Below, piece after piece: positions 1-64,000 of a stretch of 64,000 nt of DNA (position 1 is the first letter of the stretch; each line of letters starts with the position of its first letter). The DNA is from a virus: the IMG/VR virus record IMGVR_UViG_3300042484_000833, positions 1 to 64,000 of that record, one strand, 5' to 3'. The translations under genes were made by a program, and so were the position numbers. Below the pieces are notes generated by a model that worked only from the letters and a program-made list of their open reading frames with translations, was not told where the DNA came from and ran no database searches.

Positions 1-130
1 CGTCTCCTGCACTGTTACTTTTGTCTTGAGCAGAGGCAACCACAATCATTGGGACTGTGCCGGGCTCCGCTGGTGTATAAAATGATTCGTCAATTACTTT
101 GACTTCTACGCCTGGTGAACTTAATGCCAT
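1..130 (-). CDS. 18: Contractile tail sheath protein, N-terminus only (gp18-like)
   Basis: Only the first 43 codons lie in the window; the gene continues past the left edge. It opens MALSSPGVEVKVIDESFY and continues TPAEPGTVPMIVVASAQDK, the characteristic start of T4-type tail sheath proteins, in which an SPGV motif is followed by an E/D-rich beta strand and a region defending against 'terrific' insertion. The sheath polymerises around the tail tube and contracts to drive it through the envelope. The start ATG at 128-130 has a good ribosome binding site (AGGAG) about 8 bases upstream, and a late-promoter-like box lies about 30 bases upstream. Identification rests on this short N-terminus, but the motif is distinctive. 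Confidence 0.82.
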   Translation of the reverse strand, partial: MALSSPGVEVKVIDESFYTPAEPGTVPMIVVASAQDKSNSAGD

Positions 131-160
131 ATCAGCTTCTCCTAAGGGTTCTTGTTCTAA

Positions 161-170
161 ATGTATTTAG
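161..170 (-). promoter_or_regulatory. Candidate late promoter (-10 box) for the sheath gene
   Basis: On the minus strand this reads CTAAATACAT, resembling the T4 late promoter box TATAAATA recognised by gp55. It sits about 31 bases upstream of the gp18 ATG. The identical 10-mer recurs at 36425-36434 upstream of another virion gene. No -35 element is expected for T4-type late promoters. Inferred from motif and position only. Confidence 0.5.
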
Positions 171-176
171 TGTATT

Positions 177-578
177 TTGGCAAAATCTTACGCTAATACA
201 CCACTGAAAAGGGAAAGAAAAGGTGCGTATAAATACAATATGTCAAGACCGTTATGTATTTGTGGATATAGACCAGCTGCCGTTAACTATGTTAAGAACG
301 GTCGCACTTACTATCGTAAGAAATGCGAAAGCTGTCTAGCGGGCGGAGTAGGGCATGGCATCCCTAAATGGTATTTGGATGGCTACCGAATGAAAAATGT
401 CTGCGATAAGTGTGGCTTTAAAAGCAAACACAGTGAACAGTTTAACGTCTTTCACGTGGATGGAAATCTCAATAACAGCAGGCCATTGAATCTAAAAACT
501 GTTTGTGCCAACTGTCAGCGTACTCTAGCCAAAGAAGGCGTTAAATGGTCGCAAGGTGGGCTTCAACCAGATTTTTAA
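177..578 (+). CDS. Small Cys-rich protein with degenerate HNH/treble-clef motif
   Basis: The protein (133 aa from the TTG at 177, or 112 aa from the ATG at 240) has two CxC/CxxC pairs. The N-terminal pair CICG...KCESC is followed by CDKCGF, then FHVDGNLNNSRPLNL and CANCQ. The latter resembles the HNH treble clef (C-x2-C, H, N-N-NL, C-x2-C-H), but the final histidine is Q, so nuclease activity is doubtful. It may be a zinc-binding DNA-binding protein derived from an HNH endonuclease. Start choice is uncertain: no clear ribosome binding site precedes TTG 177, and ATG 240 has only a weak AAAGG about 14 bases upstream. It converges on and overlaps the 3' end of the gp1 gene by 38 bases. Function unknown. 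Confidence 0.6.
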   Translation: MAKSYANTPLKRERKGAYKYNMSRPLCICGYRPAAVNYVKNGRTYYRKKCESCLAGGVGHGIPKWYLDGYRMKNVCDKCGFKSKHSEQFNVFHVDGNLNNSRPLNLKTVCANCQRTLAKEGVKWSQGGLQPDF

Positions 579-1188
579 TTTGAGAGAACAAGTCGTCTAT
601 TGTTCCGTTGTTATCGATTTCTAAGTCAATGCCACGGCCAATCCAGGCAGTTTCGCTAGCGTGGATTCCTAATCGTTCCATTCGCACTTTACTAATAGAC
701 CAGCTCATATTACTATGACCTTGGTTAACGTTCCACGCATCTTGATACCATTCAGGATCACTGCCGCGTACTACACGCACCACTTGTCCGCCTGCGTTCT
801 TGATGGCGGTAATTTCATTAGGGAATCTTACATCGCTGATAACAATGTTATCCTTAGTTTTACGCATCTTATTTTCCAAGCTGGCAATCCAGATGTCATC
901 GTGAAACCCGTTGCGGCAAACTTCTGTGCCCCATTGTTGTAAGATCCATCTAGGAGTTAGAGTGGGCTTGTTTAAGCGTTCTGCCCACCAAGGGTCAACT
1001 TGTTCGCGCCATTCACGAGCTTCTTTGGTACGACCTTCTAGTAGTGTTCTGTCCCATCCGAACACTGCAGCAACAGCATCTTTAAGTGTGTTGGCAAAAC
1101 TATCTCTTCTAAAACCATGAAAGTTTACCAAATAATCTGCGGCAGTATCTTTGCCCGAACCAATGAATCCCACGAAGCCTATAATCAT
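541..1188 (-). CDS. 1: Deoxynucleoside monophosphate kinase (gp1-like)
   Basis: The enzyme phosphorylates dNMPs to dNDPs for phage DNA synthesis in the cytoplasm. The 215-aa protein opens with a P-loop at residues 7-15 (G-FIGSGKDT) for ATP, matching the T4 gp1 family. It continues with SFANTLKDAVAAVFGWDR, WVDP-type and LTPRWILQQWGTEVCR segments and the NIVISDVRFPNE motif conserved in phage dNMP kinases. Length is close to T4 gp1 (241 aa). The ribosome binding site AGGAGA lies in the loop of a perfect hairpin whose 3' arm includes the start codon (see the entry at 1186-1209). The gene is isolated between late genes, and its 3' end overlaps the convergent Cys-rich gene by 38 bases. Confidence 0.88.
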   Translation of the reverse strand: MIIGFVGFIGSGKDTAADYLVNFHGFRRDSFANTLKDAVAAVFGWDRTLLEGRTKEAREWREQVDPWWAERLNKPTLTPRWILQQWGTEVCRNGFHDDIWIASLENKMRKTKDNIVISDVRFPNEITAIKNAGGQVVRVVRGSDPEWYQDAWNVNQGHSNMSWSISKVRMERLGIHASETAWIGRGIDLEIDNNGTIDDLFSQIKNLVEAHLATI

Positions 1189-1209
1189 ACTATCTCCTGC
1201 TGATAGTAT
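1186..1209 (-). promoter_or_regulatory. Hairpin over the gp1 ribosome binding site
   Basis: On the minus strand, ATACTATC and GATAGTAT form a perfect 8-bp stem (1202-1209 with 1187-1194) around the 7-base loop AGCAGGA. The Shine-Dalgarno AGGA is in the loop and the first two bases of the ATG are in the stem. This could limit translation initiation or serve as a repressor site. The pairing is read directly; the regulatory role is inferred. Confidence 0.55.
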
Positions 1210-1250
1210 ATATATTACAGGATTTTTACAATAAGGTCAATAGTGATTGA

Positions 1251-1628
1251 TTAAACGCCGTACTTATTTCGTTTAGGTTTAGCAACTGTACTGATTTTGT
1301 TAACGCTATCTAATTCTAAACTGCGCATGTCTCCGTGATTTACATCATCGTAATCTGCGCCCACTGCTTTGGCGGCTTTTTTGAACATTTCGTTTTCAAT
1401 TTCTGTATATGGGTGTACAGTTTTCCTTTTGCCATGCCAGCTTTTGGCATCAATGTCGGGTACAGTTTTGCCATCAGTAGCAGCCATGGCTTGGCCTAGT
1501 TTAAACGACACATAATCACTATTCATTTTTTCAGCATCGCCGTAAGTGCTTATACCACGACTAGATTGACTGTGTCGCTTGGTAATTTTAGCCTGTTTAG
1601 CTTCTGAAATAATTTCTGTAACTTTCAT
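1251..1628 (-). CDS. Small tagged protein, unknown function (candidate internal head protein)
   Basis: The 125-aa basic protein starts MKVTEIISEA, nearly identical to the N-terminus of the next gene upstream. I chose ATG 1628 rather than the ATG at 1640 because it forms an ATGA overlap with the upstream stop and yields the shared tag. The body (RHSQSSRGISTYGDAEKMN, FKLGQAMAATDGKTVPDID, YTEIENEMFKKAAKAVGADY) has no motif I can assign; it ends with a basic KPKRNKYGV tail. The tag resembles the capsid-targeting sequences of T4 internal proteins (MKTYQEFIAE), which the gp21 protease cleaves after (I/L)-x-E; here I-S-E would be the site. Packaging in the head is therefore a reasonable inference, not shown. 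Confidence 0.65.
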   Translation of the reverse strand: MKVTEIISEAKQAKITKRHSQSSRGISTYGDAEKMNSDYVSFKLGQAMAATDGKTVPDIDAKSWHGKRKTVHPYTEIENEMFKKAAKAVGADYDDVNHGDMRSLELDSVNKISTVAKPKRNKYGV

Positions 1629-1918
1629 TCGCAATTCCATTTACGCAAAGCAAGTGCCTTGCGAGTTGGTTCACCATTGGGCTTTTTCATTGGGCCGTCA
1701 ACTCCGCCCATTCTAGCACAGAATGATTTACGGCGTTTAGCATCCTTACTGCCTGCTTTTAATTTACTAGGTTTAGTAGTTACTGCTGTTTGTAATTTGC
1801 TACCAGGATTTTCACGACGGTAGCTGGCAACGCCTTTGGCATTTAGGCCACCAGCTTTACTTTTACCTTCTTTTCTACGCCATGCGGCAGATTCTGAAAT
1901 AATTTCACTAACTTTCAT
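1625..1918 (-). CDS. Small basic tagged protein (GLNAKG...KSFCARM...RKALALRKWNC family)
   Basis: The 97-aa, very basic protein starts MKVSEIISES, the same tag as its downstream neighbour. It carries three blocks I recognise as a widespread small family: KEGKSKAGGLNAKGVASYRR, KRRKSFCARMGGVDGPMKK, and TRKALALRKWNC. I believe this matches a Pfam DUF (DUF5872 or DUF6321); the exact accession needs a search. The two conserved cysteines (in FCARM and WNC) suggest a metal site or disulphide. Its high Lys/Arg content would suit binding to packaged DNA. It starts 2 bases after the gp13-like stop codon and overlaps the next gene by 4 bases, so the three are translated as one unit. Function unknown. Confidence 0.72.
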   Translation of the reverse strand: MKVSEIISESAAWRRKEGKSKAGGLNAKGVASYRRENPGSKLQTAVTTKPSKLKAGSKDAKRRKSFCARMGGVDGPMKKPNGEPTRKALALRKWNCE

Positions 1919-1920
1919 AA

Positions 1921-2685
1921 TTATCCAATCACAAATGTCATGGGCGTACCGCCCGATACTAGCGTTTCAAGTTCTTTATCCAGTGCCGTAATTTCTTCTT
2001 TGCTGGCTGCTTTAAGGTCACTTCCGTTAAGTTGTGTGCCACCGCTTGGTCCAGCAATTTGAGCAAACTTGCTACGAGCTTCGCCTAGTATACCTTTACA
2101 AACTGCTAGACTATAATCTCTAATCCATTGCTTGGCATAAAGATCATTTATAAGGTTGTAATCAGGTCTGTAGTTGTGGCAACGAAGCATAAGTGTTTCA
2201 CCGTCAACAAACGGTCTTTGTAATATTCTTAAGATATGACTTTGCTGAATCCACTGAAACTCAATATAGCTACCAAACATACGGCCAACCATTTCTTGAT
2301 ACTGCGCAAACATATCATAAGTGGCAATGCCGCCCATCATGGTGCTGTTTAACAAATATGTGTTGGTATAAGCAAGGTTAAATGGTTCAAAGTTAGTGCC
2401 TGTGCCGCCACCTGTTCTAGATCCTAGCGTTCGTCTAAATACACTTTGTACAGCAATGACTTCATCGGGTAATCTGTAATCGTTTCTGTCTTTTTCTAGC
2501 TCTAAAAACATATAACTTTCTTCAACGGCATTTGGGCTACGTTGTCTAAAGCGGTTGATAGTTTTTTCCAGGGCTGTTTCAAAGTGAATAGGGTCTAGTT
2601 CGACATCGATCATGCCATCAGCCAGCATAGTGCGGCAGTAATCGTATACTTTTTGTCTTTCAGCTTGTGGATTTGTTTCTGACAT
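1921..2685 (-). CDS. 13: Head completion / neck protein, gp13-like
   Basis: The 254-aa protein looks like the gp13 neck family, which closes the portal after DNA packaging and gives the docking surface for the tail. Supporting features are the N-terminal helical segment (residues 1-50, DYCRTMLADGMIDVELDPIHF), the DYRLPDEVIAVQSVFRR segment, a central region rich in aromatics (YIEFQWIQQSHILRILQRP), and a C-terminal block LYAKQWIRDYSLAVCKGILGE followed by GG-QLNGSDLKAASKEEI. This last arrangement is typical of gp13 C-termini. T4 gp13 is 309 aa. It diverges from a gp14-like gene, which supports the neck assignment. Its ribosome binding site is GGGAG, about 8 bases upstream of the ATG at 2685. A gp14-type identity is less likely. 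Confidence 0.62.
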   Translation of the reverse strand: MSETNPQAERQKVYDYCRTMLADGMIDVELDPIHFETALEKTINRFRQRSPNAVEESYMFLELEKDRNDYRLPDEVIAVQSVFRRTLGSRTGGGTGTNFEPFNLAYTNTYLLNSTMMGGIATYDMFAQYQEMVGRMFGSYIEFQWIQQSHILRILQRPFVDGETLMLRCHNYRPDYNLINDLYAKQWIRDYSLAVCKGILGEARSKFAQIAGPSGGTQLNGSDLKAASKEEITALDKELETLVSGGTPMTFVIG

Positions 2686-2698
2686 TTGGTTCTCCCAC

Positions 2699-2718
2699 TA
2701 TATTTATTAATAAATATA
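2699..2718. promoter_or_regulatory. Palindromic bidirectional late promoter
   Basis: TATATTTATTAATAAATATA is a perfect 20-bp palindrome carrying the late-promoter core ATAAATA on both strands. It lies in the 38-bp gap between the divergent gp13-like (minus, ATG 2685) and gp14-like (plus, ATG 2724) genes. Each core is correctly oriented for one gene, so gp55-directed transcription could start both ways from one site. Motif read directly; activity inferred. Confidence 0.6.
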
Positions 2719-2723
2719 CTACT

Positions 2724-4109
2724 ATGCCACGTTTATCACTATACCGCCCTGAAAAGGGCAACGATTATAAATTTATAGATCGTTCTGCCAGCGAGATGTT
2801 TCAAGTGGGCGGAACGGACGTATATTTACACAAGTACCTAGGACCTGCAAATCCCAGCGATGCCAATGCCACCGCTGATCAACCTCAATACGATGCTGTG
2901 AAAGAAACAAACATTCAAGATTTGTTATTTCTTGAAAACCGTGACAGAAAATATGATCCTAGCATATACAGATTACGCGGCGTATACAATGTTCAAGATT
3001 TAGATTTTAATTTAAGTCAGTTTGGATTGTTTTTAGACAACGATACAATTTACATGACCATGCACATAAACGATTTTATTCGTTCAGTGGGCAGGAAACC
3101 CTTGAGTGGTGATGTTGTTGAATTACCGCATATTAAAGATGAATTTGCGCTCAACGACATTGATGTCAGCTTGCCTAGATATTTTGTTATCAGTGATGTG
3201 GGCCGTGCCGCAGAGGGATTTAGCCCCACATGGTATCCGCACTTATATAGATTAAAACTTACAAAAATTGTTGACAGTCAACAATATAAAGAAATATTTG
3301 ATCAAAAGGTCGTTGACCCTATTACAGGCGAAGAGACAAATACCACACTACGCGATATTCTAAGTACACACAATAAAGAATTACAAATAAACGATGCCTT
3401 AATTGCTCAAGCAGAATCTGATGCTCCTAAGAGTGGCTACGAAACCCAGCAGTTTTATACACTAGCAGTCGATGCTTCTGGTAGGGCAGCATTACAAGGT
3501 GTGGACGATTCTTCTGCCCCTCCAGATGCGTCAACTATGACCATGGACGCAAGTCGTGTGGCCAAACGTCCTCAACGTAATGGTTATAGCGGTTACTTGA
3601 CAGGCGACGGTATTGCGCCTAACGGGGTAGATTTTGGACATGGCATACAATTTCCAAATGGAGCTTTGGACGGTGACTTCTTTTTACGTACTGATTTCTT
3701 GCCTAACAGATTGTATAGATTTGACAGTACACGATGGATTAAATTTGAAGACAATGTGAGAACTACACTAAGTAACACTGACACTAGAAATACGCTTAAA
3801 GGTACATTTATTAATAATAGTAATAAAACAGGTGTGGATATTGTTGCCAATGATTTTGTTACGCCCGTTGCTGACACTACAACGTTGTTGACTACAATAA
3901 CTTATACTGCTGGCATGTATGCCACTGCCAGTATAGGAGATGGCATCTTCCCAACAGTGACAGTTACTTCGGGTCTTGCTGGCAAAGCCTTGTTGACATT
4001 TAGTGAGACAGCGCCTGCCAATAAACAAATTGCTTGGAAATTGTATAGCAGCGCACAAGAACAACGAATAGCAGTTAGTAAAGCGTTGAAACCCAAGGCA
4101 GATTTATAA
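2724..4109 (+). CDS. 14: Neck protein, gp14-like, with C-terminal extension
   Basis: I start this at ATG 2724 (MPRLSLYRPEKGNDYKF), just after the divergent promoter, giving 461 aa; an in-frame ATG at 2667 would lie inside the divergent gene. The first 200 residues follow the marine T4-like neck pattern: SEMFQVGGTDVYLHKYLGP, NIQDLLFLENRDRKYDP, LSQFGLFLDNDTIYM, then GRKPLSGDVVELPH and YFVISDVGR. The FG-L..-D / GRKPLSGD / Y-V-DV architecture parallels gp14, which with gp13 forms the neck. T4 gp14 is 256 aa; here about 200 extra C-terminal residues include a LYRFDSTRWIKFEDN segment that recalls a short module in the neighbouring gp15-like protein. Followed directly by that gene (TAATG overlap). 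Exact T4 equivalence is uncertain; the neck/tail-connector role is well supported by context. Confidence 0.6.
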   Translation: MPRLSLYRPEKGNDYKFIDRSASEMFQVGGTDVYLHKYLGPANPSDANATADQPQYDAVKETNIQDLLFLENRDRKYDPSIYRLRGVYNVQDLDFNLSQFGLFLDNDTIYMTMHINDFIRSVGRKPLSGDVVELPHIKDEFALNDIDVSLPRYFVISDVGRAAEGFSPTWYPHLYRLKLTKIVDSQQYKEIFDQKVVDPITGEETNTTLRDILSTHNKELQINDALIAQAESDAPKSGYETQQFYTLAVDASGRAALQGVDDSSAPPDASTMTMDASRVAKRPQRNGYSGYLTGDGIAPNGVDFGHGIQFPNGALDGDFFLRTDFLPNRLYRFDSTRWIKFEDNVRTTLSNTDTRNTLKGTFINNSNKTGVDIVANDFVTPVADTTTLLTTITYTAGMYATASIGDGIFPTVTVTSGLAGKALLTFSETAPANKQIAWKLYSSAQEQRIAVSKALKPKADL

Positions 4110-5710
4110 TGCAATATTTTTATGACGGTCAAGTACGTCGCTACCTATTACAGATTATTAGGTTACTAAGCAACTTTGTGGTCAAATACGGTGACGGCAG
4201 TCTTGTACGTGTGCCTGTAATGTATGGCGATGCCGATAGACAAGCGGCCAATATTATTAAACAAAACAGTGAAAATACCATACTGGCTGCGCCACGTATA
4301 GCAGTATATATTACTGAACTAGAATTAGACATGAGCAGAATCAGTGATTCTAGTTTTATTAGTAAGGTACATGTGCGTGAACGAGCAGTAAATGAACTTA
4401 CCGGCGAGTATACTTCTAGTCAAGGCAACAACTATACTGTTGAACGACTAATGCCAACGCCATTCAAACTGACAGTTAAGGCAGACATTTGGTCAAGCAG
4501 TAACGATCAAAAGTTACAAATACTTGAACAAATTTTAATGTTGTTTAATCCCAGTTTAGAAATACAAACCACTGACAACTATGTGGACTGGACCAGTTTA
4601 AGTGTGGTAGATTTGACACAAGTGGTTTACAGCGGCAGAAGCATACCAGTGGGCACTGCCACTGAAATAGACATAGCAACACTGACTCTTCAGACTCCTA
4701 TATGGATCAGTCCACCTGCTAAAATTAAACGACTTGGCGTCACTACCAGTGTTATCACTAATATTTTAAGCTCATTGAATAATTCCAACGGAGATTACGT
4801 GGAAGGATTGGGCAGTGACAATAACATTTCAGGATTGACTAATCCGCCTACAGATCCATTGTTTGGTCAAACCACAACCATAGGTAATTTTGACATAGAA
4901 GTTGTAAATGGGCAAATTAAACTTATCAGTAACGAAGGAACTTACCTAGCATGGAGCATGTTGATACAACAACACCCTAATGTTTATCATCCTAGCCTAA
5001 CAAAAATTTATCTTAGACAGCCCGATGGCAGTTATGTAGTAGGTTACATTGCGATTAGTTCCTTAGATGACACCATCATGGTAGTCGACTGGGATTCAGA
5101 CACCTATCCCGGCAATACATTGATTTCATCAAGTTATAGAACAAGCACTGGTACATTTGATGCCATTATAGATCCACAGCAAACAGGCCCTGTAAATCTA
5201 GTAGTGGGAACTCGCTACTTAATCCTTGAAAATATCGGCGGCGGCCTTAGAGATACTTTTGAAGCTGTTAACAGTGTCAAACGCATCAACACCAACACCT
5301 TACACAGAAAAGTCAATGATCATAAGGTATGGGTCAATGGTGTTGAAGTGGGTTCGGGTAGTGCGAGAATTCCTGACAATATTGATACTGGTAATTACTA
5401 TATTGTACTAGATGCCATGGCGCCCAGCGGTAGTGAAATTGTCTACGAATTGATCATGAATGAAGACGGGCCCGATGCTTGGAAAAACACCGACGGTAGC
5501 GACACTGTGGCAGCAGCCAATGACATCATAGAGTGGACTGGCACAGACTGGGTGGTGGTATTCAGTGCCCAGGAAAACATCAACAATTTGGTTTACTTAA
5601 CAAACATTTACCCTGGCAAACCTGATGTACAATACAAATGGAATGGTGTTGGCTGGAGCAAGAGTTTTGAAGGTGTGTATCGCAAAGAGGATTGGCGTCT
5701 TGAACTCTAA
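4109..5710 (+). CDS. 15: Tail completion / sheath terminator, gp15-like, long form
   Basis: The 533-aa protein opens MQYFYDGQVRRYLLQIIRL, then GSLVRVPVMYGDADRQAANI, ISKVHVRERAVNE and YTVERLMPTPFKLTVKADIW. This is the conserved N-terminal half of gp15, which terminates the tail tube and sheath and attaches the tail to the head. The LEQILMLFNPSLEIQTTDNYVDW segment is also typical. T4 gp15 is 272 aa; the extra ~230 residues after about residue 245 are beta-rich and contain W-containing repeats (IIEWTGTDWVVVF, YKWNGVGWSKSFEG) similar to one in the gp14-like protein. The gene overlaps the gp14-like stop by 1 base and the Nudix gene by 11. The extension may be a surface decoration on the neck or collar; its role is unknown. 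Confidence 0.7.
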   Translation: MQYFYDGQVRRYLLQIIRLLSNFVVKYGDGSLVRVPVMYGDADRQAANIIKQNSENTILAAPRIAVYITELELDMSRISDSSFISKVHVRERAVNELTGEYTSSQGNNYTVERLMPTPFKLTVKADIWSSSNDQKLQILEQILMLFNPSLEIQTTDNYVDWTSLSVVDLTQVVYSGRSIPVGTATEIDIATLTLQTPIWISPPAKIKRLGVTTSVITNILSSLNNSNGDYVEGLGSDNNISGLTNPPTDPLFGQTTTIGNFDIEVVNGQIKLISNEGTYLAWSMLIQQHPNVYHPSLTKIYLRQPDGSYVVGYIAISSLDDTIMVVDWDSDTYPGNTLISSSYRTSTGTFDAIIDPQQTGPVNLVVGTRYLILENIGGGLRDTFEAVNSVKRINTNTLHRKVNDHKVWVNGVEVGSGSARIPDNIDTGNYYIVLDAMAPSGSEIVYELIMNEDGPDAWKNTDGSDTVAAANDIIEWTGTDWVVVFSAQENINNLVYLTNIYPGKPDVQYKWNGVGWSKSFEGVYRKEDWRLEL

Positions 5711-6140
5711 GGAACGTATTGTATGTAGTGGTGCGCTGTTTTACGCAAAAAACACCAAACGATTTTTGCTGTTACAAAAAGCCACTGGCAAACATCAAGG
5801 CACATGGAGTCTCGTGGGTGGTACTGCTGAAGATCAAGAAACACCATGGCAAGGACTTCAACGTGAAATTACTGAAGAAATAGGTAGCATACCTAGCATA
5901 CTTAAAACTGTGCCTATTGAAACTTTTGTAAGCAACGACACAGTTTTTAATTTTCACACTTATCTATGTGTGATAGGAGATGAATTTGTTCCTGTACTTA
6001 GCATGGAACACAGTGGGTGGGCATGGACCACTATTGATCATGCTCCTAGACCGTTACATCAAGGATTACGTAACAGTCTTAGTAGTCGTATAGTCCGAAC
6101 AAAATTACAAACTATATTTGATATCATTGACTTAATTTAA
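5700..6140 (+). CDS. Nudix hydrolase
   Basis: A 146-aa Nudix family pyrophosphohydrolase with a perfect Nudix box at residues 41-63: G-x5-E-x7-REITEEIG (G41-TAEDQ-E-TPWQGLQ-REITEEIG). Such enzymes hydrolyse nucleoside diphosphates linked to another moiety; the substrate cannot be told here (candidates include damaged dNTPs, ADP-ribose and dinucleoside polyphosphates). I chose the TTG at 5700 because it has AGAGG 9 bases upstream, overlaps the gp15 stop by only 11 bases and gives an N-terminus (MNSKERIVCSGALF) like other phage Nudix proteins. The ATG at 5625 would add 25 residues encoded inside gp15 and is less likely. The KRFLLLQK strand and WSLVGG precede the box as expected. It is co-transcribed with the neck genes. 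Confidence 0.85.
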   Translation: MNSKERIVCSGALFYAKNTKRFLLLQKATGKHQGTWSLVGGTAEDQETPWQGLQREITEEIGSIPSILKTVPIETFVSNDTVFNFHTYLCVIGDEFVPVLSMEHSGWAWTTIDHAPRPLHQGLRNSLSSRIVRTKLQTIFDIIDLI

Positions 6141-6157
6141 CTGTCATCGCAAAATCA

Positions 6158-6763
6158 TTAAGCATATGTTGCATTTAATGTAAACCATAATGTTGAACTA
6201 AGTGCAATATATTCTAATCCTGAACTTGCCGCTAAAGTAACACCAGTATTTGTTCCAGCATTATTAAGTTGGCCTCCATATGATGGATATACTATTATGT
6301 CAACTGCTAGATTATTTCGAACAACAATACGTTCGCCGCCCACGGCTAAAGGTAATAGTATTCCAGAGCCGGCGCCGCCTGCAGTGACCAAGTTTATTTG
6401 ACGTGTTAGTAGTGTAGCGCCGGCTTGTGTTGTTCCAGCTGAAGTTACTGCTACATTATTACCAAACGCAACAGATCCTGAGTATTGTGCTAGACGAATC
6501 AAACCAGTGTCTAATACTTCAATGCTGGGTATGCCCGACACGTCATTTACACTGAAAATAGTGCCGCTTAAACTATTGGTAATACTGAATAGTTGGCCCG
6601 CACTCCCTTCAAAGCTCAATGTGCCGTTGCTGGTGGCATAGGCTTTTAATGTAATATTTTGAGCTGCCAAGCTGGCGTCGGCGCCGCTGAACACTATCTG
6701 TGGATCAGCCGTGGAAGAGCTAATGTTTGGGGTTATTACAATATTTTTATCTGAATGTGCCAT
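6158..6763 (-). CDS. Virion/fibre-associated protein, unknown
   Basis: A 201-aa Ser/Thr/Gly/Ala-rich protein of beta character with no transmembrane segment or signal peptide. The segment GQLFSITNSLSGTIFSVNDV, followed by PSIEVLDTGLIRL, is a short motif I associate with fibre proteins of marine T4-like phages. The C-terminus (RIVVRNNLAVDIIVYPSYGG ... GLEYIALSSTLWF) looks like a small beta-sandwich. As the last gene of the 30-kb minus-strand fibre cluster and with its own late-promoter-like box upstream, it is probably a small fibre or decoration protein. No enzymatic motif is visible. Confidence 0.6.
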   Translation of the reverse strand: MAHSDKNIVITPNISSSTADPQIVFSGADASLAAQNITLKAYATSNGTLSFEGSAGQLFSITNSLSGTIFSVNDVSGIPSIEVLDTGLIRLAQYSGSVAFGNNVAVTSAGTTQAGATLLTRQINLVTAGGAGSGILLPLAVGGERIVVRNNLAVDIIVYPSYGGQLNNAGTNTGVTLAASSGLEYIALSSTLWFTLNATYA

Positions 6764-6777
6764 GTGTTATCTCTCTT

Positions 6778-6788
6778 GTATTTATTAG
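6778..6788 (-). promoter_or_regulatory. Candidate late promoter upstream of the 201-aa fibre-associated gene
   Basis: On the minus strand this reads TAATAAATACA, ending about 15 bases before the ATG at 6763, with a GAGAGA ribosome binding site between. The leader would be very short. The box overlaps the last bases of the upstream LamG gene. Confidence 0.45.
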
Positions 6789-8002
6789 ATTCCGTAACGA
6801 CTGCGGAGTGCGTTAAAATTCTGCTGTACTTCCGCGGCTGATAATGCTCGGTTGTATATTTTTGTTGATCCTATATTTCCAGAAAATGCAAAACTACTCA
6901 AATCACTTCTAATTCTACCTTGATCTATACTACTTACTCCAGTTCCACTAACTTGATAAGTTCCTGCGATTATAGGAGGAGTTCCTAAGTCAACACCATT
7001 TTTATATACTTTCCAGGCAGTACCGGTTGATGCAGAAACAACAATGTTGACCCAAGTGTTTATGGATAATATATTATTATGTTGTATATAATTCCCTGGA
7101 GCTAAAGATATTTCCAAATTGGATGCTGATTTTATAAGCATTTCATATTTTTCAGTTACATTAGAACCCAATAATGCTGCATATGTTTTTGTACTATTAA
7201 CATTAAACCATATATCTACACTAATAGAATTTTCGACAATACCACTAGAAGATATAGATAGGAAATTATTACTACCATTGAAACTAAACGTACCATTACT
7301 AGCATACGTTAAACTATTTGCCGTGATTGTACTATTATTTGTAAGATCAAGTATTGCTTGTGTATTTGATCTGCTAGTGTCTGTATATGGTGTAGGAAAT
7401 GTACCAAACTCTACCTGAGCACCACCTACTAGGATAAACCCTGCAAAAGAACCATCGGTAATCCCGTAGCGTGCCGGATAGGCAATAATAAAGTTTACGT
7501 TTCCTGAAGCTGTTCCTTGTAGTCCCTGACGTTGCCATGAACCTTTTTGCGACATATCATATTCTGTTACATATCCTCCAGATAGTGCAGCAACAGACGC
7601 TCCTTCAATTGAAGAAAACATTCCATTAATATTACAATTAACGCTCAAGAAGGTATATGCAGACATTGCATAACTTTGACCGGCGGTCATCGGTGCTGTT
7701 TTAAGTATATAAGCATAAGAGTTGCCAGACCACGATGCTGATAAGGCTCCAGACGTATACTTGCGAACTTGTCCTAAGTAAGTGCCTGCTGGTCCAGGTA
7801 CTCCTGGATCAGTATATGTACTGCTAATTGTCCAACTAATACCATTCCAAAAATGCAGAGTTTGTGTTGGCCAAGTATAATATCCATCTAACGGGTGTAA
7901 ATTTGTAGTTGGTGCGCCTCGCCAAGACTTCTGCGTATTGGACATGTCTGTGTATAACACTAGACCATTAGTGACTACTGAGGGAGAATGATTAAGACTC
8001 AT
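6785..8002 (-). CDS. LamG-domain virion protein (paralogue 1), likely adhesin
   Basis: A 405-aa protein. Residues ~1-220 begin MSLNHSPSVVTNGLVLYTDM and contain a galactose-binding-like beta region; residues ~225-400 are a LamG/concanavalin-like jellyroll (LTYASNGTFSFNGSNNFLSI ... ISVDIWFNV ... WVNIVVSASTGTAWKVYKNGV ... GNIGSTKIYNRALSAAEVQQNFNAL). LamG domains bind glycans or proteins, so a host-surface-binding role on fibres is likely. N- and C-termini closely match the paralogue at 14039-15265, showing a duplication. It overlaps the next LamG gene upstream by 4 bases (ATGA). No signal peptide. Confidence 0.72.
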   Translation of the reverse strand: MSLNHSPSVVTNGLVLYTDMSNTQKSWRGAPTTNLHPLDGYYTWPTQTLHFWNGISWTISSTYTDPGVPGPAGTYLGQVRKYTSGALSASWSGNSYAYILKTAPMTAGQSYAMSAYTFLSVNCNINGMFSSIEGASVAALSGGYVTEYDMSQKGSWQRQGLQGTASGNVNFIIAYPARYGITDGSFAGFILVGGAQVEFGTFPTPYTDTSRSNTQAILDLTNNSTITANSLTYASNGTFSFNGSNNFLSISSSGIVENSISVDIWFNVNSTKTYAALLGSNVTEKYEMLIKSASNLEISLAPGNYIQHNNILSINTWVNIVVSASTGTAWKVYKNGVDLGTPPIIAGTYQVSGTGVSSIDQGRIRSDLSSFAFSGNIGSTKIYNRALSAAEVQQNFNALRSRYGI

Positions 8003-8739
8003 AGTCCAAACCTACCACGTATCGCGTTAAAATTTTTTTGAATTTCTTGAGTCGATAACTCTCTGTTGTATATTCTAATAACTGATCGTCTTCCATAATG
8101 CTTCCACCCATATAGCGCACCAAATTGGATGCCGCCACCGTCATATACTGCTTTGCCAGCAGTATTAGGAGTTGATCCTACACCTTGATACACTCCGTTG
8201 ATGTATAATGAAACAGTATTACTCATTCTGTTCCATATCATAGTTCTAAGTTTCCAGTAGTTAAGGTTGCTATAAGGTGCGTTTAATGATATTGTAGGTT
8301 GGTCGCTGTACCCACTTGCTGGATTGTTTGATTGTCCAAATACAAACTGAGTGTTTCCTACTCCGTGATTCCAGTCAAAACCCACACTGCCTGCGCTGTA
8401 CGCTTGACCCGATGCCACTGTGCCAGCATCCGCTTCTGGATAGTTTACAGAATATGTGTATACTGATTCTTCAATAGTCCATGCACCGTTGGTAGATGTT
8501 AATACACTACTTAAACTTGTTGAGTCAGCCACAGACACTATAAAAAAATTACTAACGTTGCCACTATTTTGTAAATAGCCTGCGCTGACAAATTCACCAC
8601 TGCTGATTGTTCCGTGATTGCCGTTTCCACTTATGTCATACCAGGTAGATCCTGTTCCAGGATAACTCTTAACATTGGCAGCATCGTAGTGAAGAACTAA
8701 GCCTGTTAACGTGGTAGAAGTATTATAATTTACGCTCAT
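7999..8739 (-). CDS. LamG-domain virion protein (paralogue 2)
   Basis: A 246-aa protein made almost entirely of one LamG-like jellyroll: TGLVLHYDAANVKSYPGTGS, WYDISGNGNHGTISSG, YWKLRTMIWNRMSNTVSLYI-type strands, and the closing signature VIRIYNRELSTQEIQKNFNAIRG. The YDISGNGNHG and YNREL...I..NFNA motifs are the standard opening and closing strands of this domain in phage and marine bacterial proteins. Likely a carbohydrate-binding decoration on fibres or capsid. Located directly downstream (14-bp gap) of the large glycine-rich adhesin, in the same transcription unit. Confidence 0.72.
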   Translation of the reverse strand: MSVNYNTSTTLTGLVLHYDAANVKSYPGTGSTWYDISGNGNHGTISSGEFVSAGYLQNSGNVSNFFIVSVADSTSLSSVLTSTNGAWTIEESVYTYSVNYPEADAGTVASGQAYSAGSVGFDWNHGVGNTQFVFGQSNNPASGYSDQPTISLNAPYSNLNYWKLRTMIWNRMSNTVSLYINGVYQGVGSTPNTAGKAVYDGGGIQFGALYGWKHYGRRSVIRIYNRELSTQEIQKNFNAIRGRFGL

Positions 8740-8753
8740 AATCTATAGTTTGT

Positions 8754-11700
8754 TTACACGTATCCCAGGCCATTCCACGACCTACAGCTTACTCTAACAT
8801 CTTTGAATATTCCAAATGTAGGATCGGTATTATATAAACTACAATCAACATATACAGTATTATTTGTTCCATAGCTAGCCTGGTATAATAATTTAGATCC
8901 GTTGTAGTGTCTTATAAATCCATCAGTGTCATATACTATATAGAATTTCTGATTTTCATCCCATGTTGTGCCATGCGCGATTCCGGCGCCATTATTATAT
9001 GTGTGGTAGTTATTCATGGTATACGGATAAGCACTATGATCAATAGAACTATAATTAGCATCAGCTGTTGGATCTGTATTCCAACCTATCATGGCATATG
9101 ATGCACCATTGTCGCCACCACCAGCAGCGGCTCGTTTACTAAACTCTATGGTACAAGGAGCACTGAATGCCTGTGTACTGTACGCTTGGCCGTTCCAACT
9201 ATTGTTGTCTGCGTTTTTGGTAAAAGTCACAGTGTCGGTGCCATTATTCGACAAGGACATATTGGCGCTAAATGAATATGTAATAGTTTGATAACCAAGA
9301 AAACGTTCTTTAACGGCATTAAAGTTTTGCTGTACTTCTGCTGCTGTCAGTGCTCGACTATACAGAGAAGTGTGCGCCACTGAGCCGTTTAACCAATAAT
9401 TATCGTTTAATGTTCCAATAGTGAACGGTAAAGTGGCGGCAACACCGATACCGCCTGTGTTAGAGTGTACAGCAACTCCGTTCTTATAAATTACACGAGA
9501 GCCGTCTGAGTTCAAAACAAGTCCTAAGTTGACCCAAGTATTCACAGTCACTGCATTTCCAATATTGCCGCCAGTTGCGGCACCTGCATAATAATAAATT
9601 CCTCCACCATTTTCTATTCCAATATATGTATAGGCATTACTCTCTTGAGTACCCATTAACTGATAACCGCTTGAGTGTGATAACGAATTAAATTTCACCC
9701 AGACAAAGAAACTTCTAGCTCCTGCGTCTACTTTGTGTGTAAATGTAATTTTGTCATTGACACCATCAAACACAATACTTTTAATATTTTCAGTTGTATT
9801 ATTGGCTCCATTGGTCAATATGCCGTGATTGTTATTACCACTTATATCAGTCCACTGTGGGCCATCATTAAAATTTGAGTTTGGTGTAAATGTTCCACCA
9901 CTTAAAAATGTATGTACAGTACTAAGTGTTCTAGTTTCTGTACCAACGGAGTAGGAAATTGTTGTTACGATGCCACCAGTGGCCCGCTGCACGCCTGGAT
10001 AACGAACAATAACTACACCACTGCCGCCATCTTTAGCATGTGGTAAAGAATTATTTCCTGATCCACCACCACCTCCTCCACCAGTATTAGCAACTCCTGC
10101 AGTGGTACCATTGGCACTGCCAGTACCGTCAGCACCCCTGCCGCCGCCGCCAAAATATCCAGTTGCTGACCCAATACTGTTAGTTACAGTAAAAGGCCCG
10201 TTGGTATAGACGCCACCGCCGCCACCACCGGCAAACCAACCTGGTGGAGATCCACCTACACTGGCAAATTGTGGATAATATCGTCCGATGCCGCCGTTAC
10301 TTGCAGTTGACGGACCGCCCCCAGTTGCTGTTCCGCCTGCGCCACCCCCGCCTGAACCTTCGTGTGGAGCTGAATGATTGAAATCTTCAGCGATAGTTGG
10401 TCCGCCTGGCCCTCTGCTGCCGCCAGGAAAACCGTAGCCAGTGCCGCCACCGCTGTTTGTTTGTGTGGCTAGGCCGCCGCGAGACGCACCTGGATTTGAA
10501 ACTCCAAAATAGTAGTCGCCCGCGCCGCCGCCGCTGCCGCCATTTTTATACACGCTGTCCGTGTAGAAGCTTTCATTGCCACCACCACCGCCTTGTGCTA
10601 TAATATCGCTGAATGAGCTACTGCCACCTTGAAATCCGTGAGAATTATTTGTCGTGCCGTAGTTGCCTGTAGTTGACCCACCATAATACCTACCGCCCTG
10701 GCCTCCAGCACCCACAGTTACACTTATTCCAACTCCATTCTGAACATATTTATTAGGATGATATACCAAACCTCCGCCGCCGCCACCACCTGCAGCGCCA
10801 TGACTACCACCTCCACCTCCACCTCCACCCACTACTAGCACTTCCACACCTGGATTATTACCAAATGTAAAATAATCACTAGCAGTAAATGTGTGAATAG
10901 TATCATTGCCCGAAGTGGTTATTATTCCACCGGTGGCTTGTGGTGCTCCACGATAGCGAATAATAACTACGCCCGACCCACCAGCGCCGCCAGACTTTGA
11001 AGGGGAATAAGAGCCACCGCCGCCTCCGCCGCCAGTATTAGCAAGCCCTGCTGCGCCATCAGCACTAAAAAATGCTCCGCCGCCTCCACCCAATCCACCT
11101 ATACCTTGTCTAGTTGGAGATGATGGAGAGTATGTTCCGCCAGCGCCGCCGCCGCCATAGTATGTTTGCGTTCCAACTGTGAATGTACCGCTTGTTGTGA
11201 ACGTATGTACAGTGTCACCGTTAACTGAAGTTATAGTGCCTCCTGTTGCTCTTGCAACACCAGGATAACGAATAATAACTATACCACTACCGCCTTCACC
11301 ACCCTTGTTATTACTATTATAATGAGATCCACCACCTCCGCCACCGCCGGTGGATGCGCCTGCATTGCCGCCTGGTTGATTTGCGCCAGCAATGCCATCG
11401 ATTGCTGGATTTATTCCTGTTGTGTCTCCAAAACCGCCGGGCCCTTCATAACTTGATCCGCCACCACCGCCACCTGCGCCGCCATGCCCTCCTAAACCTG
11501 AACTTGGTGGATGTGTTGCTCCACCACCTCCTCCACCAAAATAAAATGGACTTATCTGTGGATATTGACGGCCGTTGCCGCCGGTGGGTCGATTTGGTCC
11601 GCTTGCTCCGCGTTGACTGGCACCACCTCCACCTCCTGAATAATGGCTGTTGTCGCCGGACGCAGGATTTCCAGAATTTCCTCCAGAAAATCCTTGACCG

Positions 11701-13628
11701 GGTGTTCCATTGTCGACAATTCGACTACCACCGTGAGTATAACCTGAACATCCACCGCCCGAAGCGCCAGTACCACCTATGCCACTGTTTGGAAGATATC
11801 CATAATATGAACTAGCGCCAAATCCACCGCCAATGGCAGTTATTCCAAAAATACTACTGGTGCCGCCGTTGGTTGCTGAAATTGTAAATTGATGACCTCC
11901 TGGTTGTGGGCCTGCGCCGTCAGTTCTATAAGTACCGCCACCTGCTGGTGCGCCATATCCGCCTGCGCCCACAGTCACTGTATAAGCAGTTCCGGGAATA
12001 ACACTGATGCTGGGATTATAGAGCACTCCTCCGCCGCCGCCACCACCACCCATGTCCATTCCACCACCACCACCGCCTCCAACTACCAATGTGCTCACTG
12101 TGGTCAGTGTTCCACTAATACTAGTCGCTAGTCCAATTCCACCATTGCCACCACCATCGGTGGCACCTGCCGATCCTGCGCCTCCAGCGCCACCGCCACC
12201 ACCAGAATGATAGTATCCTGATTCTATTGCGGCTCCACCGGCATATCCTTGTCCAGGTGTGCCTGGCGCTACAGATTGTCCTTCACCTGTGCCGCCGCCT
12301 GATCCACCATTTGTTGGCCGGCCGCTGGTTGCTGTTCCGTCATATGTATTAGTATTATTGCCGCCAGCACCTCCGGCGATGGCTGTGATACTAACAATTC
12401 CTGATCCTCCAATAGAAGAATTTCCAGCATTACTAGTATTGTCACCGTTTGAAGTGCGGCCGCTGCCGCCTTGTCCCACAGCTATATAATATGTTCTATC
12501 ACGAAACATATTGTATGCACTATTATAAACTACGCCACCGCCACCACCACCTCCACCCATTTCAAAACCGCCACCTCCACCACCTGCTACTACCAGTGCT
12601 TCTACTGTGGTAGGTCCAGATGATTTTATGTTGTTAGCGTCTAGAGACAATACTAAGTTACTGTTGCTGATAACAGTCCCGTTGGTAACAGTGGCAATTC
12701 CTTGACTGGTTAAAAAACGAACAATAACTATGCCGCTGCCGCCTTCGCCGCCTTTATTTGTTACGTTGTAATGAGATCCACCACCTCCGCCACCGCCGGT
12801 ATTTGCGCCAGCATTTCCGCCGGACGTTCCGTTTGCTGCGGGCACCGCAGAATTGGATCCATTATTGTATCCGGTGCCGCCGAGTCCTGCGATTCCGCTG
12901 TATGCAGTGCCGCCGCCGCCGCCGCCAAGTCCACCGTTGCTACCATCACCTAACGAATAGTTAGAGCCTCCACCACCACCAGCCCAATAATAGCCTGTTC
13001 CTAAAATACTGTTATAAACTCCGACACCCCCATTTGCCCTATTTGGCCCGTCGGCACCTGCACCACCTGCACCACCGCCACCGCCTGAATAATAACTGCC
13101 GCCGCCGCCATTGCCGCCTTTATTTCCTTGACCAGCAGTTCCAGATGGCCCTATAGTAGTTGCTCCTGCTGTGTATCCTGAATTGCCGCCTCCTGATCCT
13201 CCTGCTCCACCTATGCCATAGTTTGGAAGATATCCATAATAGGAACTGCCGCCATAGCCACCGCCAATGGCAGTCAATGATCCAAACACCGAATTGCCGC
13301 CGTTGGTTGCTGAAATTGTAAATTGATGACCTCCTGGTTGTGGGCCTGCGCCGTCAGTTCTATAAGTACCGCCACCTGCTGGTGCGCCATATCCGCCTGC
13401 GCCCACAGTCGCTACGTAAGTTGTGCCGCTTGTTACGGTAAAACTTGAATTACTAATGACTCCGCCACCTCCGCCGCCACCACCCATGTCCATTCCACCA
13501 CCACCGCCTCCAGCAACCACTAGGACTTCAACAGTTCCACTAAATTGAGGGATAAATGTGCCCGATGTTTTAAACACCCAAACAGTGTTGCTGGTTCCAA
13601 CCCGGTTAGTTCCTGAAAATGAAGCCAT
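8754..13628 (-). CDS. Giant glycine-rich adhesin with LamG and C-terminal beta domain
   Basis: A 1624-aa protein. Residues ~1-1240 hold five glycine-rich modules, each starting with a VEVLVVAGGGGGG-type strand and poly-Gly runs and four of the five closing with GGSGIVIVRY-type strands; the fourth module opens in shortened form. They resemble the phage 'glycine-rich domain' family. Residues ~1265-1445 form a LamG jellyroll (WTDISGNNNHG ... SRALTAAEVQQNFNAV). Residues ~1446-1624 are a Trp/Tyr/Asn-rich SPRY-like domain (MIGWNTDPTADANYSS, FYIVYDTDGFIRHYNGSKL). In phage S16 the gp38 adhesin uses polyglycine-II helices to display receptor-binding loops; a similar use is inferred here. Two modules share a 116-bp perfect DNA repeat. 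The region is visibly more GC-rich than its neighbours. Starts at a TAATG overlap with the upstream gene. Confidence 0.7.
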   Translation of the reverse strand: MASFSGTNRVGTSNTVWVFKTSGTFIPQFSGTVEVLVVAGGGGGGMDMGGGGGGGGVISNSSFTVTSGTTYVATVGAGGYGAPAGGGTYRTDGAGPQPGGHQFTISATNGGNSVFGSLTAIGGGYGGSSYYGYLPNYGIGGAGGSGGGNSGYTAGATTIGPSGTAGQGNKGGNGGGGSYYSGGGGGAGGAGADGPNRANGGVGVYNSILGTGYYWAGGGGGSNYSLGDGSNGGLGGGGGGTAYSGIAGLGGTGYNNGSNSAVPAANGTSGGNAGANTGGGGGGGSHYNVTNKGGEGGSGIVIVRFLTSQGIATVTNGTVISNSNLVLSLDANNIKSSGPTTVEALVVAGGGGGGFEMGGGGGGGGVVYNSAYNMFRDRTYYIAVGQGGSGRTSNGDNTSNAGNSSIGGSGIVSITAIAGGAGGNNTNTYDGTATSGRPTNGGSGGGTGEGQSVAPGTPGQGYAGGAAIESGYYHSGGGGGAGGAGSAGATDGGGNGGIGLATSISGTLTTVSTLVVGGGGGGGMDMGGGGGGGGVLYNPSISVIPGTAYTVTVGAGGYGAPAGGGTYRTDGAGPQPGGHQFTISATNGGTSSIFGITAIGGGFGASSYYGYLPNSGIGGTGASGGGCSGYTHGGSRIVDNGTPGQGFSGGNSGNPASGDNSHYSGGGGGASQRGASGPNRPTGGNGRQYPQISPFYFGGGGGGATHPPSSGLGGHGGAGGGGGGSSYEGPGGFGDTTGINPAIDGIAGANQPGGNAGASTGGGGGGGSHYNSNNKGGEGGSGIVIIRYPGVARATGGTITSVNGDTVHTFTTSGTFTVGTQTYYGGGGAGGTYSPSSPTRQGIGGLGGGGGAFFSADGAAGLANTGGGGGGGSYSPSKSGGAGGSGVVIIRYRGAPQATGGIITTSGNDTIHTFTASDYFTFGNNPGVEVLVVGGGGGGGGSHGAAGGGGGGGLVYHPNKYVQNGVGISVTVGAGGQGGRYYGGSTTGNYGTTNNSHGFQGGSSSFSDIIAQGGGGGNESFYTDSVYKNGGSGGGAGDYYFGVSNPGASRGGLATQTNSGGGTGYGFPGGSRGPGGPTIAEDFNHSAPHEGSGGGGAGGTATGGGPSTASNGGIGRYYPQFASVGGSPPGWFAGGGGGGVYTNGPFTVTNSIGSATGYFGGGGRGADGTGSANGTTAGVANTGGGGGGGSGNNSLPHAKDGGSGVVIVRYPGVQRATGGIVTTISYSVGTETRTLSTVHTFLSGGTFTPNSNFNDGPQWTDISGNNNHGILTNGANNTTENIKSIVFDGVNDKITFTHKVDAGARSFFVWVKFNSLSHSSGYQLMGTQESNAYTYIGIENGGGIYYYAGAATGGNIGNAVTVNTWVNLGLVLNSDGSRVIYKNGVAVHSNTGGIGVAATLPFTIGTLNDNYWLNGSVAHTSLYSRALTAAEVQQNFNAVKERFLGYQTITYSFSANMSLSNNGTDTVTFTKNADNNSWNGQAYSTQAFSAPCTIEFSKRAAAGGGDNGASYAMIGWNTDPTADANYSSIDHSAYPYTMNNYHTYNNGAGIAHGTTWDENQKFYIVYDTDGFIRHYNGSKLLYQASYGTNNTVYVDCSLYNTDPTFGIFKDVRVSCRSWNGLGYV
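11861..11976. repeat. 116-bp perfect direct repeat, copy 1, in the glycine-rich adhesin
   Basis: Identical by eye over all 116 bases to 13295-13410, offset 1434 bp (divisible by 3, so deletion between copies keeps frame). Encodes the GAGGYGAPAGGGTYRTDGAG part of two different glycine-rich modules. Confidence 0.85.
13295..13410. repeat. 116-bp perfect direct repeat, copy 2, in the glycine-rich adhesin
   Basis: Second copy of the repeat at 11861-11976. Flanking sequence on both sides diverges, so the block looks like a recent conversion or duplication of one module segment. Confidence 0.85.
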
Positions 13629-13960
13629 TATGATATGTCCGGTAATACAGAAGGTATTTCATTCCAAGATTTTGTTTTTTCATGCCATATGTAATGTTTG
13701 TTATCTTGTGGCATATCAACAGGAGCTGTCCAAACTGTGCCAACTAGAGTCCAACTATCAAACGGTCTTGGGGCAATAAATGCAGCTAAATCTACATTGT
13801 AAGTATATCCAATACCTACATGATGATGGGCCACACCGTTGTTATCCAGAACTTGTATAAAGTTTACTGGATCGCCTAAGGCTCCCGATTCGATAAATTC
13901 TTGTTCAGCAACAATGATATTTACTACTTGATTGTTTTCTATTTTTGCGTAATGTGCCAT
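13628..13960 (-). CDS. Small conserved protein near fibres (MAHYAKI...), unknown
   Basis: A 110-aa protein starting MAHYAKIENNQVVNIIVAEQ at ATG 13960, supported by GGAG 9 bases upstream; the in-frame ATG at 13990 lacks this. The opening (MAHxAxI-NN-VxxIIVxxxE) is frequent in small phage proteins that sit beside fibre or structural genes, and a GIGYTYNVDLAAFIAPRPFDSW segment follows. Fibre-associated or assembly roles have been suggested by position for such genes, but I see no decisive motif. It overlaps the adhesin start by one base (TAATG), so translation is probably coupled. Confidence 0.65.
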   Translation of the reverse strand: MAHYAKIENNQVVNIIVAEQEFIESGALGDPVNFIQVLDNNGVAHHHVGIGYTYNVDLAAFIAPRPFDSWTLVGTVWTAPVDMPQDNKHYIWHEKTKSWNEIPSVLPDIS

Positions 13961-14038
13961 TATTCTATACTCCATTTGTTTAAAGGGCATGTTCTAAACT
14001 TATATTTAATCATATAATGATCCTACTATATGCTACAC

Positions 14039-15265
14039 TCATAATCCGTACTTTCCTTTTACTGCGTTAAAATTCTGTTTGACTTCTGCGGCTGATAATG
14101 GACTGTTATATATTTTAACTGAGGGGACCTGTCCAATAAACCAGCGTTCCCCGGAATCTTGAAAACCTCTTCCAATATTGACATTATTAAAATTTCCAGG
14201 CCAGGTATACGAAGCAGCAGCACTCTGTACAACTGATCCATTGTAAAATGATGTAAAGGTATTTCCATTTTTTGTTAGGCAGGCACAGTGATATACCGAC
14301 GAATTTAGTCCAGACGACACAACAGTCCAAAATTCGTAGTTACCTGACAGGTCTCCAGTAATCCAAACTAAATTTCCTGAACTATTTTGTTCTAATCTAG
14401 GTCCGACATTACTGTATGATCCAGGGTATCTAAGCCAATTACAATCTATAGGATTCCTATAATTAGCTACACTATCAGATTTAAACCATATCTCTACAGT
14501 AAAATTTGATATACCTGTAATTGCGTTAACTGAAGCGTAGTTACTACCGTTGAAACTAAACGTACTATTACTAGCATAAGTCAAACTCGCGGCTGTAATT
14601 GTACTATTATTTGTTAAATCTAATAGGGCTTGCGTGGTAGATCGTGTGTTATTCGTGTACGGTGAAACAAATGTTGAGTCGTTGCGATCTTCTTTAAATG
14701 GTGCAGCCCAATATACGGTAATTGGCACATTGAGAGTAGCGCCTGCTGGATTTATTGCCCAATATTTTCCATCGCTGCCGCCGCCTGCACTGTAGAATAT
14801 AACATGTGCTCTGTACCAACCGTCGCCCATGTCATCGTAGTTTCCTGTACTTTGCCAGCCGCCGATATTGGAATAGTGTGTGTAAATAGGAGTTGATGAA
14901 TTTAATCCGGATCTGCCCACAGCTGGTTTAAAAAATATACTATGTCCTGTGTATCTTGCTGCTGCACCGCCGCCTGCTCCTGTTACAACACCAATACCTG
15001 GATTGCCAGCATTGGTCAAATAGCTGACTCCAGTGGCTGTAACAGGAGTGAGTACTTGTTTATAAACAGGTTGGCCTCTATACGATTCTGTTGTCACAGT
15101 TAAAGATGAAGTTACATCCGATGGTGTATTTAAATAGGTGCCTATGCCTATGCCAGCAGAAATATTTGTAGTGGGCGCACCTTGGAAAGACTTCTGAGTA
15201 TTTGACATATCATAGTAAAATACCAATCCATCTGTGACTACTTTAGGTGAATGAAATAATGACAT
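14039..15265 (-). CDS. LamG-domain virion protein (paralogue 3)
   Basis: A 408-aa paralogue of the protein at 6785-8002. It opens MSLFHSPKVVTDGLVFYYDM and shares the block NTRSTTQALLDLTNNSTITA then SLTYASNSTFSFNGSN with it. The middle 200 residues differ strongly, whereas the C-terminal LamG closure (KIYNSPLSAAEVKQNFNAVK) is retained. This pattern, conserved ends with a variable centre, fits a receptor-binding domain under diversifying selection. Overlaps the start of the next LamG gene upstream by one base. Confidence 0.72.
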   Translation of the reverse strand: MSLFHSPKVVTDGLVFYYDMSNTQKSFQGAPTTNISAGIGIGTYLNTPSDVTSSLTVTTESYRGQPVYKQVLTPVTATGVSYLTNAGNPGIGVVTGAGGGAAARYTGHSIFFKPAVGRSGLNSSTPIYTHYSNIGGWQSTGNYDDMGDGWYRAHVIFYSAGGGSDGKYWAINPAGATLNVPITVYWAAPFKEDRNDSTFVSPYTNNTRSTTQALLDLTNNSTITAASLTYASNSTFSFNGSNYASVNAITGISNFTVEIWFKSDSVANYRNPIDCNWLRYPGSYSNVGPRLEQNSSGNLVWITGDLSGNYEFWTVVSSGLNSSVYHCACLTKNGNTFTSFYNGSVVQSAAASYTWPGNFNNVNIGRGFQDSGERWFIGQVPSVKIYNSPLSAAEVKQNFNAVKGKYGL

Positions 15266-15969
15266 TATGTTCCGTATCGTTTTCTATGTGATGTTTGGTA
15301 TTGTTGAATAACTTGTGAAGCTGAGTGTGCGGCGTTGTAAACCTGCATGGCTCCAAAATCTCCTAGCCAATGTCCCCAGCCCCAAAAAATTCCAATACTG
15401 CCCATGTTGCCGCCACCAAGTGAACGAGGCGAAACTACATTCAATACATAATCTTGTACACCATTTATGTACATGACCATATTGGTACCACTGGTTCTAA
15501 CAAACGCAAGATGTACCCAGGCGCCTGTATTGGCCGATGCTCCAGTGCTGGTATAATAATTCCATTGACTGTCGTACTGAACGTAATATAGTTTTCCGTC
15601 ATTTAATCCGTAACCTACATTAACAGGGCCGCCGCTCCAGTGTGAAAATAATGCTCGCTGACCAGTGGCTGTTGTGCGTACAGAAAAATATACAGTGCAG
15701 ACAGTTGGTAATGTAAAATCGGTGTGAGCAATATAGTCATTCGATCCGTCAAATGATAGATATTTGATATTGTTAACATTGTCGAATGTGGGGCCGTTAA
15801 GCAGCGTTCCTACCCTAGTACCTTGCAAATCATTTAGTGTGGTTCCTGAGTATGACAGTGTTCTGTTGAGATCTACTGCAAAATCTAAATTTGCAGATAT
15901 GAGACCGGCTCGTGAATTTTCCTTTGACGAATTTATCAAAGAGTCAGCAACTCCGTAGGTGGTTGACAT
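15265..15969 (-). CDS. LamG-domain virion protein (paralogue 4)
   Basis: A 234-aa single-domain LamG-like protein. After a short lead (SLINSSKENSRAGLISANLD) come the strands LQGTRVGTLLNGPTFDNVNN, YLSFDGSNDYIAHTDF, WVHLAFVRTSGTNMVMYINGV and the closing MQVYNAAHSASQVIQQYQTS. It is shorter and more divergent than the other LamG paralogues. It overlaps both neighbours by one base (TAATG junctions), so it is translationally coupled to the giant fibre upstream, suggesting that the two are used together, perhaps as fibre and tip. Confidence 0.7.
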   Translation of the reverse strand: MSTTYGVADSLINSSKENSRAGLISANLDFAVDLNRTLSYSGTTLNDLQGTRVGTLLNGPTFDNVNNIKYLSFDGSNDYIAHTDFTLPTVCTVYFSVRTTATGQRALFSHWSGGPVNVGYGLNDGKLYYVQYDSQWNYYTSTGASANTGAWVHLAFVRTSGTNMVMYINGVQDYVLNVVSPRSLGGGNMGSIGIFWGWGHWLGDFGAMQVYNAAHSASQVIQQYQTSHRKRYGT

Positions 15970-18900
15970 TACTCAATCTCCACCACAAGTTTTTCAACGT
16001 CGACTCGCTCCCCATATACTGTGTAGAAACAATCAATCTTAGATGGAAACAACCCACTATTTTCAACATGAACAACATTGTCTTTAATACATAGAACATA
16101 CAAATTTTGATGTTTACCAATTGGTGTTAAGTTTACTGTGATGGAGTCAGGATCTACAAGTTTGGTCCAGTATTCTGGAAGTTCAATCGTATTACCTTTT
16201 AATCTACCTCTTACATAAACACCGTTTTCAGGTCCTTCTAAACTACCATATCGTAATTTCATTCCAGCTCTAGTTGGGTGATCAATTACAAAAGATTTAG
16301 TAGTTGCTGCGAATGAACCAACGACTTGAAGTGTGTACACTGGAGCACTAGTACCGACACCAACATTGCCGCCATCTCTGTTCAATAATAAACTTGCTGG
16401 AGATGAATTGCTATCATTGTTATATGCTCCGATAACACTACCATTGGTTGTGCTTCCACCTATCCTTAGTTGCTTTCCGCCACTAGTTCCAAACTGACAA
16501 TGCCATACGTCCGCAGCAGTATTGACGCTAAGTTTATATCCTGGACTTGATGTGCCTACTCCAAAATATCCACTAGTATTAAATACGCCTACTTGTAAAG
16601 CATTAACCATGAATGATAATGGATAACTATTATATGTTCCAACGAATCCACCAGGTGTTACGCCACTAACAGCTTGCCATGCATCATGAGCATACATACC
16701 CATACTAACAGTGCCGGTCTTTACATGTATTCTAGCATTGCCGCTGCCGTGAACATTCAATTGTCTGTCCCACCCATTGTAATTAGTAGGCGATTCACCA
16801 ATAGATAATCCACCAAAGGTTTCGCCGATCATGTAACTATTGTGATAAGCAGTAAATGTCCCGGCACTATTAACCTCAAAGCGAACTGTGTTGTTTGTTG
16901 CAAATTGTAATGCTCTGGCCGAATCTGTTCCCAAAACAGTTGCGTAGTTATAAGATCCTGAAAATGTTGAGGCAACTGAACCTTGATTACCAAATATGGT
17001 GTTTCCAGCAGTGTTTTTTATAACAAACAAAGCGGCGTTTGCACCTGTTGTTGACTCCATTCTCGTTAACACCGAGGCATTTTGAATGTCTAACGAATAT
17101 CCATTAGCAACTGTGGTGGTGCCAATGCCAACTCCGCCAGTTGAGGTCGAAGTACCAACTAGCACCATGGTAGGAACATCGCCCACATAACTTGCGCCCA
17201 CTGTATAAAAATGCAACTCTCCCCTATTCCAATTAGGGTCGGTGCCGCTAGCGCCACCGATGCCCGTCTTTTTGCCCATAATGGCAGCATACATCGAGTT
17301 GTAACTACCGGAGTTAGAAAGAGCTGAGAATGTTATTGCTGGAGAATAAGAATTAGTTGTATTATTTTCATTATGAAGTGTAAGACCAATACTTTGGCCT
17401 CTAGTAGTTCCAGAGCTGCTTCTTGTGATGGCTATAACTGCATCTTTACCATCCGCAGCCCAATTAGTGCCATTAGATGTTAATAGTCGATTATTTCTTG
17501 AAGTATAGTGAGTTGAATCTGAATCCACGTTAGTAAAACTAAAAAACTCATCGTTGGGCGCAAGGAATCTGCCTCCGCCATTGAAGCTTGACATTGTAGT
17601 TGTAGTTGAGCCTCGGCCAGTTACTGTGGCCAGAGTATCGGCTTCAGCAGTTAGTGGAGTAATGTTTCCTTCATGCCACACTCTATGAGCAACTGCGCCC
17701 ATGCTCCAACCACCAACTTTTAAGTCAGTACCATCTAATCCTAGTTTTATAGCATATGATCCAGGTCTATGGAAAGTCATGTAAGCAGGGTTAGTACTGC
17801 CAGTTCCATATATTTCCAATCCTGGAGTACCTTGAGAACCATCAGCAAATGTTCCAGAACTGCCCCTTGTAATAAACCCGCGGTTTGTCACGGTGGCCAG
17901 TGTATCGGCTTCTGCTGTAAGATACGTGCTAGTGTCTGCACTAAGTACGCCGCCAACGCCAAGTTTAACGAATCCAGATGTTCCAAGGTCTGGAAGTTTG
18001 ACAGAGCCGTTTGCTGTTAGACCACCTGAGAAAGTTGATAGAGTACTGGTAGTGGCGCCTCGGCTAGTAACAGTTGACAGTGTATCAGCTTCAGCAAATG
18101 ATGTTAAAATAGTAGCACCGTTAATAGTAGCACTTGAAGCACTGGTAAGTTCAGGTACGCTATCTGGAGTAAAGGCAGCAATATTGGTGCCAGCGCCAGG
18201 GCTGCTAATGATAAACATTGTGTCCATTGGCGGTGGATTTGTCCCTGTTTGATTCCAATTGGTTGTTAGCCGAACATCGCACTGTGCGTAAGCGGTAGTT
18301 TCGACGTAGATGGGTATCCATCGTTGATCACCTGTGCCTGTCACTGATGCGCCCACAGTTACTCTAAAATTGTTTGGGCCAATGCCTATATATTCAACTA
18401 GTCTAAGTGTTGATGTTGGACCGCTGCCATAAGATACAGTGTATTTTTTCTTAAGACCAGAACCGTAATATTTTTCCAACAATTCAATTTCAATAACACC
18501 AATGCTATTCCAGTCGTTGAAATCCACAGCAACTCTTGCTATTTCAAATTGTTTTGCCTGGTTACCGCTTTGTGGTATTGCCCAATAAAACGTTTTAACT
18601 GCCGACACAGGACCTTGATATGCTGTAGAATCGTATCCATCTAACAGTTCAGAGTCTGCAGCTTTTGCAGTTTTACCTAGATATCTTAAATCTAGATCTA
18701 CAGATGCTAACCCAGTTACGTGTCCATAAGTATCAAGTGTTACATCTTGAATTACTGTTCCGTTAGAATTATCAACACTTGCTTGACTGCTAGTATCGGC
18801 ATGATTAACTGTGACCGCACCTGTGGCACCAGATATCGTGATTGCATTACCTGCAACTAAACTAGTAACACCTGTATTGGTAATTACCGGAGTTGATCCT

Positions 18901-21353
18901 TCACCTGTGGCTGTTCCCACGGTAATGCCAGTGCCTGCTGTCATTGAAGCAACATAGTTACCTGTAGTGTCTGTTCCCAATGCCACGCTGTCGGCAGCAA
19001 TTGTTGTGGCAAAGCTAGCGGTGCCGCTGGCTAAGTCTGTTAGCGTGGCAGTACCAGTTCCTGTAACGTCACCTGTTAATGTAATAGTGACAACTGGGTC
19101 GGGCTTGTTTGTTATATTAGTCCAATCGTTATAGTAACTACCGTTTTGTCCATCTAATAAATCTGCGTTTAAGTTAGTGACTACTGTTGTGCTGGTTACT
19201 GTCAACGGTGCTGTGCCTACAGCCACTGTTGAAATTAATTCTGTTCCTGATAATTTTGTGTTAGCAGAAAATGCGTTAGTAGTTTTAACCCATGTAAATG
19301 TTTTATCAGTATCACCTTTAAGTGTGATTCCGCCACCGTCTGCAGTAAAATCAGTTGCTGCTCCAACTGTAAATGTCACATTGCCTGCGACTGAGTGATT
19401 AATGCTAGCTGTAAATTGAGTTAAACTGTTAACAGTTAAGATTAATGCGGCTGCGCCGAAAGCTCCGGGTCCTGTATTAACAGTCAATGACATTCCAGGA
19501 ATCAAACTTTTAGTATCGCCTGTTGTTAAATTTACAATAGCAGTTACCAATGTTAGTGTGGCCTGTAACCCTGATTTGGCAACAATACTACCTAATTCTA
19601 TATTTTTATCATCAACAGATACTATGGTAGAATTAACAGTAGTGGTTGTTCCATTAACTATCAAGTCTCCAGATACAGTCATTGTCCCAACTATATCAAT
19701 TGCTCCGCTTGGCCTAATATAAAATCTATCAGCCATAGTGTTAGAGGTTGCTCCGCTGGTTCCAACCTGAGCAGTTCTAAATACAATATCTCCGCTGCCG
19801 CCCGTGCCAGTGCCATTACCTGCTTCAATTATTGTATTAACGCCTACTTGATTCGTACCTACAGAGATTCCAGAGCGGAAAGTTGCTATTCCTCCTAGGC
19901 CTAAAGTTGAGGCATCGCCCGCGCCTATTGTCGCGGCTCCGCCATTTCCACTGGTTGCACCACCAGGGCCCGCTTTTAATGTTAAACTAGTACCATTACT
20001 AGTCACTCCAGTCGCACCAGGAAGGATGGTTAAATTACTGCTTGTTTGTGTTGTGATTGTGGTTGATGTTGAACCTGCACCTACTGTCAGTGTATTATTA
20101 TTAACCGACATTGCTTGGGCAGCAGTGCCGCCAGCTGTCATCGTTTTAAATACTAGATTGAATGCTTCGGCGCCAGCAGTTACGTTGGTCGATACTGATT
20201 CAATGTAAGAACCGGCAATACCTGTACCAGCAGCGTTTTCTGTAATGAACTGTACACCAGTGCCAATACCTGCAGCGGCAGTGCCTGTGGTTGTATGACT
20301 AAATTTAATTGGATAAGTGGTATTGTTAGCAACAGCATCATCTAGCGTAAATGTATAAGTGTTTGGAACGTACGAAGTATTAGCATTATAAGTGACTGTG
20401 TCGCCACTTGCATTGCCAAGTGTTGTATTGCCATCGACTAATAAATTACCTCTTACAGTGGTATTCAAAGTGGTGGCACCCATGCTGATTGCGGCAGCTT
20501 GACCAAAGTTAATTGCAGTAATGTTAGCGTTGAATAAACTTGCTGTACCTGTATTGCTACTTGCAATACTTGGATTGGTGCCGTTCATATTGAATGTGTG
20601 GGCGTTGGTTCCTGTAATCGTTTGATTGCCAATGGTCAATGTGCCAGTGGCAGCGCCTATATCAATAGTTGTGGCTGCACCAAATGCGTTAACTGTTGTA
20701 CTTGTTGTATTCCACAAGGTAACAGTTGCTTGTGTTCCTACTACAGTTGGATTACTTAGTGTAATAGTTCCGCTAGTTGTACCTACCGAAATAGTAGTCG
20801 CTGCGCCAAATAAATTACCAGTTGTTGACACTGTATTGAATACGTTGGCTGTTGTAACACCTGTATTAGTTCTAATAGTGGCAGTACCAGTTGTGGCATC
20901 TCCACGAACTTCAAGTATGCTGTTACCAGTTGTAGTGCCAATGTTTAATACAGCGGCCGTGCCACCGATATTGAATGTACCGGCGCCAGCACCGGTACCA
21001 ATATTCATTGTACCAGTAGTCAAACTAGTAAACGCATTTATAATACCAGTTGTTACGTCTGTTGATAAATTGATTGTACCTGCTGCTGTGCCAGACACTT
21101 TCAATATATTGCCAGTAATTGCTCCGCCTAACGTAGTTGTTGTTAATGCTGCAGCACTAGTGCCTAAATTAATTGTTGTGCCGCCTGCTTGAAAATCAGT
21201 ACCTACGTACAGTTTCTTAGCAATTGCGCTGCCGCCAGCAGTATTTAAAGAAGCATTTGTATCAGATGAGCTTGATGCATCTGTCGTGCTTTGTATTGTA
21301 GTCTTTTCTGTGACAGTCAGGCCGTTCTTAACGACGAAGTCTATTGTTGCCAT
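15969..21353 (-). CDS. Giant tail fibre protein (1794 aa) with conserved C-terminal domain
   Basis: Residues ~1-500 are repeated beta-strand motifs (TINLGTSAAALTTTTLGGAI, TGNLFGAATTISVGTTSGTI) also present in the fibre at 28639-34047. Around 540-620 a DLIVNGTTTTVNSTIVSVDD motif and later ELLDGYDSTAY / LLDGQNGSYYNDW motifs are typical of T4-like fibres. The last ~110 residues (KSFVIDHPTRAGMKLRYGSL, EGPENGVYVRGRLKGNTIEL, PEYWTKLVDPDSITVNLTPI) form a C-terminal domain shared by many marine T4-like fibre and structural proteins; it may be a trimerisation or tip domain. No autoproteolytic S74 catalytic motif was seen. Strong ribosome binding site (GGTGGAG) and a late-promoter-like box lie upstream. 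Probably a long tail fibre subunit; which T4 fibre it replaces is unclear. Confidence 0.72.
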   Translation of the reverse strand: MATIDFVVKNGLTVTEKTTIQSTTDASSSSDTNASLNTAGGSAIAKKLYVGTDFQAGGTTINLGTSAAALTTTTLGGAITGNILKVSGTAAGTINLSTDVTTGIINAFTSLTTGTMNIGTGAGAGTFNIGGTAAVLNIGTTTGNSILEVRGDATTGTATIRTNTGVTTANVFNTVSTTGNLFGAATTISVGTTSGTITLSNPTVVGTQATVTLWNTTSTTVNAFGAATTIDIGAATGTLTIGNQTITGTNAHTFNMNGTNPSIASSNTGTASLFNANITAINFGQAAAISMGATTLNTTVRGNLLVDGNTTLGNASGDTVTYNANTSYVPNTYTFTLDDAVANNTTYPIKFSHTTTGTAAAGIGTGVQFITENAAGTGIAGSYIESVSTNVTAGAEAFNLVFKTMTAGGTAAQAMSVNNNTLTVGAGSTSTTITTQTSSNLTILPGATGVTSNGTSLTLKAGPGGATSGNGGAATIGAGDASTLGLGGIATFRSGISVGTNQVGVNTIIEAGNGTGTGGSGDIVFRTAQVGTSGATSNTMADRFYIRPSGAIDIVGTMTVSGDLIVNGTTTTVNSTIVSVDDKNIELGSIVAKSGLQATLTLVTAIVNLTTGDTKSLIPGMSLTVNTGPGAFGAAALILTVNSLTQFTASINHSVAGNVTFTVGAATDFTADGGGITLKGDTDKTFTWVKTTNAFSANTKLSGTELISTVAVGTAPLTVTSTTVVTNLNADLLDGQNGSYYNDWTNITNKPDPVVTITLTGDVTGTGTATLTDLASGTASFATTIAADSVALGTDTTGNYVASMTAGTGITVGTATGEGSTPVITNTGVTSLVAGNAITISGATGAVTVNHADTSSQASVDNSNGTVIQDVTLDTYGHVTGLASVDLDLRYLGKTAKAADSELLDGYDSTAYQGPVSAVKTFYWAIPQSGNQAKQFEIARVAVDFNDWNSIGVIEIELLEKYYGSGLKKKYTVSYGSGPTSTLRLVEYIGIGPNNFRVTVGASVTGTGDQRWIPIYVETTAYAQCDVRLTTNWNQTGTNPPPMDTMFIISSPGAGTNIAAFTPDSVPELTSASSATINGATILTSFAEADTLSTVTSRGATTSTLSTFSGGLTANGSVKLPDLGTSGFVKLGVGGVLSADTSTYLTAEADTLATVTNRGFITRGSSGTFADGSQGTPGLEIYGTGSTNPAYMTFHRPGSYAIKLGLDGTDLKVGGWSMGAVAHRVWHEGNITPLTAEADTLATVTGRGSTTTTMSSFNGGGRFLAPNDEFFSFTNVDSDSTHYTSRNNRLLTSNGTNWAADGKDAVIAITRSSSGTTRGQSIGLTLHNENNTTNSYSPAITFSALSNSGSYNSMYAAIMGKKTGIGGASGTDPNWNRGELHFYTVGASYVGDVPTMVLVGTSTSTGGVGIGTTTVANGYSLDIQNASVLTRMESTTGANAALFVIKNTAGNTIFGNQGSVASTFSGSYNYATVLGTDSARALQFATNNTVRFEVNSAGTFTAYHNSYMIGETFGGLSIGESPTNYNGWDRQLNVHGSGNARIHVKTGTVSMGMYAHDAWQAVSGVTPGGFVGTYNSYPLSFMVNALQVGVFNTSGYFGVGTSSPGYKLSVNTAADVWHCQFGTSGGKQLRIGGSTTNGSVIGAYNNDSNSSPASLLLNRDGGNVGVGTSAPVYTLQVVGSFAATTKSFVIDHPTRAGMKLRYGSLEGPENGVYVRGRLKGNTIELPEYWTKLVDPDSITVNLTPIGKHQNLYVLCIKDNVVHVENSGLFPSKIDCFYTVYGERVDVEKLVVEIE

Positions 21354-21379
21354 TTGGTTTCACTCTCCACCAGTATGTT

Positions 21380-21390
21380 GTATTTATTAG
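21380..21390 (-). promoter_or_regulatory. Candidate late promoter for the 1794-aa fibre gene
   Basis: Minus strand CTAATAAATAC, about 27 bases before the ATG at 21353, overlapping the last bases of the upstream 2392-aa gene. Same form as the box at 6778-6788. Confidence 0.5.
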
Positions 21391-24300
21391 ATAGTGTTTA
21401 ACGTTCTCACTACCCTCACTTTGATTGTATTACCTGCTGTCGATTGGGCAGAAAGTTCTAAATTAGCACCGTTCACAGCGGCTGTAAACACTACTAAACT
21501 ATTGCCAGTTTTAACTACACCGTAGTCTGTCATTTGTGCTGTTGTGCCGTTATGAATTGTTAAAATTTCACTAACTTGATAGTTGCCACTGTCAGTACCT
21601 GCTGTACAAGTTACTTGTAAAATGTACTTGGCACTGCGGTATGTAGCTATTGGAAATGTACTTACTACTGTAGGAGCGCTAGCGACAATGCTAGCTGTTT
21701 CGCTTGAACTTTCGTATGCTTGACCGTTTAATGATAGTGTTCCTATAGCAAGTGTACTTGTTGTGCTACCAATATTAATTGTGCCGGTAGTTACACCGGT
21801 ATAGATATTGACTGTGCCAGTAGTCACATCACTGGTCAAGTTAACTGTGCCTGCTGTAGTGCTTTTAATTTTAACAATATTACCAGTTACAGCACCGCCA
21901 AATGTTAGTGTACTTGCTCCACCCGTAGCATTTGTAGCAATATTGATGGCTGTGGCACTAGATGATGAGTTGGCTAGTGCCAGTGTGGTTGCCGAGCCAG
22001 CAAAGTTAACTGTGCCAACAATCTGATTAAACACATTAGCAGTGGACATTGAAGTTTCTAAATCTAATTGATTCGAAACCCCCGACTGGTCAATACGCAT
22101 ACGCTCAGTCATCACTTGTTGCTCGTCTCCCGAACTTCCCTGTGACGGTGTCTTAAACTTTATTGAGCCGCCCGCCATACTGTTGCCAGTGTTGGCGCCA
22201 CTTTGAATAATAATGTTGGCGCCGGCTATGTTTGTACCTACTGCGTTTTCGCCTTTTAACGTTGAAGTTACTGGTGCAACACTGGCTTCGCTTGAGCCTA
22301 GCGTTATGTTTCTATTTCTCAAAACAATAGTACTTTCTCTTACTATTGTACCAACACGAGCCAAGTTAGATTGTGTAGTAGCTGTAGTAATTTTAAAACT
22401 AAATGTAGTACTTGTTGCGCTGGCCGACGTTACAGGCCATGTGCCGTTGATGTTAGTATCGCCTGAACTAGCGACAGTAACTTGATCTCCTGTTCTAATA
22501 CCTAAACTTGTGTTAGTGTCAGTGAACGCTATTGGGGTTGTTACTGTGATAATTCCTGTTACTGCTGAACTCAAGTACACACGGGCAGCGTCAACACCTG
22601 ATACTGTTGTACCTGCTGGAATAAATGCGTTACCTTGTACAAGCATACCTGTTCGTACACCCGCAGCAATTGGACTAGATCCAAACATTAAGAATGTGTC
22701 TGCATTAGTTGATGCTGTGCCTAAACTCATGCCAGTTGCGCCAATGAACACACTGCCTGTTCCTGCTGTTGACACCACAGTAGCACCAGTATTTGCGTAG
22801 GTAAATGTAGTCAAACTGGTTACTGTAACAACGGCGTTAACAGTATTAAATCCAGCGTCACCGCAAACAATAGTCACTGTATCAGTTGAGATTAATCCGT
22901 GATTGGTAGTTGTGGCAATTGTTGCCACGTTTGAGCCGTTTCGTGCTACTGTGCTGATAACACCTGTTAGTCCAACGTTGGCTGTTACAGTTACTATAGC
23001 ACTGCCGCCGGTTGTGTAACTCTTAACATTGGTTGTAAATGCTTCACTGGCTGTATTTGATCCAATAACTACACTGCTTGCAGCACTGCCAATAGATACT
23101 GCTTTGGTGTTGGCGTCAAATACAAATGCTTGTGCTGTACTACTGGTTGTAATTGCAGCACCTGTAGCATCATATGATTTAGCAATTGTTAAACCTGGAC
23201 TCCACTGTGGCGCGGTGCCACTACTAGTCATTACGGTATTAGCAACACCAATATTTAATTTGTTTAGTGTAGCAGATGCACTAGCATATAGTGTATCACC
23301 TTGTGTATACGTTACTAAACCAGTTCCTCCCACGCTAACTGGTTGAGTTGTGTGATTGGCAGAATCTAGTACGTAAGCTAAATTTTTAGTTTGTAATGTT
23401 CCAGCATCAATAACATTGTCTTTTATCAACACTTGACCTTCACCTAAACTAGATCCAAGTCCTACACTAAATTGTACAGTGTTAAAACTAGCTACGCCTG
23501 GGCTTGTATAGTTGCCCACAGCACCAGTACTGTTTACTTTAGTAACATCAAATGTTAGTGCGCCGTAGTACGGGCTTGATCCGCTGCCTGTTAATGTTAA
23601 AGCACTGCTAGCTGCAAGAGCTGCACTTTGTACCACAGTTGACCAAATACTATCACCTCGCAAAAACGTACTGCTACTAGCTGAACCAGTGGCTAATCGT
23701 GATGTTGCAATAATACCAGATACAATATTACTAGCATCAATTGTGGTAGCAACTAAACTATTCCAGTTGCCCCGTGTTTGACTACTTGTATTCACTACTC
23801 CAGTAATTTTAATGCTATTCTTAATAAATGTTATAGTTCCTGAACCTGTAGCAGTTAAATCAACAGCACCGATAGTTACACCAGCAGTACTATCTAACGC
23901 ATCGCTTCGCAATTCATGAATACTAAAACTATTTGTAGTTATGCTGCCAACAAAGAAGTGCCTTCCTGAAGTAATTTGTACACTACTCTGCTCTGGTAAA
24001 CTTGATCCTATTATCTGAAAAGCGTCGCCTGTAGTAAATCCATGAGCAGGTACAGTAATAGTATTGTTAACAATATCTACCGTCTTACGTGTAAATGTAT
24101 GGCCGGTGCCTGTACTAGAACTTAGTACTTGAATTGTTCCCAATGAATAGTTATTATACAATTCAATTGTGCTTGTGGTAATAACTTTAGCATAATAAAC
24201 GTTACCAGATATTAGGCCACCTACTGCTGGGTCTGTACCGGGACTGTATATTACAGGGTCGCCGTTAGTGAATCCGTGGAGTGCCAGTGTGGTAATTCTA

Positions 24301-27300
24301 TTTAATACAGTGTCAACGCCGCCGCCACTGCCTGTTGAAGCAGCATTGAATGTTGCCGTTACGGTTGTAGTGGCAGTGACAGTTAGTTGTGTTGCGGCAT
24401 TATCTTCAACAAAGTCAGGCGCACCGTTAGTAGCAACAAAGGTCTCGCCGCCAAATAAGTTTGTATAAATGCGTTTTTCAATAGCATTAACTAATATTTG
24501 AAAGCCTGATCCAGTGCCGTTACCAAATCCGCCTGCTACCGATACAGCAGATAGAGCATTACCTACAGCATAATTTGCTCCGCCAAATACAATGTCAACA
24601 CCTGTTACTGCTCCAGCGGCCACTGTGATGTCTGCCAGGGCGCCAACACCAGTGCCTGAAACGTTGGTTAATGGAACACTGTAATATACTCCGTTGGTAT
24701 ATAATGTTCCGCCTGTTAGACCTGACAAATTGTTAACACTGGTAATTATGCCAGCACGTAGTTCAATAAATTCCGCCTGTGCTTGATTATCAGCTGCAGT
24801 TAATACTGTACGTATTGAGCCTGTTTCTACAGCGGGAGTAAAGAATTTTAAAGTAGCTGTAGTTGTACTTGCCACTGTACTAGTTGCTGGAAACGTAACT
24901 GTAAAAGTTCGTGGGTTAACTCCCATATTGACTACAGTAATCTTTGAACCTAATGGTATAGTTCCAGCTGTATCAAATACAAAGTCGCCTACCGTGATGG
25001 TTCCGGTTAAGCTGGCTGATGCCACACTACCAGTCATTGTTAATGCACTAGATGCGCCTGCTAGTGTGGCTGTTGCTGTGGTGCTAGCACTAGTTGAGCT
25101 GTCGGCAGCAGTATTTGTGTAATAAAATTCAGTAGTACTTGTTACGGTAATAGTCGCAGTTGCTGAAAAACTTGAAGTTGTTGCACTAATTTTAACTTCA
25201 TTGTTTGTTATAAAATTATGAACTAGTGCGCTTGTGATGTAAGCATTGTTGTTATATCTAAATGCCGCACTGATAGTTCCATTAGTAAATATTGGACTTG
25301 CTGTATTTTCAGTGATTAAATATTGTCCAGTTGTTGAAATACGTAGAAAATAGTTATTAGTTGATGAAGCAGCGGCTGTTACCGCACTTGGATTTACTGC
25401 TGTGTTAGTAGTACTAGGAGTTCTATCAGTGCCTATAATCAATGTATTGGCCGAAGCGGTAAATGGTGTGTTGAAGTTTGCTCCAACGCTGCCCACAATA
25501 ATTGCACTGGCAGCAGTGTAGTCTGCTTTGGTAATACCACTAGCACCACCGTAATAAATTGTACCTTGTACTGTGGCAGTGCCAGGATTAATATTTGTGA
25601 ATACTGTGAATGTACCTGCGGCTGCTCTATTAATTTTCCAAACACCGTTATAGGCAGCAGGAGTAACACCTTCAATTAACACATAAGTATTTGCTGTCAA
25701 TGTGACAGCTCCGCTGTGTGTCACAGTAAATGTGTTGATGCCCGATGTAATTGCAGTGGTGGCTGTATTAGCTGTAGTTTGTATAACAACAGATCCAATA
25801 GGAGCTGTAACAACTCCGCCTGTCAATGTTAATTCTTGTTGATAGAAATTTTCTGTAGCAATGTCACCTGATAATATGTCGCTTGCTGGAATGTTGTCAA
25901 CTTGTATCAAACGGCTGTCGATACCATTTGAACTCCAACTGGTAAAACTACGGCTAGTTGGAATCAAATCGCTATTAATTTGTCCGTTACTGTTTAGTTG
26001 TACCAGCGAACCTGGGATTGCGTTAGTGCTTACGCTCTTATCTAATACATTACCCAAGTGAGTTTGAAAATATGTATAGGTTGCTAGTTGTGTACTGAGC
26101 CTAGAGTGTTTTGGTCCACCAGGTTCATCATTGCCAAGCTCAGGATCAACACTAATACTTTCAACAGTTACGCCGCCAACTCCGAGACGCAACACATCTA
26201 GTGTGTCAACTGTGATTTTGTTTGTGAATGTTACGTTACCAGTTCTGTTAAAGGCTGTAATAAAAGTGCCAACTTTAAAGTCGCCTAGTTCGTTAGTACC
26301 CGATGTATAAACTCGACCAGCAGCTTCACTTACCTGTTCGTATGCTGATACAGTTTTACCACCGTTTTGCGGTAACGCATTGTAATCTGTGCCGCTGCCT
26401 GCATATTCCCAAGTATGGCTTGAGCTGTTGGTAATACTGGGTCTATGGAACCAAATTTCTTTACCCGGTAATGTTACAACATTGGTATATGATCCGCCAA
26501 TTAGTGAAGGGGCAATTTCAAAATCAGCACCGTATAAATCTGTTCTAGCAGTTGCTGTACTCACGGTGTAGGTTACACTTACACCTGCAACTTGTGTAAT
26601 TGAGCTTGCTGCTGTAAACACATTACGAGTTTCAGTAAGTCCAATAGTTACTTTATTAATGTTTAACGTTAATGTTCGTGTTCCGCTGACATAACTGTAG
26701 ACGTAGCCTTTGCTGGGGAATCCGCCAGTAGTACCTTCAACTAAGTCTCCTATAACAAACGTGTAGCCGCTTGGGCTTCCTGCTGCTAGAACAAGGGTTT
26801 GAAATGTATTATGTGTGTCTGTAACAGCATTAACAAACATATCATAATCTTGTCTAATAAAATTTTGTGTGCCAACACCCGCAAAGGTAATGTCGACTAA
26901 TTTTGTTAAACTATTATCGTAGTATAATTGAAACGTGTCATTTGTTAATTTCTTAACATAAAAAATGTCGCCGTCAAATATATTTCCCAATTGTGTAGTG
27001 CCGTTAGACTCATAAGATATCTGATCTTGATTTAATAAACCGTGAGCTACTATGGTAAATGTATCAGTGCCTATATCGATAGCTGTGGCAGAATTAAAAC
27101 TAACACTTAGATAATTTCCCAATGCTGTTTTATAACTATTTGTCAAGTTGGCATTTGTTGTTGGATCATAAATTTGAATAACAAACTCTTCAACAGGACC
27201 ATTAATGCGAGTCCAACCGAACGCTGTAATTGTTTGTATACTACCGGTTGTTCCCGTAGTGCCAATGTATCCTTTGTCAAAGGCAAAAGCGTTAGGACTA

Positions 27301-28565
27301 AATCCGCTGGCACGTAAAGCATATAATCCAAAGTTAGTAGCTGAGTTGGTAATAGAACAGTAGCCGCCAGACTGCGTGTACGTTCCGTTCAACATGAAAA
27401 TCTGGAAACATGATACTAATTGTACATAAGCATCGTTAATAACTCGCCAGCCGGTGCCTCCAAAGCTCAACATGGTAAAGGCGTTGGCCACCATAGATTT
27501 ACCTTGTTCAGGTGCTGCTCCGCTTATTGGATTTTCTGATTCAATCTGATTAGTTGGTGTGTTGGGTGTAACCACTAAACTACCGTCAACTAGTACACCA
27601 CTGGCTCCTAAAAATGATAATAGTGTACAGTTTTGAATATATGGTGACTGACTAATTATAGGTTTAGTGCTTGGTAGGTAAGTGTAACCTACTCGACTGG
27701 TTGTAGTATCCAGTGGATTATCAAATGACACAGCATACGCAAATGAGTAGGCAGGAATACCAGAGCTTAATCCATCTTTAAAAGTTACTTCACCAAAATA
27801 GCAACCGTTGCGCACACGTAACAAATCTCTGTTAGCATTCAACGGACGAATGCTAACTGAACGTAAGCTATCGCCTTTAACTGTTACGTTGTCTGGAACA
27901 ATAATAGGATTATTTTCAACATAGTCGCCTGCTGATACTATAACGTTAATTCTAACACCATTAACAGCACTGCCTGATGTATAAACTAAGCCCGATGCTA
28001 TTTGTAATCCTCGTTTAATTGTCAATACAGGTGCGCTTATACCGTCATTGAGGTCATTACCTTTAGTGGCACTAACGTAAACTCGGTTACTGCCGAATGT
28101 ATCTGAATCTATCCAGCCTAGTTGTCCACTGCCATCTGTCTTTAATATTTGATTTAGTAGTCCTGTAGCAGTTGGCAATGTAAGAGTGTAAGACGATGCT
28201 AAATTATCTGCGGCCTTTATACCTGTGTAGTTTACACCGTTGACCGTTAATTCTTTTAATTGTAATGTACTAGCATTGTCAAGACTAGTATTTTGTGTTA
28301 AACTAATCTGAGTACTAGTTGCTGTAAGTACTGTTGTGCCATCAGCTACGGCTGTAACAGTACCGTCAGTGCCTGTATCACTTACTGTTACGTTTGTATT
28401 TTTTTTGTATATGCTTGCTGTAACGTCGACCACTGTGCCGGCGTCATTCTTCATATAAATCTTAGCGTCTGCTGTGTTTAGACCTAATTCGCCTGCTGAT
28501 AAATCACCCGCTAAAGGTACTTTGTCAGCCACGCTGCTGCGTTTGTGTATAATCTTTGTTGCCAT
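21387..28565 (-). CDS. Giant tail fibre protein (2392 aa) with parallel beta-helix
   Basis: The N-terminus (MATKIIHKRSSVADKVPLAG, DLSAGELGLNTADAKIYMKN) is the attachment motif common to phage fibres. Residues ~155-260 resemble a pectate-lyase-type beta-helix: RVYVSATKGNDLNDGISAPV, VIVSAGDYVENNPIIVPDNV, TVKGDSLRSVSIRPLN. The long middle is made of short Thr/Ser/Gly/Val beta repeats with ITVTSTTEFYYTN-like units, and the C-terminal ~350 residues repeat the NIGSTTSTLAIGTL-type units of the other two giant fibres, ending in a small beta domain. It has the architecture of a proximal long tail fibre (gp34-like), but no specific T4 homology can be claimed. The second-largest gap-free gene pair with the upstream fibre is separated only by a 73-bp leader with two tandem hairpins. 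Confidence 0.7.
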   Translation of the reverse strand: MATKIIHKRSSVADKVPLAGDLSAGELGLNTADAKIYMKNDAGTVVDVTASIYKKNTNVTVSDTGTDGTVTAVADGTTVLTATSTQISLTQNTSLDNASTLQLKELTVNGVNYTGIKAADNLASSYTLTLPTATGLLNQILKTDGSGQLGWIDSDTFGSNRVYVSATKGNDLNDGISAPVLTIKRGLQIASGLVYTSGSAVNGVRINVIVSAGDYVENNPIIVPDNVTVKGDSLRSVSIRPLNANRDLLRVRNGCYFGEVTFKDGLSSGIPAYSFAYAVSFDNPLDTTTSRVGYTYLPSTKPIISQSPYIQNCTLLSFLGASGVLVDGSLVVTPNTPTNQIESENPISGAAPEQGKSMVANAFTMLSFGGTGWRVINDAYVQLVSCFQIFMLNGTYTQSGGYCSITNSATNFGLYALRASGFSPNAFAFDKGYIGTTGTTGSIQTITAFGWTRINGPVEEFVIQIYDPTTNANLTNSYKTALGNYLSVSFNSATAIDIGTDTFTIVAHGLLNQDQISYESNGTTQLGNIFDGDIFYVKKLTNDTFQLYYDNSLTKLVDITFAGVGTQNFIRQDYDMFVNAVTDTHNTFQTLVLAAGSPSGYTFVIGDLVEGTTGGFPSKGYVYSYVSGTRTLTLNINKVTIGLTETRNVFTAASSITQVAGVSVTYTVSTATARTDLYGADFEIAPSLIGGSYTNVVTLPGKEIWFHRPSITNSSSHTWEYAGSGTDYNALPQNGGKTVSAYEQVSEAAGRVYTSGTNELGDFKVGTFITAFNRTGNVTFTNKITVDTLDVLRLGVGGVTVESISVDPELGNDEPGGPKHSRLSTQLATYTYFQTHLGNVLDKSVSTNAIPGSLVQLNSNGQINSDLIPTSRSFTSWSSNGIDSRLIQVDNIPASDILSGDIATENFYQQELTLTGGVVTAPIGSVVIQTTANTATTAITSGINTFTVTHSGAVTLTANTYVLIEGVTPAAYNGVWKINRAAAGTFTVFTNINPGTATVQGTIYYGGASGITKADYTAASAIIVGSVGANFNTPFTASANTLIIGTDRTPSTTNTAVNPSAVTAAASSTNNYFLRISTTGQYLITENTASPIFTNGTISAAFRYNNNAYITSALVHNFITNNEVKISATTSSFSATATITVTSTTEFYYTNTAADSSTSASTTATATLAGASSALTMTGSVASASLTGTITVGDFVFDTAGTIPLGSKITVVNMGVNPRTFTVTFPATSTVASTTTATLKFFTPAVETGSIRTVLTAADNQAQAEFIELRAGIITSVNNLSGLTGGTLYTNGVYYSVPLTNVSGTGVGALADITVAAGAVTGVDIVFGGANYAVGNALSAVSVAGGFGNGTGSGFQILVNAIEKRIYTNLFGGETFVATNGAPDFVEDNAATQLTVTATTTVTATFNAASTGSGGGVDTVLNRITTLALHGFTNGDPVIYSPGTDPAVGGLISGNVYYAKVITTSTIELYNNYSLGTIQVLSSSTGTGHTFTRKTVDIVNNTITVPAHGFTTGDAFQIIGSSLPEQSSVQITSGRHFFVGSITTNSFSIHELRSDALDSTAGVTIGAVDLTATGSGTITFIKNSIKITGVVNTSSQTRGNWNSLVATTIDASNIVSGIIATSRLATGSASSSTFLRGDSIWSTVVQSAALAASSALTLTGSGSSPYYGALTFDVTKVNSTGAVGNYTSPGVASFNTVQFSVGLGSSLGEGQVLIKDNVIDAGTLQTKNLAYVLDSANHTTQPVSVGGTGLVTYTQGDTLYASASATLNKLNIGVANTVMTSSGTAPQWSPGLTIAKSYDATGAAITTSSTAQAFVFDANTKAVSIGSAASSVVIGSNTASEAFTTNVKSYTTGGSAIVTVTANVGLTGVISTVARNGSNVATIATTTNHGLISTDTVTIVCGDAGFNTVNAVVTVTSLTTFTYANTGATVVSTAGTGSVFIGATGMSLGTASTNADTFLMFGSSPIAAGVRTGMLVQGNAFIPAGTTVSGVDAARVYLSSAVTGIITVTTPIAFTDTNTSLGIRTGDQVTVASSGDTNINGTWPVTSASATSTTFSFKITTATTQSNLARVGTIVRESTIVLRNRNITLGSSEASVAPVTSTLKGENAVGTNIAGANIIIQSGANTGNSMAGGSIKFKTPSQGSSGDEQQVMTERMRIDQSGVSNQLDLETSMSTANVFNQIVGTVNFAGSATTLALANSSSSATAINIATNATGGASTLTFGGAVTGNIVKIKSTTAGTVNLTSDVTTGTVNIYTGVTTGTINIGSTTSTLAIGTLSLNGQAYESSSETASIVASAPTVVSTFPIATYRSAKYILQVTCTAGTDSGNYQVSEILTIHNGTTAQMTDYGVVKTGNSLVVFTAAVNGANLELSAQSTAGNTIKVRVVRTLNTI

Positions 28566-28586
28566 TCTGCTATTCCTAAAAAGGTT

Positions 28587-28637
28587 GGGTCAGGTCTTTC
28601 GACGCCCTGCGGGTCAGGTCTAGTTTCCTAGACGCCC
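28587..28637 (-). promoter_or_regulatory. Two tandem GNRA-loop hairpins between giant fibre genes
   Basis: On the minus strand, one base after the stop of the 1802-aa gene, two related hairpins follow in tandem: GGGC-GTCTAG-GAAA-CTAGAC-CTGACCC and GGGC-GTC-GAAA-GAC-CTGACCC. Both have a GAAA tetraloop, an outer GGG/CCC stem and the same asymmetric C/CTGA internal loop. A U-tract (CCTTTTTAGGA) and the ribosome binding site AGGA of the 2392-aa gene follow. Could be a processing, stabilising or protein-binding element, or a weak terminator/attenuator. Structure read directly; function unknown. Confidence 0.6.
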
Positions 28638-28638
28638 T

Positions 28639-31600
28639 TTAATAACTACCACCATCTATCGTATCTGTCCATACTGGAACGTTACTCACGTCCGTTGTTA
28701 AAATTCCATAACTTGTTGTCGCGTTACTTCCTGGAACACTTGCGGCTGTTACTGCTAGTCCGCTAGCATTCTGTCCGTAAATTACACCGTTGGTTGTAAA
28801 ACTACTTTGTCCTGTTCCACCATACTGTACTGCTAAATCAGTTGTTAATGTTAGTACACCAATATTTACCGTGCTGGTTGCACTGCCTAGATTGATTGTG
28901 CTTGCGCCAGCGCCTGCTACGTTTAATGTACCAGTAGTAATGTTATTGAATAAGTTAACTGATCCAGTTGTAACATCGCTGTTCAATGTAACAGCGCCTG
29001 CTGCTGTTCCGGCAATCTTTAAACTGTTACCAGTAAATGCTCCGCCAACTACTGCACCAGTAGTAGCTGTAGTACTGTTACCTAAATTAATAGTACCGCT
29101 ATTAGCAATATTAACTGTGCCAGTTACACTTTGCCAAGCATTAACTGTGCCGCTGGTAACATCGGTTGTTAAATTAATTGTACCTGCTGCAGTCGAACCA
29201 ATTTTAAATATGTTACCAGTAATAGCTGGACCAATTGTTATTGTACTCAATGCCGCTGCACTTGTTCCAATATTAACCGTTGTCGACACACCGAATAGAT
29301 TGCCTGTTAAAATATTTGTGTTGAAAACACTAGCTGTGCCAGTATTTGAACTTACAATACTTGGATTGGTGCCGTTCATATTAAATGTTGCGGCATTAGT
29401 ACCTGTAATCGTTTGATTGCCAATGGTCAATGTGCCAGTAGCAGCGCCCATGGCAATAGTTGTGGCTGCGCCAGCAAAATTAACAGTAGTGGCAGTACTA
29501 TTTAAAATATTAAATGTAGTGGCAGATGTGGTTAGGTCGCCACCGTCAATGTTGGCGTCACCGTCTACATCAAGATTGCTAATTACAGTTAAGTTATCTC
29601 CAACTGTCAAATTCTTAGCAATGCCAACACCGCCTGTAAATTGTGCTGAACCCGAAGCCGCTGTACCTAATGTGTTGTCGGTTGTGTTCTTAACTAATAG
29701 TTTTGGTGTTGCTTCAATTGTAACACTTTCGCTTGTATTAGTTGTTACAGCCGTGATATATGTTTGTGTGTTTTCTTTAATTTGAAAAGCAACGGCTGTA
29801 TTGTCTGGAACGTCCACTGTTGTACTGCCACTAATAGTGTGTGTATCAGCTGTCCTATCGTCACCTAATGTTGTATTTCCTGCAACGTTTAAGTTTTGTC
29901 CAACAAACAAACTTTTAGCAATACCCACGCCACCTGCAAAAGTTGTGCTAGCAACACTAATACTAGACGAGTCTACAGTATTTAAGAATTCATATTTAGG
30001 TATAGTTCCAAACGTTATTAATTCTATACTATTACTAGTATTAATCTTAATATAATTATTGGTATTTTCTTTTATAGTGAAGATATCAGCAACATTATCT
30101 TTTAAATCTACAGTTAATTTGCCATTGATAGTGTTTACACTATCAGTATTAAGCCCTAATCTAGAATTGATATCAACTTCAAAATTATTGAGAACAGATG
30201 TTGTACCAGTATTAGATCCAAATTTGATTATTGTTGCTGCACCGAATGCGTTAATAGTAGTGGCCGATGTATTAGCAAGATTAAATGTTGCTGAACTTAC
30301 CGTTAGGTCGCCGCCATCGATGTTGATATCCCCGTCCACATCAAGGTTGTGATTGATGTTAGTAGTTCCGGTTGACGACCCAATTTCAATAACGGTTGCC
30401 GAGCTAGCAAAATTAACAGTTGTAACGGTATCATTTATCAAATTAAAAGTAGTTTGATTAGTGGTTAAATCTCCTCCTTTAATTTGTAAATCACCATCTA
30501 ATACTACGTTATCATTTTTAATTGTTACTGTGCCAGCGGCGCCTGCTGCTCCAATAGCTATGGTAGTTGCTGCACCGAATGTGTTAACAGTTGTAACGGT
30601 ATCATTTATCAAATTAAAAGTAGTTTGATTAGTGGTTAAATCTCCTCCTTTAACTTGTAAATCACCGTCTAATACTACATTATCATTTTTGATTGTTATT
30701 GTGCCACTGGCACCGGCCGCTCCAATAGCTATGGTAGTTGCTGCACCAAATAGATTGCCTGTTAAAATATTTGTGTTGAAAACACTAGCTGTGCCAGTTG
30801 AACTAGTAACAATACTTGGACTTACTCCGTTCATGTTGAATGAAGTAGCGTTGGTCCCTGTAATGGTTGTATTGCCAATGGTCAATGTGCCAGTAGCAGC
30901 ACCTATACCGATAGTTGTGGCCGCACCGGCAAAATTAACAGTAGTGGCGGTACTATTTAAAATATTAAATGTAGTAGCAGTCGTGGTTAGGTCGCCGCCG
31001 TTTACTTCGACGTCTAATGAAAATGTTACTGGTCCTACAATAGTTTGAGCAGCACTCTGTACTTTGTTTAGATAATTGTTTTGAACATAGACCGCAACAG
31101 CATGTTGAGTTGGCGCTGTGTTGACATCTTGTAAACCGTTACTGGCCAATAAACTTGTATTATCACTAACTTCTCTAAGTTGTACACCAACTGGAATACC
31201 ATTACGTTTAAATGGACCAATTGCTGCCAATCCTTGTAGGTTAATGTTTTCTGCATCAATTGTTACTTCACCAGTGATAGCGTTAACACTGAAGAATTCA
31301 CCAATGCGATAATTTCCAATTTGGTCGCTGGTTACAGTAAAACATTTTCCGTTGTTGATTTCAATACGTTCGTTCGATGGAACAGGTTCACCGCCAAAGA
31401 ACGGTAACGCATTATAAGTAACGCCAGCGCCTACGTATTCCATAGCTGTACTAGCTGTGGACACAGTGGATACGTTATGGAATCTTACATCCGTCAAGGC
31501 CAGCGCATTCTGAATAGGAGGAAACATAGTTACTTCCACTGAGCCGCCGTATGCATCATTTAAAAAGTCAATAACACTTTCTTGAATAGTTGAAATTGTC

Positions 31601-34047
31601 GGGAATACAGTATTTGAAATACCGTACATTGTAGCATCACCGTAGCTGTAATTAGGCAATACTATAAGTTCGGGAACATAGCCAGTTCCATGATCTACAA
31701 CATTTATAATATATTCTAGTAAATCTTCAGCTGTACTTGCTGGTCCATTAGGGTCTACGGGAGATCCTACAGATCCAAAACTTTGTGGCGTAGTGTTTCC
31801 TACACTAGGAGTTACAGTTTGATTTTTGACAATCCTACCAATTATAGTCTGCCAGTACTCGTATGCTGCCTGCGTTTCTTCAATTTGACCGGCAATGACG
31901 CTACCTTCAGCATAAGCCAGTGCAGCATTTCTAGTTTGTCCATTGCCTTCATAGGTTAAATCATATGCTATAGCGTCAATAATATATTCTATATCCCGTT
32001 TACAAGTGGCAACATCATAGGTGAATACTGGAAAATTAACGGTAATCCATGCTTCAATTTCATCTTTAATAAAGTTTTTGTTAGCTACTAATAGTGTAGC
32101 AGCTTCAGTAAATCCTGGCAATCGTGTGGCAGTAAATGGAATATTGATACTAGGTGCTGCCGAAGCACCAAGATTAATAATGTTAACAATGGTGTTGAAC
32201 AAACTAGTAACTCTCGACGTTGCAGTTGCGTTGGCAACCACGCTGGCATTTGCTAGTACATCTGTTTTTGCTTGTTGTATACCAGCAATAGTTTGTGCTT
32301 TTTGTAAGCTAGTTACTTTGCTAGAATAGCTTCTTAAATATGATAGGCCTGCGTAAACACTTTGATGATTACTGTTAAAAACCATATCGCCTAATACTGC
32401 GCTGATGATATAACCCACGTCACGTCGACATTTTTGTTCGTCGTATCTAAAAGTAAATGTAGGAGAACCAGTTGCTGAAATATAATAAGCTGTAGGATCG
32501 TTTCCTAAAAACATTATGCTACCAATTTGAGGTTTATTAGAAATTTCATAAACATCGATGGTTAAATTTTTAGCTAGATTTATAATAGCACCAGCTGTCA
32601 CCGTGGGTGATCCGCCGCCACTAAATGATATGGTTGGCTGAAAGTCATAACCCGAGCCAGCATTATCTACTTGTATCGAAACTACTTTTTGTAAAATTGG
32701 ATCAATAACTGCTGTGGCTGTGGCTGTAATGCCGCCTGGTGTTGTTGGTGACTGTATAGTAACGCTAGGTGCCACAGTATAGCCAGCGCCTTCTTCGCTT
32801 ATGGTGATAGAACCAACTGTTGAGTAATAATCGCTGTTTAATACTCCGGTAGCATACGGAGTAGGATAATAACCGTCAGCTACGAATGCTTTCTCTCCAA
32901 AGTCGCACACGCTGTTTGAAATACTTAGATAACCGCCTTTTGTGGTATAAAATGCTTTACTACAAAATACCGCAAAACAACTAACTAACTGCATGTAACC
33001 AAAATTAGTGATATGGAATCCTATGCCGCCTTGACTAACTTGGGTAAACGCATCGCCTACCATAGATTTGATTGGACTTTGACTATTATATTTGTCGCCG
33101 TCAATCAGCATACCACCACCACCGCCCTCAACATTAATACCATAGCTGTTTACTTGTGTTGGATCAATTTCGTTATCCAACAATGGTCGAGGGCCAGTAA
33201 CCATAGTTCCGTTTGTGTCAGGTTGTTCTGTTTGGAATGGTAGCCATTCAACGCCATTACGCATCCAGGGACCATTGATGTTACTACAGTTTTGTACATA
33301 CGGGCTAGTGTCGACTATAGCATCGCTGTCTATGGCAAATGCATACGCAGGGGCCTGAAGACCTTTAATTACAAGTTGTGCTACGTAGTCAGCACTGTTG
33401 AGATGAAATAAATCAAAACCTTTTTTAACCGTGCCTGTGGCAGACGCACTGGCAATATTTGTTCCAAAATCTCTGTACCTAAAAGTTGTTAAAGTTGGTG
33501 TGTCTATAACATTTGCTGCGGTATCATCGATACTGGGGAAAGTCGCACAGTCAACTCTAACTCTATCTGCCGAAGTTAATCCGTGATTGGTCAGTGTAGT
33601 GACTGTGACATACCCGTCTGTTCTATCAACATTAGTAATTGTATAAGTTATTGGGCCGTTAAGTGGTCTAATAATTGTTGTGCGTAGTGTGTCGCCTACA
33701 ATAGAAACTTTAGGAGGTACACGTATAGGATTGTCTTCTTCATATTCGCCGCTGCGTACATAGATAGTTGTACCTTGTTGTGCCACGGCACATGCGGCCT
33801 TCAGTGTTCGTTTAGCTTGATTAGGGCCTTCACCTAGGCCGTCGTTGGCGTCGTTACCATCTAGGGTAACATACATCACATTTGAGACTGTGGGTCCTGG
33901 AATACCAAATCCTGCTCCAAAAACAAGATTACCGTTGATCAATACGTCACTGGTAGGATTAAACTCTATATTACCATCAGCTTTTTGAAGAATGGTATCG
34001 TCTAAAAAACTTTGGGGATTTACATTATGTCTGCGTAAATATTTCAT
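28639..34047 (-). CDS. Giant tail fibre protein (1802 aa) with parallel beta-helix
   Basis: The N-terminal 150 residues (MKYLRRHNVNPQSFLDDTIL, YVTLDGNDANDGLGEGPNQA, IYVRSGEYEEDNPIRVPPKV, SIVGDTLRTTIIRPLNG) form a beta-helix like that of the 2392-aa fibre. A second region (YTVAPSVTIQSPTTPGG, GSGYDFQPTISFSGGGSPTV) has the GxGY...P.V.I.. repeats common in cyanophage structural proteins; YISAT...CRRDVGYIISAVLGDM and CKRDIEYIIDAIAYDL are paired helical motifs. The C-terminal ~750 residues are repeated units such as TTVNFAGAATTIGIGAATGT and GDLTTNQTTFNLINDTV. It ends with TDVSNVPVWTDTIDGGSY. A long tail fibre subunit is likely. Its DNA contains a 171-bp tandem duplication and blocks shared with the 1794-aa fibre gene. 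Confidence 0.72.
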   Translation of the reverse strand: MKYLRRHNVNPQSFLDDTILQKADGNIEFNPTSDVLINGNLVFGAGFGIPGPTVSNVMYVTLDGNDANDGLGEGPNQAKRTLKAACAVAQQGTTIYVRSGEYEEDNPIRVPPKVSIVGDTLRTTIIRPLNGPITYTITNVDRTDGYVTVTTLTNHGLTSADRVRVDCATFPSIDDTAANVIDTPTLTTFRYRDFGTNIASASATGTVKKGFDLFHLNSADYVAQLVIKGLQAPAYAFAIDSDAIVDTSPYVQNCSNINGPWMRNGVEWLPFQTEQPDTNGTMVTGPRPLLDNEIDPTQVNSYGINVEGGGGGMLIDGDKYNSQSPIKSMVGDAFTQVSQGGIGFHITNFGYMQLVSCFAVFCSKAFYTTKGGYLSISNSVCDFGEKAFVADGYYPTPYATGVLNSDYYSTVGSITISEEGAGYTVAPSVTIQSPTTPGGITATATAVIDPILQKVVSIQVDNAGSGYDFQPTISFSGGGSPTVTAGAIINLAKNLTIDVYEISNKPQIGSIMFLGNDPTAYYISATGSPTFTFRYDEQKCRRDVGYIISAVLGDMVFNSNHQSVYAGLSYLRSYSSKVTSLQKAQTIAGIQQAKTDVLANASVVANATATSRVTSLFNTIVNIINLGASAAPSINIPFTATRLPGFTEAATLLVANKNFIKDEIEAWITVNFPVFTYDVATCKRDIEYIIDAIAYDLTYEGNGQTRNAALAYAEGSVIAGQIEETQAAYEYWQTIIGRIVKNQTVTPSVGNTTPQSFGSVGSPVDPNGPASTAEDLLEYIINVVDHGTGYVPELIVLPNYSYGDATMYGISNTVFPTISTIQESVIDFLNDAYGGSVEVTMFPPIQNALALTDVRFHNVSTVSTASTAMEYVGAGVTYNALPFFGGEPVPSNERIEINNGKCFTVTSDQIGNYRIGEFFSVNAITGEVTIDAENINLQGLAAIGPFKRNGIPVGVQLREVSDNTSLLASNGLQDVNTAPTQHAVAVYVQNNYLNKVQSAAQTIVGPVTFSLDVEVNGGDLTTTATTFNILNSTATTVNFAGAATTIGIGAATGTLTIGNTTITGTNATSFNMNGVSPSIVTSSTGTASVFNTNILTGNLFGAATTIAIGAAGASGTITIKNDNVVLDGDLQVKGGDLTTNQTTFNLINDTVTTVNTFGAATTIAIGAAGAAGTVTIKNDNVVLDGDLQIKGGDLTTNQTTFNLINDTVTTVNFASSATVIEIGSSTGTTNINHNLDVDGDINIDGGDLTVSSATFNLANTSATTINAFGAATIIKFGSNTGTTSVLNNFEVDINSRLGLNTDSVNTINGKLTVDLKDNVADIFTIKENTNNYIKINTSNSIELITFGTIPKYEFLNTVDSSSISVASTTFAGGVGIAKSLFVGQNLNVAGNTTLGDDRTADTHTISGSTTVDVPDNTAVAFQIKENTQTYITAVTTNTSESVTIEATPKLLVKNTTDNTLGTAASGSAQFTGGVGIAKNLTVGDNLTVISNLDVDGDANIDGGDLTTSATTFNILNSTATTVNFAGAATTIAMGAATGTLTIGNQTITGTNAATFNMNGTNPSIVSSNTGTASVFNTNILTGNLFGVSTTVNIGTSAAALSTITIGPAITGNIFKIGSTAAGTINLTTDVTSGTVNAWQSVTGTVNIANSGTINLGNSTTATTGAVVGGAFTGNSLKIAGTAAGAVTLNSDVTTGSVNLFNNITTGTLNVAGAGASTINLGSATSTVNIGVLTLTTDLAVQYGGTGQSSFTTNGVIYGQNASGLAVTAASVPGSNATTSYGILTTDVSNVPVWTDTIDGGSY
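30413..30653. repeat. 171-bp tandem repeat in the 1802-aa fibre gene
   Basis: The 70 bases at 30413-30482 recur identically at 30584-30653, an offset of 171 bp (57 codons); the bases between are also highly similar. The protein unit is GGDLTTNQTTFNLINDTVTT followed by a GAATTIAIGAAGAAG stretch. In-frame expansion or loss would lengthen or shorten the fibre. Confidence 0.8.
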
Positions 34048-34049
34048 AA

Positions 34050-34361
34050 TTAGATAACCACATAACTTGCTGTTACACTGACCATGTTAAGAGTTGTTGT
34101 TAGAGCATAAATTCTATCACCTGGGCTTAACACCAATCGTTCAGTACTGAAAATAAATGTATCACTTGGATCAACTGGAGCTTGGTCTACAATTTTATTT
34201 GTGTTTGTTGGGGTTCCACCACTGGCTACTACATGCACATCAATATTTTCTATTGAGGTGTTTAAATTACAAAACATTATTACAGTTATTGCCGAATCTG
34301 TAGTAAGATTAGGTGTAATAGCTATTGCTGAAGTTCCGAGTAGTGTGCTTAAAATTGCCAT
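34050..34361 (-). CDS. Small virion protein, unknown (MAILSTLLGTSAIA...)
   Basis: A 103-aa protein, mostly beta strands: MAILSTLLGTSAIAITPNLT, TVIMFCNLNTSIENIDVHVV, DTFIFSTERLVLSPGDRIYA, LNMVSVTASYVVI. The layout (LSPGDRIYA followed by a strand with VSVTAS) is that of a small structural protein seen beside fibre genes in marine T4-like phages, often as several copies per virion. Only 2 bases separate it from the 1802-aa fibre gene, so they share an mRNA. No enzymatic motif. Confidence 0.6.
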   Translation of the reverse strand: MAILSTLLGTSAIAITPNLTTDSAITVIMFCNLNTSIENIDVHVVASGGTPTNTNKIVDQAPVDPSDTFIFSTERLVLSPGDRIYALTTTLNMVSVTASYVVI

Positions 34362-34370
34362 TTCGTATCC

Positions 34371-35624
34371 TTAAAGTATTAACGAGTACAGAAATGCTTT
34401 AGTTTTACTGATTAATTCATCGCCGGTTCCTAAAGTATTTACAAAATATAATCCTGTGCCGCCAGTGCCTACCACATCACGAGAATACAATTTTACGTAT
34501 CCTAATGGAGTAGACGGTGTAGAAAGTAAAGACCTATTGGCAATGTTTAACACTCCGCCTCTTGGATCAGCACCGTCTCCTAATAACACATTTTCTGTCG
34601 ATATATTAAAAATATTATTATTTTGAATTCTGATATTGTTTACTGTTAGTCCGCTTGAATTAATTACCGCTCGCTCAGTCCCATCAACTTCAAAAGTTAT
34701 TTCACTAACTCCGCTAGTGTCGAAATCGTAGGCTTGTACTTTGGTATCGTTTTCTAAAATTCTGTTAATCGTTGCTAAAGAAGCAACATTGGCAGCATAA
34801 TCTGCCACTGCTTTCATGTTTGGAATATTGTCGTCGTCGAGTATGGCATCCGGTCTTACCGTTCCAGTTGCCACAGTTGTGGGTAAATTGATACCAGTGT
34901 TGGCATAAGTGAAGCTTGAACCTACCGCAGAAATAATTGTGATAAAAGAACCGTTAAATGTTGCATTGGTGCCACAAGTGACAAATACTCGTTGCCCTGC
35001 CGTAAATGCTGGACTAGGCGCACTAGTTAACGTAACTGTTGCTACGTTGGTTGTTCGTGACACACTGGCAATATTATAACTAGTAACTAAGGCTGTGTAA
35101 TCAAGAATCTGATTCTCGTAGCTACTTGTTCCTGATACAGTTATAACACCGTTACCTTGAGTAATCAACGCAAGGTCACCGCCTAGAGTATTAACAGTGT
35201 TTGTAACAATGGCTCTTAGATTTTCGTTAGCATCTTTAAAAATAAAACTACCGTGAAAATTATTATCTGGTTCGCCAATCAATACGCCTGTCGGATCATA
35301 ACTGTCTACGCTTTCATCCCAAATGGCAAACGCATTTGGTCTAATTCCTCTATCAATTTCTATACCAGCTCGAGTACCTGCTGTTGCCACACCTGGATTT
35401 AGTTCTCCTTGGTTTACAACAATTACTGGATCGACAACAGTTAAAGTCTCCGAAGACACAGTTGTGGTATTACCCATGACCAATAGGTCACCTGTAATAG
35501 TAACCTTGCCCTGGAATCCAGTTATTCCGTTAGGGTTTGTATCTAGATAGATATACCCTTCACTGGATTCGGATCCTACAACTATCTTGTAGTCACCGTC
35601 TTGGACTCTAACTATTTTTGACAT
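34371..35624 (-). CDS. Fibre/structural protein with ITGDLLVMGNTTTVSSETLTV motif
   Basis: A 417-aa protein. Residues ~40-70 carry TGDLLVMGNTTTVSSETLT with VVDPVIVVNQG, a motif repeated in T4-like fibre proteins and also in the 1794-aa fibre (SGDLIVNGTTTTVNSTIVSV). AGTRAGIEIDRGIRPNAFAI and WDESVDS follow, typical of cyanophage structural proteins annotated as fibre or baseplate-associated. Around 195-265 it has a NVATVTLTSAPSPAFTAGQR beta unit of the kind also found in the giant fibres. Likely a fibre base or connector subunit. Position at the head of the fibre cluster supports this. Confidence 0.65.
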   Translation of the reverse strand: MSKIVRVQDGDYKIVVGSESSEGYIYLDTNPNGITGFQGKVTITGDLLVMGNTTTVSSETLTVVDPVIVVNQGELNPGVATAGTRAGIEIDRGIRPNAFAIWDESVDSYDPTGVLIGEPDNNFHGSFIFKDANENLRAIVTNTVNTLGGDLALITQGNGVITVSGTSSYENQILDYTALVTSYNIASVSRTTNVATVTLTSAPSPAFTAGQRVFVTCGTNATFNGSFITIISAVGSSFTYANTGINLPTTVATGTVRPDAILDDDNIPNMKAVADYAANVASLATINRILENDTKVQAYDFDTSGVSEITFEVDGTERAVINSSGLTVNNIRIQNNNIFNISTENVLLGDGADPRGGVLNIANRSLLSTPSTPLGYVKLYSRDVVGTGGTGLYFVNTLGTGDELISKTKAFLYSLIL

Positions 35625-35646
35625 TATCTATTTTTCCAATATACTA

Positions 35647-36339
35647 TTAAGCGTTAGGAATCTTAGCCACTGTGGCAGTAGCAGAACCTAATGTCCAAGC
35701 ATGTGAAGTATTGTTAGCATACACTGTGCCAGTGCCTTGAGTCAGTCTGGCTCTGTGTGATGTCAGTTTGGTCACAAAATATGTGCCTGCTGCTGCATCT
35801 GTGGCCTGTATATCCATTTCACCTGCGGCTGATGCGGCTGATGCTTTTAATTTACAAATCATAGTGCCGTCTGCTGTTCTAACTTTGTAGCGTGTGCCGG
35901 ATACTTGTTTGATGATGTCTCCAACTTTGCGACTGCCGCCTGTGACAAAAGCAAACACTGTGATGGCATTTTCTTGATTGGTTGCTGTACTTACTGCACC
36001 TGTGTCCACTTGAAACACGGCTGTGAGAGTGGTTGTGCCAATTGTACCTGTGCCTGCTGTTACTGTAGGAACTGATGTGTAACCCGAACCTGCTTCCACT
36101 ATTGTGATGCTGACAATAGCACCTGCAGTGGCTACCACTGTGCCGGTAGCTTGAACGCCGCCTGGTAGTTGTGGTTGCGTGAATGTAACTGCGCCGCCAG
36201 TGGTATAACCTGTAGAGTTGTTGACACCACCCACAGTAACACTGCCTACTCGACTGCCACCGATGCCATCATCAGTGGTTACGCTTGCGGAACCGATGTT
36301 TCGGTTACCAAAGAATTTTTTATGTAAAGGACGTCCCAT
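35647..36339 (-). CDS. Virion structural protein downstream of the capsid gene
   Basis: A 230-aa protein starting MGRPLHKKFFGNRNIGSASV. It contains two GSGYTSVPTVTAGTG-type beta units, a GGSRKVGDIIKQVSGTRYKV segment and a TYFVTKLTSHRARLTQGTGT tail. Proteins with this N-terminus sit next to gp23 in marine T4-like phages and are probably capsid decoration or other virion proteins, but I cannot assign an exact role. It is separated from gp23 by a terminator and has its own promoter-like box, so it can be expressed independently of the head genes. Confidence 0.6.
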   Translation of the reverse strand: MGRPLHKKFFGNRNIGSASVTTDDGIGGSRVGSVTVGGVNNSTGYTTGGAVTFTQPQLPGGVQATGTVVATAGAIVSITIVEAGSGYTSVPTVTAGTGTIGTTTLTAVFQVDTGAVSTATNQENAITVFAFVTGGSRKVGDIIKQVSGTRYKVRTADGTMICKLKASAASAAGEMDIQATDAAAGTYFVTKLTSHRARLTQGTGTVYANNTSHAWTLGSATATVAKIPNA

Positions 36340-36424
36340 TTTATTTTCTCCTTAAGAAATAACAGCGTTCTAGGCTGTACGCGGTTGGATTTCCGCATAA
36401 AACTCACACTATGTGAATCATTAC

Positions 36425-36434
36425 TATGTATTTA
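36425..36434 (-). promoter_or_regulatory. Candidate late promoter for the 230-aa virion gene
   Basis: Minus strand CTAAATACAT, identical to the box before the sheath gene at 161-170. It lies between the gp23 terminator and the ATG at 36339, with an 85-base leader. Confidence 0.5.
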
Positions 36435-36443
36435 GCAGATATA

Positions 36444-36467
36444 AAAAAAGGCTCCGAAGAGCCTTTT
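36444..36467 (-). terminator. Intrinsic terminator after gp23
   Basis: Minus strand AAAAGGCTC-TTCG-GAGCCTTTT followed by more T: a 9-bp perfect stem with a UUCG tetraloop and U-tract, a classic strong terminator. A second small hairpin with a GCAA loop (36477-36488, CACC-GCAA-GGTG) lies between the gp23 stop and this terminator. Confidence 0.9.
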
Positions 36468-36494
36468 GAATCATACCACCTTGCGGTGTATTGA

Positions 36495-37679
36495 TTAACT
36501 GAACTTGACAGCGGCAGCAGTGATAGCAACCTTGCCTAAGTAGTCAGCAGCGTTACCAAGAGATGACGCTGTGTTTGTTAACTCAACATAACCATAACGT
36601 GTCATGAATGAAACGACTGGTTCGAATGTTGATGGATCTAATACAACACCACTGCTCATCAACGGAACATATGGGCAATAAAATGCTGCCGCATCTGCTT
36701 CGCTAGAACCTTTGTAGCCGATTAGAACGTTGTCAAATCCGCCGCTTTCTAAAGCGTATGTGTTAACATAAATCTTCATAGCGTTGTTCAATGTACCAAC
36801 AAACTTGGTGTTTGTAGGTGCTTCGAATGTGCCTTCTGTAGTACGAGCAAACGCACTAGTTGTAGCACTTTGAAGAATTGTCAATGCCATTGGACTGATA
36901 ACAGCCCAGTTACCTGCGCCACGACGTGTACGTTGAGCAATCAAGTTAGCAACACGGTTGATTTGAACTGCCAATGCGGCATGTTCGTCACCAACGAATG
37001 TAGCAACACCAGATACTGAGCTCTGATCGTATGTCTGTGTAGCTGCACCAGCTAAAGTGCTTAAAGAAGCAAGAACTTCTTGGTCGATTTCAGCTGTGAT
37101 CTCTTGAGCAAGAGCAGCCATGATTTCTGCTTCGATGTCAATACCTTGTTGGGCTTGTGCATCTTGAGCAGCTTCAAATGTCCAGCGAGCTGATAGCTTA
37201 CGTGTCTTAGCTTCAACTGTTTGTTTCAAGATTTGAATGCTCATTCTGTTACCAGCAGCACCTTCTAAGTTGGCTGTAGTAGCTGCCTTAGGAGTTCCTG
37301 AAACTTGGTTACCAGAATAAGATTCAGCAATCTTGAATGGGCTGAATGCTTCTTCACCAGCAACAACTCCAGCACCTGTAGATGAATCGCTATAGCGAAC
37401 ACGTAAAGTGTGGATTTGTCCAACTGGACCGGTCATTGGCTGAACGCCAACCAACTCGTTAGCAATAACGGTTGGCATAACACGACGGATCACTGGAAGG
37501 ATCACGCGGTTAAGTGTAGCAACGTTACCTGCTGAAGTTGCGCCTGCTGACGCACTTTCTGCTAGATACTTGCGAGTGTTTTCTAATGTTACAGCCATCG
37601 ATGTTTTACGATTGCCTTGTAGGCCTTCTAATAGGGCTTCCTTGGTTTCGTTCCAACGGCTTGATAGTAGTTCTGACAT
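36495..37679 (-). CDS. 23: Major capsid protein, gp23
   Basis: The 394-aa protein matches the T4 gp23 HK97-fold capsid subunit: NRVILPVIRRVMPTVIANEL, VGVQPMTGPVGQIHTLRVRY, a KARTRKLSARWTFEA-like segment (VEAKTRKLSARWTFEAAQDA), QEITAEIDQEVLASLSTLAG and IAQRTRRGAGNWAVISPMAL are all diagnostic. The N-terminal ~41 residues are a likely propeptide: RKYLAE^SASAG fits the gp21 cleavage rule (L/I)-x-E. It is shorter than T4 gp23 (521 aa) and lacks its insertion domain, as in other marine relatives. Strong ribosome binding site AAGGAGA. It is last in the gp20-gp23 head operon and ends at a strong terminator, consistent with very high expression. Confidence 0.96.
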   Translation of the reverse strand: MSELLSSRWNETKEALLEGLQGNRKTSMAVTLENTRKYLAESASAGATSAGNVATLNRVILPVIRRVMPTVIANELVGVQPMTGPVGQIHTLRVRYSDSSTGAGVVAGEEAFSPFKIAESYSGNQVSGTPKAATTANLEGAAGNRMSIQILKQTVEAKTRKLSARWTFEAAQDAQAQQGIDIEAEIMAALAQEITAEIDQEVLASLSTLAGAATQTYDQSSVSGVATFVGDEHAALAVQINRVANLIAQRTRRGAGNWAVISPMALTILQSATTSAFARTTEGTFEAPTNTKFVGTLNNAMKIYVNTYALESGGFDNVLIGYKGSSEADAAAFYCPYVPLMSSGVVLDPSTFEPVVSFMTRYGYVELTNTASSLGNAADYLGKVAITAAAVKFS

Positions 37680-37690
37680 TTATTGTCTCC

Positions 37691-38785
37691 TTAAATTTTT
37701 AATCCAGCGAGTCGACGAATATCAACAATATTGTTGTCATTCTCGCTGCTACTTGCGCTGTTAGGAATTTTATTTCCTGTTACTTCCTTTGCCTCTACTA
37801 GTGCCTTACGTTTTTGTGGAGCTTCTCCAGCGATTACAGCCGGAAGGTACTTGTCAAAACTATTTTGTAATTTTGATGTCTGTACACTTTCAAGAAGCTC
37901 TGTCATAATAGCTTTTTGTCCGTTGGACAAAGGTGCTACTAATTCCGTCATAACTTCTTGACGTTCTTTGCTCTCCACTAGAGCCTTAATTTTGTGTTCT
38001 TTGCTTTCTGCGAGTTGTCTAGCTTGTGCTGCATCATTTTTAGCTGTTGCAACTTCCAACTCTTTTTGGTTTATAACCTTGAGCAATTTTGCTGTTTCAG
38101 ATTTCTCTGAAAGGTAGCTTGTTTGATATTCATTACTAAATGCTTCAAACAATTTGCGACCGAAGTCGTTTCTACGTGCTGTTTCAATATCTTCTTTTAG
38201 TTGACCAATCTCTTGGGTAAGAGTTTTTTCAACTGCAGATTCTACCAAACTAGCTGCACGCTTAACAAATTGTTCTTTGACCTTAGTGAATGCCTCTCGG
38301 CCGTCACGGATCAATCGCACTTTTGTTTCTGCAAGATCTTGTTTGTCTGTATGGAATTCTGCGATTTCCTGTGCTAGAGCTTCTACAACGAACTGTTCAA
38401 GTTTAATAAACTTGTCAGCCATTTGTTTTTGATCTTCATGTAAATCTTTAACTTCCGTAGCTAGCTGACGCACAACAAATTCTTTAATTTTTTCTGCGTC
38501 TTTCTTGGCTTTCACCACTACTTTTGCTTTTGCTTCGGCTAATTGATTACGATCTTCAACAAATTGAGCGATTTCTTCGCGTAGTTGGTCACCCAACATG
38601 CGATCAACAGCTTCTACCATGACAGACTTGTCATGCTCGTAGCGTTGTGCGAATTCTTCTCTTAGTTGTTGAGTAACTTGTGTACGATTTTCGTTGATAC
38701 GAGAATCCCAAGCTTTCTCAATTTCTGCTCTTACATCTTCAGAAACCACATTGTTTTCGAATAGACTTTTTAGTGCTTCCAACAT
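37691..38785 (-). CDS. 22: Prohead scaffold core protein, gp22-like
   Basis: A 364-aa, highly charged, almost wholly alpha-helical protein (LREEFAQRYEHDKSVMVEAV, KAKVVVKAKKDAEKIKEFVV) with long coiled-coil potential from ~40 to ~300. It lies between gp21 and gp23, exactly where T4 gp22 is encoded, and has the composition of a scaffold. The scaffold forms the prohead core and is degraded by gp21 before packaging; several (L/I/V)-x-E sites, such as ALVES/ALVEA and LAESK, are present. The C-terminus NIVDIRRLAGLKI resembles other gp22-like ends. Slightly longer than T4 gp22 (269 aa). Confidence 0.85.
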   Translation of the reverse strand: MLEALKSLFENNVVSEDVRAEIEKAWDSRINENRTQVTQQLREEFAQRYEHDKSVMVEAVDRMLGDQLREEIAQFVEDRNQLAEAKAKVVVKAKKDAEKIKEFVVRQLATEVKDLHEDQKQMADKFIKLEQFVVEALAQEIAEFHTDKQDLAETKVRLIRDGREAFTKVKEQFVKRAASLVESAVEKTLTQEIGQLKEDIETARRNDFGRKLFEAFSNEYQTSYLSEKSETAKLLKVINQKELEVATAKNDAAQARQLAESKEHKIKALVESKERQEVMTELVAPLSNGQKAIMTELLESVQTSKLQNSFDKYLPAVIAGEAPQKRKALVEAKEVTGNKIPNSASSSENDNNIVDIRRLAGLKI

Positions 38786-38798
38786 GTGTTTCTCCTCT

Positions 38799-39425
38799 TT
38801 ATTGGAGTCCGCTTATTAATCTTAATAAGCTCTCTTTGAGATATTTCTGCGCCTTAGGGTCGCCCTGCACTTCCTTCGCTATACGAAGGCTACTATAACC
38901 TCCCTTATTATTCATAAGGTGTTCATAGATTGGTGTTGGGTACGCTCCCGGAGCACTTGGTTGAGCTACCACATCTACTGTGATAATCTCAAAATCTGAC
39001 ACTTCACCGGATCCGTCTTCTTTGACGTTACCGGATCCGCGACTGCTTACTCCTAACTTAACTCCGCTTTCCAACATAGTTTTCACTAAGTTGCCCATTG
39101 GAGTCGGTAGGATTTTTAATTTTCCATAACCGTTTGGGCCATCCATCCACATATTTGTAATCATGTGGCTCACACGGTCAAGGTTAATTTTTAGGTCATC
39201 TGGATGATCCACTTCGCCGAGTACTGAGTATCCACCTTCAAGTTGATCGTTCAGGGTCTTGACAGCCCTGTCGATTTCATTAACAGGATAAACACGCTGA
39301 TTTTGATTCCTAACGCCGCCTTGGATACAAATACCTTTCATATAAAGGTTCTTGCCTCCTTCGCCGTCGGATTCAACGACCATTTTTGCTTGGTCGAAAC
39401 TCAGGTTTTCACGAAGATAATTCAT
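38799..39425 (-). CDS. 21: Prohead core protease, gp21
   Basis: The 208-aa serine protease (herpes-assemblin-like fold, S78/T4 gp21 family) matures the prohead by cutting the scaffold, gp23 and internal proteins. The likely catalytic residues are visible: His74 in GEVDHP and Ser127 or Ser128 in GVSSRG, with the FEIITVDVVAQPSAPGAY block after them. Length matches T4 gp21 (212 aa). It sits in T4 order between the core proteins and gp22. The specificity of this family, cleavage after (L/I)-x-E, is used here to interpret the N-terminal tags on three other proteins of the window. Confidence 0.94.
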   Translation of the reverse strand: MNYLRENLSFDQAKMVVESDGEGGKNLYMKGICIQGGVRNQNQRVYPVNEIDRAVKTLNDQLEGGYSVLGEVDHPDDLKINLDRVSHMITNMWMDGPNGYGKLKILPTPMGNLVKTMLESGVKLGVSSRGSGNVKEDGSGEVSDFEIITVDVVAQPSAPGAYPTPIYEHLMNNKGGYSSLRIAKEVQGDPKAQKYLKESLLRLISGLQ

Positions 39426-39435
39426 CTACTTAACC

Positions 39436-40332
39436 TTATTTGGCTCTGGTTTTGACGCCGTTGATTGGAGAGCCTGCGCCCTTGTCACCGTTGTCGCCGT
39501 TGCCTTTCTTTTCAGCGCCGTGGCCTGAACCGTTCTTTTTATAGAACTGTTTAGCATTAGTGCCGCCTGGTACATTTACATTACCAAAGTTTTCTTCTTT
39601 AGTGTTTGGCTTTAGTAAACCGCTTTGTACGCCTTTGCCGCCTTCAGTACCGCCTTTTGTCATATTAGCAGTTGTACCGCCCATATCGTTCTTACCTGCT
39701 ACGATTGACTTGTTGTTAACACCGTCATCACCGTGCTTTGGGTTTGCTACTTTTTCGATGTACTCGCGCATGAAGTTGTCGCCTATGCTGAAGCTATCTT
39801 TAACTTCTTCTTCGTCGCCCATGTCGCCCATGTCATCGCCGCCCATGTCGCCCATGTCATCGCCGCCCATGTCGCCCATGTCATCGCCTTCACCGCCCAT
39901 CATCTTTTCGAATTCCATTTTTAGGTCATCTAAAGCATCTTCTAGGTCAACTACACGATCTTCAATGTCGCCATCGCCGCCCATGTCATCGCCTTCTTCG
40001 TCATCACCTGCTTCGATGTCGCCCATGAAGTCATCAGTAGCATCGCCACCAATTTCGTCACCGTTCATTTCATCGTCGCCCATGTCGTCAGCTTCAAAGC
40101 CGAAACCCTCTTCAACATCATCTTCGTCTGCACGATTTTCGTCTGTACGATCTTCGTCGTCTTCGTCGTCTTTACCTTCTTCAACATCTTCTTCGAAGTC
40201 TTCAGAAAGAATTTCTTCGTAGATTTGTCTAGATTTTTCAACTACCAGTTGATGGAAAAGCTCTTTGGCTTTGTCTTGTTCTTCAGAAATTAGATACTCG
40301 AGCATCTGCTCGAACTTTGATCGATCAGTCAT
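39436..40332 (-). CDS. Acidic prohead core protein (gp67/gp68-like)
   Basis: The 298-aa protein starts with a short helical part (FEQMLEYLISEEQDKAKELF, HQLVVEKSRQIYEEIL) followed by a very acidic stretch (EEDVEEGKDDEDDEDR, more D/E later). This is the layout of T4 gp67, whose 80 aa have a LFAEAM helix followed by a D/E run; but here it is much longer and has a Gly/Met/Asp-rich tandem repeat (GGDDMGDM) and a Gly/Asn/Lys-rich C-terminus. By gene order (gp20, small gene, this gene, gp21) it occupies the gp68 slot. Role as a scaffold core component and substrate of gp21 is inferred. Confidence 0.7.
   Translation of the reverse strand: MTDRSKFEQMLEYLISEEQDKAKELFHQLVVEKSRQIYEEILSEDFEEDVEEGKDDEDDEDRTDENRADEDDVEEGFGFEADDMGDDEMNGDEIGGDATDDFMGDIEAGDDEEGDDMGGDGDIEDRVVDLEDALDDLKMEFEKMMGGEGDDMGDMGGDDMGDMGGDDMGDMGDEEEVKDSFSIGDNFMREYIEKVANPKHGDDGVNNKSIVAGKNDMGGTTANMTKGGTEGGKGVQSGLLKPNTKEENFGNVNVPGGTNAKQFYKKNGSGHGAEKKGNGDNGDKGAGSPINGVKTRAK
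39817..39888. repeat. Three perfect 24-bp tandem repeats
   Basis: Unit GCCCATGTCGCCCATGTC plus ATCGCC, three exact copies at 39817, 39841 and 39865. In frame on the minus strand they encode GDDMGDMG repeated, in the acidic core protein. Likely to vary in copy number by slippage. Confidence 0.9.
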
Positions 40333-40425
40333 GTTTGTCTCCTATGTGTTTATTGCAAGGCTGTCGATATATTTACATATAACTGTAAAATATACGCTTA
40401 AATGGTAAGTTTTCGGGGATTTTTG

Positions 40426-40665
40426 TTAAGCAACAGGCTGTGCTGGTGCTTTATACATCTGTTCAACAAATTCTAGTTCTTTTTCTTGTTCTAAAATATG
40501 CTGTTCACTGGCTTTACGCAGTTCGTTTATCTGCTTTAAAGTCAATCTAGTTTTACGTGTGTCACCTTTTCGCACAGAGGTGTCGTCACGGCCAGCATCA
40601 TAACGACTGTCAGATGTCACGGCCCTAATATCTTTATCAACGTAAAACAATTCTCGTAGTATCAT
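40426..40665 (-). CDS. Small conserved protein between portal and core genes
   Basis: A 79-aa protein, MILRELFYVDKDIRAVTSDS then RKTRLTLKQINELRKASEQH and a helical EQEKELEFVEQMY tail. It lies between gp20 and the acidic core protein, the position of T4 gp67 (80 aa), but it lacks gp67's acidic tail. A role in the prohead core or portal assembly is suggested only by position. I recognise the opening as conserved among marine T4-like phages but have no function for it. Confidence 0.65.
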   Translation of the reverse strand: MILRELFYVDKDIRAVTSDSRYDAGRDDTSVRKGDTRKTRLTLKQINELRKASEQHILEQEKELEFVEQMYKAPAQPVA

Positions 40666-40674
40666 ATACGTTAT

Positions 40675-42405
40675 TTATGCTGCCGGTGCTGTAGGAACCG
40701 GCCCAGGTGCTGCTGGTGCTGTTCCCGGTGGTGCGCCAGGCATTTCCATTCCTGGTGGCGCTTCGGTGTCGGCGGCAGCGCCAGCATCAGATTCTATACC
40801 TGCTTGACTAACTCCAACGCCGCGTAATTCTCCACTACTGTCAGTGGGTGTTGGCTTGCCTTTGCCGTTTTCTTCAGCCCACAAGCGTTCGTTTTCTGCA
40901 ACTTCTTCTTCGCTTAGTCCTAGATAACGTTTCAAAGCAAAACGTTTTGAGATATAAGTCTGTTGACTAATAGTACCGTATGTGTTGATACGCTGATTAT
41001 CTAACTCTGCTTGACGATAAGTGGCAAAGTTTTGCGGCGGTTGGAACTTTAATTCAAACAGAGCACTGTCAATATTGATGCCTCTTTCATACAAATACAG
41101 TTTAAATTCTTGATCAAATACATCTTGCATCAAGCTCTGTAGTCGCATACAGTAGTTGTTAAATCGCAATTCTTGAATATATGCTGTGCCAACTCTTCCG
41201 TCGTTATACTGTGATTGGCTGTCTTCTGCACCAGTTGGCAGATAGCTACTTGGGATTCTTAAACCGCGAAATAATTTGTTTGTAAAGTATCTTAAGTCGT
41301 CAATTTCACCTAGGTTTGTACCGCCTGGCAGTGTTTCAACTTTACTTCCGCGACCTTCTGCTGTGGTTGGAAAGAAGTAATCTTCGTTAATGCTTAATGG
41401 ATTGTAAGCACTATCGATAACGTTGGTACCACCGCCAGTTGCGCTGGGGATACGTCTTTGATGAATTTCATTTTTAACACGTTCCACAAAGCCCATGGCC
41501 AAGTGGCTGGGCATGTTACCCACATCAATGTAAAAAATACGTCTTTCAGGAGCACGTTGTATGCGATAGATTAAAATAGCATCTTCTAGTAATTCTTTTT
41601 GTTTGAATACTTTAAAAACATTTTCTAATAAACTGTTTCCAAACGGAAAGTTATTGTCTAGACCTTCGCTTAAACTTAAATGTATCACATGCTTGGCATC
41701 TACTGCTAGTTCGTTTTGTTGTGTATCAAAGCGTGTGCCCACAGTGCCACCTTGCGGATATGAACCAGTCATGCCTCTTGCGGGGCCGCTGCCGTTGGGC
41801 CCAGCGTAATTAGTTCCGCGATTGTTGGTGTTAAGATTGTTGGGCTGAATAGTGGTTGTGACCAAGTCCATAAAATTAGGATTTAAATCACGAATAATGT
41901 ATTGTTCAGGTTCTTTGCCTTCACTTTCGTTCACAATAATTTTAACTATTTTACTAGAATCTATGTAAACCCATTTTTTATTTTCAGGATCTCTTACAAA
42001 GAATGCATCGCCGTATTTGAATACGTTGCGTACAATTCTAAAAATTCTAGTTTCGAACTTTTGTAATTTTGTCCATTGCTGTAGATATTCTCTCAAGATG
42101 GCAATTTCACTATTAGTAGCTTTGCTCTTGAAAAATAAATGGAATGGTGTTTGATTTTCTCTATTCTTTTGACTACAAAATTCAGCAATGATGTCCAAGG
42201 CCGCATTGACTTCACTGTCCATGTCCATGGTATCATATTGCAAATAGCGTTCAATACGATTAGGGGCGCCGGAATAAACATCCGGTAAAAAGCTAGAATA
42301 GTTTTTTCTAGCTGGGCCTACACCGTTGCCGCTATTAGTTAACGGACTGCTGTTTGAGCCCGATGATCTTACATTAACAGGGGTGAAATATTTTTTCCAG
42401 CTCAT
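40675..42405 (-). CDS. 20: Portal vertex protein, gp20
   Basis: The 576-aa protein matches gp20, the dodecameric portal through which DNA is packaged: PNRIERYLQYDTMDMDSEVN, AALDIIAEFCSQ, FRIVRNVFKYGDAFFVRDPE, LLEDAILIYRIQRAPERRIF, YIDVGNMP, GRGSKVETLPGGTNLGEIDD, LRYFTNKLFRGLRIPSSYLP are all conserved. Length is slightly greater than T4 gp20 (524 aa), with an extra Ala/Pro/Gly-rich tail of ~40 residues (APPGTAPAAPGPVPTAPAA). First head gene of the minus-strand block, directly downstream of the tape-measure-like gene with a 2-base gap. Confidence 0.95.
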   Translation of the reverse strand: MSWKKYFTPVNVRSSGSNSSPLTNSGNGVGPARKNYSSFLPDVYSGAPNRIERYLQYDTMDMDSEVNAALDIIAEFCSQKNRENQTPFHLFFKSKATNSEIAILREYLQQWTKLQKFETRIFRIVRNVFKYGDAFFVRDPENKKWVYIDSSKIVKIIVNESEGKEPEQYIIRDLNPNFMDLVTTTIQPNNLNTNNRGTNYAGPNGSGPARGMTGSYPQGGTVGTRFDTQQNELAVDAKHVIHLSLSEGLDNNFPFGNSLLENVFKVFKQKELLEDAILIYRIQRAPERRIFYIDVGNMPSHLAMGFVERVKNEIHQRRIPSATGGGTNVIDSAYNPLSINEDYFFPTTAEGRGSKVETLPGGTNLGEIDDLRYFTNKLFRGLRIPSSYLPTGAEDSQSQYNDGRVGTAYIQELRFNNYCMRLQSLMQDVFDQEFKLYLYERGINIDSALFELKFQPPQNFATYRQAELDNQRINTYGTISQQTYISKRFALKRYLGLSEEEVAENERLWAEENGKGKPTPTDSSGELRGVGVSQAGIESDAGAAADTEAPPGMEMPGAPPGTAPAAPGPVPTAPAA

Positions 42406-42407
42406 AA

Positions 42408-45257
42408 TTAACTATACATGTTCTTTGGATTTTTCTCGAGCGCCGTGATTTGTTTTCTTCCCAAATCATCGCTCTGTGAAAGTAGCTTGTTCATAGTTAT
42501 ATTTAACATATCTAAACCCTTTACTACGTCTTCTAGAGCAGCGGTCTTGCCGCCTCGCTGTGCTGGTTTATCGTCAGCTTGAGATTTGGCAGCTGGTGCC
42601 TTGGCAGCTTGTTCTTTCGCGTCTGCTTGGGCTTTGGCTTCTTCTGCAGGTTTATTTACTGCAGCAGGCACACTGGCAGCATTGGCTTTCATTTGGGCTC
42701 CAAAGCCGGGCAAATTAATGGCATTCAAATCTATAGCAGGAGTGGCTGCTATGGGTGCTGAGTACTTGCCGGCACCCATAGAGGCTTCTGGTTCTTCTGC
42801 GCCAATAGCAGCCATGTTTAATAATGAAGTATCTTTTTGATACTTTTCTCTAGCTGCTTTTTCTGCTTCGGCACCTTGTTCGATACCAATTAATTTTAAC
42901 GCTTCTTCTTTTTCTATTTCAGATAATCTGGCTTCTTGTCCTTGTAAAGTTACTGCTAGTTGTTCTGTAACAAGTTTTTTAGTCTCTTCAACTGATTCTT
43001 GTTTTTTACTGGTTTCCCATGTGATACCGTCAGCAATTTTCTTTTGTAGCTCTTCCTGTTTTTTTGAAAATTCTTCTTTTATCTTTATTGCTTCGTCGTC
43101 TGCCTTCATAACAGCTTGGACTTTGGAAAATTTTCTATCTTCAACAGCCATTCCTTCAATCAGAATGTTTTTTCTTGCGGCCATGTCTTCATTAAACTTT
43201 GATTTTAATTCTGACATTTCTTTTTCAGCACTCTTACTGTCATCACTTTGAACACGTTTAGTAGTTGACTCGCCGCCAGTCATGGAACTGATTGATGTGC
43301 TAATAGTCTTAGACATTTCTGTCATATTGATATTAGGTTCTGTCTTAGCAGGCATACTGATAGCTTTGGCAATGCCAGCCATATCAACGGCAGGTGCTTT
43401 GGCTGGCATACTAATAGCTTTGGATATACTGCTCAAGTCAAATCCGTCCATGCCACCTGTAGGATTTCCCCTTGGCGGAGCCATACCTTTCATTGATTCG
43501 TATGCTGCTTTAAATTTGTCTTCTTTAGTGTCCAAGTCTGGAGGAGGAAGTTTTCCAAGTATATTCTTAACACCACTCATGCCAGCAGCAGCAATAGTGT
43601 CCTTCATCTGTCCTTGGTTTAATACAAACTCAGGACCTTCTTCTGCTAAAGTTGACAGTGTTGGTTGGCTAACATATCCGCCATCTGCATGTCGTGTTAA
43701 ACCTGTAACCTTACCAGTAATATTTAGAGTGTCGGCTCCAATGTTTGATAAATTACTCAGAGCTTTTGTAATTTCACCAACTACACCGCCACTTTCGTTT
43801 TCTTTTCTTGCTTCTGCTTCGTATTTGCCTTCGCCTGGCTTGGGCACAAACGGTTGTGGGTTTTGACCTTTCCTGGCGGCATCTTCCATATTGACTGCGG
43901 CATTCTTACCCGGACCTGCTAGATTGTTAGCAGTTTGTTCTCCAATTTCACCTATACGACGGGCGCCACCGGCAATGCTTTCGCCGGTCGCTTTATTCTT
44001 AACTTCCGATGCGGCAGCAACACCTGCTCCAAGATTTTGTCCAGCTATTTGTGTTGCTATAACTCCTTGAGTTGCTCCGCTAACACGTTCTCCGCCAGGT
44101 TTTAATCGACCTTCTTGACTTGCTATAATATCAGTTCTAATTTTGCTAAGGGCAGTAGCATAATCAGTTTGACTTTTTAATAAGTTTGTATTTCCTTTTA
44201 CTACACTCATTACACTATCGTGTAATGCCATGTTGTCTTCTGTACTCTTCTTTAAAATTGTACCTACGCTGCCTGCAGCATCTCCCATGGCGGCCATTCG
44301 TAAAAGTGTTGGATCTCTTTGATTACGAGCGTTGGCTGCTTCTGCTTCCTTGTTGGCTGCTTCTGCTGCAACAATGTTACCTTTGGCCAAGTGGCCCATT
44401 TGCTCGCCAGTTTTCTGTGCGGCCTCGCCTAGTAATGCGTATTGAGTGGCAGCTTCTTCGCTAGTAACTGTTCCAGTGGCAAACATTTCTTTTGCCATTT
44501 GTCCCATACCGCGAGCTTCTGCTTGAGCAAATTGTTTTTGGAATCCTTCTCTTGCTGCCGCTTCTGCGGCGGCACCTTGTTCAATTCCAATTAATCTTAA
44601 CTTTGCTTCAATTTGTCCGTCGGTGCTGCGTTTCTTAGCAGCTTCCATTTGTTCTTCTTTACTTTTGCCTGTGAGTTTGGCAATGGCATCCATCTCTTTA
44701 GCTAATGAAGCTGCAGCTTCTCTTGATTTTACACCTGCGGCACCTTCAATACCCATAGTGTAACGTTGTGTACTGGCTTGTAACGCAAGAACTTCGTTAA
44801 GTTCTTTAGCATTGTATCCCATCTGCTGTAGTTCGTCGCCAGCGTTACTATCAAAGAAACTCTTGCTTAATTTGCCAAATGCTTCAGCACCGCGAGTGAC
44901 ACTGCCACCAAGGCCGGCCATTTGTTTTCCGTTATTAGCAATAACGTTAGCGAAATCATTTAGGCTCAATCTACTGCCAGCGGCAGCAACATTCATGCCA
45001 ATTAGGTCATTGCTAAAATTAGCGCCATGTTTGCTAAGTCCTTGGAACGTATCAGCACTTGACTTAGCAGCATGTAGGAAAGACTCTGCGCCATCTTTCA
45101 AGCCTTCTTTAACTTTACTTGTGTCAAACCCTTGATTGCCACCACCGCTTGGTGGCGCACCTCCGCCACCTACAGTTACAGGGCCGCGGCCACTAGATTT
45201 CAAAGCGTTTTCAAACGCTTGTTGCATCATTAACTGATCATTTCTATCTAAAGCCAT
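42408..45257 (-). CDS. 29: Tail tape-measure-like protein
   Basis: The 949-aa protein is mostly alpha-helical and rich in Ala, Lys and Glu, with a central GGYVSQPTLSTLAEEGPEFV segment (preceded by HAD) that is the hallmark of phage tape-measure proteins. It would set tail length and, with the hub, be ejected first. T4 gp29 is 590 aa; if length is proportional, this tail is longer. It has repeated elements: LIGIEQGAAAEAAAREGFQK early and LIGIEQGAEAEKAAREKYQK late, and ISMPAKAPAVDM-type repeats around 600-650. Its promoter overlaps that of the divergent gp26-like gene. Position upstream of the portal is not the T4 order. Confidence 0.7.
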   Translation of the reverse strand: MALDRNDQLMMQQAFENALKSSGRGPVTVGGGGAPPSGGGNQGFDTSKVKEGLKDGAESFLHAAKSSADTFQGLSKHGANFSNDLIGMNVAAAGSRLSLNDFANVIANNGKQMAGLGGSVTRGAEAFGKLSKSFFDSNAGDELQQMGYNAKELNEVLALQASTQRYTMGIEGAAGVKSREAAASLAKEMDAIAKLTGKSKEEQMEAAKKRSTDGQIEAKLRLIGIEQGAAAEAAAREGFQKQFAQAEARGMGQMAKEMFATGTVTSEEAATQYALLGEAAQKTGEQMGHLAKGNIVAAEAANKEAEAANARNQRDPTLLRMAAMGDAAGSVGTILKKSTEDNMALHDSVMSVVKGNTNLLKSQTDYATALSKIRTDIIASQEGRLKPGGERVSGATQGVIATQIAGQNLGAGVAAASEVKNKATGESIAGGARRIGEIGEQTANNLAGPGKNAAVNMEDAARKGQNPQPFVPKPGEGKYEAEARKENESGGVVGEITKALSNLSNIGADTLNITGKVTGLTRHADGGYVSQPTLSTLAEEGPEFVLNQGQMKDTIAAAGMSGVKNILGKLPPPDLDTKEDKFKAAYESMKGMAPPRGNPTGGMDGFDLSSISKAISMPAKAPAVDMAGIAKAISMPAKTEPNINMTEMSKTISTSISSMTGGESTTKRVQSDDSKSAEKEMSELKSKFNEDMAARKNILIEGMAVEDRKFSKVQAVMKADDEAIKIKEEFSKKQEELQKKIADGITWETSKKQESVEETKKLVTEQLAVTLQGQEARLSEIEKEEALKLIGIEQGAEAEKAAREKYQKDTSLLNMAAIGAEEPEASMGAGKYSAPIAATPAIDLNAINLPGFGAQMKANAASVPAAVNKPAEEAKAQADAKEQAAKAPAAKSQADDKPAQRGGKTAALEDVVKGLDMLNITMNKLLSQSDDLGRKQITALEKNPKNMYS

Positions 45258-45282
45258 ATTAAAATTTCCAAAAAACTACGCA

Positions 45283-45309
45283 CATAAATAATCGTATAAT
45301 ATATTTATC
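45283..45309. promoter_or_regulatory. Overlapping divergent late promoters
   Basis: CATAAATA on the plus strand (45283-45290) faces the gp26-like gene (ATG 45324); GATAAATA on the minus strand (45302-45309) faces the tape-measure gene (ATG 45257). The boxes are arranged so that the two transcripts start across each other's promoter, giving overlapping 5' leaders of roughly 10-20 bases. Start sites are inferred. Confidence 0.6.
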
Positions 45310-45323
45310 GGGATAAAAAAGCT

Positions 45324-46139
45324 ATGAATCCATTACAAAAATACTTTAGACAACCCAAGTTGTTTATCAGTTTGCCCAGCAAAGGGCTGTACTACGAGGA
45401 AGGTACTCTACAAGGAGATGTTAGTAAAGTGCCAATTTTTGCCATGACTGGCATGGATGAACTCATAATGAAAACACCTGACAGCTTGTTTAACGGTGAA
45501 GCCACAGTAAAATTAATAGAAAGTTGTTGTCCATATATTACAGACGCACATAAAGTGCCCAGTATTGATCTAGATGTATTATTAGTTTCCATTAGAATGG
45601 CAACATACGGTAAAGAAATGAGTATTGGACATACCTGTACTAACTGTGGTACTGAAAACGACTTTGCCATTGATTTAACTAGTGTCATGGATCACTATGC
45701 TGATAAGAATTTTGACAATAGACTAGTAGTTGACGAAGAAATTACCATTAACTTTAAGCCGTTAAGCTACGAAGAAATGACAATAGTAAACTTGGAAAAT
45801 TTTAAATTACAAAAAATGCTTGGTCAGATTGCTGATATAGATATCGACCGTAGGCAACAAGTCATGGATGATATCTATGCTAAACTAGCTGAAATACAAG
45901 TACATGTATTTTTAACTGCCATTGAGTCAGTTCAAATTCCCAATGTATTAGTAACTGAGAAAGATCATATTCGAGAGTGGTTGTCTAACACTAACCGAGA
46001 ACATTATACTCTTATCAAGAGTAAACTTGAAAAGAATAAAGAACTTTGGGAGATGCCAAAACAAAAAGTCATTTGCGGCAATTGTGGCACTGAAAACGCT
46101 ATTGAAGTTGTAATGGACCAATCAAGTTTTTTCGTATAA
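45324..46139 (+). CDS. 26: Baseplate hub assembly protein, gp26-like
   Basis: The 271-aa protein fits the gp26 family of marine T4-like phages: PKLFISLPSKGLYYEEG, VPIFAMTGMDELIMKTPDSL, FNGEATVKLIESCCP. Two CxxC half-sites (C105-x2-C108 in HTCTNCGTEN and C251-x2-C254 in VICGNCGTEN) probably form one zinc site linking the two ends. T4 gp26 (208 aa) helps assemble the central hub of the baseplate. It shares a divergent promoter with the tape-measure gene, which fits hub and tape-measure genes being made together. Assignment relies on motif recall and position. Confidence 0.62.
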   Translation: MNPLQKYFRQPKLFISLPSKGLYYEEGTLQGDVSKVPIFAMTGMDELIMKTPDSLFNGEATVKLIESCCPYITDAHKVPSIDLDVLLVSIRMATYGKEMSIGHTCTNCGTENDFAIDLTSVMDHYADKNFDNRLVVDEEITINFKPLSYEEMTIVNLENFKLQKMLGQIADIDIDRRQQVMDDIYAKLAEIQVHVFLTAIESVQIPNVLVTEKDHIREWLSNTNREHYTLIKSKLEKNKELWEMPKQKVICGNCGTENAIEVVMDQSSFFV

Positions 46140-46150
46140 AACTGTTACCC

Positions 46151-46366
46151 TTGTCTAGATCTGACATCGAAGAGTTGGTTAACAGTTTAGAATTAGATAC
46201 AAAACAAATAAAAGATGAAATCTTTCGCATAAGTTGGTACATGCGAGGCGGAGTAAGCAGTCAGGATCTAATGCACGTTTACGGCTACGAGGATAGGCAG
46301 ATCATGAATGAGATTATAAAAGAAAATATTGAAATTACCAAAAATAGCCGTATGGCTATTATTTAA
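46151..46366 (+). CDS. Small partner of the gp26-like gene
   Basis: A 71-aa helical protein with the conserved core IFRISWYMRGGVSSQDLMHV followed by EIIKENIEITKNSRM. The WYMRGG and (I)IKEN-E-TK motifs recur in a small protein that always follows the gp26-like gene in related phages, possibly a tail or baseplate assembly chaperone. The start is a TTG at 46151, 11 bases after the upstream stop; there is no clear ribosome binding site, but no ATG gives the conserved N-terminus MSRSDIEELVNSLELD. Its 3' end contains a terminator hairpin and overlaps the convergent gene by 8 bases. Confidence 0.65.
   Translation: MSRSDIEELVNSLELDTKQIKDEIFRISWYMRGGVSSQDLMHVYGYEDRQIMNEIIKENIEITKNSRMAII
46343..46360. 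terminator. Terminator-like hairpin in the convergent overlap
   Basis: AATAGCC-GTAT-GGCTATT is a perfect 7-bp stem with A-rich and T-rich flanks. It lies inside the last codons of the plus-strand small gene and the 46359-47681 gene ends beside it, so it may stop transcription in both directions. Confidence 0.6.
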
Positions 46367-47681
46367 TTTCGTCGTAACCATAGACGCCGTATTTTTTCTT
46401 AGGGTCGTCCTGTATTTTTAAAGTAGGATCAGGAATGCCGGCAACACCAACCCTAGCTTTTATGTCATTAAGTTTGTCGTTGCCTACTAGACGATATCCA
46501 TTTTCATCACTAATTTGTTGATTATTAATGTAAAGTTTCTTGCCAACCCATTGAATATTCATACCATTTGTAGCTTGTCTTGCGCCATCGGCAGCATCAC
46601 CAGTTGGTGGTTTTACTGCGGTCTTACCAGGTAGTGGACCATCTAGTAGTCCAGCTTCCTGTAATCCTTTTTCTAGTAAATCAATAGCGGCTGCTGTCAA
46701 TGCCCCTGTTGGTTCAGTAATTGCTCTTACCAAAGAACTATTTAAAAATTCTTTACCAGCACTGGTACGCATGAATATCAAGAAAGCTGGGGCCGCAGGC
46801 CCCATTTCAATTAATTTAGAAATACCTTTTGCCACGTTAGTAGGCAAGCTAACAAACATACCTAAATATTTTGTTGTTGTAATGCTGGCGCCGCCCAGTG
46901 TAGCTGCACCTGTGGCAATACCTTTAAACATGCCTGACATTGCGCCAAAGAATTTGCTGGCCACTCCAGTATTTAAGGCAACACCAATGGCCAATTCTCC
47001 TAACAGTTTCTTTCTTAACTGTTGATACTTGTTATAGGCTTCTTGCTCTGACATTTTTCCAAAAGGAGAATCTTTGCCAGCTTTATAATCTTGGTAGTCT
47101 TCCTCTAACACGGACAAATCCACGTAGTATTCTCTTACAAATTCTAAACCCACAACAGTTTTTATCACAGTCATGGCTACATCGGGTATAAATCCCATCC
47201 TTGCCTGGGCTGCTGCCTTCATGGAAGCATTGGCACCACGCATTTTTAAGTAGGCTTTAATTTTTTCAAACCCTACTTTACTGTCAGGGTCAAATTTTCT
47301 CAAGTTTATTTTTTCTGTTTTAGCTACTGTTTTTTCTAATTGGGCAAGACGCTCAGTAACTTTCTTTTTTAACCACTTGCCGCCTTTACTTTGCCATGAC
47401 TTAGGAATAAGTTTAAGTATTCCTGCTTTACCCAGCTTGGCAAAGCCAGGTGTAAACAATAGTACAGCATCTATGAATAGATCATTCCATTCGTCGTCAG
47501 TAATTGATTCAGGATCTTGGTTGTATTTGCCAATGAATTTGTATATTTCGTAGGCACTCCAAGCACTCATGCCTACAGAGATTGCGGTAATTATTGTACC
47601 TATTCCAATACCTGCTATTACAAGAGGTACGGCTTCATTCAATGATTCAGTTCTTTCAGAGACTATTTGATGGACTTTCAT
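46359..47681 (-). CDS. Tagged, membrane-prone protein (candidate packaged/injected protein)
   Basis: The 440-aa protein begins MKVHQIVSERTESL, a variant of the MKVxEIISE tag. Residues ~18-45 (VPLVIAGIGIGTIITAISVG) and several later stretches (ALNTGVASKFFGAMSGMFKG, TYLGMFVSLP-type) are hydrophobic or amphipathic, separated by basic helices (KKKVTERLAQLEKTVAKTEK). The C-terminal ~70 residues include MNIQWVGKKLYINNQQISDE. I know of no enzymatic function. Size, tag and membrane propensity fit a protein packaged in the head and delivered with the DNA, but this is inference. A late-promoter-like box abuts the start codon with no visible ribosome binding site; a strong hairpin lies just upstream. 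Confidence 0.6.
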   Translation of the reverse strand: MKVHQIVSERTESLNEAVPLVIAGIGIGTIITAISVGMSAWSAYEIYKFIGKYNQDPESITDDEWNDLFIDAVLLFTPGFAKLGKAGILKLIPKSWQSKGGKWLKKKVTERLAQLEKTVAKTEKINLRKFDPDSKVGFEKIKAYLKMRGANASMKAAAQARMGFIPDVAMTVIKTVVGLEFVREYYVDLSVLEEDYQDYKAGKDSPFGKMSEQEAYNKYQQLRKKLLGELAIGVALNTGVASKFFGAMSGMFKGIATGAATLGGASITTTKYLGMFVSLPTNVAKGISKLIEMGPAAPAFLIFMRTSAGKEFLNSSLVRAITEPTGALTAAAIDLLEKGLQEAGLLDGPLPGKTAVKPPTGDAADGARQATNGMNIQWVGKKLYINNQQISDENGYRLVGNDKLNDIKARVGVAGIPDPTLKIQDDPKKKYGVYGYDEIK

Positions 47682-47687
47682 AATATA

Positions 47688-47697
47688 TATTTATTTA
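47688..47697 (-). promoter_or_regulatory. Candidate late promoter abutting the tagged protein start
   Basis: Minus strand TAAATAAATA, ending 6 bases before the ATG at 47681. Any start site would make the mRNA leaderless or nearly so, and no Shine-Dalgarno sequence is visible. Confidence 0.4.
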
Positions 47698-47698
47698 A

Positions 47699-47717
47699 AG
47701 TTGAACTACGTTCAACT
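47699..47717 (-). terminator. Hairpin, possible terminator of the gp55-GIY-YIG transcript
   Basis: Minus strand AGTTGAAC-GTA-GTTCAACT followed by TTAAATAAAT: a perfect 8-bp stem with only a moderate T-run. It separates the structured region from the next gene. Confidence 0.5.
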
Positions 47718-48128
47718 GTTCTTCGCTCACGCTCGAACTATTTTCTTTATTATTAATGCGAAGCATTTAAGTATTATCTAGATTGTTCAGTCACACTTTG
47801 CCCTTGCGGGCAAAGAAAATTGAACATTATCTGAGTTGCACAATCCACTTAGCGTTACAGCAGTTACAGAGGCGGTCATCCGGTACCTCGAGCTGTGTCT
47901 TTATTATGACGGCGGTCCACTAACATACGCTAACATGCTAGCAAACGTGGGTATTTCTCCCTCTTTTTGCCTTTGAAATCCTTGAAACAATCAAACCGCG
48001 GCAGCTTTGCGATCCTGGTCCTGTAAAGGATACTGATTGAGTGCTCTTAACGGCAAGAGTCTACGGATCCCTGCGACACTGGGTCCAGGTTTCTTCTGTT
48101 CGCCACCCGAGATTAGCCGGTGGAAGCC
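47718..48128 (-). ncRNA. Structured region without a convincing gene; candidate ncRNA or intron-like element
   Basis: No ORF with a normal start and length covers this 411-bp stretch, the largest such gap in the window. Its base composition is less AT-rich than neighbours. On the minus strand it holds several hairpins in order: CCACC...GGTGG (48126-48104 region), a CTCTT...AAGAG loop near 48050, GAGG-TAC-CGG-ATGA-CCG-CCTC near 47880, and CTTTGCCC-GCAA-GGGCAAAG near 47805, the last flanked by TGTTCA/TGAACA. Two short open stretches look protein-like: 45 codons in frame after the GIY-YIG stop, and a short Cys-containing stretch (CNCCNAKWIVQLR, ending at 47829). Neither has a start codon. It follows a GIY-YIG nuclease gene, so an intron or mobile-element remnant is possible, but no group I core was recognised. 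Confidence 0.4.
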
Positions 48129-48566
48129 TTAACCGTTTAGTTGTTTGCCTTTGATGTGTGAGCCGTGTACACGAACAGCGATTTGTCCGTTGTAGTAGTC
48201 ATCTGATTCTAATACCCGCCTGGAGAATTGTTCTCTTGCCTCGATATAACTACATTCAGCCTTTGATGTGCAGTAATAAATTATTTCTCTATGGAAATTT
48301 TCTCTGCCTTGTTGTTCTACGTCTTTGTTTAGTTGGTCGTTTGAGCCATAGTATTCACGCCAGTCAGAATCAATTTTGGATTTAATCCGCTTTTTCTTCT
48401 TGGTGCCGTTCTTGAGTTTTACTGTTTTATAAGTTGTTTTAGAAAATTTTGATAATTTCTTGCCTATATATTTTCGACCAGTGATGTTATTAGTGATACA
48501 ATAGACAAATCCAATACATACTTCAGGTAAGGTTTCGACTATTGTGTTTTGATAATACCATGACAT
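48129..48566 (-). CDS. GIY-YIG family endonuclease
   Basis: The 145-aa protein has the GIY-YIG signature near its N-terminus: IGFVYCITN (GIY at ~19-23) and GRKYIGKK (YIG at ~33-35), followed by a basic segment (KLKNGTKKKKRIKSKIDSDW) and a later EAREQFS where the catalytic Glu is expected. T4 has several such Seg nucleases; related free-standing versions are common in marine T4-like phages. I start at ATG 48566 rather than the preceding TTG. It lies 7 bases after the 80-aa gene in the gp55-gp47-gp46 transcript and just before the structured region. Whether it is a homing enzyme or a phage-specific nuclease cannot be told. Confidence 0.8.
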   Translation of the reverse strand: MSWYYQNTIVETLPEVCIGFVYCITNNITGRKYIGKKLSKFSKTTYKTVKLKNGTKKKKRIKSKIDSDWREYYGSNDQLNKDVEQQGRENFHREIIYYCTSKAECSYIEAREQFSRRVLESDDYYNGQIAVRVHGSHIKGKQLNG

Positions 48567-48573
48567 CAACTAG

Positions 48574-48816
48574 TTAGTTCTTATTGGCCTCTTGATCTTT
48601 TAAAAGTGATTCTTTGTACTTGGGACTTTTAACTTTTGGTTTAGTTGCCCTAATTGCCTGTATTTCTTCGCGCCTAGTGATTGTTAAGTCTCTTATTTCA
48701 GCCAAGAGCCGTCGTAGCTCGATACCAGCCACATGAGTTTGTCTAGCTTGCCATCTCTGGTGTAGCTTGTAGTACTCATGTACTTTTCTCATTAGACTGG
48801 TATGTGCGTCTTCCAT
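48574..48816 (-). CDS. Small conserved helical protein after gp46
   Basis: An 80-aa, charged, helical protein (MEDAHTSLMRKVHEYYKLHQ, ARQTHVAGIELRRLLAEIRD). This small gene follows gp46 in related marine T4-like phages but has no known role. The ATG at 48816 overlaps the gp46 stop (TGATG), so it is probably translated by coupling. It may be a partner of the recombination nuclease, an inference from its position only. Confidence 0.68.
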   Translation of the reverse strand: MEDAHTSLMRKVHEYYKLHQRWQARQTHVAGIELRRLLAEIRDLTITRREEIQAIRATKPKVKSPKYKESLLKDQEANKN

Positions 48817-50597
48817 CAATTTTCAATTTCTAAGTCATTAGCATAGCTAGTGAATCCATTTTCTTTAATCACTTTGAGTACATTGTTCACTCGTCCGATT
48901 AATTCGTCCTTGTGACTGATCAAATAAATGTTTTTCTTACGTTCCCTAGCCATCTTCTTTAAGACACTTAAGGCATTTTCTACGCCTGCGGCATCTAGTC
49001 CGTTGTCAATAAGTTCATCAATGAATAACAAGTTGATACTTTGATACAAACTTTCCCACACATCTCTAAAACTCCAGCTTAATCCTAAAATTAACCTATT
49101 GCGTTCTCCACGTGACAAATTGTCAAAGTCTAGATCCTGCCCAAGTTGTGTAATTTCCACAGTTAAATCATTTTGAAATACCACTGTGTGGGGTAATCCC
49201 ATTTTATCCAAATAGTAGGTAAGCCTATTATTAAGGTAGGCAAGATTTTGATCTATGATCTTTTTACGGATAAAACTATCTTTGCTGGTCAGCAACTTGA
49301 GCAAAAACTCTTGATGGCCCTTAAGTACATTGAGATTGTTTATGCTATCCCATGTGATTTCTTGAAGCGCAGTATTACGCAAATCATCTATTTGTTCTTG
49401 ATAAGGATCTGTTTCTTGCTGTCTAGCACCCAACGCAGTTTCTAAACTGGTTAAATTGTTTTGATGTTTAAGAGCTTCTTCTAGTGTATCGTAATAAGTT
49501 GTTGGCCTACCGTTGATATCGCCGATACCTTCAAGCTCAGTCACAATAATAGCATAGCTATCACTGAGGCTTTGAAGATATGTGTAAGCATCTGCTAGAT
49601 TCTTTTCAGCAAGCACGGACATTTCTTCATGCTTGTGGGTGTGTAGCTCTTGCTCACAAGCTGGACAAGTGTTATTTTTTAGTTGCTCTATTTCTTTTGT
49701 GTATTTGGTTACACTTTTATCAGCTTGAATTAACGCAGTTTCAATTGTGGCCTTTTCTTTGTTAAGGCTTTTTATTTTAGCTGCTTGCTCATTGTATGTT
49801 TTTAACTTAGCGTGAGCTGTGAGTTCTCGTTCGATGTCTACTGCTTGTAGTTCTTCTATGGACTTGGTAATTCTATCGCAATCTGTTCGTTGCTGAGCAT
49901 ACCAAGCACTCAGTCTTGTCTCCAAACCAGTAATACTCAATTGAATTTTTTCATTAGACTTCTTTACAGCTTCGATATCTGCGTTCTCTTGATAAATTTG
50001 ATCTTTAGTTACTCTCACTTGCTCTTTAAGAGCCTCTGCCTTTTCACTTAGTAAGGTAATGCCTAACAGTTGTTCAATGATAGCACGTTGTTCGTTGGCT
50101 TTCATGCTTAAGAACGGTTCGGTATAGGTATTCAAAGCCAAGATATGCTTAAACATATCGTGACTCATACCCATTAAGTCATCAAGGTCCTTTTGCGTTT
50201 CCCGCATGTCACCTTGACTGTCATCAGCAGAGTCAACAGAGTGTTCTTGATCGTTCACATAGAACTTCATGATAGCAGGTTTGCGACCCCGTTCAATCTT
50301 GTACTTGTTACCGTCTTTTTCAAAACTCAGTGTAACCAACATGTTTTTGCCATTGATCTTGTTGATCAAGTTATCTTTCTTGATATTGGTCAATGCTGTG
50401 CCGTATAACGCATAGGTTAAGGCATTGATAATGGTAGTCTTACCGGTACCGTTACGGCTTCCACTGTCATCTCCACCTTGATCTAGGTTTTCACCTAGTA
50501 CAAGGGTAAGTTGTTCTTTACAGAAGTCTACCGCTTGGGTTTGATTACCCACACTCATGAAATTTTTAACAGTTAGTTCTTTAATTTTAATTGTCAT
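48816..50597 (-). CDS. 46: Recombination endonuclease subunit, gp46 (Rad50/SbcC-like ATPase)
   Basis: The 593-aa SMC-like ATPase pairs with gp47 to resect DNA ends for recombination-dependent replication. It shows an N-terminal Walker A with a long loop (GENLDQGGDDSGSRNGTGKT, ~35-54), a coiled coil with a zinc-hook CPAC at about residue 308, the ABC signature LSRGERNRLILGL and a Walker B LLFIDELIDNG at ~522-532. T4 gp46 is 560 aa. It overlaps gp47 by 4 bases (ATGA), the typical arrangement of the pair. Confidence 0.95.
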   Translation of the reverse strand: MTIKIKELTVKNFMSVGNQTQAVDFCKEQLTLVLGENLDQGGDDSGSRNGTGKTTIINALTYALYGTALTNIKKDNLINKINGKNMLVTLSFEKDGNKYKIERGRKPAIMKFYVNDQEHSVDSADDSQGDMRETQKDLDDLMGMSHDMFKHILALNTYTEPFLSMKANEQRAIIEQLLGITLLSEKAEALKEQVRVTKDQIYQENADIEAVKKSNEKIQLSITGLETRLSAWYAQQRTDCDRITKSIEELQAVDIERELTAHAKLKTYNEQAAKIKSLNKEKATIETALIQADKSVTKYTKEIEQLKNNTCPACEQELHTHKHEEMSVLAEKNLADAYTYLQSLSDSYAIIVTELEGIGDINGRPTTYYDTLEEALKHQNNLTSLETALGARQQETDPYQEQIDDLRNTALQEITWDSINNLNVLKGHQEFLLKLLTSKDSFIRKKIIDQNLAYLNNRLTYYLDKMGLPHTVVFQNDLTVEITQLGQDLDFDNLSRGERNRLILGLSWSFRDVWESLYQSINLLFIDELIDNGLDAAGVENALSVLKKMARERKKNIYLISHKDELIGRVNNVLKVIKENGFTSYANDLEIEN

Positions 50598-51616
50598 AGG
50601 CTATTATAGATACTCAATAATACTTTACTATCGAAAGTGTCACTTTCGATATTGACCAACTGATTGCTCACAATTTGATCCACACTTTCAAATGCTTGTA
50701 TATTGATATCAGTATTGATTTCAACTTCTTTCTTTTCAGATATCAGTGTTAGTTCTCTAATATCATAATCACTAATAAATTTTTCCTTGATAAAGCTAGC
50801 TTCTTCGTAGCTGATGTCAATGTCGAGACTTACTCGCAGATGCATCTTGCTGGTAATCAGCGTATCTGCTTCGTCAATCAACTGACTTAATTTAATAGTT
50901 CTAAATTTAGGACACTCTGTCCAGTTAATATACTGGGGCACACCATCCCACTCTAAAATCATCATGCCGCGTTCGTCGTCCCACGTATCAGCATAGTTGT
51001 GCGGAAACGCATTACCAATGTAATGCATATTTTGACGTTGTTGTCGTTTATGAAAGTGTCCGCTAAACCCAAGTTCGTAGTTTTTAAAACTATCCAACTG
51101 AATTTCACCATGATCCGGCATCTGAACCATGGCATTCATGAAGAAACTGGGCAATTCAAAGTGACCAAAGATATATTTGCCACCTTTCTTGCCTATGGTT
51201 TTCCATTCGTCTCCGACAAGCCACGGACATAAGGTGACGTCGCCAATAGTAGTAGGTTCGTGTACCACAGTAATTCCAGGAATATACTTTCCGAATTCGA
51301 CGCTGTGAATATCCCGCTTGTCTTTGTAATAAAGATCATGATTACCAGGAAAGAAATAAAACTTATCAAAAGCCTGTCCCAGTTTCTCAAGGGCTCTAAG
51401 GCTGTAGTCCATAGTTGTAATATTAAGACTATTGCGGTTGTGATGCCAATCGCCCATAAAAATACCTGTATCACATCCGTTCTCCTTGGCCTTTGCAATA
51501 TACCAATCAACAAAATCTTCACAGTCTTGATTGTGTGTTTGACTGTTTGATTTTAATCCAAAATGTATGTCTGTAAAGCAAGCAACTTTTTTAAATAAAT
51601 TACTCACCTGATTCAC
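50594..51616 (-). CDS. 47: Recombination endonuclease subunit, gp47 (Mre11/SbcD-like)
   Basis: The 340-aa calcineurin-like metallophosphoesterase provides the nuclease of the gp46/gp47 complex. Metal-binding motifs are in order: DIH at 16-18, GDWHHN at 55-60, GNHD at 91-94, GHFELP, and GFSGHFHKR. T4 gp47 is 339 aa, almost the same. The N-terminus overlaps the 3' end of gp55 by 17 bases; the 3' end overlaps gp46 by 4. Confidence 0.95.
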   Translation of the reverse strand: MNQVSNLFKKVACFTDIHFGLKSNSQTHNQDCEDFVDWYIAKAKENGCDTGIFMGDWHHNRNSLNITTMDYSLRALEKLGQAFDKFYFFPGNHDLYYKDKRDIHSVEFGKYIPGITVVHEPTTIGDVTLCPWLVGDEWKTIGKKGGKYIFGHFELPSFFMNAMVQMPDHGEIQLDSFKNYELGFSGHFHKRQQRQNMHYIGNAFPHNYADTWDDERGMMILEWDGVPQYINWTECPKFRTIKLSQLIDEADTLITSKMHLRVSLDIDISYEEASFIKEKFISDYDIRELTLISEKKEVEINTDINIQAFESVDQIVSNQLVNIESDTFDSKVLLSIYNSL

Positions 51617-52424
51617 CTTCGAAACGTTTTATAGCATTTGCATGTTCACCAGCGCCAGTTCTGCTGTAGCTAGGATTCATGCCATTCATCTCCAATAGGT
51701 CGTCACGAATATTTTGATTACGTTTTTCTAAATTAATAATGCGAACAAAACTGTTAGTCACCGCTGCCGTAAAGTAGGCAAATGGGTTATCACTTTTGCT
51801 TTCATCAAATTGTAAACCAATTTGTGTTAGTTGTAAAATAGCCTGTCCTTTCATTTCGTCGTTGTAAGTATAACCTCGTACATTGCCTCTTGTGGCATAT
51901 CGTTCACATAATTTAATGTACATACGGGCAAGTGTATTTGTAATCTGCCCGTGATCTTTGTTAAATTTACCAGTTTCTAAATCACCCTTCCAGTGACTTT
52001 TTCCAACACATACTAAAATATCTTTATCGTCGAACTTCCAGTGTTGAAATGGAGGAAAATTAACTTTATCTCTATGATCCGCTATGGTCTTTGGATTTTT
52101 TTTACGGGTACCGTTTAACGGAATGTGCTCAAACGACATAATTCTAAACACAATGTCTGTTTTAGCAATCTTTTTATAGTCCACTTCGCAGTCTGCTTGT
52201 TTGACTTTTTCCCCGGCAGCTTTACGTCGAGCATACGCCTCTTGACTCATTCGTTTGGCCTGTGCCCGTTTAGCTTCAGCAACAGTTCGAATGTTAATTT
52301 TATCAACAGTGGGCAATATCAAATCATAACGATGATATTCTGGTTGGGTAAATGAGCAGAATGTATTTTTGCTTTTGTGTATTTCTTCTAATAAATCTTT
52401 GTTGTTTAAGTAATTAACTTTCAT
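51600..52424 (-). CDS. 55: Late-transcription sigma factor, gp55-like, with insertion
   Basis: The C-terminal ~110 residues match gp55, the phage sigma factor that recognises TATAAATA-type late promoters with gp33 and the sliding clamp: LARMYIKLCERYATRGNVRG, YTYNDEMKGQAILQL, FDESKSDNPFAYFTAAVTNS, FVRIINLEKRNQNIRDD. The first ~20 residues (NYLNNKDLLEEIHKSK) also match its N-terminus. Between them is a ~135-residue insertion (DIVFRIMSFEHIPLNGTRKK, KVNFPPFQHWKFDDKDILVC) absent from T4 gp55 (185 aa) but, as I recall, present in cyanophage versions. It is first gene of the gp55-gp47-gp46 block; no late box precedes it, consistent with middle-time expression. Confidence 0.85.
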   Translation of the reverse strand: MKVNYLNNKDLLEEIHKSKNTFCSFTQPEYHRYDLILPTVDKINIRTVAEAKRAQAKRMSQEAYARRKAAGEKVKQADCEVDYKKIAKTDIVFRIMSFEHIPLNGTRKKNPKTIADHRDKVNFPPFQHWKFDDKDILVCVGKSHWKGDLETGKFNKDHGQITNTLARMYIKLCERYATRGNVRGYTYNDEMKGQAILQLTQIGLQFDESKSDNPFAYFTAAVTNSFVRIINLEKRNQNIRDDLLEMNGMNPSYSRTGAGEHANAIKRFEGESGE

Positions 52425-52475
52425 GCGAGTCCTAGGTTCTAGTACTATTATAAACTACCCAGATTATTTTGTCAA

Positions 52476-52483
52476 CTAAATAG
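52476..52483 (+). promoter_or_regulatory. Candidate late promoter for the baseplate block
   Basis: CTAAATAG about 20 bases before the ATG at 52503, followed by a strong AAGGAG ribosome binding site at 52491-52496. It lies in the 78-bp divergent gap with gp55. The match to TATAAATA is partial. Confidence 0.4.
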
Positions 52484-52502
52484 AAGACAAAAGGAGAAAT
52501 CA

Positions 52503-53510
52503 ATGGCAGATTTTGGATCAATATTGAATACAGCAGCCAGTACTGTTGGCGGCGCATTGTCGACTGCAGGTAGATTAGCCGGTGCGCTTAATAATTTATC
52601 TAACCCAGCTGCCTTGATCTCGTCATTACGGAGCATCAACCTACCGAAAGGTGGCGAATCAGGATCATCCAGCGCAGCCGGTGTTTCGTTTGGCGGAGCC
52701 GATGCCAGCAGCGATTGGCGTGTACGTTTGGCAATTCCGCCTGCATTTTCCAGTAGTCCAATGTTAAGCCCGTTAGTACAAGCAGGTGGACTAGTTTTTC
52801 CTTATACGCCCAGCATTGCCATTTCAAGTACTGCCAGTTACGGCGAAGAAAATTTTACGCATAGCAATTACGGATTTGTCTATTATCAAAACAGTAGAGC
52901 AAACACAATTTCAATAAATGGTGCGTTCAACGTTGAAGATGGAGAGCAGGCAATGTATTGGCTTGCCGCTGTACACTGTCTAAGAAGTGCCACAAAGATG
53001 TTTACCGGCGAAGGTGACCTTCAAGGCAATCCTCCTCCTATTTTTAAATTAAACGGCTACGGTGATTATGTTTTTAAAAACATTCCGGTAGTGATTGAAA
53101 GTTTTTCTATCAATTTGCCTGCTGACACAAACTATATTAATACAAGTACAGCATTCGCAGGTAGTGAGGTAACTGGCGGCCTCGGTGGCGCACTTAGTTC
53201 TGTAGCTGGCATAGCAGGCGTATCAGCTGGTCTAGCAGGACTAGCAGGCGCTTTGGGAGCAAATAAAATAGCCAATGCTCTAGGAACAATTGGTGCAATA
53301 GGTGGAGCCGTAGCAGGCGTTGGCAAATTAATTTCAGGTGTAACTGCTCTTGCAGGTGGTGGCAGTTTTGCCACATCTGGTAACAGTTGGGTGCCAGTCA
53401 AAAGTGAATTACAAATAACAGTGCGTCCTATCTATAGTAGAGAAGCTGTTCGTAGATTTAGTTTACAGAAATTTGTTAAAGGTGATTATGTTAACGGAGG
53501 TTATGTATAA
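52503..53510 (+). CDS. Baseplate tail-tube initiator/cap-like protein (gp54/gp48-like)
   Basis: The 335-aa protein resembles the tail-tube-like proteins of the baseplate that seed tube growth: SSDWRVRLAIPPAFSSSPML, LVFPYTPSIAISSTASYGEE, AMYWLAAVHCLRSATKMFTG, NIPVVIESFSINLPADTNYI. The N-terminal 40 residues and residues ~205-285 are Gly/Ala-rich and low-complexity. Which of gp48 or gp54 it replaces is uncertain; T4 lengths are 364 and 320 aa. It overlaps the gp53 start by one base (TAATG), matching the baseplate context. Confidence 0.5.
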   Translation: MADFGSILNTAASTVGGALSTAGRLAGALNNLSNPAALISSLRSINLPKGGESGSSSAAGVSFGGADASSDWRVRLAIPPAFSSSPMLSPLVQAGGLVFPYTPSIAISSTASYGEENFTHSNYGFVYYQNSRANTISINGAFNVEDGEQAMYWLAAVHCLRSATKMFTGEGDLQGNPPPIFKLNGYGDYVFKNIPVVIESFSINLPADTNYINTSTAFAGSEVTGGLGGALSSVAGIAGVSAGLAGLAGALGANKIANALGTIGAIGGAVAGVGKLISGVTALAGGGSFATSGNSWVPVKSELQITVRPIYSREAVRRFSLQKFVKGDYVNGGYV

Positions 53511-53812
53511 TGGCCGCTACTTACACAAGTTCGAGTCCTTGGTTTAATACTTCGGTGATTCAAAATTATCTTGGAATCTTGTCTATTAGACCAGTTAGCT
53601 CGGAGCCAGATGATTTTCTTTATACTATCGAACCTCAGTATTCTCACAGGCCTGATCTATTGGCCTATGACCTATATGGCACATCTAAACTGTGGTGGGT
53701 ATTCATACAACGTAATCTTGACGTACTTCAAGATCCAATATATGATTTTATTCCAGGAGTAGAAATCTATATTCCTAAACGCTCAGGACTTTCGAAAGTG
53801 TTAGGAGTCTAA
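53510..53812 (+). CDS. 53: Baseplate wedge protein, gp53-like (short)
   Basis: The 100-aa protein has the gp53 N-terminal signature: YSHRPDLLAYDLYGTSKLWW, VFIQRNLDVLQDPIYDFIPG and VEIYIP. In T4, gp53 (196 aa) joins wedges around the hub. This one carries only the N-terminal domain. The RPDLLAYDLYG / WWVF / DPIYDF arrangement is strong evidence. Confidence 0.8.
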   Translation: MAATYTSSSPWFNTSVIQNYLGILSIRPVSSEPDDFLYTIEPQYSHRPDLLAYDLYGTSKLWWVFIQRNLDVLQDPIYDFIPGVEIYIPKRSGLSKVLGV

Positions 53813-53813
53813 T

Positions 53814-56270
53814 ATGCCATCTTTTGATCTTGCCAGTGCTGCCACCACTGCTTCTAACACAGTTAATAAAGTTTTATCGGATACAGGTGTTGCTAAAGGT
53901 CTTTCAGCTGCCAGTAATAGTATCACCAGTGCTGCAAATGCTATTAAATCAGGATTAAGCGTCAACATAAGTAACATCACTTCTAGTTTGCCAGGGGTTG
54001 CCGAATTAGAAAACGCCATACAACAAGCTAAAAGTAACATAAACAAGTTAGGTAATCTTACTGAAAACGCTACCAAGGCCCAGACGCAAGTGGCGTTAGA
54101 AGCTAAACCGCCGTTTCCTAACATACTTCATCAATATGCCAGTTACAATTATATTTTCACATTAAGTGTATTAGATGATGCCAGTTTAAATTTTCCAAAT
54201 GAGACTTATCGTAAAGGTCTATTAGGCCCAATAATTTTAAAAAGCGGCAACGGCAACCCTTCAGACAGGGTACCTACCGCAAACAAAACAAAATCAAACC
54301 CTGACGGCAGTTTTGATTTTTATATTGAAGATGTACAGATCAATAGTTCCGTAGGTTTTGATCAAAGTACTGGTAATACCAATGCCACGGGCCTTAAATT
54401 TAAATTGATCGAACCTTACAGTATGGGAATGTTTTTTCAAACATTACAAGTTGCTGCAAAAAATGTGGGTCATGTGAATTATTTGGAAATGCCCCTGTTA
54501 CTAAGTATGGAATTCAAAGGACATATTGATGCCGATTTACAAAACGTACAAATAGATAAAACAACAAAATATTTTCCTATTAAACTTTATAAATTTTCCA
54601 TGAGAGCCACAGGCAAAGGTGCCGAGTATGACATTTCTGCATACCCAGTTAACGAAAAAGCCTATAGTAAAGTATATTCTGAATTAAAAACAGATGTGTC
54701 GATAACAGGAAAAAATGTGGGAGAAATGTTACAAACTGGAGAGAAAAGTTTACAAGCAGTTTTGAATACACGTTTAAATGAAGCAGTCAAACGTAAAGAT
54801 GTTGTTGTGGCTGATCAAATATTAATTAGTTTTCCTAAAGATTTAAAAACAGGTGATGCTAATCCTCCCAGTAATGATTCTACTTCTAGTGCTGGTGCAA
54901 CCATAAACCCTAATAGTTCATCTGGTGGGGACATGAACTTGTTTAAAAAACTAGGAGTCACCACCAGCAGCATTAACAAAACACAAGTACAAGATGAATC
55001 TGAAATGAATGATGTTGGTAAAAGTACAATGGGATTCAACTTGTATAATAAAGGTGCTACTCCGTTTGCTAAAGATAATCTTGCCTACGATGAAAAATCT
55101 GGAACTTACAAGCGTGGCGCTATTTCTATCAATCCTGAATCTAGTGAATTTAAATTTACCCAAGGCAGCGATGTTGTTAACGCTATCAATCAAGTGATCT
55201 TGATGAGCGAATACGGAAGAACCGCTCTAAGTCAAATAACTCCTGAAGGTACAGTACAGTGGTGGAGAGTTGAAACACACTTGTACTATATTCCTTCAGA
55301 TGAAAATATTAAAAAAACAGGGGTTAAGCCTAAATTAATTGTTTATAGAATTGTTCCTTACGATGCTTCTGCCAGCGCATTTTTACCTCCGAACACTCCA
55401 AACCCTGGAACAGAAAAAGCCAAAGAACAAGTTATTAAAGAATACAATTATATCTATACAGGCAAAAATTTAGATGTAATGGATTTTGATATAGAATTTA
55501 ATGCCAGCTTTTTTACACAGATGAGCGCCGACGCCGGCAAGAATAGCGGAGATAAAGAGCAAAAAGCAAATGCTGGCTCTGGAGTAGAAGGCGATCCAGA
55601 TAATAAAACACCAGACGGTGAAAAACCTAAAGAAGGACAAATTCCCACTACTGTATTAAAAGACGGAATTATGACCATGACTGGCGGCAAAGGAGGTGGC
55701 GGCCTTGACGATAATGCCAGTATTGCCGCTAGACAATTCCACGACAGCATTACTAGCAATACTAGCATGATCAATTTGAATTTAACAATTCTAGGAGATC
55801 CTTATTTCCTAGGAGACAGTGGTATGGGCAACTATAGCGCAGTGGCTACAGATAATAAATTTATCAATGCTGACGGAGCAATGAATTATCAAAGCGGCAG
55901 AGTATTAATTACTGTTAATTTTAGAACTCCAATTGATATTAACCTAGAAGATGGTGTGTATGATTTTAGTACAACCGCTGGAGTTCCACAGTTTAGTGGA
56001 CTTTATCTTGTCACGCTTGTTACGTCTAATTTTAGGAGAGGTAAATTTACACAAACTTTAAAATTAAGTAGATTACCAGGTCAAGAAGTTAAGAGCACTA
56101 AGCCTCCACAGACAGCTTCAGCGCCTACAGAAAATGAATATGCTGCAGAAGACGATGAAGCTACTCAGGCAAGAATAACAGAGTGGGCTGCAGAAGGACC
56201 ACAAACAGCTCCACTGACAGATGATCAAATATCAGCTAACAACGCAGCCCTAGGCGATTTCGCAGGATAA
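53814..56270 (+). CDS. Baseplate hub/structural protein
   Basis: The 818-aa protein has an N-terminal helical low-complexity part (~1-110), a beta-rich core (LHQYASYNYIFTLSVLDDAS, SFDFYIEDVQINSSVGFDQS, FKLIEPYSMGMFFQTLQVAA), a central disordered linker (~345-375), a conserved YNYIYTGKNLDVMDFDIEFN segment, and a C-terminal beta domain (SMINLNLTILGDPYFLGDSG, GLYLVTLVTSNFRRGKFTQT). The DPYFLGDSG and FR-GKF-Q-L motifs match hub proteins of contractile tails (gp27/gpP-like). Position just before gp5 supports a hub role analogous to T4 gp27, but sequence homology to gp27 is not claimed. Confidence 0.6.
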   Translation: MPSFDLASAATTASNTVNKVLSDTGVAKGLSAASNSITSAANAIKSGLSVNISNITSSLPGVAELENAIQQAKSNINKLGNLTENATKAQTQVALEAKPPFPNILHQYASYNYIFTLSVLDDASLNFPNETYRKGLLGPIILKSGNGNPSDRVPTANKTKSNPDGSFDFYIEDVQINSSVGFDQSTGNTNATGLKFKLIEPYSMGMFFQTLQVAAKNVGHVNYLEMPLLLSMEFKGHIDADLQNVQIDKTTKYFPIKLYKFSMRATGKGAEYDISAYPVNEKAYSKVYSELKTDVSITGKNVGEMLQTGEKSLQAVLNTRLNEAVKRKDVVVADQILISFPKDLKTGDANPPSNDSTSSAGATINPNSSSGGDMNLFKKLGVTTSSINKTQVQDESEMNDVGKSTMGFNLYNKGATPFAKDNLAYDEKSGTYKRGAISINPESSEFKFTQGSDVVNAINQVILMSEYGRTALSQITPEGTVQWWRVETHLYYIPSDENIKKTGVKPKLIVYRIVPYDASASAFLPPNTPNPGTEKAKEQVIKEYNYIYTGKNLDVMDFDIEFNASFFTQMSADAGKNSGDKEQKANAGSGVEGDPDNKTPDGEKPKEGQIPTTVLKDGIMTMTGGKGGGGLDDNASIAARQFHDSITSNTSMINLNLTILGDPYFLGDSGMGNYSAVATDNKFINADGAMNYQSGRVLITVNFRTPIDINLEDGVYDFSTTAGVPQFSGLYLVTLVTSNFRRGKFTQTLKLSRLPGQEVKSTKPPQTASAPTENEYAAEDDEATQARITEWAAEGPQTAPLTDDQISANNAALGDFAG

Positions 56271-56273
56271 CAA

Positions 56274-57842
56274 ATGGCAGAAGATACACGACAACCCACA
56301 GGCAGTGCTGAACAAAAGCCGGGCCCATTCTTAGCAAAAGTTATCAGTCACTTGGATCCTACCTACATGGGTACGCTACAGGTACAGCTATTAAGAGAAG
56401 TAGGTAATGACGAAGCTAAAGAAGGCCAGCTACACCAAGTAAAATATCTAACACCGTTTGGCGGACAAACTAATGTAGAGTTTATCACGGAAGAAGATGA
56501 CTATAATGCCACGCAAAAAAGTTACGGCATGTGGTTCATTCCTCCTGATGTTGGTACTATTGTCATGGTTATCTTTATTGATGGTGATCCACGTAAAGGT
56601 TATTGGATAGGATGTGTACCTGATGAAAATATGAATTTTCAAGTTCCTGGACATGCTGCCACAAAATATAATATAGACGGTACATATGAACGTGTGCCCG
56701 TTGCTGAATATAATAAAAAAGCAAGAGAAGCAGCCACAGATCCTACTAAAATTCTTAAACCTGCCAGCCCACTGCAGGATATCTTAGACGAACAAGGCCT
56801 GATAGAAGACGATATTAGGGGTATCACAACCAGCAGTGCCAGGAGAGAGATACCCAGTATGGTATTTGGCATCAGCACTCCTGGCCCAATTGATAAACGA
56901 AGCGGCGCTCCTAAAGGCAAGTTTGGTAAAGACGAGCACAAGATTGCCGCCGGATTTATCAGCAGACTGGGCGGCAGCAGTGTGGTTATGGATGATGGAG
57001 ATGATAAATTCCTTCGTCGTACTACTGCTAGTGACGGTCCTCCTGACTATGCCGCCGTTGAACAAGACGAAGATGATGGGCTTCCAGAAATTCCACACAA
57101 TGAATTAATACGATTTAGAACTAGAACTGGCCATCAAATTTTGATGCACAACAGCGAAGACTTAATTTACATAGGTAACGCCCGCGGCACAACCTGGATA
57201 GAAATGTCTAGCGATGGTAAAATTGATATTTTTGCCGAAGACAGTATAAGCATACGTACTAAACAAGATTTTAATTTTTACGCTGATAGAGATTTTAACA
57301 TAGAAGTTGGTAGAAATTTTAATTTAAAAGTAGGCGCCCGCCATCAAACAGAAATTGGCACAGACAAAATTCTAATTGTTGATTCTAACAATTTTATACA
57401 AGTTGGCGGCACACACGATGAAACCGTTGCGGATCAAACCAATATCACAGTTGGTGGCGGATTTGACCTTAACACCAGCGGCGCAAACAAATTAACATCT
57501 GGCGGAAATATGGAAATTGCCGCTGCCAACACTACAATTTCCGGTGGCAATATTAATCTAAACGGCCCAGCTGCAGCTAGTGCAGTCGCTGCTACAGCCC
57601 CTGAACCATTGACTACTTTTGCTAATCCAGACGAAACTGAAAGTACAACAGACAGTATTATGTTACGTATTCCAAGCCACGAACCTTGGCCACATCACGA
57701 AAATTTAGATCCTGCTAGTTTTAAACCTGACTTGACTGATAGGGAAGCAGGCAGTGATATTCCTGTACCGGAGTATTGGAAAAAATATTCTACAATAACC
57801 GACACATTCTCCAAGGAAATGCCACCCGAGAACGAGGAGTAA
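56274..57842 (+). CDS. 5: Baseplate hub spike protein, gp5-like, without lysozyme domain
   Basis: The 522-aa protein has a gp5-type OB-fold (GPFLAKVISHLDPTYMGTLQ, VQLLREVGND, SYGMWFIPPDVGTIVMVIFI, DGDPRKGYWIGCVPDE) and a C-terminal spike beta-helix with RTRTGHQILMHNSEDLIYIG, ISIRTKQDFNFYADRDFNIE and short 8-residue repeats. T4 gp5 has a lysozyme domain between these parts; here ~130 residues of linker (residues ~130-270) lack the lysozyme motifs. So the spike punctures the outer membrane without cutting peptidoglycan itself. A C-terminal PEYWKKYSTITDTFSKEMP tail is present. It is 3 bases after the hub gene and 8 bases before gp25. Confidence 0.85.
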   Translation: MAEDTRQPTGSAEQKPGPFLAKVISHLDPTYMGTLQVQLLREVGNDEAKEGQLHQVKYLTPFGGQTNVEFITEEDDYNATQKSYGMWFIPPDVGTIVMVIFIDGDPRKGYWIGCVPDENMNFQVPGHAATKYNIDGTYERVPVAEYNKKAREAATDPTKILKPASPLQDILDEQGLIEDDIRGITTSSARREIPSMVFGISTPGPIDKRSGAPKGKFGKDEHKIAAGFISRLGGSSVVMDDGDDKFLRRTTASDGPPDYAAVEQDEDDGLPEIPHNELIRFRTRTGHQILMHNSEDLIYIGNARGTTWIEMSSDGKIDIFAEDSISIRTKQDFNFYADRDFNIEVGRNFNLKVGARHQTEIGTDKILIVDSNNFIQVGGTHDETVADQTNITVGGGFDLNTSGANKLTSGGNMEIAAANTTISGGNINLNGPAAASAVAATAPEPLTTFANPDETESTTDSIMLRIPSHEPWPHHENLDPASFKPDLTDREAGSDIPVPEYWKKYSTITDTFSKEMPPENEE

Positions 57843-57850
57843 ATACTACT

Positions 57851-58294
57851 ATGACAGCCAATCAGAAATTATTTAACAAGGTAGTACTAAAAGGCCCTGC
57901 CGGCAGAGCAACTGTGCCTGGATCTAAAACCTACAAAGGTTTTAGCAGTGTCAGCGGCGACAGCAAGAGCTATAGCCTGTATGATCTAGCCTTAATTAAA
58001 CAAGATATTATCAATCACTTTCATATTCGTCAAGGCGAACGGTTAGAAAATCCTACGTTCGGCACTATCATATGGGATGTATTATTTGAACCGTTGACGG
58101 AAGATCTAAAACAACTTATTGTAAAAAACGTTGAACAGATTATCAATTACGATCCTCGGGTCAATGCCAACAATGTAATTGTTACAACCTACGAAAGCGG
58201 CCTACAAATAGAATGTACGCTGACTTATCTTCCTTATAACATACAAGAATCTCTCCAATTTAAATTTGACCAAGCAAATGGTCTAATCGGCTAA
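57851..58294 (+). CDS. 25: Baseplate wedge protein, gp25
   Basis: The 147-aa protein belongs to the gp25/gpW-like wedge family: YSLYDLALIKQDIINHFHIR, QGERLENPTFGTIIWDVLFE, PLTEDLKQLIVKNVEQIINY, DPRV. The R-GERL-NPTFG-IIWD motif is diagnostic. gp25 starts sheath assembly on the wedge. I use ATG 57851; the ORF could extend to a TTG within gp5 but the family N-terminus and the late-box TAAATACT just before ATG (57840-57847) favour this one. T4 gp25 is 132 aa. Confidence 0.9.
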   Translation: MTANQKLFNKVVLKGPAGRATVPGSKTYKGFSSVSGDSKSYSLYDLALIKQDIINHFHIRQGERLENPTFGTIIWDVLFEPLTEDLKQLIVKNVEQIINYDPRVNANNVIVTTYESGLQIECTLTYLPYNIQESLQFKFDQANGLIG

Positions 58295-58317
58295 TTAAAA
58301 TAGCATATAATAAAACC

Positions 58318-58325
58318 GATAAATA
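58318..58325 (+). promoter_or_regulatory. Candidate late promoter for gp6
   Basis: GATAAATA 21 bases before the gp6 ATG at 58346, with a GGGAAG ribosome binding site between. Same octamer as the minus-strand box at 45302-45309. Confidence 0.55.
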
Positions 58326-58345
58326 TCTGTATATGGGAAGCAGAT

Positions 58346-61300
58346 ATGTCAGCAACAGATAGACAAAATAGATTACTAGTAGCAGAAGACTGGAAACGTA
58401 TATACCAGAGCTTCCGTAATGCCGATTTCCAAAGCTACGACTTTGAAAATCTACGCCGCGTGATGATTAGTTATATCCGCGAGAATTATCCAGAAGATTT
58501 CAACGACTATATTGAATCAAGCGAATACCTTGCCCTAATCGACATGATTGCGTTCTTGGGCCAAAGCATAGCTTTCCGTGTTGATTTAAATGCCCGTGAA
58601 AACTTCCTAGAGCTAGCAGAACGACGCGAAAGTGTGTTGCGTCTAGCACGTTTATTAAGTTATAAAACAAAACGTAATATTGCTGCATCGGGCTTGTTGA
58701 AATTTAATACTGTAAGTACTACTCAGTCAGTGTATGACAGCAACGGCAGAAATCTAGCCAATCAGGTTGTTGCGTGGAATGATCCAGCTAACACCAATTG
58801 GTACGACCAGTTTATTAAAGTTATCAATGCGGCCTTGCCGGCAACTAGACAGTATGGAAATCCAGACGCAAAACAAGAAATTTATGGTATTCCCACTGAA
58901 CAATATAGATTTCAAACAGTGAGCACTTCTATACCGGTATACTCTTTTAACAAACCAGTAGATGGCCGCAGTATGAATTTTGAAATTGTAAGTACAACGT
59001 TTGCTGGTAAAACTGAAATATATGAAGAACCTCCTAGCATAGGAAACAGTTTGTCATTCTTGTACAGAGACAGCGGCCGCGGCAACGGCAGTAGCAATAC
59101 AGGATTCTTTTTAAGATTTACTCAAGGTACATTGAATCAAGGCAGCTTTACACTGAGCCAGCCAGCCACAGACGAATCAGTTGACCTAGACGCAGTTAAC
59201 ATTAACAACAGTGATGTGTGGTTATATAGACTAGATAACAACGGAACGGAAAGTGAGTATTGGGCACAAGTCCCTAGTTTCGAAGGCAATAATGTTATCT
59301 ATAATAGTCTTAACAAAAGCATCCGAAACATATATGGTGTAGTAACTAGAGCCAGTGACAGAGTTAGTTTAGTGTTCAGTGACGGTGTGTTTGGTAATTT
59401 ACCACAAGGCACATTTAGAACATACTACAGAACCAGCAACGGACTAAACTATACTGTTAATCCTAAAGATATTAAGAATGTTAGCATAGATATTCCTTAT
59501 ATTAGTCAAGTTGGCCAAGTTGAAACATTGAGTGTGACATTAAGTTTACAATCAAGCGTGTCTAATAGTGGCCCAACCGAAACTAACGACAGTATTAAGA
59601 CTAATGCTCCTGCCACGTACTATACACAAAATAGAATGATTACAGGAGAAGATTACAATATTAGTCCTCTAAGTGTTAATCAGCAAGTTGTAAAAGTAAA
59701 AGCAGTTAACCGCAGTTCAAGCGGTATCAGTCGATATTTTGACCTAGTAGACCCAACAGGCAAGTACAGCAAAACTAACTTGTTTGCGGATGACGGTTTA
59801 ATATATAAACAAGAATTCTCTGACAGTTTTAGATTTAAGTACGCCACTAGAACAGACATAGAGGCAATTCTTTATAATGAATTGTCAGACGTTTTAAAAT
59901 CATCTAATCTTAAAAATTTTTACTACGATAATTTTGAAAAAATTCCTGTAAGTTTATTAGAAGTTAAATGGTACAATAGAACATTGGATGTTAATCAGAG
60001 TACTGGCTACATTGAAGATACTGTATCGGGTACAAAGCAAAAAGTTTCTTCTTATACTGGTACCCTGTTACGATTTTTTACAGTGGGTGCCTTGATAAAA
60101 TTTACAGCGCCCGCCGGTTATTACTTTGATAAAACAAAAAACAATGAGTTGGTGCCTGGCTCTGCCACAGTATTGAATTCTGCTACATTCATTTGGACAA
60201 AAGCAGTATCAATAGCGGGAGATGGAACAGCCAATGGTACTGGACTGTTGTTTGATAAATCAGGACCTATTGTGTTAAATGATATAGTTCCAAATACTGC
60301 AGTATTATCTGAAATCATTCCTGCTTGGAGAACCAGCATAGAATCCAGTACTATAACTGCCATGGTAGATTTGGTGTTTGGAAATAAAAAATTCGGTCTT
60401 CGATATGATATTGAAACAAGATTATGGAAAATTATTACAGAGACAAATCTTAACACTAGCGAAGTCTTTAGCCTTGGTAGGCAAGGCGACGCCACTAATT
60501 CTAAAACGGACAGTAGTTGGCTAGTGCTATTCACGACAGATACAGAATACTATACAGTGACTAGTAGATTAACACGTTACATATTTGAAAGTGCCCAACA
60601 GGTAAGATTCTTCTTTGATTCTAGCGATAAAATTTATGATACTCGTAATAATACTGTTGTTAAAGATGTAATCAAAGTTTTAAATATTAATACCAACCCG
60701 TTGTCTCCAGGCGGCACAACTCCATTTACCTATGATAGAGATTGGGAAATTACTGAAGAGTTTCGAGGTCTAGATGGTTATGTTGATACTAAAAAAATTC
60801 AAGTCACATTCAATGACAGCGACGATGATGGCGTAGTTGATGATCCTACATTATTTGATCAATTAGTAATACCTAACACATATATTGTATTAGAAAAATA
60901 TGTTGTAGCACAAGGTCAAGAAGATTATCGTTATATTTCTAATGATAGTGACATTGTTGTTGTTGTTAACACACAAAATGATATAGTAATTTCTCAATAC
61001 CAAGATGGCCAATATTTTTATATTGTAGATATTGACACTGTTAAAATATATGATAAAATTGCTTCTAATTTTATTCCCACTCTTGACTATAAAGTGTTTG
61101 TGGGTAGAGACAAAATTAAATTTCAATATATACATAACGCTGATTACGAGTCACGAATTGATCCAGGATTAACTAATCTTATTGACGTATTTGTACTAAC
61201 CAAGCAATATGACATTGCTTATCGACAATGGTTGTCTGGCGCAGGAACTACTGAACCGTTACCTCCTAGCAGCGATTTCTTGTACAATTTATTAAGTCCT

Positions 61301-61786
61301 GAACTTAATAAAATTAAATCTATCAGCGATGAAATTGTATATCACCCTTCAAAGTACAAGGTTCTTTTTGGATCTAAAGCTACCACAGATTTACAGGCAA
61401 CATTTAAAGTTGTAAAAAATTCTGAAATAGTAATCAGTGATAATGATATTAAAACTAGAGTGCTAGTGGCAATATTAGAATTCTTTGCTTTAGAAAATTG
61501 GGAATTTGGAGATAATTTCTATTTTAGTGAATTATCAACTTACGTCATGAATAAAGTGGCTCCTTATATTGTAAATTTTGTTATAGTGCCTAAACAAAGT
61601 ACTTTAAGTTTTGGCGGGTTGTACGAAATCCGTAGCGAAAAAGATCAAATTTTTATCAACGGCGCCGGCATAGATGACATAGAAATTATTTCTACAATAA
61701 CCGCAAGCAACATCAAGAGTGCCGTAATTCAAGCGAATCAAACAGCAGTGAGTCAGCAAACAATAACAAGTTTAGGGAGTAACTGA
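58346..61786 (+). CDS. 6: Baseplate wedge protein, gp6-like
   Basis: The N-terminal 110 residues match gp6, the wedge dimer that forms the iris of the baseplate: DWKRIYQSFRNADFQSYDFE, NLRRVMISYIRENYPEDFND, YIESSEYLALIDMIAFLGQS, IAFRVDLNARENFLELAERR, ESVLRLARLLSYK. It is 1146 aa against 660 in T4, so the middle and C-terminus hold several hundred extra residues, beta-rich with a NDSDDDGVVDDPTLFDQLVI Asp-rich segment and FFALENWEFGDNFYFSELST. The order gp25-gp6-next gene follows T4. Ends at a TGATG overlap with the next gene. Confidence 0.9.
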   Translation: MSATDRQNRLLVAEDWKRIYQSFRNADFQSYDFENLRRVMISYIRENYPEDFNDYIESSEYLALIDMIAFLGQSIAFRVDLNARENFLELAERRESVLRLARLLSYKTKRNIAASGLLKFNTVSTTQSVYDSNGRNLANQVVAWNDPANTNWYDQFIKVINAALPATRQYGNPDAKQEIYGIPTEQYRFQTVSTSIPVYSFNKPVDGRSMNFEIVSTTFAGKTEIYEEPPSIGNSLSFLYRDSGRGNGSSNTGFFLRFTQGTLNQGSFTLSQPATDESVDLDAVNINNSDVWLYRLDNNGTESEYWAQVPSFEGNNVIYNSLNKSIRNIYGVVTRASDRVSLVFSDGVFGNLPQGTFRTYYRTSNGLNYTVNPKDIKNVSIDIPYISQVGQVETLSVTLSLQSSVSNSGPTETNDSIKTNAPATYYTQNRMITGEDYNISPLSVNQQVVKVKAVNRSSSGISRYFDLVDPTGKYSKTNLFADDGLIYKQEFSDSFRFKYATRTDIEAILYNELSDVLKSSNLKNFYYDNFEKIPVSLLEVKWYNRTLDVNQSTGYIEDTVSGTKQKVSSYTGTLLRFFTVGALIKFTAPAGYYFDKTKNNELVPGSATVLNSATFIWTKAVSIAGDGTANGTGLLFDKSGPIVLNDIVPNTAVLSEIIPAWRTSIESSTITAMVDLVFGNKKFGLRYDIETRLWKIITETNLNTSEVFSLGRQGDATNSKTDSSWLVLFTTDTEYYTVTSRLTRYIFESAQQVRFFFDSSDKIYDTRNNTVVKDVIKVLNINTNPLSPGGTTPFTYDRDWEITEEFRGLDGYVDTKKIQVTFNDSDDDGVVDDPTLFDQLVIPNTYIVLEKYVVAQGQEDYRYISNDSDIVVVVNTQNDIVISQYQDGQYFYIVDIDTVKIYDKIASNFIPTLDYKVFVGRDKIKFQYIHNADYESRIDPGLTNLIDVFVLTKQYDIAYRQWLSGAGTTEPLPPSSDFLYNLLSPELNKIKSISDEIVYHPSKYKVLFGSKATTDLQATFKVVKNSEIVISDNDIKTRVLVAILEFFALENWEFGDNFYFSELSTYVMNKVAPYIVNFVIVPKQSTLSFGGLYEIRSEKDQIFINGAGIDDIEIISTITASNIKSAVIQANQTAVSQQTITSLGSN

Positions 61787-64000
61787 TGGCCTATAGCAAC
61801 GATCAAAACGAGCCAAAGGTACCTATTTCAAATGTAGAAAAGCGTTCGAGCGCTGACTTATTACCGAGGTTTTATAGAACACCCGGTAACAAGAAGTTTT
61901 TACAAGCAACAGTAGATCAGCTAATTCAACCTGGAACAGTTAAAAAACTTAACGGTTACGTTGGAAGACAAACTGCCAAGGCTGTTGTTAGTTCAGATAC
62001 ATTTCTCGAAGCTGCTGATCAAACTAGACAAAATTATCAACTAGAACCTGCTGCAGTCATTCAAGACTATCTTGGAAATACTACATTTTTTAAAGATTAC
62101 ATTGATCATATTAACCATATCAGTGTGTTTGATGGTGTCGTTGACAATCATAGTAGATTGAATCGTGAAGAATTTTATAGCTGGAATCCAAATATCTGCT
62201 GGGACAAATTTGTAAATTACCAACAGTATTACTGGCTTCCTTTTGGTCCTCGTCCTATTGAAGTGTTGGGTAATGAATTAGAAATTATCAGTACGTACTC
62301 TGTTACCGGAGTTGACGAGACTGATAATGTTGCGTATTTGTTTAATCCCGAAGGCCCGTTAGAGGGGTTGATTAGAAATCCTAAGATACGACTATTTAGA
62401 GGTCAAACTTATATTTTTGATATTAACGTTGTTGGACATCCGTTTAGTATTAAAACTCAGCGCACTGCAGGCGACCTTTATAGATATACAAAAGGAGTCG
62501 ATGCCTATGCTGTTGAAAACGGTAAAATTACCTTTACCGTTCCAGTGGATGCACCTGATGTATTATTTTATGTAAGTGAAAACGCAGTTGATACCGGCGG
62601 CGTATTTCACGTATTGGACATTACTGAAAATACTGCAATTAATCTAACAACTGATTTTGTTGGAAAAAAGGAATACGTTATTCCTAACGGTACCGCAGAA
62701 GGTTTGCGAATCAGTAACGGAATGAAATTAAGTTTTGGAGGACAAGTGACTCCAGAAGAATATGCCAACGATTTTTGGTATGTAGAAGGCGTTGGAACAG
62801 CCATACGATTAGTTAGGGATAAAGATCTAGAAGTTAGAACATCATTTAATGAAGAAACTAGTATCCTTTTTGATGACAATCCATTCGATCAGTTGCCATT
62901 TGGCGACGCTAGTACATTACCTAGCACTAAAGATTATATAACAATCAATAGATCGAGCTCTGACAAAAACCCCTGGAGTAGATATAATAGATGGTTCCAT
63001 CAAGATGTTATTATTGCTAGTGCTGCTGCCAATAATGTTCAATCAGGTTTGGATCAAACACAAAGGGCAATTCGTCCTATTATTGAATTTAATGCAGGCA
63101 TTAAATTACACAATCATGGTCTTAGCTCTAAACAAAATATTGATGTAATTGATAATTTTACAAAGGATGTTTTTAGTACCATCGAAGGTAGTTTAGGTTA
63201 TAATGTAGATGGAATTGATCTTGCTGACGCTATGCGAGTGATTTTCACAAAAGATACAGATATACTTGTTAGAAACAAAATATACCGAGTAAACTTTATC
63301 GATGTAGTTGTCCCTAGTCGACAATTATCTTTTAACGGAACTACATCGGTTAATATTACTAATAATACTTTTACCTTTGCTAGCGAACACGGCTTGTCGT
63401 CTAGTAACCGTGTCACTTACTTAAACAATGGCTTTGATACATTACCAGGATTAACAAACAGACAAGTTTATTATGTGAAAGTTATAGATTCATTCACCAT
63501 TGAATTACACACAAATACTGCGTTAACAAAACAGGTAGACATATTTTCAGCAGTCGATGCTGTTTATAAATTTGAAGTCTTTTCAGGAAGTCGTAGGCAA
63601 ATAACATTAACAGAAGAATCGGACGCTGTTGCCATACTATACGAATCTGTAACAATAAATTATGGTACTCAAGAAACACTCACATCTAGTATCAATGGCA
63701 ATCAAGGTCAGACCTATTGGTTTACAGGCACTACTTGGAAACTAGCTCAAATAAAAACAAAGGTAAACCAAGCTCCGTTGTTTGATTTATTTGATAAAAA
63801 TCAAATTAGTTTCACTGACACCTCAGTTTATGACGGCTCTACTTTTGAAGGTAACAAGATTTTTAGTTATAAAGTAGGAACAGGTACAGTTGATAGTGAG
63901 TTGAACTTTCCGTTAACATATCAGAATATTAATAATATCGGTGATATTGTTTTTGAATTTAATCTATTAACAGACAAATTTGCCTATAAAGAAATAACCA
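61786..64000 (+). CDS. 7: Large baseplate wedge protein, gp7-like (incomplete)
   Basis: The frame is open from ATG 61786 (overlapping the gp6 stop as TGATG) to the right edge, 738 codons so far. It opens MAYSNDQNEPKVPISNVEKR then SADLLPRFYRTPGNKKFLQA, TVDQLIQPGTVKKLNGYVGR and later FYSWNPNICWDKFVNYQQYY. These are typical of the very large structural protein after gp6 in marine T4-like phages. By position it replaces T4 gp7 (1032 aa), the wedge protein linking gp10, gp8 and gp6. It has repeated beta units (VNITNNTFTFASEHGLSSSN) of the type seen in the giant fibres. The 3' end is outside the window. Confidence 0.72.
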   Translation, partial: MAYSNDQNEPKVPISNVEKRSSADLLPRFYRTPGNKKFLQATVDQLIQPGTVKKLNGYVGRQTAKAVVSSDTFLEAADQTRQNYQLEPAAVIQDYLGNTTFFKDYIDHINHISVFDGVVDNHSRLNREEFYSWNPNICWDKFVNYQQYYWLPFGPRPIEVLGNELEIISTYSVTGVDETDNVAYLFNPEGPLEGLIRNPKIRLFRGQTYIFDINVVGHPFSIKTQRTAGDLYRYTKGVDAYAVENGKITFTVPVDAPDVLFYVSENAVDTGGVFHVLDITENTAINLTTDFVGKKEYVIPNGTAEGLRISNGMKLSFGGQVTPEEYANDFWYVEGVGTAIRLVRDKDLEVRTSFNEETSILFDDNPFDQLPFGDASTLPSTKDYITINRSSSDKNPWSRYNRWFHQDVIIASAAANNVQSGLDQTQRAIRPIIEFNAGIKLHNHGLSSKQNIDVIDNFTKDVFSTIEGSLGYNVDGIDLADAMRVIFTKDTDILVRNKIYRVNFIDVVVPSRQLSFNGTTSVNITNNTFTFASEHGLSSSNRVTYLNNGFDTLPGLTNRQVYYVKVIDSFTIELHTNTALTKQVDIFSAVDAVYKFEVFSGSRRQITLTEESDAVAILYESVTINYGTQETLTSSINGNQGQTYWFTGTTWKLAQIKTKVNQAPLFDLFDKNQISFTDTSVYDGSTFEGNKIFSYKVGTGTVDSELNFPLTYQNINNIGDIVFEFNLLTDKFAYKEIT

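Follow-up and report, generated by a model that had tools for sequence, protein, structure and literature searches.

A leader resembling the T4 capsid-targeting signal recurs on unrelated proteins of a giant T4-like phage lineage and probably marks them for packaging into the prohead

We find that three otherwise unrelated proteins encoded in a single stretch of viral DNA (64,000 nucleotides, i.e. positions 1 to 64,000 of the 81,895-base IMG/VR record IMGVR_UViG_3300042484_000833; hereafter the window) begin with a similar nine-residue leader, and that this leader recurs on diverse proteins of related phages. The best explanation, to which we assign a probability of about 0.84, is that the leader is a divergent T4-type capsid-targeting system that packs cargo into the prohead, where the gp21 protease would remove it. 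A T4-type leader on the cargo of gp21-carrying phages had already been proposed by a sequence-only reading of the window, and it now finds good support in comparative evidence and in the virion mass spectrometry published for S-CREM2, a T4-like cyanophage, as far as the excerpts of that report extend.

All three genes are encoded on the minus strand. P0001 (1251–1628, 125 aa) starts MKVTEIISEA, i.e. a leader ending I-S-E^A (codons 1–9 at 1602–1628) followed by a basic module, and has a possible alternative start four codons upstream (MELR-MKVTEIISE). P0002 (1625–1918, 97 aa) starts MKVSEIISES, with a leader ending I-S-E^S (codons 1–9 at 1892–1918) and a very basic module, and its reading frame overlaps that of P0001 by 4 bases. 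P0003 (46359–47681, 440 aa) is located ~44 kb off and starts MKVHQIVSER; its leader, MKVHQIVSE^R, occupies codons 1–9 (47655–47681), and the RTESLNE that follows (codons 10–16 at 47634–47654) ends in a second candidate site, LNE16^A17. A leader regular expression applied to six frames of the window returns exactly these three starts and none besides, while a degenerate DNA version of the pattern finds the same starts alone in the whole record (0 matches when reversed), which confirms the earlier observation of three shared starts on otherwise unrelated proteins. The pI calculated after residue 9 is 9.5, 10.9, and 9.3 for P0001, P0002, and P0003, respectively, values that would suit proteins packed with DNA.

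P0002 belongs to DUF6321 (PF19846, phrog_4689; 83.3 bits against a Pfam cut-off of 28.5). Searches of PHROGs, Pfam, and NCBIfam returned nothing for P0001 and, for P0003, a single Pfam match far below cut-off; tblastn against named phages matched neither. A predicted structure of P0001 (34-row alignment) was set aside at a mean pLDDT of 52.7. The P0003 model (32 rows; mean pLDDT 66.7, i.e. moderate) consists largely of helices, with a small end that contains beta structure, and a Foldseek search with it against PDB and BFVD returned nothing at E <= 0.001.

The head genes are also found in the window, all on the minus strand: a gp23-type major capsid protein (36495–37679), a possible scaffold (37691–38785; phrog_10922, of unknown function) whose role is suggested by its place between gp21 and gp23, a gp21-type prohead protease that is the presumed processing enzyme (38799–39425; Peptidase_S77, PF03420; 92.2 bits, cut-off 27), and the portal protein gp20 (40675–42405; phrog_213). 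The gp23 protein has a likely cut at LAE41^S (YLAE^S, residues 38–42), and both features named from the sequence, a gp21 and a gp23 with a matching LAE^S site, are therefore present. The gp23 N-terminus LAE^[ST] is kept in the window, G002, G003, and G006, and cyanophage Syn19 differs there. P0003 is flanked by gp46 on one side and by baseplate-hub and portal genes on the other, and a gp55-like late sigma factor (51600–52424, minus strand; phrog_12791) is consistent with late expression of the tagged genes.

All 29 window proteins that were compared are 100% identical to those of a 383-kb contig, G001 (the portal over 547 of 576 residues), so the window very probably derives from a giant T4-like phage. 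Judging from the contig set, we take the habitat of this giant uncultured lineage to be freshwater. Between gp46 and P0003, the window also carries a 145-aa ORF (48129–48569, minus strand; MSWYYQ...FVYCITN) that appears GIY-YIG-like by eye, and similar ORFs occupy the same place in loci fetched through gp46. A single 3987-aa open frame (L004:278–12241; record 63778–75741) begins shortly before the window end and continues past it.

In T4, a stretch of just 10 N-terminal residues of IPIII is enough for packaging, with residues 4 and 7 of the leader mattering for targeting and residues 8 and 10 for processing (PMC9026906, in the excerpts available to us). On this precedent, the leader would bind the prohead core late in infection, the protein carrying it would be enclosed, and the gp21-type protease would cut C-terminal to the Glu in a hydrophobic-x-Glu motif. 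We infer that the mature cargo would remain beside the DNA inside the head and would most probably exit with it. Cargo of unrelated kinds would share the leader as an interchangeable tag, i.e. small basic modules (P0001 and P0002/DUF6321), the diverging and often hydrophobic P0003, and, in the same and related genomes, enzyme-like proteins, and fusion cargo that keeps the motif at its junctions could allow one leader to bring in several pieces. Against this explanation, the residues that follow the leader Glu are varied (R, K, D, Y, and L in some).

The same kind of start is found on many other proteins of related genomes, with six or seven regular-expression matches each in G001, G002, G003, and G041. 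Besides P0001–P0003, tagged ORFs of G001 include a 383-aa DUF6267 protein (54.2 bits, cut-off 27), a 236-aa protein with an HExxH motif by eye and a Pfam metallopeptidase match below cut-off, and ORFs of 83 and 117 aa, plus a doubtful one of 61 aa. Tagged ORFs on other proteins number six in G002 (400 kb) and seven in G003 (223 kb), one probable chance match in G002 (MKTIDSVIDE) being excluded. Their cargo includes a GP88 protein (96.4 bits, cut-off 24.4), a protein of 429 aa that matches phage kinases (phrog_15752, 1.3e-7), and one of 752 aa with DUF6934 just over cut-off and an acetyltransferase match below it, the others having no firm match. Resemblances noted by eye to ADP-ribosyltransferases (G3_678, G41_210913, and G52_124356) and to DUF4258 (G3_1955) had no Pfam support and were dropped, and further short matches to a looser regular expression in G001 and G004 are doubtful. 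The leader letters vary by genome, e.g. MKVxEI.., MKIxEI.., or MRAxEF...

Two further observations were made in these genomes. Two otherwise dissimilar tagged proteins, one in G001 (274312-) and one in G002 (287439-) (L105 and L126), share a basic end module of ~60 residues (NFADGxNPQDKGDSKRHGVPTKAS...) that follows LEE or VAE. Another type of leader (MKKLLQVVTEG or MKRFVSVIKEG) is seen in G001 (271380-), G004 (73661-), and G011 (21015+), apparently on one small family.

Chance was assessed with one regular expression, applied to Met within 30 aa of a mechanically chosen ORF start and to Met beyond residue 60. The pattern was shaped on leaders already seen and the counts in relatives are thus not blind, the guards being the internal Met and the control phages. 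In seven relatives (G002, G003, G041, G004, G006, G007, and G052), 33 of 1983 start Met carry the leader vs 4 of 6356 internal Met, and G001 gives 6/616 vs 3/1845. With the cargo diversity described above, these non-blind counts agree with the earlier expectation that gp21 phages share the tag on genes that differ downstream. The converse, a tag equally common in phages lacking gp21, was not observed: six controls with no PF03420 match (SPO1, which carries another head protease, T5, N4, 400 of the 497 kb of phage G, G024, and G022) give 3/1796 start vs 7/4964 internal Met. T5 supplies 2 of those 3 start matches, and two matches in T5 and one in phage G are probably due to chance. T4 (2/384 start Met), P-SSM2 (3/414), and Syn19 (1/255) are not significant singly, and both T4 matches are MKTYQEFIAE proteins.

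A gp21 gene is found in 9 of 20 records with P0001 or P0003, including G001, G002, G003, G006, and G007. It was not found in the tagged contigs G004, G041, and G052 (140 of 141 kb scanned), nor in most fragmentary records; the sequences of G041 (261 kb) and G004 (109 kb) stop close to gp46 or P0003, shortly before the position that portal and gp21 occupy in relatives, and their lack of gp21 is likely due to truncation. Among 45 DUF6321 records, gp21 is present in 1 of the 26 tagged or fused and 0 of the 19 untagged, gp23 likewise in 1 of 45 (the same record), and, of 44 records, only that one matches the portal and a custom gp21 profile. Since portal, gp21, and gp23 lie together and many DUF6321 records are short, this set provides no test of a link to gp21.

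The Glu that ends the leader is also kept where modules are fused. Across 34 chosen relatives of P0001, fusions included, E9 is present in 34 of 34 and is the sole invariant residue among the first 24, while the P3 residue is I in 25, L in 5, V in 2, and M in 2. The P0001 module forms the end of a longer protein in 10 of the 52 relatives read (80 loci kept of 93), although some of the ten are near-identical. All ten fusions have an HxGH-type nucleotidyltransferase motif by eye, and the three tested (L035, L036, and L043) all match cytidyltransferase phrog_3041. They begin with leader-like sequences (MRLRELFE, MKLREFFT.E, or MLLRELF), and their junctions read VAE^A, MAE^A, or LEE^S. One of them, L036:2176–5544, is a 1123-aa protein that combines the P0001 module with a cytidylyltransferase, an unknown domain (phrog_19290), and a start resembling a leader.

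DUF6321 is a stand-alone tagged gene here (P0002), and elsewhere it is untagged or a C-terminal module. Of its 88 distinct contexts, 66 have a Glu directly before the module, with L, I, or V at P3 in 62 of these 66; in 3 others the Glu is one or two residues off, and 19 have none. These 19 genes are small ORFs of 90–129 residues with no leader. In cyanophages, proteins that end in DUF6321 and resemble strings of small Cys/Lys-rich modules with xxE sites between them are found at L170:2684–4273, L172:1607–4249, and L173:19104–20267. DUF6321 is named in no paper that we found in the open-licence PMC literature.

P0003 relatives were fetched through the neighboring gp46, with the leader ignored (80 loci kept of 598), and 64 of these loci have at least 900 bases downstream. 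The slot ORF is absent in 11 of the 64; ten of these have <1,400 bases there, and L430 (2,674 bases) is a real miss. Leaving out L372, L378, L384 (unclear start), L408, L409, L414, L426, L441, and L442 as repeats or cut, the set comprises 46 proteins (44 loci plus G2_81624 and G4_784) and includes some near-identical pairs. Starts were picked by a leader-like pattern, which favors leaders, and on this basis 40 of 46 slot proteins have the strict leader; in the remaining six (MKITEI.., MKVYEI.. in two, MKVYEV.. in two, and MKVTEI..) the Glu is displaced or missing. The bodies form six single-linkage clusters, 37 of the 46 falling in one, and with 16–40% aligned identity to P0003 most slot proteins appear to be one divergent family. 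Between the six cluster representatives, 5.9 of 9 leader residues are alike vs 0.53 of 9 at residues 25–33.

The sequence-only reading had placed the cut at residue 9 in all three proteins. This is retained for the ISE9 sites of P0001 and P0002, but for P0003 the likelier cut is LNE16^A, with VSE9^R judged the poorer site, because many of its relatives keep a second [IL]xE there. Indeed, a second [IL]xE[AGSV] occurs 14 times in 920 residues at positions 10–29 of slot proteins vs 21 times in 14,878 residues elsewhere. At least one strongly hydrophobic 19-mer is present in 26 of 43 complete slot proteins, which prompts the guess that they help in membrane passage or act at the host membrane.

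An independent comparison is provided by S-CREM2, whose record annotates a prohead core protease and in whose virions 52 proteins are listed by mass spectrometry (PMC10665884, in the excerpts available to us). We scanned 216 of its 219 CDS (the other three fall beyond the stretch analyzed), which include all 52 detected, with the chance-test expression at residue 1, GTG/TTG starts being also allowed. Four CDS match and all four are reported in virions (P = 3.1e-3; with ATG only, 3/3 and P of about 0.013), i.e. a SAM hydrolase (MKDFDSFLEE), ORF13 (MKDLHSFLTE), a kinase (VKRFDAFLTE), and a cytidylyltransferase (MKNFSSFLTE). A T4-type core, chosen after the starts had been seen, is found in the first 30 residues of 8 CDS, 7 of which are detected (P = 2.2e-4); this adds Cas9 (LRFASFMAE^A), ORF136, and gp122 as detected and gp71 as a miss, the matches in gp122 and gp71 being probably due to chance. 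The core occurs 8 times in first-30 stretches (6480 residues) vs 4 times in the other 47,597 residues. Two virion endolysins, among the six proteins termed non-structural in the excerpts of PMC10665884, lack the core, as do most of the detected unknowns. In gp12 (L450:4705–7314, minus strand), the Cas9 reported from virions, the core lies ~17 residues after the annotated start.

The excerpts of PMC10665884 leave open whether the regulatory proteins of S-CREM2 were merely unseparated from virions, and it bears on this doubt that the kinase, cytidylyltransferase, and SAM hydrolase carry an apparent packaging leader. The leader also starts the cytidylyltransferases of S-RIM2, P-SSM2, Syn19 (identified by near-identity to the S-RIM2 start), P-TIM40, and Melnitz-1, and is absent from the start of the RaK2 enzyme. 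According to the excerpts available to us, the cytidylyltransferase of S-SCSM1 is a virion protein (PMC9602691) and the kinase of S-CRM01 is present in virions (PMC10665884). The S-CRM01 kinase starts MISFDQFLSE, and its homologues start MKSLKLFE (S-N03), MKSLKIFE (MA01), and MKRLGRLLAE (S-B68).

If tagged proteins are packaged, their function may still be structural. P0001, P0002, and P0003 could be basic DNA condensers in a very large head, together with a partly hydrophobic ejection protein, with no effectors among them, a proposal that in our judgment falls slightly short of an even chance. It draws on the pI of P0002, on the hydrophobic stretches in the P0003 slot, and on untagged DUF6321 genes among the head genes of phages with other capsids. 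For example, Pelagibacter phage Eistla (Autographiviridae, outside the 88 contexts) has a leaderless DUF6321 between scaffold and capsid genes and no gp21 match, and contig G024, one of the 19 untagged, has a portal and a major head protein of another type near the module and shows no match to gp21, to gp23, or to a portal of the T4 type. In cyanophage S-P4, DUF6321 ends a protein annotated as structural. The earlier idea that the cargo may be injected and act against host defences is hypothetical, and the small basic modules of P0001 and P0002, found too at the ends of larger proteins, could instead be internal head proteins. Against a structural role, the divergence of P0003 bodies would fit an arms race and some other tagged proteins are enzyme-like. 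The T4 internal proteins Ip1–3, for their part, specifically inhibit host GmrSD enzymes (PMC12373910, in the excerpts available to us), on which basis an action of tagged proteins against host defences is possible.

Alternatively, the leader could direct proteins to another phage assembly, i.e. the tail, a membrane, or a replication site, and stay uncut. The position of P0003 between a baseplate-hub gene and gp46, its often hydrophobic relatives, and the varied residues after the Glu would fit such a role, but the leader rule recovers the known head cargo of T4, the second site is commoner near the starts of P0003-slot proteins, and the S-CREM2 enzymes that carry the leader are reported from virions; we therefore regard it as unlikely. 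Least probable of all is that the shared start is a recombination remnant (a mobile start together with its promoter and ribosome site) with no role at the protein level: tags are indeed more alike within than between genomes (3.17 vs 2.21 of 7; 0 of 2000 shuffles; 33 hand-listed leaders in six genomes) and TAAATA lies just upstream of 12 of 39 tagged genes vs 263 of 1759 (P = 0.01, a weak late-promoter enrichment), but the Glu persists at junctions inside proteins, well away from gene starts, is invariant in P0001 although the preceding letters change, and the leader goes with reported virion presence in S-CREM2.

To our knowledge, which proteins are injected with phage DNA is a long-open question outside T4. 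We see an even chance that the leader and junction sites together constitute a loading code general to gp21 phages. Such a code would allow the injected proteins of uncultured giant and ocean phages to be listed, including NAD-making cytidylyltransferases, kinases, a SAM hydrolase, Cas9, and multi-module polyproteins cut in the head. A readable leader and junction rule would yield a testable cargo list from sequence for giant phages that, being uncultured, cannot be assayed, and a ready-made Cas9 borne in virions would, if true, be a phage-delivered nuclease active at entry.

The system is of a known kind, the T4 capsid-targeting sequence. As far as we searched, what is new is the Ile-rich leader of a giant uncultured phage lineage, the variety of cargo that bears it, a Glu conserved at fusion junctions, the additional site of P0003-family proteins, and the link to virion enzymes of cyanophages. 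In the open-licence PMC literature, of which some papers were available as excerpts, we found none proposing that last link. There, "capsid targeting" and cyanophage co-occur only in a review whose cyanophage mention is a reference title, and the excerpts of PMC10665884 draw no connection from the S-CREM2 virion enzymes to a leader.

Like its T4 counterpart, the window leader is a short MK sequence that ends in hydrophobic-x-Glu and is common to unrelated cargo in a gp21 phage. It differs in having nine residues, M-K-V-x-E/Q-I-I/V-S-E, vs MKTYQEFIAE, with Thr/Ser/His4 and Ile/Val7 and not Tyr4/Phe7, and is hence a variant; the cargo of its lineage is also larger and more varied, with internal sites in fusions and a second site in the P0003 family. 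The virion enzymes of S-CREM2 and S-CRM01 similarly present a T4-type leader on unrelated enzymes, although theirs is Phe-rich and T4-like and that of the window Ile-rich. In phiKZ and SPN3US, head cargo is likewise cut after Glu by a prohead protease (PMC9026906, in the excerpts available to us), but these phages stand apart, as another lineage with a diverged protease and multi-site propeptides.
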